Positions 1-64,000 of a DNA stretch of 64,000 bases are shown piece after piece (the first letter of the stretch is position 1; every line of letters starts with the position of its first letter). This stretch comes from Ehretia macrophylla (Eukaryota; Streptophyta; Magnoliopsida; Boraginales; Ehretiaceae): positions 12,203,001-12,267,000 of the forward strand of contig CM075778.1 in the NCBI GenBank assembly GCA_037974665.1. The letters are read 5' to 3'. The position numbers and the translations under genes are program-made. The notes below the pieces were generated by a model that saw only the letters and a program-made list of their open reading frames with translations, did no database searches and was not told the origin of the DNA.

Positions 1-1102
1 AGGTTTATGTGAATTAAAATTTTGATTTTTCTCTTCTTGATTAAATCCTCCTCTTCCACCATGTCCTCATCCTTGGCTTTGAACTCAGCTTCTACCACGT
101 CCACATTCTCTTTGGCTTCTATCATTGCCAAAGTTTTCTTCTTTCTTCAAAGCGAGAGTATTTTGAAGAACTTTCTCCAAAACTTCTTGATTCTTCTTCT
201 TGTGTTTACTTGATAACCTTGTAATGAGCCCATGAGTTGATCAATGGACATGGTATCTAAATATTTTGATTCCTCAATAGCTACAACGATATATTCATAT
301 TTTGGATGCAGAGAACGAATGATATTTTTTACAGTACGAGTATATTTCAAATCTTCTCCATATATTTTTAGTTAGTTAAAAACCACCAAAAGTCTCGAAA
401 TATAATCTTAAATAGATTTACCATCATTCATATGGAGAGATTCAAACTCACCTCTTAAAGTTTGAAGACGAACCTTCTTCACCTTGTCTACCCCCCTTTT
501 GGGAATTTTTGGAGAATTTTGCAAGCTTGTTTGGCGGTAGTTGCATATGAGATTTTCTTGAACATAGTTTCATCGAAACCTAAATGGATGATAGAAAAAA
601 CATGTTGTTCCTTCATGCGAGACTTAACCAATGCATCCTTTTGGGTTTGACTCAAAATTTTTTCTCCTTTAGGTTCCACGTAGCATTTTTCTACAATTTC
701 CAAGTATCTTGTGAGCCAAGGAAAGTCTTCATGTGAATGGATTAATTATCATAATTGTCCTTAGTGCAGCGAGAAAATTGTAAATGAAGCATCCCATTCC
801 CCATCATCTTTACCTAGCTTTCAATACCACTTTTTTAGAATATGGGAGAGACTATTTTAACATAGAGAGAATATAAGGGAAGAATATAGACAAATTGAAC
901 AAAATCTTTATTGCTCTTCTACATGGGATGCATACAATTGAAAGAACTAACCCCTATGTATAGGATTCATGAAAATGCAATACCAACTAGGATATGATTC
1001 TAGAAAATCATGACCCACTAAGAAAAACTACCTAGACAAAAACAAATTTAAAGCTACCTAGAATTAATGCAGTTGAATCGTAATCAAGTTTAACTACTAA
1101 CA
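1..1102 (-). mobile_element. Ty1/copia fragment (gag side plus one LTR), cut by window edge
   Basis: Read on the minus strand this is an LTR (about 834-1102, its start TGTTAG..-like end at 1102), a tRNA-Met-type primer site just inside it (about 815-833), and gag sequence running off the left edge. The gag matches that of the whole copia copy at 2016-6726 piece by piece, so both belong to one family. The LTR ends also correspond. It is a decayed fossil with several breaks and looks older than the 2016-6726 copy, because its LTR differs much more. The 3' part lies outside the window, so no target-site duplication can be checked. Confidence 0.85.
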
Positions 1103-1649
1103 CTGCCGTACTTTTTTGGTCAACAAAAGTGTACATTGATCACTTTATCACCTGCAATGTTAAGTGTAAGCTGAAGAGAAATTAAACAGACACGAGGAAA
1201 ACACCGAAGCTGAATTATATACACTGAAGCAATATTTATGTCGTTCAACTATATGCAATAAGAAAAATCTTTTGTATATGATAAAAGTGAAAAAAAGAAT
1301 GTAGATTTTGTATATATGGTAAAACGGTATTTAGTTACAAACAGCTAGCCAATAGACGGCGATACGTATCCTATTTAGTAGGATTAACACATTTTTGTGA
1401 ATTTCAAAACTGCATTTTGAGCGTTCCATGATAAAAGTGTAACAAGAATAAGATTTCTTTGCATACTCCTAACCCTCTTCGTTTGTATAATTTAAACCAA
1501 ACTTTATCCACCTAAATTGCACTTCATCAGAGGTATGTGCGAGATACTATTTTGTGATTAGTGAATATACATTAAGGGTATTCAAAAAGCCATTTCTCTA
1601 AGAAGAAAGAGAAGTCCTTTAAATATTGAAGAAAATTTTAAAGTACGAC
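1103..1649. other. Intergenic AT-rich DNA
   Basis: No open frame of note, no recognised domain and no clear repeat structure. It separates the minus-strand copia fragment from the outer Mutator-like element. Its last nine bases (TTCTTTTAA) are the left target-site copy of that element. Confidence 0.5.
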
Positions 1650-2015
1650 TTCTTTTAAGGGTATTTTAGATTCAGATCCCTCTATCAAAAACAAGTGTGG
1701 CTTAGACCCCATGAATATTGAAAGTATGACTAAGACCCTTCTGTTAGGGGTCCATACATTTTTCTGTATGAGGCAAGGCTAAAAAAAAATTGTTACTACC
1801 TCCTTTCTTTTTCTCCACGACCTAGTACACAATGGAGCTTTTATTCTTCTTCTTCATAATGCGTCCCTAGCCTTTCTATTTCTCCTTAACCTACAATCCA
1901 TATAATCACCTATATAATATAATTCTTTGTTTCCACATCCACTTCAATATTCTACATATTCAAAGTAAATTTAAGAACACATGAATCTTTGAAAGCCAAG
2001 TTTTCTGCTTGTATT

Positions 2016-2291
2016 TGTTAGAAGATAAACTTGATTTGGATTAGGACTCTATTAAATAAGTTCTAGTTAGATTTAAAATGTTTTTGACTAGATAGTTTTT
2101 CCTAGTGGGTAATAGTTTCCTAGAACCATATCCTAATTGACATAAGATTTTTGTTAATCTACAAATAGGGGTCAGTCCTTTCAATTGTAGTTATACCAAA
2201 TACATACCAAATATTAGAGCAATAAAGATTTTGTTTAGAGTCTCCATATTATTTCTCTCTGTGATAAAATAGCATCTTCCATATTCCAACA
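2016..2291 (+). repeat. Left LTR of the copia element
   Basis: It is 276 bp, starts TG and ends CA. It differs from the right LTR at about nine bases plus one single-base length difference, by my own side-by-side reading. Confidence 0.93.
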
Positions 2292-5200
2292 AAGTGGTAT
2301 CCAGAGCTAAGTAAAGATGATAGGGAATAGTATGTTTCCTTTTCAATTTCCTCGCCTCAGTAAGGACAATTATGATAATTGGTCTATTATTGTGAAGACT
2401 CTCCTTGGCTCACAAGAAGCTTGGGAGGTTGTAGAGAAAGGCTATGTAGAACCTATTGAAGATGAAGTTTTGAGTCAAAATTAAAAAGACGCATTGGTGA
2501 AAAATCGCAAGAAGGATCAACAAGCTCTTTCTATCATCCATCTATGTTTGGATGAAACTATGTTTGAGAAAATCTCATGCGCGACTACTGCCAAACAAGC
2601 ATGGGAAACTCTCCAAAAATCACAAAAATGAGTAGACAAGGTGAAAAAGGTTCATCTACAAACTTTAAGAGGTGAGTTTGAATCTCTCCACATGAATGAT
2701 GGTGAATCTATTTCAGATTATATTTCGAGAGTTTTGGTGGTTTCTAACCAACTAAAAAAGTATGGAAAAGATTTAAAAGATACTCGTATTGTAGAAAAAG
2801 TCCTTCGTTCTTTGCATCCAAAATATGAATATATTGTTGTAGCGATTGAGGAATCAATAGATTTAGATGACATGTCCGTTGATGAACTCATGGGCTCGTT
2901 ACAAGCTCATGAAGAAAGACACAAAAAGAAAATCCAAGAAGTCTTGGAAAAAGTTCTTCAAAGTAATCTCGCTTTGAAGAAAGAAGAAAACTTTGGCAAT
3001 GATGGAAGCCAAAAAGTACGTGGTCGTCGATATGGACGTGGTAGACGCCGACGCCAAAACCAAGGACGAGGACGAGGACGAAGATGTGGTGGAAGAGGAG
3101 GATTTAATCAAGAAGAGAAAAATCAAAATCCGCATAAACTTGGGCATGGAAGAGGCAATTATTCAGGACAAATGTATGACAAATTGCAAGTTCAATGTTA
3201 CAATTGTCAAAAATATGGTCATTATGCTAATGAATGTAGAAGTAATCCTAAAGTTGTGGATGAAAAAGCGAATTTTGTTGAAAGACAAGAAGGGGAAGAA
3301 GAGATTACCTTGTTGATGACTCATCATGGCGAACAAGATGGATGAGATACTTCATGGCATCTTGATACAGGTACAAGTAATCACATGACTGGACAAAGGA
3401 GTTTATTCGCAGAAATCGAAGAAACTGTCAAGGGCAATGTTAAATTTGGAGATGCCTCTATGGTCTCAGTAGAAGGAAAAGGTAAAATTTCAATCCGTTT
3501 GAAAGATGGAAGGCATCGTTTTATTTCTGAAGTTTATTATGTGCCAAAATTAAAAACTAATATTTTTAGTCTTGGTCAACTCCTTGGGAAAAATTACACA
3601 ATTTTATTGGAAGATAAACATTGTGTAATAAAAGATGAAAATAATTTTTTGATAACAAAAGTGCCTATGACAAGAAATAGATTGTTTTTATTAAATATTC
3701 AAAACGATGTTGCAAAATGTCTTAAAGCCTGTGTAAAAGAAGCTTCTTGGTTATGGCACTTGAGATTTGGGCACATAAATTTTGAAAATATTTCTTTAAT
3801 GTCAAGAAAAAATATGGTGCATGGATTGCCTTTCATCAATCATCCGGAACAAATTTGTGAGGGATGTCTTTTTTGAAAACAAGCTAGAAAAAGTTTTCCA
3901 AACGAGGCTACATCAAGAGCAACGAGACCACTAGAACTTGTCCATACTGATATTTGTGGGCCAACTAATCCTTGCTCCTACGATAAAAATAAATATTTTA
4001 TCCTTTTTATTGATGATTATAGCCGCAAGACTTGGGTTTATTTTTTAAAAGAAAAATCTGAAGCTTTTTACAAGTTCAAAAAATTTAAAGCTCTTGCTGA
4101 AAAAGAAAGTAGTTGGGAGATCAAAACCTTGAGATCTAATAGAGGTGGAGAATTCACATCAAGAGAATTCAACAATTTTTGTGAAGAGAATGGCATTCGA
4201 CACCCTTTGACAGCTCCTCAATCACCTCAACATAATGGAGTTGCTGAGAGAAAAATAGAGTTGTTCTTGAGATGGTTCGAAGCATGTTGAAGTCTAGAAG
4301 TATGCCTAAAGAATTTTGGGCTGAAGCAGTTGATTGTGCAGTCTATCTGTTGAATCGTTGTGTCACAAAGAGTCTCTCTGACAAGACACCATTAGAAGCA
4401 TGGAGTGGAAGAAATCCAACAATCAAGCACTTAAGGGTTTTCGGAAGCATTGCTTATGCTCATATTCCTGATCAAAATCGAATCAAGCTTGATGACAAAA
4501 GCCAAAAACTAGTTTTCATTGGGTATGAAAAGAGTTCCAAAGCATACAAGCTCTACAATCCTACTAATGGGAGAATTATTGTGAGTAGAGATGTCCAATT
4601 TGATGAAGAAGCTGAATGGGATTGGAATGTCAAAGAGCAAAAAGAATGCAAATTCTTACCCATACAAGAACAAGAAATAGAAGTCAATGAAGACTCTATA
4701 TCTCCAACTCCATCTCCAACTCCAACTCCAACTCAAACTCAAACTCCATCTTCATATCAAGCTCCAACTTCATCTCAAGGAAACATAACTTCAACAAGTT
4801 CAAGTTCGTATGAAAAGACCCCCCGTTTCAAAAGCTTGGATGAAATTTATGAGGTAACTCGAAATTTAAATGATGAATTAACTCTTTTTTGTCTGTTTTC
4901 TGATTGTGAACCAATAAGCTTTGAGGAATCTAATGAGAGTGAAAGATGGAGACAAGCCATGAATGAAGAAATCAAGGCTATAAAGAAGAATGATACTTAG
5001 GAGCTTGCAACTTTACCCACAGGGCACAAAGCTATTGGAGTAAAGTGGGTTTACAAGATGAAGAAGAATGCTAAAAGTGAAGTTGAAAGGTACAAGGCAA
5101 GATTGGTTGCAAAAGGCTATAGTCAACGAGCTGGCATTGACTATGATAAGGTATTTGCTCCTGTTGCACGCTTGGAAACTATAAGATTTATCATATCTCT

Positions 5201-6451
5201 AGTAGCCCAACACAGATGGAAGATTTATCAATTGGATGTTAAATCTGCATTCTTGAATGGTTTTCTTGATGAAGAGGTATATATTCAACAATCATTAGGC
5301 TATGTGGAGAAATGGTGTGAAAATAAAGTTTTAAAGTTGAAAAAAGCTTTTTATGGCCTAAAACAAGCTCCAAGAGCTTGGTATAGTAGAATTGATGAAT
5401 ACTTCCGTCATAATAATTTCTCCAAGTGTTCGCATGAGCATACGCTTTATACCAAACATGAGAATGGCGATATGTTGATTGTTTGCTTGTATGTGGATGA
5501 CTTAATTTTTACTGGCAACAATCCAAGTTTATTTGAAGATTTCAAGAGGACAATGGCAAGAGAATTTGAGATGACTGACATTGGACTCATGTCTTATTAT
5601 CTTAGAATTCAAGTGAATCAAACAGATGAAAGGATATTTATTTCTCAAGAAGGTTATGCAAAGGAAATTCTCAAGAAATTCAAGATGGAAAATTGTCAAC
5701 CTATTAACACCCTTGTTGAATGTGGAGTACAATTGTCAAAGGTTGATGAAGACGAGCATGTAAATCCAACACTTTTCAAGAGCTTGGTTGGAAGCTTGAG
5801 ATACTTGACCTACACAAGACCATATATTTTTTTTGGTGTAGGACTTGTGAGTCACTTTATGGAGGCCCCTACTAATACACATCTGAAGACTGCCAAAAGA
5901 ATACTTCGCTACATCAAAGGAACTGTTGATTATGGACTTTTATACTCCCACTCAGAGGATTTCAAACTTGTAGGGTATAGTGACAGCGATTGGGCTGGTG
6001 ATTTTGATGATTGAAAGAGTACTAGCAGATATCTTTTCTTCATGGGAGATACAACATTCACTTGGAGTTCCAAGAAGCAACCTATTGTCACACTTTCTAC
6101 ATGTGAAGCTGAATATGTAGCTGCTACTTCATGTGTTTGTCATGCTCTATCGTTAAGGAATTTGATGAAAGAACTTAAGATGCCTCAAGAAGAGCCAGTA
6201 GAGATCTATGTTGATAACAAGTCTGCAATTGCCTTAGCCAAGAATCCAGTCTTTCATGAAAGAAGCAAGCACATTGACACACGTTACCATTTCATCAGAG
6301 AATGCATCACAATGAAGGAAGTGAAGATAGAGTATGTCAAGTCTCAAGATCAAGTTGCAAACATTTTTACAAAGCCACTCAAGAGTGACGTGTTTATGAA
6401 GCTTAAAGCTTTGCTCGGAGTTACAAGAGTCAAATCAAGTTTAAGGGGGGA

Positions 6452-6726
6452 TGTTAGAAGATAAACTTGATTTGGATTAGGACTCTATTAAATAAGTTCT
6501 AGTTAGATTTAAAATATTTTTGACTAGATAGTTTTTTCTAGTGGGTAATGGTTTCCTAGAACCATATCCTAATTGACATAGGATTTTTGTTAATCTATAA
6601 ATAGGGGTCAGTCCTTTCAATGTAGTCATACCAAATACATACTAAATATTAGAGCAATAAAGATTTTGTTTAGAGTCTCCATATTATTTCTCTCTGTGAT
6701 AAAATAACCTCTTCCATATTCCAACA
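6452..6726 (+). repeat. Right LTR of the copia element
   Basis: It is 275 bp, directly preceded by a purine tract and followed by the GTATT duplication. Confidence 0.93.
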
Positions 6727-7461
6727 GTATTATCTTCAAATTGGCTTTTCCGAGCATTCTCTATCAGCAACCTTTCAGAACAGTCTTCAATTACTACTAC
6801 TAGACCATCCTATGATCTGTGTTGATTTATTCATGAATCATAGTTAGTGTTATAATTCCAGTAGGCAGTGCAAGCCATCTTTTTAATAGAGACTTCTTAT
6901 CCTCTATAGATGTCGCATGAGCCCCAATCTCTCTAATTCTGACCTTAAATGCTAGGCAAAGATGTCATAACTGGAACATCTTCAAAAACCCAAAAATGAT
7001 ATAAAAAACATTATGCATCTTCTATATTTGCTAGCACAAATGAAGAATAAGTGCTTCTGGCTCACCTCTAGCATTTCTTACTTCGTAACATCTTTGAACC
7101 AAATTGATATAGTATCATGGAGAGATAAGAAAGGAAAAAGATAAGGAAGGAAAAAAGTAGGGGAAATAGAATGAAAAAATGTCATTTTAGTCCCTGAGGT
7201 TCGGGGTAATTCCTAAATTGTCTCCCAGTTTTGGGAATTACCCAATTTAGTCCCTTTATTAAGTTGAGGGATGTTATTTTTAATGTTTGAAGGGAAATAA
7301 TGTATTTTCTTCTTATTATTATTATTTTCTAATCTCTCACTTTTCTCTATTTTCTACTATCCAAAAGTCACGCACACACACCCTATACTCACTTAACACA
7401 TATACTCATACACACAGACTTAGACATACACACAAATGGTTACCTATCCCTACACACAAAC

Positions 7462-10400
7462 TATAACACCCCGATCCCTTAGAAGACCGGAGCCCCAATC
7501 CAAAATCCAAGGTCACGAAAAACAAGAGAAAACGGACGGAGTCTCCCCAATTTATAGGACTATCCAGTTACCTGCACACAGAAGAATTGGCCACAATGAC
7601 AATAACCGACATTCATAACAAACCCCAACCTTCAATATCACATCTTCCTCCAATACTTAAGGCCATCTGAACCTTATAACTGAGACAAAATAGGGCATAC
7701 AAGCATGCATTGACAAAAGCTATTGAAATTCTGTATTTTAAAACCGCTTATCCTACAACTCTTATCTTTTCTACTTTATTTTCTTATATTTTAATTCGAT
7801 CAGCCAACCTTCACTAACTCCATACAACCAAGCAAGCTGGTTAGGCAACAAGTAAGCATTGAAGTTATTACAAACCACTACCACTAGGTGAACCTTTCTT
7901 AGTTATGTTTATTACAACTAATTAATATAAACATGGCACGCAGGCCTCAAAATAATACATATCATACACAAAATTTTACATAGAGGCAACAACCGAAGCT
8001 AAGTCATGCACTCAAAGAGATTCTTGATCTTTCTTCTCCTTAACCTCTGAAGGCTCCGAACCTGAAATGGTTAGAAATGAGGGGTAAGCATACAATACAT
8101 GTATACTCAGTGAGGGAGAGATACAGTCAACCAGGGTATTTTTGAAAAGCTTTTTATGCAATGCAGCAGATAACACAAGAATAACAGCTAAACAATAAAG
8201 ATCAATAAAGCAATTAGATACCACATATAACTAAAAGATGTGATTTCAATAACCCCAAACACTCCAAAGTCAATCTTCAATCACGAACCTCGTTCCACGA
8301 ACAACGAACTTAATTAATGTGCCACCATAATCCCATAACACTCCAGTGGATGTACTCCGGATGTACCCCGAATCCTATGACCTAACACCCCCTTGCGATC
8401 TCCAGACCAGGCGAGAGTGGGAATGGGGACTATAGTAGCCGAGGTATACCGACATGCCCGATGCCGCCCGGAGTTACCCGATACTACCATACCCAAATGG
8501 TTGCGCAACCACGATACGATAACATAACATTTCAATAATAAATATAAACACACAATTTGACAAATACATAAGCCGATAAGTACACAATAAGGATAACAAA
8601 AAAGGTTATCCTCGCACATAAGCAATTATAATTAATATAACTTTAAACACTATATAACCCAACAACATAGCTCAAACACACATTAATAATAGAATTTAGA
8701 TATTCACTAATATACTTCACAATTTAACACGTAGTTCAAGTAATCAACACAAGATTCATTACTGATAGTCCAATATTAGCATATTAGGAAAAAGATGCAT
8801 TTATCAACTAATAGAAAAGTTAACTATCACTATTTAATAACTAACATACTATATTAGCAAAATAACTATACTTCAAGCTAAGACTTTAACATACCACTAG
8901 TAGGATCAACTTAAGTTAATTACATTTAACATATAATAGACAACTATCAACCTACAATTAACTTTATATGTAGGTTCAAAGAGTATTAAACACATTCTTT
9001 ATATAGCTTACTTAACCCTTCTAAGTGTTCACTAGTTGTACATTGATTACAACAACTAATTCTAGCAATTGAATTGTTTAGCATATATAGAAATATTGTC
9101 TATCTCTAAAGGTGGTGACCATCACAACTCAGCTAGCATTTCTCATTCAATCTCAATTATATCACCATTTACATAACTATAAGAGCTCCATTACGCTACT
9201 AATAATCCAAGAACACTACACAATAAAGTCTTGATCGAATACATCCATTTAGAGTTGAAATATATAATCAGTTTAGCAAAATAACAACACAATTCAGATT
9301 CCCGAGTAATAGGACAGTTCCGACACATCTCACTAAAATGGTCATTACGTATTCTAGAAAACTCCAATTAACGCACCATAAAAAGTATTAAAAACTAGAC
9401 TCGTAAGTCTTTCTAACGGTATATAATTCAACCCCTAATCCTTCTCCAATTAGTACAGTTTTAAGCTTGAATTTGCCTCAGTTTTGCTGAAAAATCTGGA
9501 CAGCCACGGTTAAACACATACACATGTGTTCGCATGAATTTTGCTTAGTTCTCTTGCATTCCTAGCTAGCTTTAAACATTATTCAAGCATATATAACAAT
9601 ATTCTTGTGATTCAAAGCCAACCTACAACTAGCTCTTAAACCACCATTCAACTATGCAATCTCTAATTTCAATTCATACAACTTGAATGTGATTATAAAT
9701 TTAAACTAACAATAACTAGTTTACCATAATTCTAGTACAATATATACATAAATAATGCACAAAATATGTTAAACCCTCACCTTTCAAGGCTGATTTTGCA
9801 AGATTAGATAAGACTTCAACAACTAAACACATGCACAAGCTAAAATCATCTCATCCAAGCTAGCAAGGCCTAAAATTTTCCTTTTCTACTTCTCGGTTTC
9901 TTCCTCCTCACCACCCAATCTATTTTTTTTTTTTTTGAGTTTTCATTGCTAACTAAAAGATGACTAACCTATATTGACTTATCTCGGTTTTCCCGACAAT
10001 AGTGGAGAGTTGGTAAGTGGAGTGCTTTTTTTTTTCTTTATGTTGTTTGATTGCTATTATTTGATAACTCCTAAGATGTATTATAAAGCTAAACAAAAGC
10101 AATAATGTATAGCCAAGCTTAGATGAACACAATTGCTTATTCGGGTTTGGGCTCTTGTTCGGTTTAAGCTTGCTAATTAATTTAAATGCTAAATTAGAGT
10201 AATACTAGGTCCAAATTAAAATGAAACTAAGCCCGAAACAATCATCTCACTAGCTCCATCCTCCCGCCATGCGAACAGTGAAAGTGAAATAATTAAGTGT
10301 AAACAGAATAAGGACTAATAATAAATGTAATAAGATAACTATTTTAGGTAACTCGTTCAAATGTAAATTAAGTAAATGTACTTATCAAAAATAATAAAAT

Positions 10401-10919
10401 AGTACGTTCAGTTTCGGGCCAATTAAATAAATGTACTTATTAAAATAATAAACTAACTCGTTCAGGTCCGGGCCTGGGCTTCCCGTTTGAATAGTAAAAT
10501 AAATTAATTTAAAGGCACGTAAAATGTTTTTAAATAATTAGAATAATAAAGTAAGTGTCCCGGGAAAATCATTAATTATAAATTAAATAATCACAATTAA
10601 TAAAAATAATAAATTAATTACTTCACGTAAATCAATTAAATGTAATTTAAATAAATGCAAATGATGATAATAATAATTATTATTATTCTCCGGTCCGGGG
10701 CTTCTCATTCAAATAGTGAAATTAAATTATTTTAAATATTAGTAAAATAAGTTCTAATAAATAAAATAGTAAAATAATTATTTCAGGCAAGTCAATTAGA
10801 TATAATTTAAATGAATGCAAACAGTCATCATTGCACATTTTTCAAGAATTATGCAATTTATTAAAATAAATATATGCAAATTAAGAAAATGTATATATGT
10901 TAGGTCCGGGTGTCAGACA
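7462..10919 (-). mobile_element. Solo LTR of a large LTR family (probably Ty3/gypsy Del/Tekay-like), copy A
   Basis: On the minus strand it starts TGTCTGACACCCGG (ending at 10919) and ends in a GGGGTGTTATA-like stretch at 7462. It shares internal landmarks with three other copies in this window: a GC-richer block of about 200 bp with the phrase GGGGTACATCCGGAGTA (here near 8340-8480, reversed), the phrase around 8060-8110 (GTATACATGTATTG), and the terminal block with GGGGAGACTCCGTCCG (near 7530). About 3.46 kb, with no internal domain attached. No convincing 5-bp duplication is visible. It sits in the CA-rich tract of the inner Mutator-like element. The Del/Tekay assignment rests on the TGTAACACCCC..GGGGTGTTACA ends and large size only. 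Confidence 0.65.
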
Positions 10920-11402
10920 CACCATGACTTACACATATACACTCACTCACAACACACTCAATACACACACATATCTCATTGCACACACATGCACACATTG
11001 CGATATACACACTCCGATGCATACATCGTGACCCAAACACAACAATATTAGCTTATCTGTTAATTTTTTTAATTTATTTTTTGTTAATTTATTGATTTGT
11101 TTGTTTATTAATTTTTTCTACCATTACTAATTTGTTGTATTTTTTATTAATATTTTTTAATTAATTGTTATTATTAATTTTTTATATTTTGTATTATTAT
11201 TTATTTTTTGTATTTTGTGTTTGTAGGTTGCGGTGTGTGTACGTGTGAATGTTTATGCTTGAGTTTGCTTGTGATTGATTTTTGTGTGTTGTAGGGCGTG
11301 TGTGTGTGTGTGCTTGAGTCTACTTGTGATTGATTTTTGTGTGTGACGTAGTGTGTGTGTGTGTATGTGTGTGTCTATATGTGTGTGTGTGTGTATGCGT
11401 GT
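10920..11402. repeat. CA-rich and GT-rich simple-sequence tracts
   Basis: 10920-11045 is dense in CACA on the plus strand, and 11216-11402 is dense in GTGT with interspersed GTGATTGATTTTTGTGTG units. A related CA-rich tract lies at 7366-7461, on the other side of solo LTR A. These are part of the inner Mutator-like element. The two tracts are partly complementary and could pair. Confidence 0.7.
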
Positions 11403-11582
11403 TTGTGCTTGAATGACAAGAAAAACTTTTAGGCTTTATATGATGCTAGAGTCTGCTTGTGATTGATTTTTGCGGAAGGCATTATTGTAGGCTTAAAATT
11501 TTTTATTATTGGCATGTATGTAGACTTTAATTGCTATTATAGTTGACAAAATTGTTTATCAATTCTAATAATCTTATTCATG

Positions 11583-14500
11583 AAGGTAATTTGCTCTATC
11601 TATGGAAACTCCACTATATTTTTCTTAGGTGTCTTATGGACTCTTCCAAAACTAGGCTTGTAAGTTTTTATAAATTTATTACATATCAATTATAATTAAC
11701 TAAATTAAACTTGGACATTGCTTTGTTTGCTAAATTGAGATTCCATATATTATTGTTATAAAGTATGCCAACTTTGTTTTTTGGAAAATACCGTGAGTAT
11801 ATAACACCAACATTCACATTGGAGTGTAACGGTCTGTCACGGAGGGTGAGACTGAAAAACATAGATGATAGGTATTACTTAGTGACAGTTTGATCGAGTT
11901 TGCAAACGCTATTTTTTTTCAAATCCAAAGAGTTTCTATTCTTTTGGTTCAAAGACCCGGCAACATTTACAGTTAGAATTTTTGGTCATGATATTTGTGA
12001 AAGAGAGACTAATTGTAAGTGATTTAAATAGTATTTCTACATTTTGTATTGACCAATAATTTGTTTAATTAATAGTTATCATAATTATGATAATTTTTTT
12101 ATTGATGAATATATAATTAAGGCGATTCAGGTTGACAATAATGAGAGTGAAGAGGTGGAAGAAATTGAAGTGGATGACGAGGATTGTGAAGAGATAGGAG
12201 ATGAAGAAAGTGTTGAGCTAAGCACATAGGATTATTTGGAGGTACCATTGAAAAAAATGAAGACCTTACATTGTAATTTGTTTTTCTTGCCTATTCATTT
12301 TTTTTCCTCCTAACCAAATCACAAATAATAATTTCATGCCAATAGTCATATTCAAAATATGTTACAAGCACTCACAAAGGACTCTGTAGAAGGACTATAA
12401 TATCTTGCACTGGCTCTATGACAATGGTTGATTGTCATTGTGACACCCGAGAATTTGCATCATAGTCATAAATAACTGTAACATATCTTTTATGCATTTT
12501 AATATGTTTGATTTCTAGTTTAAATATGTTTACTTGATGGTCACTATTCATAAGAAAATTTACTGTCTAAATTGCTTGGTTTAATATTTTTCCTAGATAG
12601 TATAACTTATAAAAGAGATCGGGAACTTGTGGTTTTGAGCTTCGGAGGCCGGAAATACGCGTTAGAAAAATGATTCGTGCTTCGTTGAATAGTAAAATAC
12701 TAGAAATGTAACATAGTTATTTAGTAGTCTTTTAGTTTGAGTTTTTAACTTATTTTGACTAAAATATACTAACATTTGACTTAAAATACTTGCTCATACA
12801 TATGATATATACATACTACTACATATTTGCATACAACATACATACAAAACAAATTAGAAAATGCCCAATAACCCCCCATCCACCCCGCGCAAACCCGATG
12901 GCCTCTAGGAGAAGAAGAAAAAGATTTCAACTTCAAGCTTTGCAAATTTGGACTCTTGACTTGATCTTGATGAGTTTTTGGAGCTTCTAGGATATCTACA
13001 ACTAGCCTATACCTACAAATTGTGAGCGAGTTTGCATTTAAATACATGTTAAAGTTTTGTCAACTTTTTGAGATTTGATGATTTGTTGTTTATAACTATT
13101 GATATGCATATATATTGCGATATACATGTTTATTATGATCTATAGACCATGTTTGTGTAGTTTGACAGCAAGTTCCATGGTTGAAAGCTTGAATCACAAA
13201 AGAGATAATGAATAGTGATAAATTTTTAGGGTTTTGCTATAACTTGCTATTTAGAGTGAATTGATGCTTCATTTAGGTGCTCTAGACATTCATGAAATAA
13301 GTTAGAAGCTCCCGTGGAGTTGAATTGCCCGAATTTGAGTTAAAATATAAAATTAGCTAACTTTTAAAAGGGGGTTTTTCACGAAATGTAATCCGGGCAC
13401 ATTTGGGCTTTAGATTAGGTATCTTTGGGGCATGGAAGCACTTTTGGTGCTTTTTTTGCGTTAAATTGGGGTCCAGATATGGTAGGTATAGTTAAAATCC
13501 ACTCAGGTCCTTCCCGAGCTTTTGTCTCCAAAGCAGGTTTTCGGGGTCTTGGTAGGTGTCATTCGGATTTTTAAGGAATTTAGAATGATTGGATTGTAGT
13601 TTTGGAGCCTTGAATTTTATATAGAAGAAGAATAACATAGTTAAAGAAAGGGGAAAAGTAATAGATGGATATCTTTGTGCTTATAAGAGCTTGTAGATTT
13701 ATTGTGATGTGTTTATATGCTTGTCTAAGATATAATTATGCTAATTGAAGAGTTTGTGGAAAAATATGTTATTTGTCTCTTTCATGTTTATATCGTTACT
13801 TTGTGTATATTATGGTTAAATGCGAGGGCAGCCTACTTTGTCATCTCTCTTATGTGTTATTTGAAAATCTTGGCTCTCGTCAACTTGGTTCAGGGTTGCG
13901 CAACCTATTCGAGCATGGTAGCGTCAAGTAACACGGGCGGCGTCGGGCTTGCCGTGCTCCCTCAACTACTATGGTTTTCCAGTCCCTATCTCGCCGAGGC
14001 ACACTCCCCTACCCCAGAGACGTGGTTCATCTCGTTAGGGCATACAGACCTACCTCAGGAGATTATGGGTTGTAGGATCGGGGTACATCCGGAGTACCTC
14101 ATTCGGAGGAGTAAGGGGTTTGCCGGAACTTGCTTGAAGATCTTGTCTCGTGGCTCGTGATTGAAGACAAAAGTGGAACCATATCCTTTTTATACGTAGT
14201 TAAATACTTGTCTAATTAGTTTTGTTATTTTGTATTGTATTTGTTGTTTTCTTGTTGCATCTCATGAAAGCAATTCCCGGTATGCTACATCACCTCCCTC
14301 ACTCTCATGAAAACAATCCCCGATATGTTGCATCACCTCTCTCAGTGGGTAACTTTGGTTACTCATTCCTCGTTTTAACATGTTTCAGGTGCAATTAGAC
14401 CAACTATCTTGTGTATCGTGTTGTTGGTTGCTTATCTTGTTGAGGTTGGAAGCTATTTGTGAAGATGGGACTTGATGTGTTTTTGTTCTGTTTTGAAACC

Positions 14501-15170
14501 CTTGAAATCTTGTATGTATTTTGTATGGCTTGTTGGATTGTAAATTAAATTAAGGACTTATGTGGTTTGTTAGAGTAATTGGCATATAATAGCTAAAGAT
14601 AGATTTTATTGTCTTTTGATTGTGTGCTTTTGTGACAAGTAGGTGGACTTATCATAAGTAAAGCTTGGGAATGTAGTTAGAGTGGTATGATAAGCTATCT
14701 TGTAACCTAGAATTTCAAAGGTTGTGTCATTGCGTGCTCAAGTGATTATGTTGTTGTCTAACGCTTGGATAGCCTTGAGACTAGGAAAGTTGGATGGTTA
14801 GAGTTGGGGTGTTGTTATGTGGTTATACTTGCTGCATGCAGGTTTTTGATTAGTCCTATAAACAGGGGAGACTCCATCCATTTTTCCTAAATTTTGTGTC
14901 CGGGTTTGGAATTGGGTTGTGAATAGCATGATTAATAGTAATATTGGTTCCGTAAGGGATTGGGGCGTTACAATCATAATAATCAATACTATCTTCTCGT
15001 TTGTAGGCGAAAGGCTGGGAGTTACTTCACCTCCCATGATTGGCCTGCTCTACACGAAGGGCATAATATGGAAGAAGGAGATACATGTGTGTTTGAGCAG
15101 ATAAAAGGAGACCATTTTATTTTTCAAGTAATTAGGAGGGTAGGTGTCAGTCGAAGAATAAGATAAACCA
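11583..15170 (+). pseudogene. B3-domain (REM-like) transcription-factor gene remnant inside a MULE
   Basis: Four exon-like pieces read as plant B3 DNA-binding domain sequence. Piece 1 (about 11600-11659) gives FLRCLMDSSKTRL, before a GTAAG donor. Piece 2 (about 11764-12014) gives KYREYITPTFTLECNG, then RRVRLKNIDDRYYLVTV, and after a stop and a frame change, EFLFFWFKDPATFTVRIFG..CERE, the typical end of a B3 domain, before another GTAAG donor. Piece 3 (about 12122-12229) is an acidic linker (NNESEEVEEIEVDDEDCEE) ending at a stop. Piece 4 (about 15008-15163), beyond an inserted LTR at 12439-14972, gives HEGHNMEEGDTCVFEQI and FIFQVIRRV, the C-terminal half of a second B3 domain. The two-domain layout with an acidic linker fits the REM subfamily. 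It is broken by a stop, shifts and the LTR insertion, so it cannot encode a normal protein. The start codon is unclear, with ATG at 11600 out of frame with the domain. Confidence 0.75.
12439..14972 (+). mobile_element. Solo LTR of the same large LTR family, copy B
   Basis: It starts TGTGACACCCGA and ends GGGGCGTTACA. It is flanked by GTCAT (12434-12438) and ATCAT (14973-14977), a 5-bp duplication with one difference. Length is about 2.53 kb. It contains the family landmarks, including the GC-richer block with GGGGTACATCCGGAGTA (near 14080) and GGGGAGACTCCATCC (near 14866). It lies inside an intron-like part of the B3 gene remnant. No internal retroelement domains are present, so recombination between LTRs probably removed the rest. 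Confidence 0.75.
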
Positions 15171-15770
15171 TTTGTTTGTGTTAATGTGAAATGAAGTGAT
15201 AAATCATGAATTTTTATTTTTTTAGGTAAGTTTTTTTTATGTTGTTTAGGATGGATGAACAATTTTATGTTTGTAGTTTTTGTGATGGAGTGTGTAATAT
15301 TTGTCATCATGGTACTCGTTACTTGTCAAATAGTTATAATGATGTGCTTTGAGTGTTAACAATTCAATATAAATTATTCAGGGGCATAAGAGTCATTTTA
15401 ATCGGTCAAAGCTTTGACCGTTATGTTTAATCTAACGTCTATTAGATTGGGGGACCAATTTGGGTATTTTCTTAAACTAAGGGACCTATTTGGGACTTCA
15501 ACAAACTTCGGGACTAAAATGGCTTTTTTCTGAAATAGAATAAGAGAAGCAAAGTAGGGAAAAAAGAACATTAGAAAAAGGAGGAAAAAGTAGGGGAAAA
15601 AGAATAGAAGAAAATGAAAAGAAAAAGTCAAGGGCATACAAAGACATTTTCTGTAATTTTAACGAAAAAAATAAATAGACCCCTTAGTGACACTTTTCAA
15701 AATTCAGGGGATCTAAGTCATACTTGTTATTGATAGAGGGGGTCTGGATGAAAAATACCATTTCTTTTAA

Positions 15771-16654
15771 TAATCACATCAGAAAATGCAGAGGAGTTTG
15801 TTAGGAGAAAGACACAGAGGTGACGATTACTATCCTAGTACAATTCTCCATGTGAAAATTCTTCCATCCCACCATCGTCTATCTACCCATAGAAACATGT
15901 GTGGAGCCCCAGTGAGTGGGTGATTTGGGTAATGGACGGATGGAAGTCAAACCCTTCTTTTTTTTAACATTGTAATCATTTTTTCGGTGAGGGTCCGTGT
16001 AGTTTCCAATTACGCATCAAATTAATAGTTGGTTTGCAGGGCTTCTAAGGTGGCAACTATACTAGCCTCTGTATATCGAGGAAGTATTGGGTCCTCTAGG
16101 ATTCGGTTCCCCTTAAACAATCATTCCTTTAGAATTCGGATTCCCTTGTAAAATTATTCCTCTAAGAGTTGAATTCCCTCATAACGTTGAGAGAGGAACT
16201 AAATTATCACCTTTAGGCCTAGAGTAAATAAAGGGAGGTAGGAAGAAAATAAGCTTTCTAATTTCCGAAATGTTTGGTTTAAGCATAACACTTTATCATT
16301 GTAGGGTACCATGTTTTGTTTTGCAATTGCTATTTTCTTTTGGTCAGTATCACATTTCTATCAGCTTGTCCTTTTCCTGAAGTTCACGTTTTAGTGTTTT
16401 GTGCTTAAGGGATCCAAATAACTTTGTTAAATTTTATATCTAACTTGTACTAGGCTTTCAAGGTAGCTTATTAATTTGCAAATCAAGAGCTTACGGGATA
16501 CTGATTTTGGACTAATTAGTTTGTGTGCACCATTACAATGACCTCAGTAACATTGAAAACAAAACTTAGAACATAGACACATCCTATAACCTAACAATTA
16601 AGTTCCGGAAGTGATCTAAATAAACGATGATACTCAACACCAAAAAAATTGCGA
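15771..16654. other. Intergenic DNA, nothing recognised
   Basis: No coding frame of note and no repeat structure that I can define. It follows the right target-site copy of the outer Mutator-like element. Confidence 0.45.
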
Positions 16655-17170
16655 TAGTGTTAAAGAGGGCTTTTCATATACTATCTTTTATAGGGTTAAT
16701 ACTATTTTTGGTCCCTTATCTTTGACCTCATTGACACTTTGGTCCCTTATCTTCAAAAGTGATACATTTTCATTCCTTATCTTTTCAAAATGGGACACCG
16801 TTAGTCATTCCATTAAAAAAATGACAGAAAAAGCACGTGTTTCATACATGACATGATTTTTTCCCAAATTACAGGGGTATTTTGGTCAGTTCACCAACAC
16901 CCAACAACCACCACCACTACCACCGCTAACACTGCCAACACCAACCACACCGACACCACCACCACCACCAATAGTGACTAACACCAACAACCACCACCAC
17001 TACCACCGTTACCACTACCCACACTAACAACAACCACACCAACACCACCGAACACCCATACCAACACCACCACCACCACCAACAACAAGACAATATTACC
17101 ATTTTTGCAATTTTTCAATTTTTGCAAGTGGGTAGTGTTAAAGAGGGCTTTTCATATACTATCTTTTATA
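16655..17170. repeat. ~440-bp insert bounded by a perfect 38-bp direct repeat
   Basis: The same 38 bases (beginning TAGTGTTAAAGAGGGC and ending ATCTTTTATA) occur at 16655-16692 and 17133-17170. Between them are about 440 bp. The insert starts with a Mutator-MITE-like phrase (TTTTTGGTCCCTTATC, TTTGGTCCCTTATC) and continues as a CACCAC-rich simple sequence (16888-17090). A 38-bp exact duplication is too long for ordinary DNA-transposon or LTR insertions. It could come from LINE-type integration, staggered break repair or a tandem duplication. Confidence 0.7.
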
Positions 17171-17628
17171 TTATTTTACTTTATTAGTAAGTAACTTGAG
17201 GCCATTTAACAAAATGAAATGGTTCGAATCACATGTAGATCAACTGCTAGGAATCATGTTTGAACCACCGAAAAAAGCTATTGAAATTTAGAGGCCCAAT
17301 GGGCCTTCAAAATTGCTTTTTCTTTTAAACTTCAAAGTACTTAATTTGTTTGATGCCCCCTTAGTATTTTTTAAATTCTTGTCAAATGCATGACCTAAAA
17401 GAAAACATGTATTATGACGGCCCAAACCCAACATGTAGCGTAGTATACTTAATTGCATATAAATTGTTGTTAGTTTAAGTTTTATATGTGTGAATGTGTT
17501 TATTTTAGTATTTAAGATTTAACTAGTAGTTTCATTTTCTTTTATTTCTCTTATTTTCTTTATTAAAAAAAAAGAACACTAATACTAATAATTTAAATAA
17601 AAAAATTTAACTACTATTTAACATTTAC
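17171..17628. other. Intergenic AT-rich DNA
   Basis: No gene or defined repeat is seen before the start of solo LTR copy C. Confidence 0.4.
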
Positions 17629-20600
17629 TGTAACGCCCGACTCCCAGTGCATACATTTATCATTCATATGTATATAAATTGTGCATTTACTTGTTTAAGC
17701 GCTTACTTGTCATAACATGCTATTAAATGCTTATTTGACATTTTATGTGAAATTTTATGTTTAATTGACTGCTAACAGTAAAATGGTGAATTAATCTATT
17801 TTAGAAAGTGATCAATATGCATTTAAATTATTTTCATAAAAGACTTTTAATAAAACTTGCATTCAAAGAGTTTTACATTAAATTGAACTCGGACTAAAAT
17901 TTTTATTATGTTATTTTTCGAATTTCATATTTTTCTATTATTACTTAACTTATATTTAGCTTACGTTCACAAAAATTATGTTCATTGTATATTTGTTGAG
18001 TGATGTACGAAAATATTTTGATACTATATGAATAGTAAAAACTATGTTATTTATTTGGACTAGAATTAGCTTGTCTTACATTTTACTAATTAAACCAAGT
18101 CCAAAATCCATTTAAACTCAAGCCCAAAACCCACAACTAAACCCATCTACTCATATATTATTATATACATATAATAGCCCAAAATGCTCAAAAATGCTCA
18201 AAATAAGTTAAAAATTGCCTAAAATAGCCAAAAAATCATATTACGGGAATAGTGCTTTTCTTGCAAATTTTACTTAATTTGATCTTCCAAGCTCTTCCAA
18301 AGGATTCCAAGTCATCAAAAAGCTTCTCCCTTGCTCCTACATCTCTAGTTCGGTGAGGGATTTTACAAAAATTGCATTTTATTTACTATTGTGGTTTATG
18401 TTCAAAATTGATATTGTTATATATGGTTGCTATTATTCATTTTGAAGCTTTATATCATGCCTCTAGGACTAGGAGAAAATACTTATATAGTTGTTTCATG
18501 TGTTTATGAAGTGTATGTATGAAATCATTTTTGTAAAGTCTTGAATTGGCACTATTCAAGCAAACCCATGAAATATTATTCCAGACCTTAATCTAATGCT
18601 AGATATGTGGTGTTGGGTTGCTAAAATGGCCACACGTTAAAATTTATCGAATTCCGAGAACATTGATTTTCATGGCCCTTTGTATGTGCACGTTAGAATT
18701 GATGCAAATAGAGCCTTTAGAACTAGTTTAATGCTTGGCTTAGGTGCCATAAATGTAGTAGAGAATAGTTAGATGCTTTGATTAACTAAACCTTGATGAA
18801 AACTAGTTTTGGCTTGTTGAGCTTAAAGGAAAAAAATGGAGTTATAGCCTTTGTTCTTAACTTTAGCTTGCTTATTGTGCTATACTTGTTGTAAGGATTG
18901 GAATACATGTTAGATGACTAAAATAAGGTGGACGTGGTGTGTGCGTGTGTTGAGAACTAAAGTGGCTATATGAGATTAGTAAAGTTAGTTTTGAAGTTCA
19001 TTATCTTGTGTGAATGATAGAACCTAATTTGTAAGCATTTAGAAAGAGATAAGTTGGATTTCTTGTGAATTGCTTGAACTTGTTGCACGACTAGCTAGTA
19101 ATTGACCTTTATGTGGCTGAGTAAGTGCTAAAAGAGGTCTAATTATATTGTTTATTCATTTGGTGAAGTTCCATGAATTGGCTTGAATGTTTACATTGTT
19201 GTAAATTGGGTGAATAAGCATGAAAATGATTCTTAGGCTATGTTTTACAGTTGAATTATGTTTAAGTGTATAAGTGTGGTCACCTTGATTGAATACTTGA
19301 TTTGATATTCTTTTATGACATAAAAGAAGTTGTATTAGTTAGGTAGTTTAACTTGCTAGATGTTAATGTAGTTAATATTCTTGGCAAGATTAAAGGAGTG
19401 TTTTAGAGTTATTTGTATGATTACTTGAACTATGTGATAATGTGGAATCAACAAGTGATTGTACAGCTTCTGTTGTTGTGTGTTGAGATTGCATAATAGT
19501 TAAGTTAGAATTACTATAATCAAATGTTAAAAGTGTTATATTTATATGAATAACTAGGGGTTGCTTATTTGAGCGAATTCAAAGAGGTTGGAGTAAACCT
19601 ATGCTATACTCTTACAGGTTTGGCAAAGGTGAGGAAGTTACATCCTTTTGTGTATTTTAATTTTTTTTACTGCTCATAGAATTGTATAGTTTGATATGAA
19701 TGCTTATAATTACGTGTACTTTTATATGAATTGAATAAATATACACTTGTCTCTTGTTTATATTGTTACATTGCTTATTTACTGTAACCTACGTGCGAGG
19801 GTAACCTACTTTGTTGTCCTTCGTATATGTGATATTATATTATTTTGCTATCTTGTGGAATCTTGTGAATTCTCGTTAATCGAGTTGCGCAACCTTTTCG
19901 GACATTGTAGTGTCGAGAAACTCTGGGTAGCATTGGGCTATCAGCTTAGCTCGGCTACCATGGTACCTATTCCCTTTCTCGTTGAGGCATACTCCTCTAT
20001 CTCAAAGGCATGGTTCACCTCGTTGGGGTATACGGACCTACCTCGGGAGAAATGGGTCGTAGGATCGGGGTACATCCGGAGTACCCCATTGGAGGAATTA
20101 AGGGATTTGCCGGCACCTGTTATCAAGGATCGATATTTGTGGTTCGAGATCGAAGACAAAGAAGATGAATCGTATCCTTTTAAATGTGTTTAATACTTTG
20201 CTTAATTAGATTGTTATATTGAATTACGTGATTACTTGTATTGTTGTTGCATTGCACGAAAATACGTTCAAAAATTGCCCTGGTTAACTGTTTTTATCCC
20301 TCACTGAGTATACATGTGTTGTATGCTTACCCCTCTTTCTAATCATCTCAGGTTCGGGCTCTTCAAAGATTAAGAAGAAGAAGTTCAATTTGGTCAAATG
20401 CATTGACTTGTTGCTTACCGAGATTGGATGGTTTGTGTAAAGAATGTGAAGTTGTCATGTAAATATTCAATTTTGAGACGTTTTGGTCTTGTTTGTATTT
20501 ATTTACTAGCTTGGAAAATTGTAATAGTTAATTTGTTGATGTATAGTTTAGATTGTAGCGGCATGTAATAACTTTAACTTTGCTTTATAGTCAATGTTGC

Positions 20601-20970
20601 ATGCTTGTGTGGTCAGTGAAGGTTAGTTGATTGGTTGGACTTAAATTATAAGTAGGTTAAATTGATAATATTAAAGTGATATGATAAGCGGTTCTAAAAC
20701 ACAGAAATTCAATAGATTTGACCTTGCATGCTTGTATGTCTTCAATGGTAGGATCCAAGGCTCGGATGACCTTAAAGAGTTAGTTGTATGTGATGTTAAT
20801 GGTTGTTGGGATTTACGGAGAAGGTTGGACTTTGGCTTTGAGGTTATAACTGCTTGTACAGGTTTCGGATTGTCCCCTAAACAGGGGAGACTCTGTCCGT
20901 TTTCTCTTATTTTTCGTGACCTCGAGTATTAAATCAGAGCTCCGGTCTCGTGAGGGATCGGGACGTAACA
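17629..20970 (+). mobile_element. Solo LTR of the same large LTR family, copy C
   Basis: It starts TGTAACGCCCGAC and ends GATCGGGACGTAACA, about 3.34 kb. It has the family landmarks: the GC-richer block with GGGGTACATCCGGAGTACC (near 20060), CTGAGTATACATGTGTTG (near 20304) and CAGGGGAGACTCTGTCCG (near 20881). Open frames in the GC-richer block reflect base composition and are not genes. I see no clear 5-bp target duplication, so it may have arisen by recombination between different copies. Confidence 0.7.
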
Positions 20971-21753
20971 TGTATTTCACTTATCATATATATCAGGAGG
21001 CTAATTAAGGTACTAACTGATTATTAGATCATGGGCTATGCTACAGTATTGGAAGTACCATGCATTACTGAAATTATTCCTAAACCATTGCGCTATCTCT
21101 TGGATAAGGATTGTAGGCATATGAGAGCCCCGAAATGAATTGATATGTAATTCAATCGGCTTTTTCCTCCTTGTAACCCAAAAAAATAAAAATTAAGGAG
21201 TGATGACGTACATGGACAATCTTCTAGATGAAGAGAGTTGTTTCTTTCAAAGTGATTTACTAATTTTTTTAGTGTTTTGAAGTTATGAAGTTTTAGAAGA
21301 ACTGTATTGTATGGAAATTATAGGCTCGTTTGTTATAGATATTGATTGATTTAATTTGAAATTTGATTATCCTAATTCCAGTCTAAAATTAAATTAAACA
21401 TATTCAAAGTCCCTCGATGAGATAATCAACAAGGAATTGTCAAATTATCTATATATCATAAAATATCATGAGTTTTTTTTTTTTTTAATGACAACAATAA
21501 TCAATTATAAAAATCTAAACCTATCTAGCCCCTTAAAGTGAAAAATTTTATATACCCTCTATAATCAAGATCTTATGTTTTTATCTTTGTATGGCCAAAT
21601 AGGGAGTTTCGATCAGGGACCTTAAGAGTTCCGAAGAACTCTCTCCTTTCATCTCCTTCCTGAGATTCTTTCATATCATACATGAGATATTTTCTCCTAG
21701 TTTATCTAGGTTAGAGCTGCTCTTCTTCCTTCTTTTTTCTTCTTTCTTCTTTA
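20971..21753. other. Intergenic DNA, nothing firm
   Basis: No coding frame. A stretch near 21130-21195 ends in an A-rich run and could be the tail of an old retroposon, but I cannot delimit it. Confidence 0.4.
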
Positions 21754-21755
21754 TA

Positions 21756-22325
21756 CAGTAAAACCTCTTAAATTAATACTTGATAAATTAATAATTTTTT
21801 TTAAATAATAAAAATCTCCGGTCCCTACTTGGCACCAATGTAAAAAATTAATAATTTCAATAAAATTATAAGACAATATATTTAAAATATTTTCTTTGTA
21901 TTTTATTGCCCTAAATATTTCATAAATTAATAACTGGTTAAAAATTACATAAACTATGAGATTGGAGAAACCCTTGTAATATTAGGATTAAAACAAGTTT
22001 CTTTAATCTCATAATCAATTTATTATGTAGTTTTTAGCTAATTATTAATCTATAATACGAGATTAGATAAACTTGTTCTAATCTTACTAAATTAAAATTT
22101 GATTTTGTATTTACATTAGACTTTCTACTTGTCTTTTCAAATTGGTTTGAAAAAATATGAGTCACTTTTCAAAAAAAGATATCATAAATATAATATGTTT
22201 ACTGTTAAGCTAAAAAAAACTAAAAGTATCTCAATAAATTAATAAATATTAATTTATCTATAAATTAATATCCTAAATTAATAAAATTTGGTGGTCTCAA
22301 CACTATTAATTTAAAGAGGTTATAG
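21756..22325. mobile_element. Emigrant-like MITE (pogo/Lemi1 group)
   Basis: The left end reads CAGTAAAACCTCTTAAATTA and the right end is its near complement, with GGTTATAG at 22318-22325. A TA dinucleotide lies on both sides (21754-21755 and 22326-22327). Both the terminal sequence and the TA duplication match the Emigrant family known from Arabidopsis, which is derived from pogo-like elements. The interior is AT-rich, about 570 bp in total, with no transposase. Confidence 0.8.
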
Positions 22326-22499
22326 TATATTTGTATTTAGCCTGCAATTTTATGGTTAATTTTTCTTTTTCCTTTGCAATCTGTTTATTTTGTTGCACCC
22401 TTCCTTTTATCTTTGCAAATGTGGCACCGTCTACTTGGTTTATTTTAGGTTCAGATTCACGATAACTGCTACTTGTTTCCCTCCCCCGGCTTTCTTTGA

Positions 22500-22925
22500 C
22501 CACCAGTAATGGTGTTTACGGAAGTTTCGAGGTGGCCTGTGTCGCGATCTTTATCGGTTGTTTGTCGACTTTTGGAGTTTCACACATTTGGTTTCTTCCG
22601 CCGAACCTGCATGTCTCATAGTTCACACTTCTTTTGAGCTCATTGTCGGTGGGTTCTTCACCTTGTTTGTGGTATGGGTTGTCTTATAGGCTGGAATTCT
22701 ACCCCTGTGTTGGCTGTAAGTCGAGCATGTGTTTTTGTTGTTTGGTTTGTTGGGCTTTCATGTCTTATATTAGGTTTGTTTCTTATTATGTGGCTTTCCT
22801 GTAGGCTTGGTCCCAATGTGTATTTTTCGTCTTTGTCTAGGTCTATATACATTTTTGGGCCTTGTCTTGTACTTTATGGTAGTTTGACTAATGCAAATCT
22901 TTTGTTGACCAAAAAAAAAAAAAAA
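22500..22925 (+). mobile_element. Poly(A)-ended retroposon remnant (LINE or SINE 3' end)
   Basis: A comparatively GC/T-rich stretch ends in TTGTTGACC followed by a run of 15 A (22911-22925). This is the look of a LINE-type 3' end or a SINE tail. I see no reverse transcriptase frame and no firm pol III boxes, and I could not find a matching target duplication. Start is approximate. Confidence 0.45.
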
Positions 22926-23677
22926 ATCAACGAATCAAATAAAATAGGTCAATGGAAAACCTAAGATTTGAAAGTGAAACCCCTTGATCATAAATAAAAG
23001 ATAATAGGATTTACCACTAAGGTTTATTCTCTTTTTGGGATTTTGATCCCCGAAAAAGATGATAGCTTTTCATTGCTCAGGAAATTCTAAAAACCATTAA
23101 GAAATTAGGCAAAATACAAAGAATCAAAATATGAATGTGATCACTGACAATCAGGCCAGTTATTTAGGAGGGAAGACATAGCCGCCTCATTTTCAAGCTT
23201 AGTCCGTACGCGTTAGCAAAATTATATAAGTCAATATAAGAAGCTGTAAATGCCCCAAACGAACAAAAATAGAAGAAGTTGAATGGCTTTACTGATCATA
23301 TTGGAAAACTATTGTATTCACATCTGTAAAATAGAATCTACATTCAATAGCAAATTGTAACCTAGACAAACAAAATTGAATGCATTACAAGTCGCTGTAT
23401 AAGTGACCAAACTTTTAAAATTAAACCGAATCAAGTCTTATACTACTAGACAAGTTTAACTATCACCTGACCATCCTAAGAAAATATATAAAAATCTACT
23501 CCGGCCGCGTAGTATATCAGAATTGAATGAAAGAACTGCTGCGGAGCCTGGAAATACTCTCTGCTGCTATTTTTCCATCTTTGAGTCATCCTACGGAGGT
23601 TTGCACCTGGCACAAGAACGTGAAATTTGAGCGACAACTGCTAGTAGAGAAGAAGGTTGAACTTTGGGAGTTAGAAG
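22926..23677. other. Intergenic and 3'-flanking DNA of the secreted-peptide gene
   Basis: No other gene is seen. The part just below 23677 would hold the 3' untranslated region of the minus-strand peptide gene. No clear polyadenylation signal was chosen. Confidence 0.4.
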
Positions 23678-23941
23678 TTACTTATTCTGCGTGGGATTTG
23701 ATCTGCTTGGAGGTATCTTTTGAAAGCTTGCATCCATCTTCATCAATGGATTCTTCTCCTGTGTGTGCAACCCCTTAAGAGTTTGCGAAGAAGAAGAAGC
23801 TGAGCTTGATGCTGTTGAGGGTCTATGACTATGTGCTTTTGTCAAGAGGAAACGTGATGCTTGTGCTCCACGGAAACAGCAATGTAGAATCACCATTACT
23901 GCAATAATTAAAGCAGACAATGATTTGTAGGGGAAATTCAT
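23678..23941 (-). CDS. Small secreted peptide precursor with IDA/CLE-like C-terminus (87 aa)
   Basis: An intact 87-codon frame. Residues 1-28 form a signal peptide (MNFPYKSLSALIIAVMVILH then CCFRGAQA), with likely cleavage before SRFLL. Residues about 40-53 are Ser-rich and variable-looking. The last residues are FQKIPPSRSNPTQNK. This layout (signal peptide, variable middle, short conserved-looking C-terminus) is that of plant peptide hormones. IPPS..N aligns without gaps to the IDA/IDL core (PIPPSxPSxRHN), and PS..NP..N aligns to the CLE dodecapeptide, but neither match is complete: the RHN end of IDA and the central Gly of CLE are absent. It would be secreted and processed to a 12-15 residue ligand for a receptor kinase. 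A TATA-like box lies about 110 bp upstream of the ATG and a (GT)13 tract lies in the leader. That it is a real gene is likely; the family is uncertain. Confidence 0.7.
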   Translation of the reverse strand: MNFPYKSLSALIIAVMVILHCCFRGAQASRFLLTKAHSHRPSTASSSASSSSQTLKGLHTQEKNPLMKMDASFQKIPPSRSNPTQNK

Positions 23942-23951
23942 GCTTTCAAGA

Positions 23952-23977
23952 GTGTGTGTGTGTGTGTGTGTGTGTGT
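23952..23977. repeat. (GT)13 microsatellite
   Basis: Thirteen uninterrupted GT units lie ten bases upstream of the peptide gene's start codon, so the tract is within its presumed 5' leader. On the mRNA it would read as an AC tract. Confidence 0.9.
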
Positions 23978-24045
23978 CGGCCTCGTGCTGATGATGCCAA
24001 GCTGAGTACGAAAATTATCAATGTGATTATGGTGCTAAGCGTGTG

Positions 24046-24053
24046 TTATATAT
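24046..24053 (-). promoter_or_regulatory. Putative TATA box of the secreted-peptide gene
   Basis: ATATATAA on the minus strand, about 105 bp upstream of the start codon at 23941. This spacing leaves a leader of roughly 70-80 nt that includes the (GT)13 tract. Confidence 0.5.
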
Positions 24054-24576
24054 GATAATTGAAGCTAGGATTTGATGGAATCAAGCTCTGTTCAAATGAA
24101 TTTAATATGTGTTTTCTTACTCTAGTTGCAAGGGCGGATCTGATGCAAGTGGGATCATGTGATGCTGCTTTGACTGTGAGTGTTTTAACTCTCGACTTCC
24201 AGGACTAGTTGTTAGTTTCAGACTCGTCATGTGATATGCCACGTGATGATATATTTTATCTTTGGCAAGCTGATTTAATATTAAGTTCCTCTGAACATCA
24301 AGATATTAGGTTTAATAAAATATTGATTTACGTTTCAGTATTTAATTACTACACTGAAAAATATTTGTAAAAAAATAATTTGATAAAAATATATATATAT
24401 ATTTCTAAAACATTTACATTGAAAAATATTTTTTGATATTTGGCTAATATAGTGAAAAAACATTTTCTTATGCAAGATTTTTATAAACTCACACTCATAT
24501 ATATATATATAAACACACATACACACCAACATATGTATTTATGAGTATGATCGATAGGAAGGGTTAGGGCAGGGGC

Positions 24577-24796
24577 AGGGGCGGAGGTACATAAGGGCTA
24601 ACGAGAGCCGCAACTCTTACTGATCCAAGAGAATATTAAAAATTATATATATATTTTTAGAAGAAAAATTAAACATCTATGTAGTTTTACTTTAAAAAAA
24701 TTAATTAGTCCCCACTGAAAAGTAAAAAATGTACTCATATAATTGAAAATTTATTTATTTTAGTCCCACTGAGAAGAATTCTTCGATCCGCCCTTG
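24577..24796. mobile_element. Possible small MITE with GGGGCGGA-type ends
   Basis: The left end AGGGGCGGAGGTA and the reverse complement of the right end AAGGGCGGATCGA agree at most positions. The interior is AT-rich and about 220 bp in total. No target duplication could be fixed, so this is tentative. Confidence 0.35.
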
Positions 24797-24861
24797 GGGT
24801 GGGGTTTAGAGGGGGGTTGGAGTGGAGTGTGGAGTAAAAAATATTTTACAGACCTAAGGCA

Positions 24862-25254
24862 CTGTTTGGTCTAGCTTTTAGACATTCAAAAGAGCTTCCT
24901 ATGAATTTAGAAATTGAATCTAACTTGTTTGGCTCATGTTTGAAAGTGTTGTTAGGTAAAAATTGAGGTTGAAAAAAGTTAAAAAACGAGTTCCAAATTG
25001 AAATTTTTCAAAAAAAACTTTTGCGAAACTGTTTTTACATAATGTCGGAAGTTTTTTTTCTTTTCCCTTCTCAAATATACCCCTTTTCATATTTTTTAAA
25101 ATCTAATATTACTTTCAAAATTTCTAAAAACTCAACATTGCTAGATATAGGAAACAATCAACGACTTTTATTTAATCACACTTCTAACCAAAGTTGTACT
25201 GCTAAAAACTCTACAGCTCAAAAGCTAAAATTTCACAACTAAACCAAACAGAGG
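24862..25254. mobile_element. hAT-like MITE
   Basis: The ends read CTGTTTGGTCTAGC and, reversed, CTCTGTTTGGTTTAG, the terminal style of plant hAT MITEs. Flanks are CTAAGGCA (24854-24861) and CTAAAGCA (25255-25262), an 8-bp duplication with one difference. This is the hAT duplication length. About 390 bp, no transposase. Confidence 0.6.
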
Positions 25255-25349
25255 CTAAAGCACTAAAAATATTTTACACTCTTCATAACTAGATTTTTTC
25301 AATTGACTCATTTTACGGTAAGCACAAACAAATCAGGCAAATATTTTAG

Positions 25350-25851
25350 GATAAATAGCGTCTCGGCTCCTTGTGGTTTACTATAAGTGCAAGTCGGGTC
25401 CCTGTGGTTTCATATTTAGCTTATAACCCCTTGTGTTTTTTAAAATTAAAGCATGCATGTCCCCTCCGTCAAACAATCTGTCAATTTTAACAGAATTTGT
25501 TATGCACATGTTAGTAACGCAACTGTTTGTGTTTTTTACACGAATGACTAATATGTATGAAGTGCGCAATGACCCCTTGTGTTTTAATGATGGTGCGCAA
25601 TGACCCCCTGTATTTTTAATGATGGTGCACAATGGCCCCTTGTGTTTTTAAAGATATTTGATATGCTAACATTATCTCGGGGGTATTTGTGTCATTTTGA
25701 TATTACCGTTAAAATTTTAAACGGACTTTGACCAAAGGGGCACGTGTGCTTCAATTTTGAAAAGCACAGGGGTTTATAAACCAATTATGAACCATAGAGA
25801 CTCGACTTGCACTTATGATAAACCATAAGAGGACGAGATGCTATTTACCCT
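25350..25851. mobile_element. Mutator-like MITE with ~110-bp terminal inverted repeats
   Basis: The left arm (GATAAATAGCGTCTCG..., with GTGCAAGTCGGGTCCCTGTG) and the reverse of the right arm (GGTAAATAGCATCTCG..., with GTGCAAGTCGAGTCTCTATG) match over roughly 110 bp. Flanks share TATTTTA (25342-25348 and about 25853-25859), close to a 9-bp duplication. The interior contains a repeated phrase TGCGCAATGACCCC. Non-coding, about 500 bp. Confidence 0.65.
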
Positions 25852-26502
25852 TTATTTTACGTCAAAAAACGAAGCTAAGTTAATGTAACAAGGGACTTTA
25901 CTAATGAGTTCTGCTAGCATAATTGTAATCTTTTAGGGTATATTTGTAATTTAAAGTACCTGTATTAACCATTTATATTTAAAGAAAATAAAAAAATAAA
26001 TCATGATTTAAAAGTAAAATTATATACTTAAAAGTATGAAAACGAATTCTTGCAAAAATGCAAATTATTAGCGAAAACTGCTAGAAAGATTAATATCCTT
26101 TCCTGCAGCTTTTTAATGGGGACCAGAATCAAAGAAAAAAAGTTGCATTTTGTGAACTTAATTAATTCAGAGGATTACAGATAAGAGCAACCAAAAGGCC
26201 ACAAAGATCGTATGAAAGCAACAAAAAAAGTAGTTTGGGAAACTTCCCGAATTAAAAGAAAGAACAGTTCCGAGGAAATCTTAACTAGGATGTCTGTTTA
26301 GTGAGATCAGTTTTTTCTTTCTTTTTTGTCGAGGTTCAAGTGAGATCCTCTAGGACAATCTTTTGCTCTTGTGCTTAAGCTTAAGCGTTGGGGTTTGCAA
26401 GTGAAAAGTTGATGTTATATTATAATTTGCTCGCGCAGCAATCTTGGAAATGATAATGAGGACAAAATTCAAATCTATTTGTTTATTCTACTTCTAAGAT
26501 TA

Positions 26503-26942
26503 CCATCTAAATAACGTTTTTGTTTTTGATATCTCGTTAACATTTAACCTCAAGAGATTAGCTTAATGATTGAGCACTTAAGGTAAGCGCAAAGATTTAT
26601 TTTCGATTCAAAATTCAAATTAATCAAAAAATTAATTATTTTTTTTAGACAGTTTTAATAGATCTTGTACCCAAATTCACTTGAACTACATCTGACAACC
26701 CTAATATGAACTTGAAAATTTTCCATCTAAATAATGTTTTTGTTTTTGATATCTCGTTAACATTTAACCTCAAGAAATTAGCTTAATGATTGAGCACTTA
26801 AGTAAGCGCAGAGACTTATTCTCGTTTCGAATTCAAATTAATCCAAAAATTAATATTTTTTTAAACAGTTTTAATGGATCTTGTGTCTAATTCACTTGAA
26901 CTATACCTGACAACTCTAATATGAACTTAAAAATTTTCTCAA
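26503..26942 (+). mobile_element. Tandem pair of tRNA-like SINE sequences, 220-bp period
   Basis: Two copies (26503-26722 and 26723-26942) begin CCATCTAAATAA and run in the same direction with high identity. Each has an A-box-like stretch TTAGCTTAATGATTGAGC and, about 45 bp later, a B-box-like stretch (GATTCAAAATTC in the first, GTTTCGAATTC in the second), the layout of a tRNA-derived pol III promoter. AT-rich tails follow. The head-to-tail pair may reflect tandem duplication rather than two insertions. Confidence 0.55.
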
Positions 26943-28439
26943 GAAAATTCCCGTCATTAAAAAAATAACACTGTCCTCTAATATCACAGGATTATATAGT
27001 TAATCCATTGATCGGTACTGAACATTAGGTAGTGAATGATCAATTAGTGCCTCACATGTTGTCTCTAGTTTCTAGGCATGCCAAAAGTATTATTTTTTTT
27101 CATTATCTTCATCTCAACTTTAAAAATGTCGTTCAAATTTCTTGGCGCAGAGGCAAGACCATTGAGCTGTAAAGGCATCCAAAGCTTAAGCATACGAGAC
27201 TAGTGCTTTCACATGAGCTAATGGCTTCGAGAAGGTGTTGCACTTGCACATCATATTGCTAAACGCCAAGCTAGATGCCAAGCAATAAAACAATTCTATG
27301 GCACATTTCAATTTAAGAAAACTTCTTTAACTGTAAATAGGTCACTAAAATCCATGCTGAAGCATCAACCGAGTTCTCAGTGAACAACTATAATGCCAAG
27401 CATGTTTCTTTTCTGTTAAAGATTAGAAGCTTTAACGCATTATACAAAATATATCAATAGAACATATCTGGCCTGTGCTGTTCTGATCTTTATAGTTTAT
27501 GGTAATTTGATGGATAACTTCGCAACCCTGCAAACGCAACTTAAAGAAATGGTTCATGGAAGGGGCAAATTTCACCAACCCCAATATATACTCGAATTTT
27601 TAAAATTGTTCATATTGTTCTTACATTATATTATGAGTCCCAATGTTTATCACAAGTGTCCAAAGAAATATCTATCATTATATCTAATTTAAAACACCAT
27701 GAAAACATGGGCATGCGACCTAGACGTTTCATCTTTTGGGAAATTAAATAATAACAAAAAGAAGTAAAATTGAGCACCAATTTAGAAACTTGAAAGATGA
27801 TTTTGCGAGTATATAAAAGTAATTGCATGATTTTTTCTTCCAAATTTGTGTAATATGTTTTGTAACTTGGTCTTGCAATTTTAGTTAGTGGAGTTTTCTA
27901 AAAAATTTCAATAACCTAGTTAGTGCTTTTAGATATTTTTTATGCCATGTATCTAGATACATACATAAGTATATATAGAATAGCCATCAACTATGTCTTG
28001 CAAAATTATAGCCAAGTATTTCAAACTTAGTGGAAGACTTGATGATGTGACATAATGTAGACCAAGTTAAGTGCCTTTCATCTACTAAGATAAATATGTA
28101 TGCATATATCATATATATGCATAATATATAAATCTTTCAATTGTGTAATTAATTAATTTAACCTAATCACTATTAGTTTAAATTATGAAAATAACTTTTT
28201 CATAATTGCACATTGACCCCTAAACTTTTTATAATTATACTTTTTTTCCATTGACTATTAATGGTCAAATACAATACCATTAACACCTTAACGTCTCAAA
28301 AAAAAAAAAAAAAGCTCAATAGAAACTTATTCACAAGTGTTTTATTGTGTGTAACTTTCTAAATTCACCGTTGTATAGCAATAAGGGAATATTAAAATCC
28401 TTTTTAATTTTACCCTCACATTCTAGAGTGACGTTTAGT
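26943..28439. other. Intergenic AT-rich DNA
   Basis: No host gene or definable element is seen. It includes an A15 run near 28300. Confidence 0.4.
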
Positions 28440-29372
28440 AATATATCAAGACAGTTTATACGATAATGAAGTCCAATCTCAAGTGAATCTATTTATAGCG
28501 CCGATTAACATGCAATCCAATCCTTCCATTAATATGTTTCAATCAAATGAGAATCATGATGTGATTAAGTCCAAAAATTCGACTCTATGCTTAGATCTAT
28601 TCGATGGAATGAGAGATGAAAACTATGAAAAAATCCATTTACATCATTCATGTCTTGGCCAAGGACTTCCTCATTCTACAACCGAAATTAGATCGCATAG
28701 GACATCGCCTCACGCCAGAGGTTAACGGATCCTCTCTTGATAATTATCCGTCAGTCCTTATACTAGAAAAATAATCGACACAAGGCCATAACCAATCTTT
28801 ATTGATAAAGACAGGTATTGTCCAAGCGCAAGTATTAAACCCTAATACATATAATAGCCGTAATTTCTCAAGTCAAATGATTACATACACAATCGCAATA
28901 AATAATAAATTATTAATCCGAAATCATGTAATTTATTATTCATGTCACATTTAATGATCTATTTCATTAATAATCATTCACACGTTTGTTAATCATATCC
29001 TATGTTATTATGGCATGTGGCTCACCATCATTTATCATTAATATCAAATATTAATCAAAGGTAACAACACACGTGATAGTCCATAATCGATTATCTTAGT
29101 CCCGGTACAATAATCTAAGGACTATGAATATATTTGAATGTTTATCATGTTAAAGAAACATGCCAAAATATTCTAAACATTTTCAGAATATATTTCTTCT
29201 ATGAAAAACATTAGAAACACGAATATATGGAAAATACGGAGAATATGAATGTCATTAGAATGTCAATACGTTATACAAACACATAGACTATATTGCCTTA
29301 AAGTACAAGTTAATGTCAAAATACCTCAAATTATATCATCCAAATATATAACTTTAGGGCATATCTCTAACA
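28440..29372 (-). mobile_element. Probable Angela-like copia solo LTR
   Basis: On the minus strand it starts TGTTAGAGATATGCCCTA at 29372, the start style of Angela/BARE-type LTRs and of the larger element next door. Downstream are an AATAAAGA stretch (near 28780) and a TATAAATAG stretch (near 28490). The lower boundary is approximate and no target duplication was found. No internal domains are attached. Confidence 0.5.
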
Positions 29373-29800
29373 AAGAGGCATTAATCTCAAAGTATATTCT
29401 TCTACCATTGTTATTGCAAATCACAAATAAAACCAGAAAAAGCAATCTTACCGGCATATGAGATGAGAGACGATGATGTTTCGAAGAGTTGGGTTTTCCT
29501 AAAATTAAACCATAATAAAGAATTGTAGTTGCTTGAAAGACATTCACGAATGCTTACAAAAGAAATTCAAAGAAAGAAAAAAGAATAGAGCAAAAATCAT
29601 AAATCAAGGTAGAACAGATATCATTGACCTGGATAATATAGCAAGCAACTCGTACTAATATTTGACTAAAGGGAATGATAATCTTTAGAAAAACAAAAAG
29701 ACTAGAAAAAGGGCAGGCAAATATACATACACTATATAATATCCACATTTAACAATAGTCAAAAACCAACACAAAACGCACACAAGATGTGTGTATCATC

Positions 29801-31905
29801 TGAAGAAAAACATTATGACGCATAAATCAAATTCTAAAATACAAGGATAAGGCAGAAACATTCATGCATGGATCTTTAAAACGAATAAAGCATGAAATAG
29901 CTACTTGAACATCTTAACAGTTCATAGTTTAATTATAAAAGCAAATAAAGTTTTTAAGAATACCTTATCGCGAAAAAAAAAACAAGAAAACTTCACCTTT
30001 GCTGAAGAACAATGCTCCACACGCCTGGGAGAGTCTTCTGCTCCTCAACTTTGATCTTCCCTTCTATTCCAAGATCCTAGCTTAAGTGTTGATCAAGTTA
30101 TGGGACTTGATCTTGCTAAACTAAATTAAAAGAAAAACTATTTCGAGTTTCTTCAAAAGTTGAAGCTTACTCGTAAGAGAGAAAGAGAGATCTCAAACGA
30201 GATGGTGCAATTGTTGAATTTAGGGTAGAGGCCTTTATATAGGAAAGACCAGGAGGCAATTTTGTCTGAAAACAGAATCCTAAAAGGCAAAGGATTAAGA
30301 CTTTGAATTATCCTTTAATGCCATAATTAAATAAAAAATCTTTTTACACCTTGCGTTCACACTTCCAATCCTCACCACCCTAGGACTAGGCACATAGGAC
30401 CCTACGCATAGCCTAGGAACACGAGCGACGGGTCATGGCTCAGCCCATAAGCTCCAATTAATTATATTAATTAATTTCAATTAATTTCCAAAATCTAAAT
30501 CTAGTCTACTATTTAAGAATAATACTATTTCTACCCATGAAAAATTATCTTAAATATTTAGTAGTCTTTAGACTTTAATCAACTAATTATTTATTTATTT
30601 AATTGACATTTAACAATTCTTTAATCCAAAATTCAGCCAATAATCAAAATAAAAAAACAACTCCCATAAATAGAAAATTATATTTATGATCCCTAATTGA
30701 CAAAGGATTAAATCCTCTCTTTCAACTAGTAATTCTTAACTTTAGTAAATACACTTATAAGGTAAATTGCTAGAACAGAGACTAAAGACATAATTATCCT
30801 TCTACTGAAAACGATTAAAATATTCTCACTAGTCTCCTAGCAATACTTTGCCACTTTAACCTTAGTATATTCCACTAAAAGACTATGGCTGCACTCCAAG
30901 ATAATTACTGTATAAACAGGAGTTAGTCAATAATATGTGACGCTCAATCTTTAGACCAACTAAGTGATAATGACTAAATCACCTATCTATACTCACTCAT
31001 AGCCAAGACAGGTTTACCATGTGTACTATCACCTCTTTGATTACATCTTATTCTCCTTAGAATCTTTAACCCATAATCTAACCATCCTCCGAAAGTTAAC
31101 CACTTATACATGGGAGCTACCCATAACAACCAGTACAGTAAACTGTACTACTATGTATAGATTCAGGATGATCAACCTGAATCATTCTAAGGGACCGATT
31201 ATTGTACAGATTCCTTATTGCATACATATGTCCCTTCTAACCAAGTTCAGACACCTAAATCACTGAGTTATTGACCCACATATAAGATCTCACCCATAGT
31301 GACCCAAAGTGCAAGAACTTGACTTCGTTAGTTCATCCACGTATGCTCAAGATTAAGAGCATTGGCTCACTTAGAAGCTATTAAGTATATGTGACCTCTT
31401 TCTTTGATAGTACTTATCTAGAGTATCACACCTACAGTGGCCCGTCCAATGCATACACATGCATAAGTAAAGTAAGTCTGGAACTCCATCCATGATCAAT
31501 GCAGGCCACCCTTCTATAAAAGGAACTTATTCACAATAAATTCTACCATAATAGAATGCCCAACTCTACTACTTAGTTATGGACTAAATATGTGAGGCCC
31601 CAGACCCGAAGACAATATTTATTTTATTAATTTGCATTTATTCGTTTGTATTTAATTGACTTGTTTTTTGTTAATTGAATAGTTCTACTTAACAAGTAAC
31701 CATGACTTAGACCTTCTATACGTAACCACCACATACCTAAATCAACACTTGAAGGAAGGACCTCACATACATATATATATAAGTCAACCACATAAGAGAG
31801 AAACATGCTCATAAAGTAAGATGACATTTAATTAATCATTACAAAGATTCAAACATGTTGATGGCAAAATGCTAGTGGTCTTTTGGGCATATCTCATTCC
31901 CAACA
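29801..31905 (-). repeat. Left (3') LTR of the Angela-like element
   Basis: It is bounded by TCATC on the left and by the polypurine tract on the right. At 31591-31677 it contains the first ~87 bp of a solo LTR of the large LTR family, at exactly the site where the right LTR carries the whole passenger. Confidence 0.85.
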
Positions 31906-34900
31906 GACTCCCACTTGCACGAAAAAGCACTAGGCTAAGTAACCTAACAACTTAACTCCCATTGACTCAACATGTACAAAAAAGACCCTCTCCGTTAAAG
32001 TTTTAGTGAAGGGATCTGCTAAGTTATTTGCGGAGGCAATTTTTCTCGACCACAATATCTCCTCTATGGATAAACTCACAGATTAAGTGATATTTTCTCT
32101 CAATATGTTTGTCTTTCCTATGGTTCATTGGCTCTTTACTTCGTGCTACCGCGTGACTATTATCACAATATATGACTAATGGGTTTCTCTATGGCAGGTA
32201 CTACTCCCAATTCTAACAGGAACTTCCTCAACCACACAACTTCTTTAGTTGTTTCTGACACCGCTACATACTTAACTTCCATGGTGGAATCTGCGATGCA
32301 AATTTGCTTCACACTTCTCTATGAAATTGCACATCCTAACAGGGCAAAAACGTATCCAAAAGTAGATCTCCTAGAATCCCTATCAGACTAGAAGTCTGAA
32401 TCTGTGTATGCCAACGGAGTAAGATCCTCAGCTCGATAGACCAATATATAATCATTCATTCTCCGAAGATACTTGAATATATGTTTGACCGTTACCCAGT
32501 GAACTTGTCCTGGGTTTGATTGATATCAGCTAACTATGCCAACGACAAAGAAAATATATGGTCTAGTACATAACATGGCGTACATAAGATTGCCAACTAC
32601 TGACGCATATGGAATCCGTCTCATACTTTCTTCCTCATCAGGATTTTTGGGACACTGATCTCGAGAAAATGGAACTTCATGCATGGAGGGCAATAAACCC
32701 TTCTTGGAGTTTATCATGTTAAACTTGACCAACATCTTCTCAAGGTATACAGCTTGGGATAACGCTAGTACCTTGTTCTTGCAATCTCGTAAGAGTTTGA
32801 CTCCTAGAACATAACTAGTTTCTCCCAAGTCCTTTATCCGAAATTGAGAAGAGAGCAAAATCTTTATGGATGTCAACTTCCCTACATCGTCCCTAATCAA
32901 TAGGATGTCATCCACATAAGGACAAGAAATACAATAGCTTGGCTATCATTTTTCTTGTATACATATGGTTCGTCAATGTTCTGCTCAAAACCAAAGGCTT
33001 TGACTGCTTCATTGAAACGAATATTTCATGCCCTAGATGTTTGCTTATGTCCATAGATGAACCTCTTAAGCTTACAGACCATGTTTTCTTGGCCTTTCAC
33101 AATGAATCCATCTGGCTATGTCATATAGATATTCTCATCAAGATTTTCGTTAAGAAAAGCTGTCTTGACGTCCATCTATCATATCTCGTAGTCGTAATGA
33201 CAAGCGATGGCCAAGAGAATCCTTATGGACTTCAACATGGCTACTGGTGAGAAAGTCTTCTTATAGTCGATACCCTCCTTCTGAGTGTATCCCTTTTGTA
33301 CCAACCTAGTTTTGAAGGTTTCCACTTTCCCATCCACTCCCCTCTTTCTCTTGTAGACCCACTTGCACTCTATAGGTTTTACCTCTTCAGGCACTACTAC
33401 AAGAGCCTAGACTTAGTTGGAATACATTGACTCCAACTCAGATTCCATTTCCTTATGCCAATGGTCTGTATCTACATCCGTTACTACTTCACCGTAACTA
33501 GTGGTATCGTCAACCTGATTGGAGATTGCTTTGAAAAACTCTCCATAGTATTTTTTTGGTTGTCTCGATGTTCTCCCACTACGACGAGGCTCCGGTGTAA
33601 TTAAGGGAATTTGCTGTTCATTTTCTATTTCGGTTATAGGCACAGGTAAAGTAGTAGAAGTCTTAGTAGTGACTTCTTCTAGCATAACTTCTGAATTCGA
33701 CTCTTGATGGATAACACTATCATCCTCCAAGTATCTAGCATGTGTACTTATTAGCACATTCTGCTCCTCAGGATGATAGAATATTCCACCTTTTGTTCCC
33801 TTAGGATATCCTATGAAATAACACATCTCAGCCCTTGGTTCTACCTTCGAAGCAAAGTTGTTCAGTACATAAGCTGGACACCCCCAAATGTGGATATGCC
33901 TTAAACTGGGCTTGCACCCTAGCCACAACTCATAAGGTGTCATAGGTACTGATTTAGAAGGCACTAGGTTCAAGATATATATTGTTACTTCTAAGGCATA
34001 ACCCCAAAACGATATGGGTAGAGTCGCGTGACTCATCATAGATCTTACCATATTTAGTAAAGTCCAATTTCGTCTTTTAAACACACCATTTGCTGAGGAA
34101 TGCCAGGTGTGGTTAACTAAGTCACAATTCCTTGTTGTGTGAGATAGTCTTTGAACTCACCCGAGAGGTATTCCCTACCTTGATTAGACCGAAATGCTTT
34201 AATGGGTTTTTCTAATTGTAGCTTCACTTCCACCTTAAACTCTTTGAACTTGCCAAAGGATTCAGACTTGCGTCGCATTAGGAAAACATATCTATATCTA
34301 GAATAATCATCGGTGAATGTGATCAAGTATTCAAAACCTTCTCGAGTCGGTGCGCTCATGGGACCACACACATCAGTGTGCACTAATTCTAACACTTCAC
34401 TTGCCCTATGCCTTTTAGAGGTAAACGACCTTTTGGTCATCTTCCCCTTTAGGCAGGATTCATAATGAGTCCATGGTTCAAGATCTAATGAGCCCAACGA
34501 CCCATCATTGACCAATCGTTGTATCTTGTTTAAGTTTTTATGTGTCATTGGTGGATGAAATCTTTCTTTTAAGGGAAGTAGAGCATTCAGTTTCTACATT
34601 ATGCATGTTGGAAATAGTTGGATAAAGATAGAATAAATTATCATGCTTTCTACCATAACAAATTATATTTCCATTTCTACTAGTCGTTAAATCAGAATAC
34701 AAAGTAATAGAATAATCTCTATTAATTAATTGCGAAACTAAAACAAGATTCTTTCGCATGTTTGGAACATAATAAACATTGTCTAATTCTAGCACTCTAT
34801 CATTAAAATGTAAATAAACTTTTCCAACTGTAGTGGCCCAGACCTATGCTCCGTTGCCAACCTTCAGAGTGAACTTTCCTTTACCTAGCATCCTCGTTTA

Positions 34901-36764
34901 CTGAAAGCCCTGCAATGAATTATAAATATGATTAGTGGATCCAGAATCTACTATCCAAGTATCAGTAGAATCAACCACCAAACAAGTTTCAACAAGAAAA
35001 GTAAAATGCGTACCTATCTTGCCTTTGGTAAGGTACTTGGGGCAATCGTCTTTCCAGTGACCTATTTGGCCACAAACGAAGCATTTCCCATTGGGCCTTT
35101 TACCTCCTTTCTTTATCATCATTGACCTTGATCGTAATCCTCGACCTTCTATCTTTTTGGCAACCCTTACGGCTTCCAACTCTTTAATCAACTGTTCAGT
35201 TGTCCAGTTCATCCCACTTGACTGGGACTACCACCTGAACTAATTAAAGGGTTTGGGCAAGGTCTCTAGAATCAAATCTATCTTTTCTAGAAGACTAATA
35301 CTAGCACCTAGGGATCTAGACAGGGAGATAATATCCATCATCTTTAACACATATGTCTCGACGGAATCACCCTCTCTCATCTTAGTAGTCTTCAGCTTAC
35401 TTAGAGTGGCCAAGGATGTTATCATGTCAGATAAAAACTCTATGTCCATGTGCTAAGACTGTAGAGTATCAGAGATAGAGGCAAGAATAATAGTACTGGC
35501 TAGCTTATCAGCCAGTCTCCACCTTTCCTCTAACTCTCTTCTATATTGGTCAGAAGTAGCCTCAATTTTAGGACATGGTTGAGTAAGGACATATGCGTAT
35601 CCACGATTTTCGAGTATTATGTCCAAGTTTTCTTTCCAGTCTTTATAGTTATATCCAATTAATTTTCCTTATGAATCGTATATAGACATGAGAATAGAAT
35701 ACTTGTATGTCATCTTTAATTTGAATATTCATGCAACATAATTAAACATGAGCAAATTATGTAAGACATATATGTATGACATGCATGAGAAAATAACATT
35801 AGGAACTCATGAATGCTAATACACAAATATAGGTAACCCTTTTAACTATGACTAATGTCCTAGTGATTACCTTATTACTAAATTTGGCTTCCTAAGACCC
35901 GATATCACTTACTCCGTAGGGAGGTTATTACCTATCTTGAGTCGAGTGTAAATATCATTCCTTATGGGATTTCCTTAGATAATTCAGACTCGAGCCTTCA
36001 TAGGGATGTTATTCTTATCAATACGTACAAGGTGATCTATAGCCTAGAACTCCATCATAGGGTGGTCGTTCCACTAACATCTTTTATGTGAATTCTCAAT
36101 TTTAGATTAAGCCGCTAAATCCAGGAATGATATCACCCTCCGTAAGGAGCAAATTGCATGGTAAGATGAGGTACAATCACCCATTAACATGATCTGGACA
36201 TGGAAAGTCGTGGGATTTCCTAGTTCATTCTCTCACTCAATTATTTGGACTAAGGGTTTCTACATATGTGATTTACTTCAATACTTAATTCTGGTTTTTC
36301 CCAAAAAATTAGTTTAAAACCTATAATCATTTTGTCTAAAACCTTAAAGCATAATATTTAAATCACATAAACCTAATCCAGGTTATTATCCTAACCTTAG
36401 GTAAGGCTTTCTATAAGTCTTTAGTCAAGTTTAGGTTTCTAAGGCAAAATAGTCATCTTAATATTTTCCTTAACCAATTTCAATCTATGATTTAATTAAT
36501 CTTTAGACTTTAATAAATCTATTCTAATATCCAGATTAATTATTTGACTTGACTATCAAGAACTTAATTTTTATACTTATAGGATTGCCTATAATTTAAT
36601 CCTACAAGGTAAACTTAATGCTAAACAATTTTACATAACAAAGTAAAGATAAATTAATTATGTAAAACCACATAATTTAGAAAAATTGATTTACTTAGCA
36701 TTTAATAAATAATTAATCTTAAATAACTCCCATAAAAAAAATATTTTACATTTTCTTAAAAACA

Positions 36765-39700
36765 AAGTATCTGTAAAATCAAATTCATATTAATCCATGC
36801 GAATAAACACAAAAAAAGCAAATAAAGTTTTTAGAAATACCTTATCGCGAAGAATGAAACAAGAAAACATCACCTTTGCTGAAAAACAGTGTTCCACACG
36901 CTTGGGAGAGTCTTCCACTCCTCAAATTTGATCTTTCCCTCTATTCCAAGATCCTAACTTAAGTGTTGATCAAGTTGTGGGACTTGATCTTGCTAAACTA
37001 AATTAAAAGAAAAACTATTTCGAGTTTCTTCAAAAGTTTAAGCTTACTCGTAAGAGAGAAAAAGAGAGATCTCAAAGGAGATGGTACAATTGTTGAACTT
37101 GGGGTAGAGTCCTTTATATAGGAAAGACCAGGAGGCAATTCTGTTTTAAAGCAGAATCCTAAAAAGTAAAGGATTAGGACTTTGAATTATCATTAATTCC
37201 ATAATTAAATAGAAAATTTACCTTGAGTTCACACTTTCAATTCTCACCACCCTAGGACTAGGCGCCTAGGACCCTACGCCTAGCCTAGGAACATGAGCCA
37301 TAAGTCCTGGCTCAGCCCATAAGCTCCAATTAATTAAATTAATTAATTCTAATTAATTTCCAAAATTGAAATCTAGTCTACTATTTAAGAATAATACTAT
37401 TTTCACCCATGGAAAATTATCTTATATATTTAGTAGCCTTTAGACTTTAATCAATTATTTATTTATTTATTTATTTGACATTTAACAATTATTTAATCTA
37501 AAATTTACGCAATAATCAAAATAGAAAACATTCCCATAAATAGGAAATTCTATTTATGATCCCTAATTGTCAAATGATTAAATCATTTCTTTCAACTAGT
37601 AATTCTTAACTTTAGTAAATACACTTATAAGGTAAATGGCTAAAAGGGGGACCAAAGACAAAATTATTCTTCCACTAAAAATTATCAAAATATTCTTGCT
37701 AGTCTTCTAGTAATACTTTGCCACTTTAACCTTAGTCTATTCCACTAAAAGACTATAGTTGCACTCCAAGATAATTACAGTATAAACAGGAGTTAGTCAA
37801 TAATATGTGACACTCAGTCTTTAGACCAATTAAGTGCTAATGACCAAATTACCCTTCTATACTCACTCATAGTCAAGACAGGTTTACCAAGTATACTATC
37901 ACCTCTTTGACTACATCTTATTTTCCTTAGAACCTACAATTCATAATCTAACTATCCTCTAGAAGTTAACCACTTATACATGGGAGCTACCCATAAGTAT
38001 AACAACCAGTACAATAACTGTACTACTATGCATAGATTCAGGATGATCAACCTGGATCATTCTAAGAGAGTGATTATTGTACAGATTCTTTATTGTATAC
38101 GCATATCCTTTTTAACAATCACTGAGTTATTGACCCATATATAAAATCTCACCCATAGTGACCCAAAGTGCAATAACTTGACTTCGTCAGTTCATCCACG
38201 TATGCTCAAGATTAAGAGAATTGACCCACTTGAAGCTAGTAGATAAAGGTGACCTCTTTCTTTGATAGTACTTATTTAAAGTATCACACCTACAATGACC
38301 CGTCCAATGCATACATATGCATAAGTGAAGTAAGTCTGGAACCCCATCCATGATCAAGACAGACTTCCCTTCTATAAAGGGAACTTATTCACAATAATTT
38401 CTACCATAGTAGAGTGCCTAACTCTACTACTTAGTTATGGACTAAATATGTGAGGCCCCGGACCTGAAGAAAATATTTATTTTATTAGTTTGCATTTATT
38501 CATTTGCATTTAATTGACTTGTTCTTGTTAATTGAATCGTTACGTGCATTCATTACATGATTGTAAGCGGAGTTAATGATAACCAGAGGTAGAATAGATA
38601 GACATTGGCATAATAAATGCATTTTTAGTGAGCTCAATCTAACTTCCTAAGTTGCATTTGAAACCCAAAATGATTTGTGGGCCTAATTTAGCTTTAATTG
38701 CATTTAAAAGCTCAATTGTTAGCCCAATCTAAGCCTTTATATTATCAAAACAAACTACCAAAGCAAAGGGAAAGCCCTAGAATTGGCTAGAGAAAAAAAA
38801 TGAGATAGCCAAACCTGTGAGGGAGAAGAATAAGAAAGGAAAAGAAGAAGAAGGAAAAGAGAGGGAAAAAGAGAGAAATGAGGAAAAAAAATAATTTTTG
38901 GCTCAAGTTCTTGTTATTTTGAGCAATTCCTACAAACTAAGGTGAGGGGAATACATGTTTTATGCATTTCTTTGTAGTTTCAAGAATGGTATGCTATGTA
39001 CAAGTTATGAAATGTTGAGTTAAACCATGAATTTTGCATACTAGCTTGATTGTTGTGAAGTGTATAGTTAATATTTTATTGATTGCTAAGAGTTGTTGTA
39101 GAAGTTGTTGTTTGTGGTAGTGAAGTAAGTGTCACTTAAGTGTTTAATTAAAAGCTTGAAAGGGTGTTTCTAGTGTACATAGTAAGCATGCAACATCTAA
39201 ATTGAGTAAGAAAACAAAATAGAGGATAAAAGAGAATCATGTGCACTGTTTTTGCATGATTGTTTTGATGTGGTAAACCTTAATGGTTAAGGTTGATTTT
39301 CGAATATGTTATACTAGACTGATAGTAGAATAAACTTTAAGTTTGGAGCATGTTCAAATATTGAGGCTAAGGTAATGATTTAGACTGATTACAGTAGGGT
39401 TCCGATCTACGTGTAGGTGCAGGATAGTTTGCGCAATAAATTTCTAAAGGTCATATCTTGTTGAATATAGCTCTGAATCGAGATCTGTTTGATGCTAAAC
39501 CCATCTACATTTAAAGAACTATGTTTTTGTGCAGTTTCAGAGCTTTTAAAGGACATTAAGGTACATAACTAAACTGGATAATTCATGCTTGAATTTAACT
39601 TGTAAATGTAATTGAGATTCTAGTTAAAATAATCATTTTCTTGTGTTGTTCTGCTAACGATAAGTGCATGAATGCTCATGAATTACATTGGTTGCTTAAG

Positions 39701-41038
39701 TGTTTAAATGCATGAGCTAATTGAACTATCGATTGTAAATGTTTTATTGGTTATATTTCTTACTTGAATGCTCAAATGTTTGATTGATTAAAGTGTTTAG
39801 TTGCCTATCTGAATGCCCGAGGGGTGGCTTACTTTGTCGTCCCCTCATTTACGTGTTTATCGATTTATCATTACATTAATTGATAAAGTGCTTTATTAAG
39901 TGTTATCAATGGTTGCAACCATTTTTGGCACGGATGTGTTGGGCCTCTATTGGGTGGCAGCGGGCTTGCCAGTGGTTAGTTGTTCAATCATCGCGACCTA
40001 TTCTCTCACTCGCTTGGTCGGTGAAGGTCTTGGGGTGTTGGGTTGTAGGATTATCGGGGTACATTCGGAGTATACCTACCGTCGTTATAAGGGGTTTATC
40101 ATTATCGCTATCGCATTGGAGCAAAAGAAGTGGGAATGATAAGGATGGAATAGAATCGTATCCTTTTCTAAAGTGTTTACATAATCTTATATTGCTTGTT
40201 ATTGATTATTTATTGCTTCATAATATTGAAAGTTTATCCTTCCATATGTGTTTACTTTACTTAAAGTTACTTGGTTTAATGATCATTTGCTGACCACATG
40301 CCTTGCTAATGCTTCTATATTGTGTAACTTTTCTTTAATACATGATACTTGATTTATATGCATTCATGAAAAAGTTTTTAAAAACTCCTCGTACTTTTTC
40401 CCCCCTCACTGAGCACATGGTTGCTCACCCCTTTTTCTTCCACAATTTCAAGTAAAGCGATGTGGCTTTTGAAGTGTTACATAATTTGTTGGCCCTACTT
40501 TGCAAGGAGTTCCATTGTTAGCTCGTGATAGGACATATTTTATAACGTTAGCTTTAAAAGAATGTTGTAAAATTAAGTCACATGTAATGTAATTAGTGCA
40601 TATTTAATTAGTTTGGACTTGTAATATTAATAGACTTGAGTTGTAAAATATAAAGGGATGTTGAATACTTCTTGTTGAGCTTGATTGACTAGGTTTTGGA
40701 CTATTCACAGGACAAGGGAAACTCCATTCGTTTTTCCTCATCTATCGTATTGGGGTTGGATCGGGTTGTTACTACCGAACTTAATTCTACGAGGGATCGG
40801 GTCATTACAAAATAGTTCTACTTAACAAGTAACCATGACTTAGACCTTATGTACGTAACCACTACGTACCTAAGTCAACACTTGAAGTAAGGACCTTACA
40901 TACATATATATATAAGTCAACCACATAAGAGAGAAACATGCTCATAAAGTAATATGACATTTAATTAATCATTGCAAATATTCAAACACATTGATGGAAA
41001 AATGCTAGCGGTCTTTTAGGCATATCTCATTCCCAACA
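36765..41038 (-). repeat. Right (5') LTR of the Angela-like element, containing the passenger solo LTR
   Basis: It matches the left LTR segment by segment from about 36820 to 38448 and again from 40810 to 41038. The inner edge near 36765 is approximate because the two LTRs differ there. Confidence 0.8.
38449..40809 (+). mobile_element. Passenger solo LTR of the large LTR family, copy D
   Basis: It starts TGTGAGGCCCCGG and ends GATCGGGTCATTACA, with a perfect 5-bp TSD AAATA at 38444-38448 and 40810-40814. It is 2.36 kb, with the family landmarks TCGGGGTACATTCGGAGTA (near 40054) and the ACAAGGGAAACTCCATTCG block (near 40713). It sits 229 bp from the outer end of the Angela-like LTR, that is in U3. 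No internal domains are present. Confidence 0.85.
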
Positions 41039-41819
41039 TCATCTACTACGCAAGGAGACGCTATTTCGAGAATACAATAAGAGTATATCATCTACTATAC
41101 AATTTATGCAATTATCGCATGACCATTTAGATATCACACACAATTTCTTTTTCACTCTGGCAGATGAGATGGGTATTTTTCTACCATTTTTATCATAAAC
41201 ACATGATACAAAACATAAAAACAAAAGAATAATTGGCATGATTAAAGTAAGCGAGAATGACATTCTCAAGAGTCATTAAAGAATAGTAATCAGATGGGTG
41301 GGAGGTGTTGGTCTCACAATGTATTTTTCTACCATTTATATCACAATCCCATTATACAAAACCAAAAAGAAAGAATTATAGGCGTCATTGTATCAAAGAT
41401 GACGACATTCTGAAGTAGCGTTATTATGGTCCAACGTTGCTGATACAATTGAGGTGAAAACAAATGAGCAAGAAAAGGATGAGACTATTTTTCTTTTTCC
41501 CTGTCAAATAAGATAAGTGGGAGAAGATGAACAATCAATTTATAGAGGTGATAGACGTTGATGTGATCTTTTGCTTGAGCAATTGGTGTTGTTCTCGGAA
41601 TTAATGAAAGAGGCACGTAGGTAAATTTGTTTGTAAGCATAAATTGGACATTGTGCACAGATCATGAGCATGATTATTTGTAATTTTTCATGATTGAGTG
41701 GGGTTCACAACTAGTTTTTCATTACAGGTTAAATAAAATAAAATAAAAAAGTGGGATCAGAACATCCAAAAGTTTCATAACGTCTGGATGTTCTAAAGAT
41801 TTACCCTTTAAAATTTTCC

Positions 41820-42900
41820 TGTTGTAATATTTTATCAGTATCATCTCTAGATAGTTACATCTTTTATCTGTAACACCTCTAGATAGCTTTGTGAAGATTT
41901 GTGTAGATTGGTATCTTTATAACATATATAATGTACTTTCTACACTGAATGAAGAATACAACAAAATATAATCTATTCTTTCATGGTATTAGAAGTTCAA
42001 GACTAGTATCTCGATCCTACCTACACTCTTTCGCTTCTTGTCTACCTATTCACCAACCAAACAAAAGAAGAAAAAAAAATCCAATCACAAACCAAAACAC
42101 TCAAGATAGTGACATGTCAGCCTTTAGTTACGTCCTGTTGCTTTCAATTTTTTCTACTCCTTCAATCATTCTCTTGTCCTATTGTGGTCATACTTACTGG
42201 TTTCAATTAATTCTTGTCTTTTTCTATTCTTTATCAATTCCTCATAGCTTTATTTGTGTCATCCTTATTTTCTCTCCCTACCTATAATGTCAAAACCTTT
42301 GTAAAGTTGACTCTAGACAACACCATCTATTTAAGTTGGAAAACTCAAATGGTTGATTTTTTTAAGTTTTAATGACATACTGCCATATGTTGTTGGGTCT
42401 GTTCTTCTTCCCTCAAAAGTGATTGATAAATCTACCTCTGAATCCATATCCACTATTTTCTCTGCAGAATGGCAACAATTTAACAGTTTTGTCAAGGCTT
42501 GTCTCACAACCACTCTCTTTGACTCTCTCCTTCATCAAGCCCTCAACTTTGACAGTGCTCATGAATTATGGGATTCACTTGAACAATCTTTTCTACATCA
42601 ATCTCTTGCTCGCCACTCCTTTCTTCGCTTTCAACTTCGAAACATAAAAAAAAATCATTGACAATTTCTGATAATCTTCAATAGGTTTGAAATTTCTTTT
42701 CCTTTCTTGCAGCTATTGAGACCCTGACTCTGATTCTAATTTAGTTCTCATCATTTTGGATGGGCTTTTTAAATCGTGCAAGCCCTTTATCACATGCCTC
42801 TATCTACATCTTTATCTCTAGTGGGCCCTATCACATCCAACTTCACAAACTCTATTGAAAACTCTCCTCATTTTACATCTCCATTTATTGTTCCGTCTAC
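41820..42900 (+). mobile_element. Copia fragment: 5' LTR, primer site and gag remnant
   Basis: An LTR of about 164 bp (41820-41983, TGTTGTAAT to TTCTTTCA) is followed directly by TGGTATTAGAAG, a tRNA-Met-type primer site. Downstream, about 42330-42750, is sequence reading as copia gag (ALNFDSAHELWDSLEQSF and neighbouring words). The lineage is distinct from the other two copia families here. No integrase or RT follows, so it is a truncated, broken fossil. Confidence 0.65.
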
Positions 42901-42909
42901 ATCTTCATC

Positions 42910-43450
42910 CTCCCATTAGGAAGGGCACGCGCCATTAATGCCTTTACTCTCTTGTCTTGACCTTGTGGCTTCCTAGGCGGGACTTGCTGACCTGTTTTCC
43001 TACAAAACAAAGGACCTCGGGGTATCGAAAGATCCTCCTCTGATGTTCAAGTCAGTTATGAATCCTTAAGAATGCTTAATAGCAGTATATAGTGAAGGTG
43101 TATATGAACTCTTAGGTACCTGTTGCTGGTGGAATGAAGAGTATTTATGCTTACCAAATGCTTGGGCTGATAAGAACAAATCCCTCAAATCTAGGACCTA
43201 GGGATTATTTACTTTCGCTCAAGGCTTCCTTCTTCAGGAGGACTCTACCTTCGTGCTTATCCCTATATATATTTTATATGCCACGACCTCGCGTCTGTTT
43301 GACTTGGTCATGGAAGCTTTGAGTAAGATTTGTTATCTACTTTCGGGAGGTCGGGTTTACATTACCCTTACTCATTGGACCTTTTGGTAAGGTTTGCATT
43401 GTGAGCTTAGGTCTTGATATTCTTGCCACGTCAATATCCATGAGAAGAAT
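42910..43450 (+). mobile_element. LTR-like repeat, probably Ty3/gypsy, unclassified
   Basis: The phrasing GATCCTCCTCTGATGTTCAAGTCAG is of the kind common in gypsy Tat/Athila-type LTRs. I cannot fix its ends and no coding domain is attached. Confidence 0.3.
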
Positions 43451-43652
43451 ATTATGGTGATGCTTGTTTTCACCAATTGAACATAATTGCACGTTTGTTT
43501 GTTAATTTTTCATCACTTCTTGTCATTTGCTTATCTATTCCTACTTGATTTTACCTTTTTTACATTCAACCTAAGCTTCGTTTGCTTCAAACCTATATTG
43601 CACTAAAATATATCAAGAATGATAAACTATCCACTAATTTAAGTATGCAATA

Positions 43653-44873
43653 GGGAAAATAGTACAACTAGTCTCTATTGTTTCCTTTTATCTCAAACTA
43701 GTCCCCATTCTTTCAACTGTCCCAAACAAGTCCCTAATATTTCTCAAAAAATCTCATTTTAGTCCTTTCTGTTAAAATTGTTGTTAAGATTAACAAAAAT
43801 AAATAGTGGTATAGGGTTAAAATGGTAAAGGCAATATATCTTTCATCAACTATAACACCACCATCATCTTTGCCACCATCTCCACCTCTGGCCACCACTG
43901 CCGCCACCATCTCCACCTCCCCGCATACACACAAATACACACAGACAAAGAAACACACATATAACACACACATACACACAAATATAACACACAACACTAC
44001 TATTATTACTACCATGCTTCACTAATTGCAACGAGCTTTTACTGGTACTAGTACCATCTATGGTGGCAATATTCAACACAACATGACTCCATTTTGGTTT
44101 AGCATAGAGCTTGGTTCTAGGTGGAGTTAAATTCAAGCGAAATGATGAATTTTCACAGCTTGTGCACAACAATTCCATTTTCTTAATAAAAATAGATAAA
44201 TTAATAGAAGGAGAATTGAGATTACAAAACAAAGAAAAAATAATTTGTTAATTTGGAAGTGAAATACGTTTGGTGGGAGAATTTTGTTTTCGTTGTCTTT
44301 AAGGTGGTTCAAACACACCGCCACCGCCATTTCCAACAACCATACCGCCACCACCAGTCACTGACCTCATACACACACACACATACCCACACAACGCACG
44401 CATACACACAGTTATAAAACACACACCATACACACATACACGCATAACACATGCACACTAAAATATAAAACACACACAAATACACCTACCCACTCATACA
44501 CACACATACACAAATACACATTACACACACGTTTACCCTTTTTTTTGTTCAAGTAGGGGTGGAGGGCTGGGCGTGGGGGTTAGGACACAAGGGGTAGGGG
44601 TTGGACCAGATCGGCAGAGGGATGGGTTTTTTTTGTGTTGGGGTTGAGGAAGGCGAAGGTTCTGATAGGGTTGGGGTGGGGTTAGTAATAAGTAATTTTA
44701 ATTAGTTTTTAAGGGTATTTTAGTCATTTAATGCAATATTAGTTACAATTTTAACCGAAAGAACTAAAATAAGACTTTTTGAGAAATATTGGAGACTTAT
44801 TTGAGACAGTTGAAACAATAAGAACTAGTTTGAGGCAAAAAAAAATAATGGGGACTAGTTGCACTATTTTCCC
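43653..44873. mobile_element. Mutator-like MITE with ~130-bp terminal inverted repeats, 1.2 kb
   Basis: The left arm starts GGGAAAATAGTACAACTAGT, and the reverse of the right arm starts GGGAAAATAGTGCAACTAGT. The match continues for about 130 bp at roughly 85 % identity. The interior holds CA-rich tracts (43920-44000, 44360-44535) and CCACCGCC runs. Open frames in it are compositional. No clean target duplication was seen. Confidence 0.65.
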
Positions 44874-45254
44874 CAATACATGCAAAAAAAAGAAAAGTTT
44901 TGCACAAATAATTAATGAATTATCAAGCCCACTGCGCATAAATGACCTAAATGAAAAGATTGATACACGAACACTATAATTCTCTTTTTTGTAACTATGT
45001 TTTGAAAAGTTAGATTAAAATTGTAACTGATATTGCAAATTGGATGTGAAGACCAACGAAGCATTGGGATCTCCTTAAAGTTTCTTTGAAAGACAAATAT
45101 TACCCTCAAAGACCATATAATTACTCTTCAATAACCTAAAGCATCATCACCGCTGTCCAAATTCTCAGGAGGGCTAAAACAGTCATCTTACATCACACTT
45201 AAAGGACTCCTTGAACATTACTACATTATTGTTGCGCTGTACATACATGGAATG
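44874..45254. other. Upstream region of the UBC34-like gene
   Basis: No other gene. It probably contains promoter elements of the downstream gene, but only the TATA box was recognised. Confidence 0.4.
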
Positions 45255-45262
45255 TATATAAA
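45255..45262 (+). promoter_or_regulatory. Putative TATA box of the UBC34-like gene
   Basis: TATATAAA sits about 100 bp before the end of a likely untranslated first exon (to 45361, followed by the donor GTAATT). Transcription would start near 45290. Confidence 0.5.
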
Positions 45263-46040
45263 CATGTAAATTACATGTAAAGATACATGATATGATGCTG
45301 AGATCAAATGCGTGAACGTTTAATCGACGCCCTAATTGAATTTCGTCGCAACTATCTCTGGTAATTACTTATTCTTATCATCTCAGTTTCTTCATGTATA
45401 TATACACACAGATATGTATATAGTCTTTGTATTTGAAATTATATATTGTTTCTGTTTAAGAAGTCTTGTTATGGATCTAATTAGGGTTTGCATATATCGG
45501 ATTTAATTATGGTAAATGAAAATTAGGAACTATTGAATTTTGCAAGCTCAAATATGTTATCTATTGATTTTAGCTTGAATTGATAATTTTCTTTTTCGTA
45601 TCGAGTATCTCAATTACATATGGTGGATTGTGGAAATTTAGTTTGATTCAAATTTAGAAATGACTTATGGTTGTGTCTGTTGTTGATAGAATTTGAAGCT
45701 TCAATTCGACAGATAACATAGAAGTGAATTTAATTTTGAATGTATGTTTCTGAATGTGATGTTGTTTCGGTTTAGGTTGAAAGATCACAAAACTAAATGT
45801 AGGGGCACGGGGCTATTAATAGAGAGTAATGATTGTGTGGTATCACATGGTCTTAGAATTTAGGAAAACCAGAAATTCCAAGATTTAGGTGATTCTCAAA
45901 GCCTACGCCCGTGGGCAGACAAGAAAACAATTTATTACACTGAAACTCTAATACAAGATAGAGGTAAATAATGCTCAAAATCGTAGTCCCCTAATGCGTT
46001 TAAGTCAATTAATATAGAGTTCCTATACTTTTACTTCTCA

Positions 46041-46074
46041 AAAAAAAAAAAAAAACATATATATATATATATAT
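46041..46074. repeat. A-run followed by (AT)n in intron 1 of the UBC34-like gene
   Basis: About fifteen A are followed by roughly nine AT units, within the long first intron (45362-46927). Confidence 0.85.
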
Positions 46075-46986
46075 AGTTCCTATCCTGAGTAAGGAAAGGA
46101 CTTCCTATATACGTTAGGAAAAGAATGACATACTCATCAAGAATATGGGGCACAATCAGAACAAACGGCAATACAATGTTGCTATTTCCATGGGATTTTT
46201 CATATCATCTTGGCCTTTTTTCCTATTTATTTTGAAAATTTCAGCATGTACATAGTGTTAACTTTCTGAGAGTGTATGCTCGGTAATGTAGTTACATCCT
46301 TTTGTTACCTTCTTGTCGTATGCTAAGACATGGTCCATCTAGTTTCTTACTCAGTAGTTCTTGATTGTTGGGGCCTGTTAATGTTTATGTATAGTTCCAA
46401 TGTCGTAATCATACAACAGATTTTTTTGCATATCTGATTCTATGAGTTTTGGCGGTTGATAAAGTTATTCTTGATAATGAACTACGAGAAATCTTATGAG
46501 AAGTTTATGACCTTTAGCGGTTGAGCCTCTATATAGCTGCGCACATATATTGTTTGTTGGTGGCTATAATACTATTACTGATTGGTGATAGTGAGATATA
46601 TGAACTTGGTAGCGTGGGCATATATTTTACACCTAATTTGAGCAACATATCTGACAGGATAGTGACATTTTGTTTTTGGGCATGTGTCTAAGTATCCTAA
46701 TGTGTGTTATTAGTATTCGTCACTTTGTTGCTGTAACTTTGTTATCTTAATTTGTTTTTGATTTTATATGATAAATTGGCTGCATCTGATTTCTCTAAAA
46801 CTAGTTGTAGGTTTTTGTTTCCCTTTACTTAGTAATTTCCTACTTCCAGTCTTTTCTTCTATATATGTATATATATAAATAAGATCCTAATTCCAGGTTT
46901 AAGTTAATGTCTTCTATTCTTTTACAGGCGATATCAAACAGTGGAAGTAAAACTAGAAAACGAACTGCTGAGAATTTTGTGAAAAT

Positions 46987-49900
46987 ATGGCAGAAAAAGC
47001 ATGTGTAAAGCGCCTTCAGAAGGAATACAGAGCACTATGTAAGGTAAGGCACCTTCTTACTCTCACGAAGTCTTTTGGTATTGTTGTAGCATGTGTCTTG
47101 TTTTAATCATCTGCAGTTTCTCAATCCTTATGCTTCCTTCTTGAGTTGGTTGCAGTTTGTCTTTAATTCTGGTCGACGAATTTGCCTCTTTCACTATCAA
47201 GTGATAATGCTGAAGTATCACTAAGACTATGGAACCTTTAGAATTTTCTATCGGCCCTACAGTGTGGCCATAGCATTCCCAGAATCTTTAGTCATGCTGT
47301 GCTTGATAGGCGTCTGTTAATCGTTTCAGGAACCTGTTTCTAATGTTGTGGCTCGTCCTTTGCCAAATGACATCCTCGAGTGGCGTAAGTTGCTGCTTCT
47401 GACTTATCTCTTTCAGCACTCATATTTCATCCGGGGAATAGGTTTCCTATACAGATTCATATGATTAAAGCCTTGCCTTTTGTATACAGTGATGGACACC
47501 GTCTATGTATTCATTTCCTTTTCTGATCTGTGTTTGTTCAAAATTATTTTTCTGCAAGAGAAGTTGGCCTTCCAAATGAACTTCGATGTTTATGCTTCCT
47601 TTAGTTTCAGGTGCATCATGCATTTGGTCAATTTCAGTTATCAAATTTCCTTGTAAGATCAACAGAACTGATTGCAGATTGAGAATAGGGAATTTTGAGC
47701 TAAGTACTCAAGTTGCATGGCTAGTTACCTGTCTTGCAAATTATTCATGATGACACTTAATCCACTTTATTTGCTTAGACCAGCATTACTTTCTAGTTAC
47801 TTTTCTTGGTGTGAATCTCTTGGGGCATGACTTATGTATATATCACAGCTGAGATTTAATCCCTTTACCCCTCTTCCTCTTAGATTTACCTTTCTGTTTA
47901 TTTGATCTCACCAAAAAGATTTTTGCTACCAGATTATGTCTTGGAAGGAAGTGAGGGAACGCCTTTTGCAGGTTTGTGGACTTTTTTCATTATTTCCTGA
48001 TATTAGGACTGAGATTGTCTTGATTTCATTTGTCACTTCGTCACCCCTCCATCTCTCATTCTTCTTCTTCTCTTTGTCCTGATTGGCTCGTTGTATAATT
48101 TTTATCATGTTCGGCCTTGATGGTAGTTTTGTTATCTGGTTGTTTTGTCTGCCAATATTAATTTTTCAACAATGTTAAGGAGGATATTACTATGGAAGGA
48201 TTAAATTTCCTCTTTCTTTTGTCCTGATTAGCTGGTTGTATAAATTTTTATCATGTTTGGCCTTAATGGTACTTTTATTATCTGGTTGTTTTGTCTGCTG
48301 ATAATAATTTTTCAACAATGTTAAGGTGGATATTACTATGGAAAGATTAAATTTCCTCCAGAATATCCATTTAAACCTCCAGGAATCAGGTATTACAAAT
48401 TCTGGGCGTTTTGAGTTTCCCAAATTATTTCTTTTGATAATTTGAGCATCATCTTTATTATACCTTGGGCAAATTGAAGTGTCAGCTCTTGATAAAATTT
48501 TGTTTCTTTCTTTAGCATGACTACACCGAATGGACGATTTATGACACAAAAGAAAATCTGCCTATCCATGAGTGATTGTAAGTTTTTACCTGGATTAATT
48601 GATTAATCATCTATGGTTAAGAACATTCCCTTCTTCCCTGCTTTATTTTTGTTAACTATTTATCTTTTGATGGTCTCTCTTTTCTCTCTTCTTTTTCCAT
48701 TCTCTCACTTGCTCATGTTCACTCTCCAGTCCACCCAGAAAGCTGGAATCCTATGTGGTCAGTCTCAAGGTAACCAGTTGCCTATAGCCAGGAAAATACT
48801 GATTTTTCTTCTGCAATGCTTTTGGTTGCCTCTGCTAACTTTCCCTCCTTTCCAATGCAGCATACTCACTGGACTTCTTTCATTCATGGTGAGTTTAATG
48901 GATATCTATAGGGTGCTTAAATTGGTCTTAAATTTTACACGAGAAGAGTGTGCATTTACAATGAATTCCTCATTTTATTAATCGTGGCCTTACCCTTTCA
49001 AGTTAACAAGTATAGAAGGAATCATTGCCTGCATATATAGCAAAGTCGTTAATAGAATAATTTGTAGTACTTGACTTTTCATCTTTCATGTTTTTCAATC
49101 CTTCTCCCTAGGCTGTTGGTAGTAGGTGTACCCTACAATGGAAGTGGTCTAGTGCCCAAGCATATATATCTGGGAACACGTAACTTTTTTGATCCATAAA
49201 CTTAAGATGCTCCTTGACATATAGCCATCTCCTCTAAATTTTGAAGGTTGTGTGATACCTCTTCTTTCCATCATTCACTCTCTCTTGCTTTTTCTTCTCT
49301 TCTTTCCCTCATATATCTACTGCATGCCCTGCTAGACTCATGAATAATTGTCTCTGTGCTGTAAGTCCTGATAATCTTTAGCAACAATATCAAGCATGCT
49401 TCAATAACAGGGTTATTTAAACCTTTACATGGCACCAAGTTTTAGGCACAGCATTGCTACTTCTCTGGTTTGAAAGATTTAAATGTAATTTATGTGAACA
49501 GTTGTTGCTAGTACCTTCTCATGATTATTTAAACTTGACAAAATCCTATTCTTCCATAGCTGTGGTGCAGATTTTTGGAAGGGCAAGCCAATTAGTATTT
49601 GGATGTGTTTGGGCAAAGGGAGCACTAAGATTTATCATGTTCTTGAAGCTTCATTTCTTTATGATGCTACTATATGAATTAGAGGACATATAAGAGACTT
49701 GTTTCATTTTCATAGCTTTCTTCTTTACTTATCATTTGACGGTTTCCCCTTTCCTGATGCAGATGGACAATAGTCCAACAACAGGCAGCGTAACAACTAC
49801 CATTGAGGAGAAACAAAAGCTTGCAAAGGCTTCTCTTGCTTTTAACTGCAAGAAGTAAGTATTTGGGGACCAAATGCCATGCATTTTGCCTTTTTATTTT

Positions 49901-50776
49901 GCGTATTCATATCTGATTGTGTTATGGATGCTGTATCAAATAAATGAATCTCTGCAGTTGTACACATTGCCTTCATTGCTTGTTAAGTTGTCATCGTGGG
50001 GGATAAGTTACACAAAATTGCATGGGAATTTTGAAAATACAACCCAATGAAGAAACATGTCAAAAGCATTATTCTAAGTAGAATGGTGAGGTAGAAGTGG
50101 TAAAATACGAAGGGAAACCCTCTTGGTACAAATTCTTTATAGGTCTGTCTGGCCATGGATGTTCTTATTTGGACATGTTATCCGTAAGATGTTAAAGGTA
50201 TAATTTACAGATAAAAATAGTGAAGATAATATGTTTAGATGCTTTGAACGCATTGACAGAACATAGTAAAGATGACGTGATGGCTTGCTTGTTGGCGAAG
50301 GGGGTCATGTATATTTAAACCCCAAATATGTACGGGGCAATACTATTGCATTGGGGTTGATTTTGGTTGACATTTCATTACATCGTTGGACTGCCTGTCA
50401 GTTTCCATCTTATTTAACTCTGCTACTGTCTTCTTCAACACTTTCTCTCTTATGATGAACACTAATGCTTACACTTTCTTTGCTGTGAAACAGCCCAACA
50501 TTCCGGAAGCTGTTCCCTGAATATGTGGAGAAGTACGCGCAACAGCAGCTGCCAAAGCAGCTTCTCCTGGAGCAAGAGGCAGCAATGCCCACCGAGGAAG
50601 AAAATGCTAGGCCCTTGTTGGAAAAAAATGGTACTCCAACAAGAGAGGAGCTGAATGTAATTGAGGCGCCAAAAGATATGAGAAACCAGAGGAAGCAATC
50701 ATTTCCAACTTGGGTACTGCTGCTTCTAGTGTCCGTTTTTGGTGTTGTAATGGCCCTGCCTTTGCTTCAACTTTGA
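46987..50776 (+). CDS. UBC34: ER-anchored ubiquitin-conjugating enzyme E2, UBC33/34 (UBE2J2/Ubc6) type
   Basis: Nine coding exons, all with GT..AG introns: 46987-47043, 47330-47384, 47933-47971, 48326-48389, 48516-48577, 48730-48769, 48861-48888, 49763-49854, 50494-50776. They give 239 aa, close to the 237-243 aa I recall for Arabidopsis UBC33/34. An untranslated exon ending at 45361 is joined to the ATG exon at 46928. The UBC fold starts MAEKACVKRLQKEYRALCK. The family-typical TPNGRF replaces HPN, the catalytic Cys is in KKICLSMSDFHPESWNP, and a C-terminal anchor (WVLLLLVSVFGVVMALPLL) places it in the ER membrane, facing the cytosol. Known family role: it passes ubiquitin to ER-associated degradation E3 ligases. 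The variable Glu/Gln-rich linker (residues about 165-215) is normal for the family. Oddity: the 5' part of exon 48326-48389 and its intron flank are tandemly duplicated (48070-48357). Confidence 0.95.
48070..48357 (+). repeat. Tandem duplication of intron end plus exon start inside the UBC34-like gene
   Basis: Two direct copies offset by 145 bp (about 48070-48212 and 48213-48357). Each has a T-rich intron stretch, TTTTTCAACAATGTTAAG as acceptor, and the first ~30 bases of the exon encoding GYYYGKIKFP. Only the second copy continues into the full exon. The first copy has AAGGAGGATATTAC instead of AAGGTGGATATTAC and keeps a usable AG. If that acceptor were used, the frame would read through the copy and reach a TGA within about 40 codons, giving a truncated product. 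Copies differ at several bases. Confidence 0.85.
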
Positions 50777-51588
50777 TATCTAGATGTTGAAGAGAAAAAA
50801 CTCTTCATGCACTCAAATAGATAGACAAGCATTTGCAGTCTCAACGGACTTTCAAATACTTTGGTGTCGTGGGATTGTCATGTATCTACCGAGGACCTTG
50901 TATAGGGATGGGTCTGAGATGCGGGAACAAAGCCGAGATCTAGATCATTTTGTTTCCCTTATATTACTGCTGGCGCGTCCCTAAACCTGGAGCATTACAT
51001 GCTTCTGATGTTATATCTTCGTCAGTTTATTCTCGTTTATGTTCTTCAGAATGTGCATATGGGATTATACTTCATATTTTTGTGTTATCCTTAGGCGTAC
51101 GGTGCATTATTGCCAATATATGAGAGGAGCATATGGGAGAACAAAGGGCTTAATTACAAGCCCCGCCTCATTCTCTGTGATGCATGATCTGATCAATATC
51201 CGGATGGATCCTCTCACCCTTGAAAGAAAAGTTTGGCGCCAAGGGGAAAAATGAAAATAGCAATGTTCATTAAGGGCGGATCTATGTATACAGTTGCGGG
51301 TGAATTCACAAAATCCCTTGATATTTTGAGATTTTTAAGTCGTAAATTTTATTGCTCTCACCAAATTTGTCACCGCATTTACTTAATCATCACTTTGTTC
51401 GTGCTTAAAAAATATTCTAAATTTGTTCTTGATTATGGTTCAAATACAATGGTTCTCTCTCTTTTCTTCATGTAAACGTAGGGAAAGAGGATGCAATTAA
51501 CATAATTCTTATTCTCTCTATTTTTCTCCCCAGTATTTTTCAGGGTGTTTATCTTGGGATCAACCTCTTTCTTATTTTTTATGGGAAT
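50777..51588 (+). other. 3' flank of the UBC34-like gene
   Basis: It contains the 3' untranslated region (end not fixed). A stretch near 51270-51330 (GGGCGGATCTATGTATAC..GGTGAATTCAC) is a repeat-like phrase related to the small insert at 51598-51754. No further gene. Confidence 0.4.
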
Positions 51589-51597
51589 ATTAGAGCC

Positions 51598-51754
51598 GGT
51601 GGCGGATCTATATGAATAAGGGTATTTTTGTGTACACTTTTAATTTGAAAAAAAAAATTCAAAAATCCATTATATTGGTTGCTGTTATTATATAAATATA
51701 TATTTTGATTTTTTTTATTATACGAGTGCACATGTAAGCTTGAGTTCACCATTG
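51598..51754. mobile_element. Small MITE-like insert with 9-bp target duplication
   Basis: ATTAGAGCC occurs at 51589-51597 and 51755-51763 and bounds 157 bp. The ends (GGTGGCGGATCTATA and, reversed, CAATGGTGAACTCAAGC) are weakly similar to each other. The 9-bp duplication suits a Mutator-like MITE. Confidence 0.5.
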
Positions 51755-51763
51755 ATTAGAGCC

Positions 51764-53173
51764 TTGATTCACTCTAAAAAGATGTAGTGCCCACGAGAAG
51801 ACTCAGCTTGACACATGAAAATGGAGACCGTAAGATAAGATTGTGTTGCCTGTTTTCATGTTGCCTTGTCAGTTGTCACCCACTTGGGACTAACGGCGCT
51901 CATTTCCCTCCCAAATTTTAAGAAAAGTTCATTGAAGGCTCCGAAACATGCGGCGTGTATTACTACGACATTCATGATTATTCTATATGATGATATTCAA
52001 GTAACCAAAGATACCTTTGCTCTTGCATAAAATTATTAAAATGATAAAAGTTTACTTAAATTTCTCAACTTCGAGTTTTTTTTTAAAACTGAATTAATAT
52101 ATATTATAAATAATAAAGGTATTAAAATAATAAAAGTTTAGTTAAATTTTTTAAGTTTAAATTTCTCTTTAATTAAATTAGTACATGCAACAAGACATAC
52201 TGCTAAATTATAAAAATTACAGTTTGGTGGGAATTCAAAATAATCATAATCGTGCTCCTAAAATGAATTTCTCATTACTATATACTAATACATATACATT
52301 TATGTATACACATAATATATACATATCTATCCACCTTGCCACTTTAAGAATGTTCAAAGTTGTCTTAAATAATCATAACTTTATATACCTAAGGAAAACG
52401 TTATTAAAGATTCCAGGCTCTTCATCTATAACAGTTTCATGTCTCTTTGGTCGTTCATCCTAAACTGTTGTCTCTAGTCAATAATAATATTCTTGAAGAA
52501 GATATCTGCATACCAAAACCAAAGGATACAAAGGTAGGAATAAATAATAATATATCTGTTTCCTTCAGTTTTAAGTTATCTGTCATGGCTTTTGTTTACT
52601 CAAACGCCACATTGCAAAGTTGTACTAATATCTTTGGTTCAGATTCTGTCTCTATTTGTGTTTACCTTCTGAAATACATCACTTCCCTTTTATGTGAAAC
52701 ACCAGTTACTTTTTTACTAACCAGTCCAACTACTAGAAGTTTAGGAATGACCAAAAGGTGGTCGGTGCATGAAACTCTCATTATGAACGAATTTCGGAAA
52801 GGTAAAAATGTGTAATGACAATAGTAAGAAATAGAAAATACCAACCCTGTGTAGTCAATCTCAGTGACATGTGATGTATTTAGTCACATGGTCTCTGACT
52901 CTTCAATCTAACAAAGGAAAAGAAAATCCAAGTACATGAAGCAAATAATTCAATGAAACTTATGCAAAGGGGAAGAACAGCTAAATGGTAAGGTGGTCTG
53001 AAATCATTCAAATTGTTGCTTCCATAGCCAAGAAACTGGATGTGAAACCGTTGATGCAATGAAGGGAATTGAATCTCCATTAATACCTTGTTTCTTCTTT
53101 CTGATCTGTTTCTTGTTATATGTGTATTAGGCTTATTAAGATATGATATTGGTTTTCTGATGTCCAGGCAAGT
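51764..53173. other. Intergenic region between the UBC34-like gene and the 163-aa protein gene
   Basis: No convincing coding exon. A possible untranslated exon and 3' splice site (TGATGTCCAG at 53158-53167) lie just before the ATG at 53174, so the next gene may have an intron in its leader. Confidence 0.4.
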
Positions 53174-54149
53174 ATGAAGAAGTCTCCAATATATCCGAAA
53201 TACGAAAATGGTAACTCCTGCAGCTATGAGTTCGATCCTCAGGCAGATTTTATACAGGTATTTATGCTCTTCTTGATCGCCAAAGGTTCGGGAGTTTCTC
53301 ATTTCAATCCTTTTCCTCCTCCTTGTAATATTGCGATAGCTGGGATCTATAATTCTAACCTGGTGTAGAGAAAGAGATGATTGTACGATAAGAACCTGAA
53401 TTGAAAAAAAAAATGCTTGGTTCATTTCCTTCTCACATGAGCTGATAATCTCTGCCATATTTTTGAGGAAGAGAATAGCGGACCTCTGTGTAGCATCTAA
53501 GGAATTGATTAAATGGATAATAAGGTTCTACCAGTGAACTAGACAAATTCTTGAATTTGCAGAGCTAAATTGCTATAGTCTAGATGCATATACATTGCGC
53601 CTTACGGGTTATTATTATGAATATCTAATATCATGAGCTGCTAATCATAATCTTGTAATAGTTGTAGGTAAGAATCTGTTGCATTCTTAATTCAACGATC
53701 CTACAGTTGAATCGCTAATACACGTTGCTTGCTCTTTTCAGTTCTTGGAAGAAGCAAGAAAACATGTAATTGAAGGGGAATTTAAGACTGCATCACAAAA
53801 TGCTGAATATCAGGGAGAGAAACATTTGAATGTAGAGAAAAGGCACAGGAAATCCTGGAAAAATACCATGTTTTCATGGTTGAAGACCGATAAGAAGAAC
53901 AAGCCTGAAGTAGAACCATTGAAGGCACCCACCATTTCTAAACCAAGGCAAGGCTATGTTTCTGGTCCAATACAGGGGAGTGGAAATGGCAGCAGTACTG
54001 GCAAGGCCCGAAAGCCGGCATCAGGGCCCCTCACAAGTCTTTTCAACTCAACAAAAAGAATGGAGAATGAGATACCATATATGTGTCTTCAGCGGCTTAA
54101 CAATCCTCCTGACCTTCAATCTTATGGACCTGTTTACTTGGTAACATAG
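53174..54149 (+). CDS. Uncharacterised plant protein, 163 aa, two exons
   Basis: Exon 1 53174-53257 encodes MKKSPIYPKYENGN and SYEFDPQADFIQ. The intron 53258-53741 has GTATTT..TTTTCAG ends. Exon 2 53742-54149 starts FLEEARKHVIEGEF and ends QSYGPVYLVT before TAG. The join keeps the frame and produces the continuous word FDPQADFIQFLEEARKH. Features: an acidic/hydrophobic N-terminal motif (residues about 20-36), a central basic stretch (KRHRKSWKNTMFSWLKTDKK, about 65-84), and Gly/Ser/Pro-rich disorder after it. No signal peptide, membrane segment or known enzyme motif. I recall similar short proteins in other plants with F-DP-ADF-FLEEAR at the N-terminus, all without assigned function. It may be nuclear or cytosolic. 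No function is proposed. Confidence 0.8.
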
Positions 54150-55178
54150 CGTGACCTTGACAAATTCGATGCCCCTGTTTCCTTCTTCAGAGGGTGTCCC
54201 GTTTCACTCAAAAACAGCAGGAACTTTTGCTAAACAAAAGTGTATTTTGTGGTCTGATGAGGATATAATTGACTGGATTTACAGGCGACCTGTAACCTGT
54301 GTGAAATGTTAGTAGACATAGTAGTGAACAATCATTATTTAGTAAAGAATATGGAGAAGATTACCAGTTACTTACTGCAGGCATATGATTGAAGTTGTTT
54401 GTCTCTGATTTGCAGTTTATTTATCAAAGAGTTTCGTTAGCTTTGCCTTCAATAATTTTTCTTTTACCATGAACCAGAGACAAATGTGAACTCAGAAACC
54501 AGTGTTGCTTGTTTCTGAAATCCCACTATTATACAGAATAATTCATTATTGATGAACATAACAATGAACTCCCGAGATTGACCATGCATATGGTGTTCGC
54601 GATGAGTTGTGTCCTGATTCAATATTATGAGTCCTTAAAAGAAACAAATTTCAAATATACAAGTTATTTCAAAACCATGAGATGTGCAAAATCAAGAAGT
54701 TTGGAATCCTTCAACTGAAAGAACCAGCTGCATACTAGTACAATCGGCAATATCTACCAAAGATCAAAACTTTCTTATAATTGTAATTACTTGAGAATAC
54801 ATAGGAGCAAAAGCAGTAACAAATGAAGGAACTAATACTCTTCTGTACGAGAAGATGGATTTCTTTCCACTCTCAGACAGAGAAGCTTTCTATGTGTTGT
54901 TTACAATATATTCACTACCTAATAACTATTGGTTTCAGAAATTTGTTTCAACATACGTAGGCCACGGCTACAAGCCTTTGCGATAACATAAAGAATGCAG
55001 AGATCAACATAATCCCTCATCTGCATTAAGAATTAAAGAACATTGAACAAATGAACCCTTGTCAATTGTCATTGACATTCATCACCAAAACAACTCCCTT
55101 CAATGACAATTGCTAAACCTCCAAATAATCTTTCATATTGCGAGTAGAAATATAATAGTTCATATACTTAATAGTATA
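54150..55178. other. Intergenic region between convergent genes
   Basis: It holds the 3' untranslated regions of the plus-strand 163-aa protein gene and the minus-strand RING gene. Nothing else was recognised. Confidence 0.45.
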
Positions 55179-56072
55179 CTATCTTTGAGCTCTAGCTCCT
55201 TCTTCCACATCAAAATCTCTTGGACTACAAGGATTGACCCTTCTATCCCTGCTCAAAAGCCTCTTGAATGACCTCAATCGCGTTGGCATTGGCGACTTTG
55301 ACTCTTCCTCCTCGTTGATCTCCCTTGGAATATCAATAACCAACATCCCCTCTGGCCTATTACCACCAGATGACGATGAGGACAACGAAGATGATGCTGA
55401 TGCAGCTGATGATGAAGAAGAACTGGGTGGCTGAGAATTAGGGAACTGATTAACTTCCTCCAAGTGACCCAATGAGCTGACCTGAGTCTCATTTCCCCAG
55501 AACAATACATTGGTAGGGAAATTTGGAGAATTCTCTTCAACTGGCACTCTAGGTATAGTCTCAATTGCTGATTCAGGGCTGCTGCTGGACGATTGACTAG
55601 AAACCGGGTTTCGACAAATAGGGCAAGTTGAATGAGACTGAAACCACATGTCAATGCAATCTACATGAAATCCATGATTGCATTTTGGCAAAAGCCTTGC
55701 CTTTTCACCCTCAGATACATCAGAAAGACACACTGCACATTCCAATCCATCTTTAAACTCTTCAGTACTAAACACAACAACAGGTATGCTTTTAAGTACC
55801 GATGGCTCAAGCCCTTTACGCAGGGTGGTCATAGCAGCTGGTCCTTGGTGGCCAGGGGCAAAGTCAAGACGACGCCGCCGCCGTGTAGAAGCTGTGTCAT
55901 TGGTGCCTTGTTGGCGGCGATTCAAGTACCATTTGGCATAAAGATGGAGTACAAACACAAAGACAACTACAAAGAAGAGTACTAGGATTGCAACCAACAT
56001 AATCTTGCCTGTTACCTCAACAACACCTGAGTCCCTCAGCTTGTTTCCCACCTCTGATGGTGCATCTCCCAT
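55179..56072 (-). CDS. ATL-family RING-H2 E3 ubiquitin ligase, 297 aa, intronless
   Basis: Single exon. An N-terminal transmembrane segment (about residues 24-46, IMLVAILVLFFVVVFVFVL) is followed by a basic stretch (RRRRR, 64-68) and the GLD-type motif of ATLs (KGLEPSVLKSIPVVVFS, about 86-102). The RING-H2 finger has ligands C112, C115, C131, H133, H136, C139, C150 and C153, with the tryptophan (DMW) typical for E2 contact. The C-terminal half is low-complexity, with a long Ser/Ala run (about 217-237), then LVIDIPRE and an Arg-rich end. ATL proteins sit in endomembranes or the plasma membrane, take ubiquitin from an E2 and act in defence and stress signalling; lack of introns is usual. The specific ATL cannot be named from sequence alone. 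Confidence 0.93.
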   Translation of the reverse strand: MGDAPSEVGNKLRDSGVVEVTGKIMLVAILVLFFVVVFVFVLHLYAKWYLNRRQQGTNDTASTRRRRRLDFAPGHQGPAAMTTLRKGLEPSVLKSIPVVVFSTEEFKDGLECAVCLSDVSEGEKARLLPKCNHGFHVDCIDMWFQSHSTCPICRNPVSSQSSSSSPESAIETIPRVPVEENSPNFPTNVLFWGNETQVSSLGHLEEVNQFPNSQPPSSSSSSAASASSSLSSSSSGGNRPEGMLVIDIPREINEEEESKSPMPTRLRSFKRLLSRDRRVNPCSPRDFDVEEGARAQR

Positions 56073-57796
56073 TTCTTAGATAACTATTTTTCAATTTTTT
56101 TAACTTTTTTTTTTGTTCCAAAAATGTAATTTTCACAAAAAGATTGAATCTTTGTCACTCAATTCTTGGATATATAAAAAATTCTATAAGATTTTAAGCA
56201 AAACCCAGGTGGGAATTTTTTGGGTGTAATCCAATCTTGAAATGGTTTAAGTTTTCAAACAAATATAGTAAAAATGGAAAAGGAAATAGGATAAAACAAA
56301 AAAGAAATGAGCAAATTTGAAAGATATGAAGCAAACCCTGAAAGATTTTCCCTTTGGATTTCTTGAAATCACTATGCTTGATAGCTGATGAAGAATCCAA
56401 AATTTGAGATTTTGAGCATCAAAATCTAGCACAGATTTCTTGCTTTTCTTCAAATATTCAGCAAATAAAAGAAAACAAGTTTTGCGGTTGATAGGAGAGG
56501 CACAACAAAATGAACCAAGAGGAAAAGAGAAAGTGGAAATGGAATTGGAAGTATCGAAATTGTTAGCTCATTGGAAAAAGGTTGGGTGGCTTATTAATAA
56601 AAAGGGTGTTTTTAGAGGACTTCAGAAAAGTCTGCTGATGGAAATGAAGGAGAAGGTGAGGCTTGGCTGCTCTAATTATGGGAAGTGAAGATGAGACTTA
56701 CGGGTGGTATTACACAACATTAGGAAGAAAGAATTGTCAATCAGAAAAAAAAAAAAAAAAAAAAGAATTCCCTTAGGAGACTCCCAAAAGGCTGCTTGGT
56801 AAAGAAATTGAAGGGGAGATAGATGACTTGGAATAGTTCAAAGTTCAAACTCCAATTGATGTTCTAAGAAGGTTTCCATCTTGACTGGTGTGTTATTGTT
56901 GTTGGTGGTGGCTTGGGAAGGTCGTGGAAGCTCTCAAATTTGTTGACTACTTTTTGGTATTCTTCTTTCTTTTTTTTTTTTTGTCAAAGATACTATCCAA
57001 TTTGAAAATCAAGAATGGGAAATGGTTGGAGTATTCAAATCCTCCTTATGGTTAACAGTTGTTTATTAAGTTACATGTCCTCCAACAACAATTCATTATC
57101 ACTTATGTCCATTTCAAGAGAAAAACAAACAAATCCCTCTTACTTGCCAAAGATCATGAGTACTATTTGGTTGTTTTTTTTTTCTTTCGTATTTTTTCTT
57201 TTGACTAAAAGCAAACGGGTTTCTATTACTACTCAAAAATATTTATATAAGTTAATTTATAATTACCAAAAGATATGATCATCAATATTCTAAGCCCGAC
57301 AGATGATCTGATTCAAAAGAGAATGTTTACTTTGTATTTTCTTTGGGTACAAGTAAGTGAGTCTATTTGTTTCTTCTTGAAGTGAAAATACGTTTTGACC
57401 CCCCAAAAAAAAAGTGAAAATACGTCATAATTAATTATTCTAAGAGTATCTGTAAGTGAAAAGAAGAATTCGGCAATCATAAGAAAAATGAAAATCTTAT
57501 ATTGAATTTTGATAATTACGAAATATGTTAAAAGTAATAAAGCTTTATGAAGATATTATTTTCAAATTAAAGAGTACCAAACAAACATGTTCAACATGGT
57601 AAATACGACTTTCTTTTGAGATTATTGAACAAAAACCAGTGATAGTAGTAACTTACAAAGTTTGAAAATTTTCATCGAATTCTATATTACTTTGCAAGAA
57701 GTTCTAACAATAATAGGGTTTCTATCTTTCTTTGCTAGAAAAACAAGAGAAAAGAAAAAGTTCTAACGACTATAGGTAATGATATGGGGTGATGAA
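56073..57796. other. Upstream region of the RING-H2 gene
   Basis: It contains the leader and promoter of the minus-strand ATL gene. A run of about 22 A lies at 56743-56764, and T-runs lie at 56969-56982 and 57175-57184. No other gene. I did not fix a TATA box. Confidence 0.45.
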
Positions 57797-57880
57797 TGTT
57801 ATTAGGACAAAACAGTCATTCAATAAATAACGAGACTAACAAAAAAGAAATAAGAAAAAGTGCCAATATCTGACTCCTAA

Positions 57881-57952
57881 GATAAAATGTTCTCCTGAGG
57901 TAGAATACTCCCCCGAGGTAAAGTGTTCTCCCGCGGTAGAATGCTCCCCTAC
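57881..57952 (+). repeat. Four ~18-bp tandem units in the gypsy U3
   Basis: Units of the form GGTAGAATACTCCCCCGA repeat four times with small changes, just upstream of the TATAAATAT box at 58012. The position suggests an LTR enhancer array. Confidence 0.6.
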
Positions 57953-58675
57953 AGAGGTTGCAAATCCCATAAAAGTGGACAGGTGGCAAGAGGATACATT
58001 CTTCAGTTGAGTATAAATATAGACCAATCATATTCTAAAAGAGGTAATTGTTAATCCGTATACACTCTTAAATTAAGCTATTAAGTCCAATCTTTGATCT
58101 TGGTAACTGACTTAAGCGTCAGAGCTATCTTGCGGGATAAATTTTACGTTCATATTTTTCTTGTTTTGCAAGTTTTTTTCCCGAGGACGCAGGTTTGGCA
58201 ATTTTTACCCTAATAGGTTGGCACCGTTTGTGGAAACCAAAATGGTTAGCACTAGAAGCCAACACTAGATCTACTAAAATGGTCAACACTAGAAGCCAAA
58301 GTAACCATGGAAGTGATCCTCCGCCGCCTGTGGTGGTAGAATCTCTCATGCGATGACCTACACTGACGAAAACCTATGATCCAAGCAGTATTGATTTTAG
58401 TGCTCCACCAGTTGAAACGAACTCTGCTCCATACACCACCATGTTTTCCACCTCTTTACCTATTCCACCTTACATACTAGCACCCACACCTATGACTACT
58501 CTGACAGCTTCACCACTTACACCTTTGACTTGAATACACTAGCTCCAATGTTTCAAGATATGCAAAACATGATTGCCCAGCTTGTACAAAATCGACCCTC
58601 ACCTATAAACCCTTTAACTCAACCTTATCCCTTAACCGTTGAACCAATAGCTCTACCTCGAAGAGAGGAACCTAC

Positions 58676-58947
58676 TGTTAAGTGACCACCTCATCTAAAA
58701 TCTTAAGTTGTTAGAGAGAGTTTTATTATATTATTTATTATCTTTAACATGCCCCCGCAAGTGCGGGTACAGTTAGTTTTTGAGTCTTGTACTTAGATAA
58801 TTCAATTAATGTTTTAAATGAGTGGCGACGATTTTTAAACCTGGCATCTTTTGGAACCTAGGCTCTAATACTATGTTAAGTTACCACTTAATTTAAAAGC
58901 TTAAACTGTTAGAGAGAGATTTATTATATTATTTATTATCTTCAATA
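58676..58947 (-). mobile_element. TRIM-like mini-retrotransposon nested in the gypsy remnant
   Basis: Two direct repeats of about 71 bp (58676-58746 and 58874-58944) act as LTRs. On the minus strand a tRNA-Met-type primer site (CATAGTATTAGAGCCTAGG) is directly next to the right one, and a G-rich polypurine stretch (GCGGGGGCATG) lies by the left one. CCTAC at 58671-58675 and 58948-58952 is the target duplication. It is 272 bp in all and non-coding, as expected for a TRIM. Confidence 0.7.
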
Positions 58948-59169
58948 CCTACCTGTGTTTCCCAACCAGTGAAAAATAATAGAAGGCCCTCTGGACCTAT
59001 TAACTGACCTGAAGTGGCCAGAGGCAAGAGGCCCACTATTGGACTCGGGGGCCACGAAATATCAAGGACTGCACCTGGGAATCCTCCCTGCATCCCACGA
59101 TAGAATTGGTGACTACCCTAGCTCAAATGTTTCAATATTTTGAAGATACCAACACCAACTAATGTAACT

Positions 59170-60240
59170 TATGATTCTTAATGCGATATCATAATTGAGC
59201 CCTTGGTCTGCTATTTTTTATCTTTCACATTTGTCATCTTCCACACGTGTTTCATCTTTTATGTGTATCTATCTTTCACATGTAATCCATCTTAAATAAA
59301 GCCGAGTATTAGAACATACACTTATCGTAAGAGAGAGAGTGTGTTAGAATATACACTTTCTTACATTAAAAAATTATGAACTCCAAGAGTACGTAAAAGT
59401 GTTAAAATATATACTTGCCAATATTTAGAAATTTATAAATTTTCAAACCATCTTATAAAATTTTGGACTAATTCATTGAACATCAATTGATTTTAAGACC
59501 CCATAATTGTTAACACATATATCCAATTCAACTAGCCATCAATGACCACCTAGAAAAAAAAAGGAAAAAGAAATTCAACTAGCATGTAATTCTTAGGATC
59601 AGAAAAGGGCCACTCATAGCTACCCTTGTTATAGTTTCTTCTTTTTTCTTCTTGATTATTTAGATACCCTTTGTCGTTAGTTACCCTTACAAGTTGGAAC
59701 ATGGGCCCAACATGAAAGCACGTTGAGCTTTGACTCTTTCAATGCACTTTTTCTTATCGTTTACTATTTTTTTCCTTCTCCCCTAACTTTGTCTTCAGTG
59801 AACTTGTTCCTTTTTATGGTTTTTCTTTTCATTTTTCTTTAGTCAAGACTTGTTCCTTTTTAGTTACATTGAGTCGAAGTTTCACCTAATTAAGAATCTT
59901 CGGTTGCTTAAATCAAAAAACTTACCTTAAATTTTGAATGTCATACTTCATGAATATGAGGTGACATGCTTACTTTTCAGATTGGTGTCAAAGTTAAGCA
60001 ACTCAGCTCTCCCAGGTAAATCAGTATGAGATATGAGTTTTGGAATAGTTAATTTGAGATCGCAGATGATAATGATAAAAATACTTCAATACCCTCAATA
60101 GATCTCGGGCTAAAAAGAATATCTTCCATTTGTCACGTGACATCATTATATTTAGTCGAGGGCTACTGAGGCCCATAATAATATCCAAAAAAATTTCTTA
60201 TTCTATACTATAAATAGCACATGAAAGTTGACTAAAAAAT
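59170..60240. other. Intergenic DNA, partly LTR-like near its end
   Basis: No host gene. From about 60080 to 60240 it reads like the end of a gypsy LTR (CTATAAATAGCACATG at 60219), leading into the triplicated segment. Confidence 0.4.
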
Positions 60241-60246
60241 AGTTAA

Positions 60247-60514
60247 TATTCTAGAGATAACCCAAAATTATAGACTCAATAACTACCAACTTTTGACTGC
60301 ATTTTCATCCCCCCAACATTTGGCGATTAATATTCTAGAGGGAACCAAAGATAACCCAAAATCATAGACTCAACGACTACCAACTTTTGACTGCATTTTC
60401 ATCCCCCTAACATTTGGCGATTAATATTCTAGAGGGAACTAAAGATAACCCAATATCATAGATTCAACGACTACCAACTTTTAACTGCATTTTCATCCCC
60501 CCAACATTTGGCGA
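60247..60514 (+). repeat. Three tandem copies (~94 bp) of a gypsy LTR-end/leader segment
   Basis: Copies start TATTCTAGAG at 60247, 60331 and 60425. Each ends in CATTTGGCGA, after GCATTTTCATCCCCC. The first copy is 10 bp shorter. The phrase CAACATTTGGCGA is typical of the junction between a Tat-type gypsy LTR and its leader. A TATAAATAG box lies just upstream (60219). Confidence 0.75.
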
Positions 60515-60806
60515 TGCATAGTGAGAAACTAGTAGCTGGATCGTATTCATTTTGCTGTTAACCAATTCGACATTGCGTGTGTGTTTGCTGGAAGCTTGAA
60601 CCTTGATTGGATCATCATTGTAAATAATGCACTTACTGTCCATAGTACTATCACCTCATCAAGAGTTGGAATCCCTTAGGAAATTAAACCAGTTAATTGA
60701 TAATATTCGGATGATTGCACAGCTGATTCAATTCTATTAGATTTCAGTACAAAAAAAAGTGCAGCGAATCGAGGAGCAGATTAATTAGCAAAAGCTAGAT
60801 ATTCGG

Positions 60807-61037
60807 ATGATTGCAGCTGATTCAATTCTATCTAAATGCAAATCTATCTTTGAAGCAAAAGTAATGGCAATCAGAAAAGCCTCTTTTTTTGTGAAGTTTG
60901 TGAACGAAAGTATTATAATTGAGAGTGATCCAAAAGTAATATGTAAAGCAATCACATCTCCATGGATTCCTAACAGTTTGAAATCAACCCCTATACTAGA
61001 GGATATTCAAAAGATTGCTTTTGAATTTAGCTTTTAA
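60807..61037 (+). pseudogene. RNase H-like (RVT_3) domain fragment, LINE-related
   Basis: A 76-codon open frame reads CKSIFEAKVMAIRKASFF and later SIIIESDPKVICKAITS, ending LEDIQKIAFEF. This matches the C-terminal two thirds of the plant RNase H-like domain linked to LINE-type reverse transcriptases, with its Glu (EAKVMAI) and Asp (ESD) metal ligands. The first strand with the DGS-type Asp is missing upstream and no reverse transcriptase precedes it, so it is a fragment. The ATG is not a meaningful start. Confidence 0.6.
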
Positions 61038-61149
61038 GTGCTTAGTATATTAAAAGAGCTGCTAATTAACATTATATTGGGCGCCAAGAGCAAGCTTAGA
61101 GGCATTTTAGCTAGATAATTACTGGGTTGGGAATATTTCTTCCCCTTCT

Positions 61150-61690
61150 TTTAATCGCTTATGTAAAGATTTGCATTGTACTGGCATAGGATGAAAGCTT
61201 TATAATGCTACTTGACAAGGTAAAAATAAGCCCAACGGATTGCAGATAATTAATGCTCCAAGCTCGTAACTTGTAAAAAGAACAGTCCAGACTCAATCCA
61301 GTGAGATAGGCTCTGACACTCAAGTTAGTAAACTTATTACCCAAGCTACAATGAAATCCATAAGTAGAAAAGTTTTTAGAATAGTTACCATTTTAGATAG
61401 TAGATGACGGTATTTATACTATCTTTTGAGAATTGATCCATAAGTTTTGCGGGCGGTAGAACCCTCACCCAAGGATCTTGCCACGCGTTTGGGAAGGAAT
61501 ATTCCTTTAGGGCTCTCCCAGGCATAACAGTGACCTTACTATAACTTCTTCCGTGGTTTGTGGGCAATAATGAGGTTTTGCGTACTTCTCTCATTAAGTC
61601 CTTATTTAACTGTTCGGATCCGATCTTTGAGGTCGGATAACTGTAATACCCATGTCACTACTCATTATCAATGAACTTGAATTTCTTTGA
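61150..61690 (-). mobile_element. Tat-like gypsy LTR remnant
   Basis: On the minus strand it has TATAAATACCGTCATC (61421 region) and, about 120 bp on, ACTTGAGTGTCAGAGCC, the R/U5 wording also seen at 58110. Ends are not fixed and no coding part is attached. Confidence 0.4.
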
Positions 61691-61796
61691 ACCAAAGAAG
61701 AACGAAAAAAAAGAAGAGAAAAACAAACAAACTAACTAACTAACAACTGCCAAGTGCCAATAACCCCGCCCGATAATTGGATAATGGATCTTGCTA

Positions 61797-62273
61797 TAGG
61801 GTAAATTGCATACAGTCTTTGTGTTAGATCGAAAGTGTGTATAAAATTATGTGTTATGAAAAATAGCAGTTATCCCCCTGTGTTTTACTGGAATGTTGCA
61901 TATTACATCCCGCCGTTTAAAAATCTGTTATAGTTAACGAAAATATAATACACGCGCGTGACTCTCGTCTATCATAGATTTGATGGACAAAAATACATTT
62001 GAGTGAAATATAGTTTACCCCCTTGTATTTTGCGAAATGTGCACGATAGATCCTGTGTTATGAAAAAGTAGCATATATCCCTGTATTATGACAAAACGTT
62101 GCATACTCGCCAAGAGGGTTATAAACTATATAAGGGAAAAATAGTCTTTCGACAAAATCTGTTAATCAAAGTTGACGGAAATAAACTTTTGGCGAATATG
62201 CAACGATTGGTATTAACACAGGGGCTATGATGTAATTTCTGTAAAACATAAGAAAGTAAACTATATTTCACTC
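61797..62273. mobile_element. MITE pair of one family; inner unit with 18-bp perfect TIRs
   Basis: The unit 62001-62273 has perfect 18-bp inverted ends, GAGTGAAATATAGTTTAC. The preceding 61797-62000 repeats its interior in direct order (TGTGTTATGAAAAA.TAGCA, GTTGCATA.T.C..GCC), so a related copy lies directly before it. Non-coding. No target duplication found. Confidence 0.5.
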
Positions 62274-64000
62274 TTCTCCTTTTCTTTTCCAGCCGAGTGC
62301 AGTAGAAGGCCTGGCCAAGGTGAGTTGGACTATATCTTTGGTGGCAATAAAATTTAAAAAGAAAAAAATAAATTCAACTTAACACTAATTTTGTCATTTT
62401 TTTTAGGTTACAACTTTTCGTCACTAAGGAGAAGCATATATCGATTAGACATATTCTTTAACAATGGCATCATAAAAACACTGTCAATTATAATGTAAGA
62501 CCCTACAACAATAATACTCTCTTTCTAAAAAATATTGCAGAGAAAGCACAAACCACCCCCCTAAAGAAACTCAGAACCATAAATTTCTTATCTATGAAAA
62601 ACTACTGCTTGCAATACCATGGCATCCTAAGCACGCCAAAGAGCATTACGGTATCTGCTTTCACAAATTACTTATTCTCCTTGTCTAATCGACTATTTAT
62701 CTTCTTTATTTTTTTAAAGAGTTCTTAAAATACAATAGGTTAATTAGGGTTCAAATCTATGTCCTTGTATAAATATTATTTGATTCTTGATTTACTTAAA
62801 GTATGTGACGAGTCACGCCTTTACACCATAGAATTTATAATCTTAGTATAAATTTAATGTGATTTTACTAAATTTCTCGTCAAGAAAAAAAGACAAAAAG
62901 AGAGATCATAATTTCTAAATTAGCTGTGATCATTGCCCGTGTCTTCCTCAAAGATAACAGCGAAAGTTAAAAAGCGACTAAAGAATCTACCCTCTATCAA
63001 TTGCTAATAGATTTCTAAGCACAAGCGAGATGCTGTGTGGTACAAGATAAGGGTAAAATTGTCCATACACCCTTTAGCACCCGAACATGTTGCGGAGGTC
63101 TCTCTACTGACGTGGCATACCTGGGGATTTAAGAGAAATTCAGTTTATCTATCAAAGAAGCATACGCAACACTATCATGTTTATTTCTTTTTTGACCCGC
63201 AATTTTGTATCCATGGACAAGTCAGTCTGTTTCTTTAGTATTACAATATCTTCAACAGGAAACTGATGGTCCAATATCTTTGGGAACAAGGACAACTGTT
63301 ATTTTGAGAAAGATTGTGGGTTAATTTTGTTTGATTTTTAATTAAGGGTTGAAATACTTTTTTAGTAAATGAACATTTAAGATTCTTTTTTACTAATATT
63401 ATCACACAAGCAGTGTTATTAGAGATTCAAATCCCTTATGCTTTACTTAAAATAGCTATATACTGTTCTGTCCATACCATTAAATTATAAAATGCTCAGT
63501 TCACATAATTGACTTAATCGTCAAAAGCGGAATATAACCCTGTTAATTCACAAAATTGGTCCAGAAAGTCAAAGAGTCGTGACTCTTATTATTGGCAAAT
63601 TTGTTTATTTTTAGTTTGGACAGAATGATGGATTTCGCAATGATTTTCCCTAATTATAGGCAACTATGCCATTGTCTGCCCATGATTTGTACTACTATAT
63701 ACATATATTAAATAGCGTAAAGAAATTACAATAAGATTATCCCACTCTAGATCGTGGATACCCCTAAGCTACAGTAATTGGTACACTAAGAAATGAGTCA
63801 ATTCTTTTTTATTTGTTTTATATTTTTATATAAGTTTTTGAGAAAGAAAGAAAGAAAGAAAGAAGAAGAAGAAAGAAAGAAAGAAGCGCAATCGATAAAG
63901 TACCCATTGTTAAACTTTTGGCAATCTAATCCATTGCATTGTTGCCTGTTCTTCTGATCAATTAATTGCAATCAATTACAGTTAATGATGGCGGCTTTTG
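62274..64000. other. Intergenic DNA to window end
   Basis: No gene recognised. A GAAA/GAA-type purine microsatellite lies at 63841-63885. The rest is AT-rich without defined repeats. Confidence 0.45.
63841..63885. repeat. (GAAA)n/(GAA)n purine microsatellite
   Basis: Blocks of AAAG repeats interrupted by AAG units, 45 bp, all purines. Confidence 0.85.

Follow-up and report, generated by a model that had tools for sequence, protein, structure and literature searches.

A decayed MULE with a two-domain B3 pseudogene, a probable member of a large gene-bearing family in Ehretia macrophylla

Introduction

Host genes carried by MULEs are mostly reported as dispersed fragments. A stretch of 64,000 nucleotides from Ehretia macrophylla (contig CM075778.1, positions 12,203,001 to 12,267,000; hereafter the window) raises the question of whether an element with B3-like exons at window positions 7173-15531 is an isolated capture of this kind or part of something larger. 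A preliminary description had proposed a Pack-MULE-like element with captured exons of a two-domain B3 (REM) transcription-factor gene. The analysis reported here indicates that the feature is probably a dead copy of an old, amplified, gene-bearing and non-autonomous MULE family, the cargo of which is a two-domain REM-type B3 gene.

Results

Ends and internal structure of the window copy

Window positions 7173-15531 are a MULE with terminal inverted repeats (TIRs) of ~80 bp and an exact 10-bp target duplication (Table 1), as had been proposed. The element ends, GAAAAAATGTCATTTTAGTCCC and AGAAAAAAGCCATTTTAGTCCC, directly adjoin the duplicated target GAAATAGAAT, of which the two occurrences are identical at 10/10 positions. 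The terminal arms aligned over ~80 bp with a score of 54, whereas the best of 200 mononucleotide shuffles scored 32. The copy has two marks of a MULE, namely TIRs, with related ends found elsewhere in the genome, and a target duplication within the 9-11-bp range.

Two nested LTR-like inserts, both overlooked in the preliminary description, make up ~70% of the element. The arms of the first are 75-77% complementary to the second, indicating that the two are related and in opposite orientation. The second is flanked by a 5-bp duplication (GTCAT/ATCAT, 4/5 matching).

The CA/GT-rich tracts upstream of the gene, previously suggested to be promoter or intron DNA taken along with it, match the 5' leader of copies L013, L016, L041 and L042. 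Since the tracts are common to other copies they are the element's own, with no special capture by the window copy, and their interpretation as captured promoter DNA is rejected. The motif of the ~55-bp tandem repeat, CTTGTGATTGATTTTTG (up to 2 mismatches), considered as a possible VANC-like target repeat, occurs three times in the window element and two to four times in L013, L014 and L016, and is absent from every other independent locus searched. With this confinement the motif is therefore no family-wide signal.

Table 1. Features of the element and its flanks in the window (exon coordinates are approximate; splice sites were checked).
Feature	Position	Strand	Remarks
Left target-site duplication GAAATAGAAT	7163..7172	.	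10/10 identical to 15532-15541
5' terminal inverted repeat	7173..7254	+	Local alignment of both ends, 54 vs shuffle maximum 32
5' subterminal region and CA-rich leader, first part	7255..7465	+	Aligned in L013, L016, L041, L042
Nested LTR-like insert 1	7466..~10916	-	Limits approximate; no evident duplication
Leader continued (CA-rich, AT-rich and GT-rich tracts)	10917..11601	+	~55-bp tandem repeat at 11242-11364
Exon 1 (start of B3 domain 1)	11602..11659	+	Frame shifted; donor GTAAGT follows
Exon 2 (remainder of B3 domain 1)	11762..12014	+	Frame shift, TGA 11891-11893; donor GTAAGT follows
Exon 3 (acidic linker)	12122..12272	+	In-frame TAG near end; donor GTAATT follows
Exon 4, portion before insert 2 (B3 domain 2, start)	12369..12438	+	Aligned to L015, L012, L017, L021, L022
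Nested LTR-like insert 2	12439..14972	+	TG...CA ends; site uninterrupted in other copies
Exon 4, portion after insert 2 (B3 domain 2, end; stop TAA)	14978..15166	+	Pfam B3 24.7 bits, below cut-off
3' untranslated and subterminal region of element	15167..15450	+
3' terminal inverted repeat	15451..15531	-
Right target-site duplication GAAATAGAAT	15532..15541	.

A four-exon B3 pseudogene

The cargo of the window copy is a four-exon pseudogene with two B3 domains (REM type), so called because of its frame shifts, the internal TGA and the insert. The four exon-like pieces originally outlined (11600-12229 and 15008-15163) correspond to four exons with real intron positions, although their coordinates were revised, the acceptor AG of exon 2 is not intact and an LTR-like insert, missing from 5/5 aligned copies, interrupts exon 4. 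Exon 1 matches exon 1 of L071, L072, L073 and L140, while exon 3, the acidic linker already recognized, corresponds to the linker exons of L070-L073. The first-B3 exon matched the family protein query with an E value of 1.1e-23 and 58% identity, interrupted by one internal TGA. The Pfam check proposed earlier gave a B3 match at 14981-15163 (E 2.3e-5), although at 24.7 bits it lies below the curated cut-off of 30.1, and the other three of the four window pieces scanned had no match by themselves. Relatives lie clearly above the cut-off. The spliced sequence of L071 matched Pfam B3 (PF02362) in two stretches with an E value of 7.1e-21 and 74.5 bits and has the two B3 domains of a REM gene, compared to the 24.7 bits of the window copy alone. 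B3 was the sole family above its own cut-off among the coding pieces scanned. The family profile of the first domain (B3-1) also matched PDB 1yel (E 1.4e-8), the structure of At1g16640, a solved REM relative in the B3 superfamily. By eye, the middle of the family B3-1 domain appears shortened.

Copies across the genome

The window element belongs, in decayed form, to a large family that probably moved and multiplied together with its gene. Among the matches listed, the gene with its introns recurs widely, and 79 of 136 first-exon (B3-1) matches, on 19 of the 20 contigs, have a B3-2 exon 300-1500 bp downstream (median distance of the pairs 594 bp), with 10 more at 1.5-8 kb. A DNA search with the gene region gave at least 46 matches (best 40 of 179 candidates scored), and protein searches gave at least 150 each for B3-1 (best 150 of 210 scored) and B3-2 (best 150 of 260 scored). 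The TIR head TTTTAGTCCCTGAGGTTT has 329 + 333 exact sites in the genome, compared to 0 + 0 for the reversed control. A search of the plasmid collection gave no match.

Ten further copies have family ends and duplications of 9-11 bp containing at most one mismatch. These comprise three complete elements of 2.1-2.3 kb with the gene mostly open, three other gene-bearing copies, three single-domain elements of 860-890 bp and one 690-bp element without B3 (L138). The duplications are exact in L026 (9 bp), L031 and L072 (11 bp), and L071, L135, L136, L137 and L138 (10 bp), and have one mismatch (9/10) in L070 and L033. A uniform scan of 41 loci with stricter ends paired the ends in 13, six of which match at 9-10 of 10 positions; the remaining 28 had no pair of ends under these settings. 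Among 156 swapped-end control pairs, none matched at 9 or more of 10 positions and four matched at 8, and chance ends are rejected by this control. Five of the 13 pairs (window copy, L026, L072, L032 and L041) matched at no more than 5/10 bases; with the ends chosen differently, good duplications emerge for the first three but not for L032 and L041.

A single clade (support 100/99) unites 20 family B3-1 exons and is well separated from 21 further B3 domains in the genome. The exon tree is star-like. The family B3-1 is 34-39% identical to four host-like matches at the end of the matches listed. Introns, 3' regions and end sequences are related between copies of different subfamilies.

Transposase

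No frame of more than 150 aa was present in any of the three complete elements examined, which carry host-gene sequence (the B3 exons) and no transposase gene, as in Pack-MULEs. Matches to the MULE transposase profile PF10551 are plentiful in the genome (best 150 of 1321 candidates scored). No autonomous partner emerged from this comparison: by eye, no TIR head lay within 10 kb of these matches among 100 of the 662 heads, those on contigs C1-C3.

Selection

The sequence comparisons are partly suggestive of selection on the family B3 gene. At kappa 1 the net dN/dS between members was 0.40 in the real frame (interval 0.22-0.69), compared to 0.79 and 1.32 in the two wrong frames; at kappa 3.7 the real frame gave 0.72 with an interval (0.45-1.16) that spans 1. 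For many of the most similar pairs the ratio is close to 1; for others it is around 0.4-0.6. Fixed changes (21 N : 8 S) and singletons (154 N : 45 S) showed no difference (p 0.64). Many exons in these tests were chosen by protein similarity, which biases the sample toward conserved copies. In the set drawn from DNA similarity (L010-L038), 8 of 29 loci have a full-length stop-free B3-1 exon, by rough estimate about the level expected from free decay.

Origin of the gene

The search for a parent REM gene with matching introns, also proposed earlier, found no recent, highly similar parent in the genome, but did identify the TIR-less gene L140 (C19:1762027). Its four exons are all open with intron positions the same as in the family, it is 75% identical to L073 over 1100 bp, and no TIR head lies within ~1 kb on either side. 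L140 falls in or beside the family. The free tree placed its exon group inside, and a topology with the TIR-less genes outside the other family rows was not rejected (AU p 0.38). L140, the nearest TIR-less gene found, may be either the parent or an exapted copy; both fit.

With L140 in or next to the family, such a gene could have been taken up more than once. MULEs with similar TIRs would then have taken up L140-like REM genes independently, with frames kept by the host genes, an account to which L140 itself, the AU result and L139 (an open B3-2 without clear TIRs) lend some weight. The relatedness of introns, 3' regions and ends across subfamilies and the position of L140 inside the family in the free tree speak against independent captures, which we consider unlikely. 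It is very improbable that the element is a solitary Pack-MULE with exons from one host REM gene and no wider family: the TIRs, the 10-bp duplication, a host-like gene with introns and complete relatives without a transposase-sized frame would all be expected, but ten further dispersed copies with the same gene and ends and their own duplications contradict it. The preliminary description was right about a MULE bearing a host-like gene and incomplete as to the wider family. A plain host REM gene family with chance or flanking-repeat ends is scarcely credible and is rejected. B3 genes are indeed numerous and partly clustered (on C10, C12 and C13), but in the scattered copies homologous ends enclose the gene and adjoin target duplications.

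Discussion

For the gene-bearing, non-autonomous MULE family favored here, the B3 gene would have been taken up once, long ago and with its introns, and the elements moved by a MULE transposase presumably supplied from elsewhere. The family probably expanded in bursts, after which individual copies decayed, with source copies that may have kept the protein intact for some period. Elements would have shrunk to single-domain and then to B3-less, MITE-like forms. The window copy was broken by its nested inserts.

The family resembles the Pack-MULEs of rice and other plants in its MULE ends, 9-11-bp duplications, host-like gene with introns and absence of any transposase-sized frame from the complete copies examined. 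It differs in that one gene is repeated throughout a large and diverged family that includes subfamilies and shorter derivatives, and in that some copies keep most of the gene open. As in REM genes, an acidic linker accompanies the two B3 domains, although here the gene sits between MULE ends. L138 is like MULE-derived MITEs in its ~690 bp, TIRs, 10-bp duplication and absence of a B3 frame, and unlike them in retaining, by eye, sequence resembling the 3' flank of short B3-bearing elements. A literature search that combined B3 with MULE or Pack-MULE returned nothing on this subject among the results listed.

According to the portions of the reports available, KI-MULEs and VANDAL elements are non-TIR MULEs with further genes, ULP1 or VANC, and are thus also MULE lineages that carry an extra host-derived or DNA-recognizing gene while spreading (PMC13317346, PMC2528002). 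The window family falls outside that description (no TIRs; a ULP1 or VANC gene) in that TIRs are present, the cargo is B3 and three complete copies are without a transposase-sized frame. By analogy with VANC, the B3 protein might be the family's own regulator, binding element ends or leader and aiding expression or movement. This is quite unlikely; if true, a transposon would have recruited a plant transcription-factor domain as its own regulator.

One genome offers a series of largely open copies, single-domain derivatives, MITE-like remnants and possibly a stationary gene, in which the capture, spread, decay and perhaps exaptation of a transcription-factor gene are traceable. A B3-bearing MULE family would also help account for B3/REM gene counts that are inflated in annotated plant genomes.

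Structure of the element and its nested inserts

In agreement with the preliminary description, which had claimed TIRs and a 10-bp duplication for the Mutator-type element (MULE), the sequence GAAATAGAAT adjoins an inverted end at both borders and the inverted arms align over ~80 bp. The end motif TTTTAGTCCCTGAGGTT, with ≤3 mismatches allowed, occurs at 2 places in the whole window, the two ends of the element, against 0.24 expected; an equal count was obtained in 2 of 100 shuffles. The window corresponds to C15:12203001-12267000, in a genome whose genes suggest a plant. Searches of this genome (1.58 Gb, 20 contigs) with the DNA of 11410-12432 and 14973-15529 revealed both pieces contiguous at other places, for example C7:92626474-92627323 followed by 92627326-92627871. 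The joined flanks of the insert at 12439-14972, which appears to resemble a solo LTR, aligned to five copies, all five having the site without the insert. The flanks joined across the related insert align to loci L013, L016, L041 and L042. Since one of two similar ~150-aa frames sits inside the LTR-like insert, the other (19735-20193) may mark another copy of the insert repeat.

Features of the window
Feature	Position	Strand	Description
Copia-type LTR retrotransposon pieces	2632-6464	+	Separate open frames; Pfam matches to gag (PF14223), zinc knuckle, integrase core and RVT_2
Target duplication	7163-7172 and 15532-15541		GAAATAGAAT
MULE	7173-15531		
Related insert	~7466-10916		Opposite orientation to 12439-14972; two outer arms 75-77% complementary
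LTR-like insert	12439-14972		Starts TGTGACACC, ends GTTACA; flanks GTCAT and ATCAT
Frames of ~150 aa	13729-14160 and 19735-20193	+	Similar by eye; no match in a Pfam scan
GACCCC/GGGGTC-type segments (by eye)	15580-15770		Directly beyond the MULE; resembles one end of a different terminal-repeat element, where the MULE may have landed
Second Copia-like element	32526-35227	-	Split over several frames
SH3-like domain match	33413-34156		Within the second Copia-like element
Open frame of 298 aa	55179-56075	-	RING-H2 finger (zf-RING_2, E 2.3e-14); presumably an ordinary ATL-type E3 ligase gene

The B3 gene and complete elements

Four coding exons are traceable. In the complete element L071, the first B3 domain (B3-1) is formed by two exons together (MVHLLKFFK...NTRL and SLSIKF...DINC), followed by an acidic linker and then PLAKNF...FRVL, the second domain (B3-2); the spliced sequence matched Pfam B3 in two stretches with E 7.1e-21. 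A profile of five B3-1 exons searched against PDB identified 1yel (At1g16640) with E 1.4e-8, and the search with L071 as a single sequence gave weak matches, the best being VRN1 at E 0.29. The exon-like B3 pieces with plausible splicing proposed earlier for the window copy do follow the exon order of L071, with donors GTAAGT, GTAAGT and GTAATT, but the exons are disrupted by frame shifts, one TGA and the LTR-like insert.

The complete gene-bearing elements L070, L071 and L072 measure 2.1-2.3 kb between duplications matching at 9/10, 10/10 and 11/11 positions, respectively. No stop-to-stop frame >150 aa was found in the three, the longest frame being the B3-1 exon. All four exons of L071 are open, but the third donor looks altered; exons 2 and 3 of L070 are open and exon 4 is open until near its end, and exon 4 of L072 is frame-shifted. 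Locus L073 has open exons (exon 4 until near the end) and a left end; a search for its right end found none. A uniform scan revealed a pair of ends at 13 of 41 loci, with putative duplications matching at 10 of 10 bases (5 loci), 9 (1 locus), 8 (2 loci) or ≤5 (5 loci).

Size and shapes of the family

Counts of DNA and B3-1 or B3-2 protein matches for the family are lower bounds or samples. Among the matches listed, 79 of 136 B3-1 had a same-strand B3-2 300-1500 bp downstream, these close pairs being spread over 19 of the 20 contigs, and 10 further pairs, the window copy included, were 1.5-8 kb apart; one pair, 7.8 kb apart, could be two separate copies. B3-2 without a B3-1 partner accounted for 60 of the 149 listed. 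The three of these whose sequences were read (L135, L136 and L137) all measure 860-890 bp, carry TIRs and an open B3-2 frame and are flanked by exact 10-bp duplications; pairwise local alignments show 85-91% identity among them. Locus L138, chosen because two end motifs lie there 646 bp apart, measures ~690 bp, lacks a B3 frame and is flanked by an exact 10-bp duplication. The end motif has 662 exact genomic sites and, read backwards, 0. Related B3-bearing copies were also seen in close series at 8.53-9.04 Mb of C15 and 33.43-33.67 Mb of C17; they probably arose by local duplication of DNA containing the element.

Selection and relatedness

In favour of selection, dN/dS at kappa 1 was lower for the real frame than for both wrong frames in 6/6 within- and between-subfamily comparisons, and the stop-free outcome for the B3 exons of L071 and L073 (462 nt gap-free, K2P 0.39) had a simulated probability of 0.018 under free substitution. 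Hand-delimited linker exons measure 165 (L071), 162 (L072), 129 (L070) and 120 nt (L073), lengths that count only as a lack of frame breaks since whole-codon delimiting forces multiples of three. Against selection, the kappa-corrected dN/dS interval includes 1, fixed and singleton changes showed no contrast, and the copies compared had been chosen as open. Some past coding constraint is likely, acting either on the elements themselves or on host genes feeding them, and the present copies mostly decay.

In a tree of 45 rows, which the program flagged for its long branches and small number of columns, all 20 B3-1 rows of the family, including L124 known from the exon alone, form one side of a branch (support 100/99), as do 4 B3-2 rows. 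B3-1 is closest to host REM-type first domains, and B3-2 to two domains of a C10 cluster with support of 97/78, below the star threshold. Four host-like B3-1 among the matches listed show 34-39% identity. The within-family exon tree has short inner branches and many long ends, a shape as would be expected of bursts followed by decay.

Locus L140 (C19:1762027) has four open exons, intron places as in the family and an acidic linker; its homology to L070, L071 and L073 is limited to the gene region, and no family end was seen within the 3.2 kb read. By exon it is closely related to L130 and L124, and constraining the other 31 family rows to one clade gave p 0.38 in the AU test. Locus L139 has an open B3-2 without a B3-1 in the preceding 2.9 kb, and no family end is clear there. 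It is among four open 114-aa B3-2 frames observed at 15.69-16.00 Mb of C14, with 43-46% identity to L071. Genes such as L140 and L139 may be the parent line or exapted elements.

Proposed working of the family

Pack-MULEs, KI-MULEs, ULP1 and VANC are treated in parts of PMC13317346 and PMC2528002; no description of B3-bearing MULEs was found in searches of an open-access library. By analogy with VANC of VANDAL elements, the B3 protein could be a self-serving DNA-binding protein, although we regard this role as improbable. Most likely, gene-bearing copies multiply, shed parts and are struck by LTR elements, as in the window element, with a MULE transposase from another element presumably acting on the shared ends.
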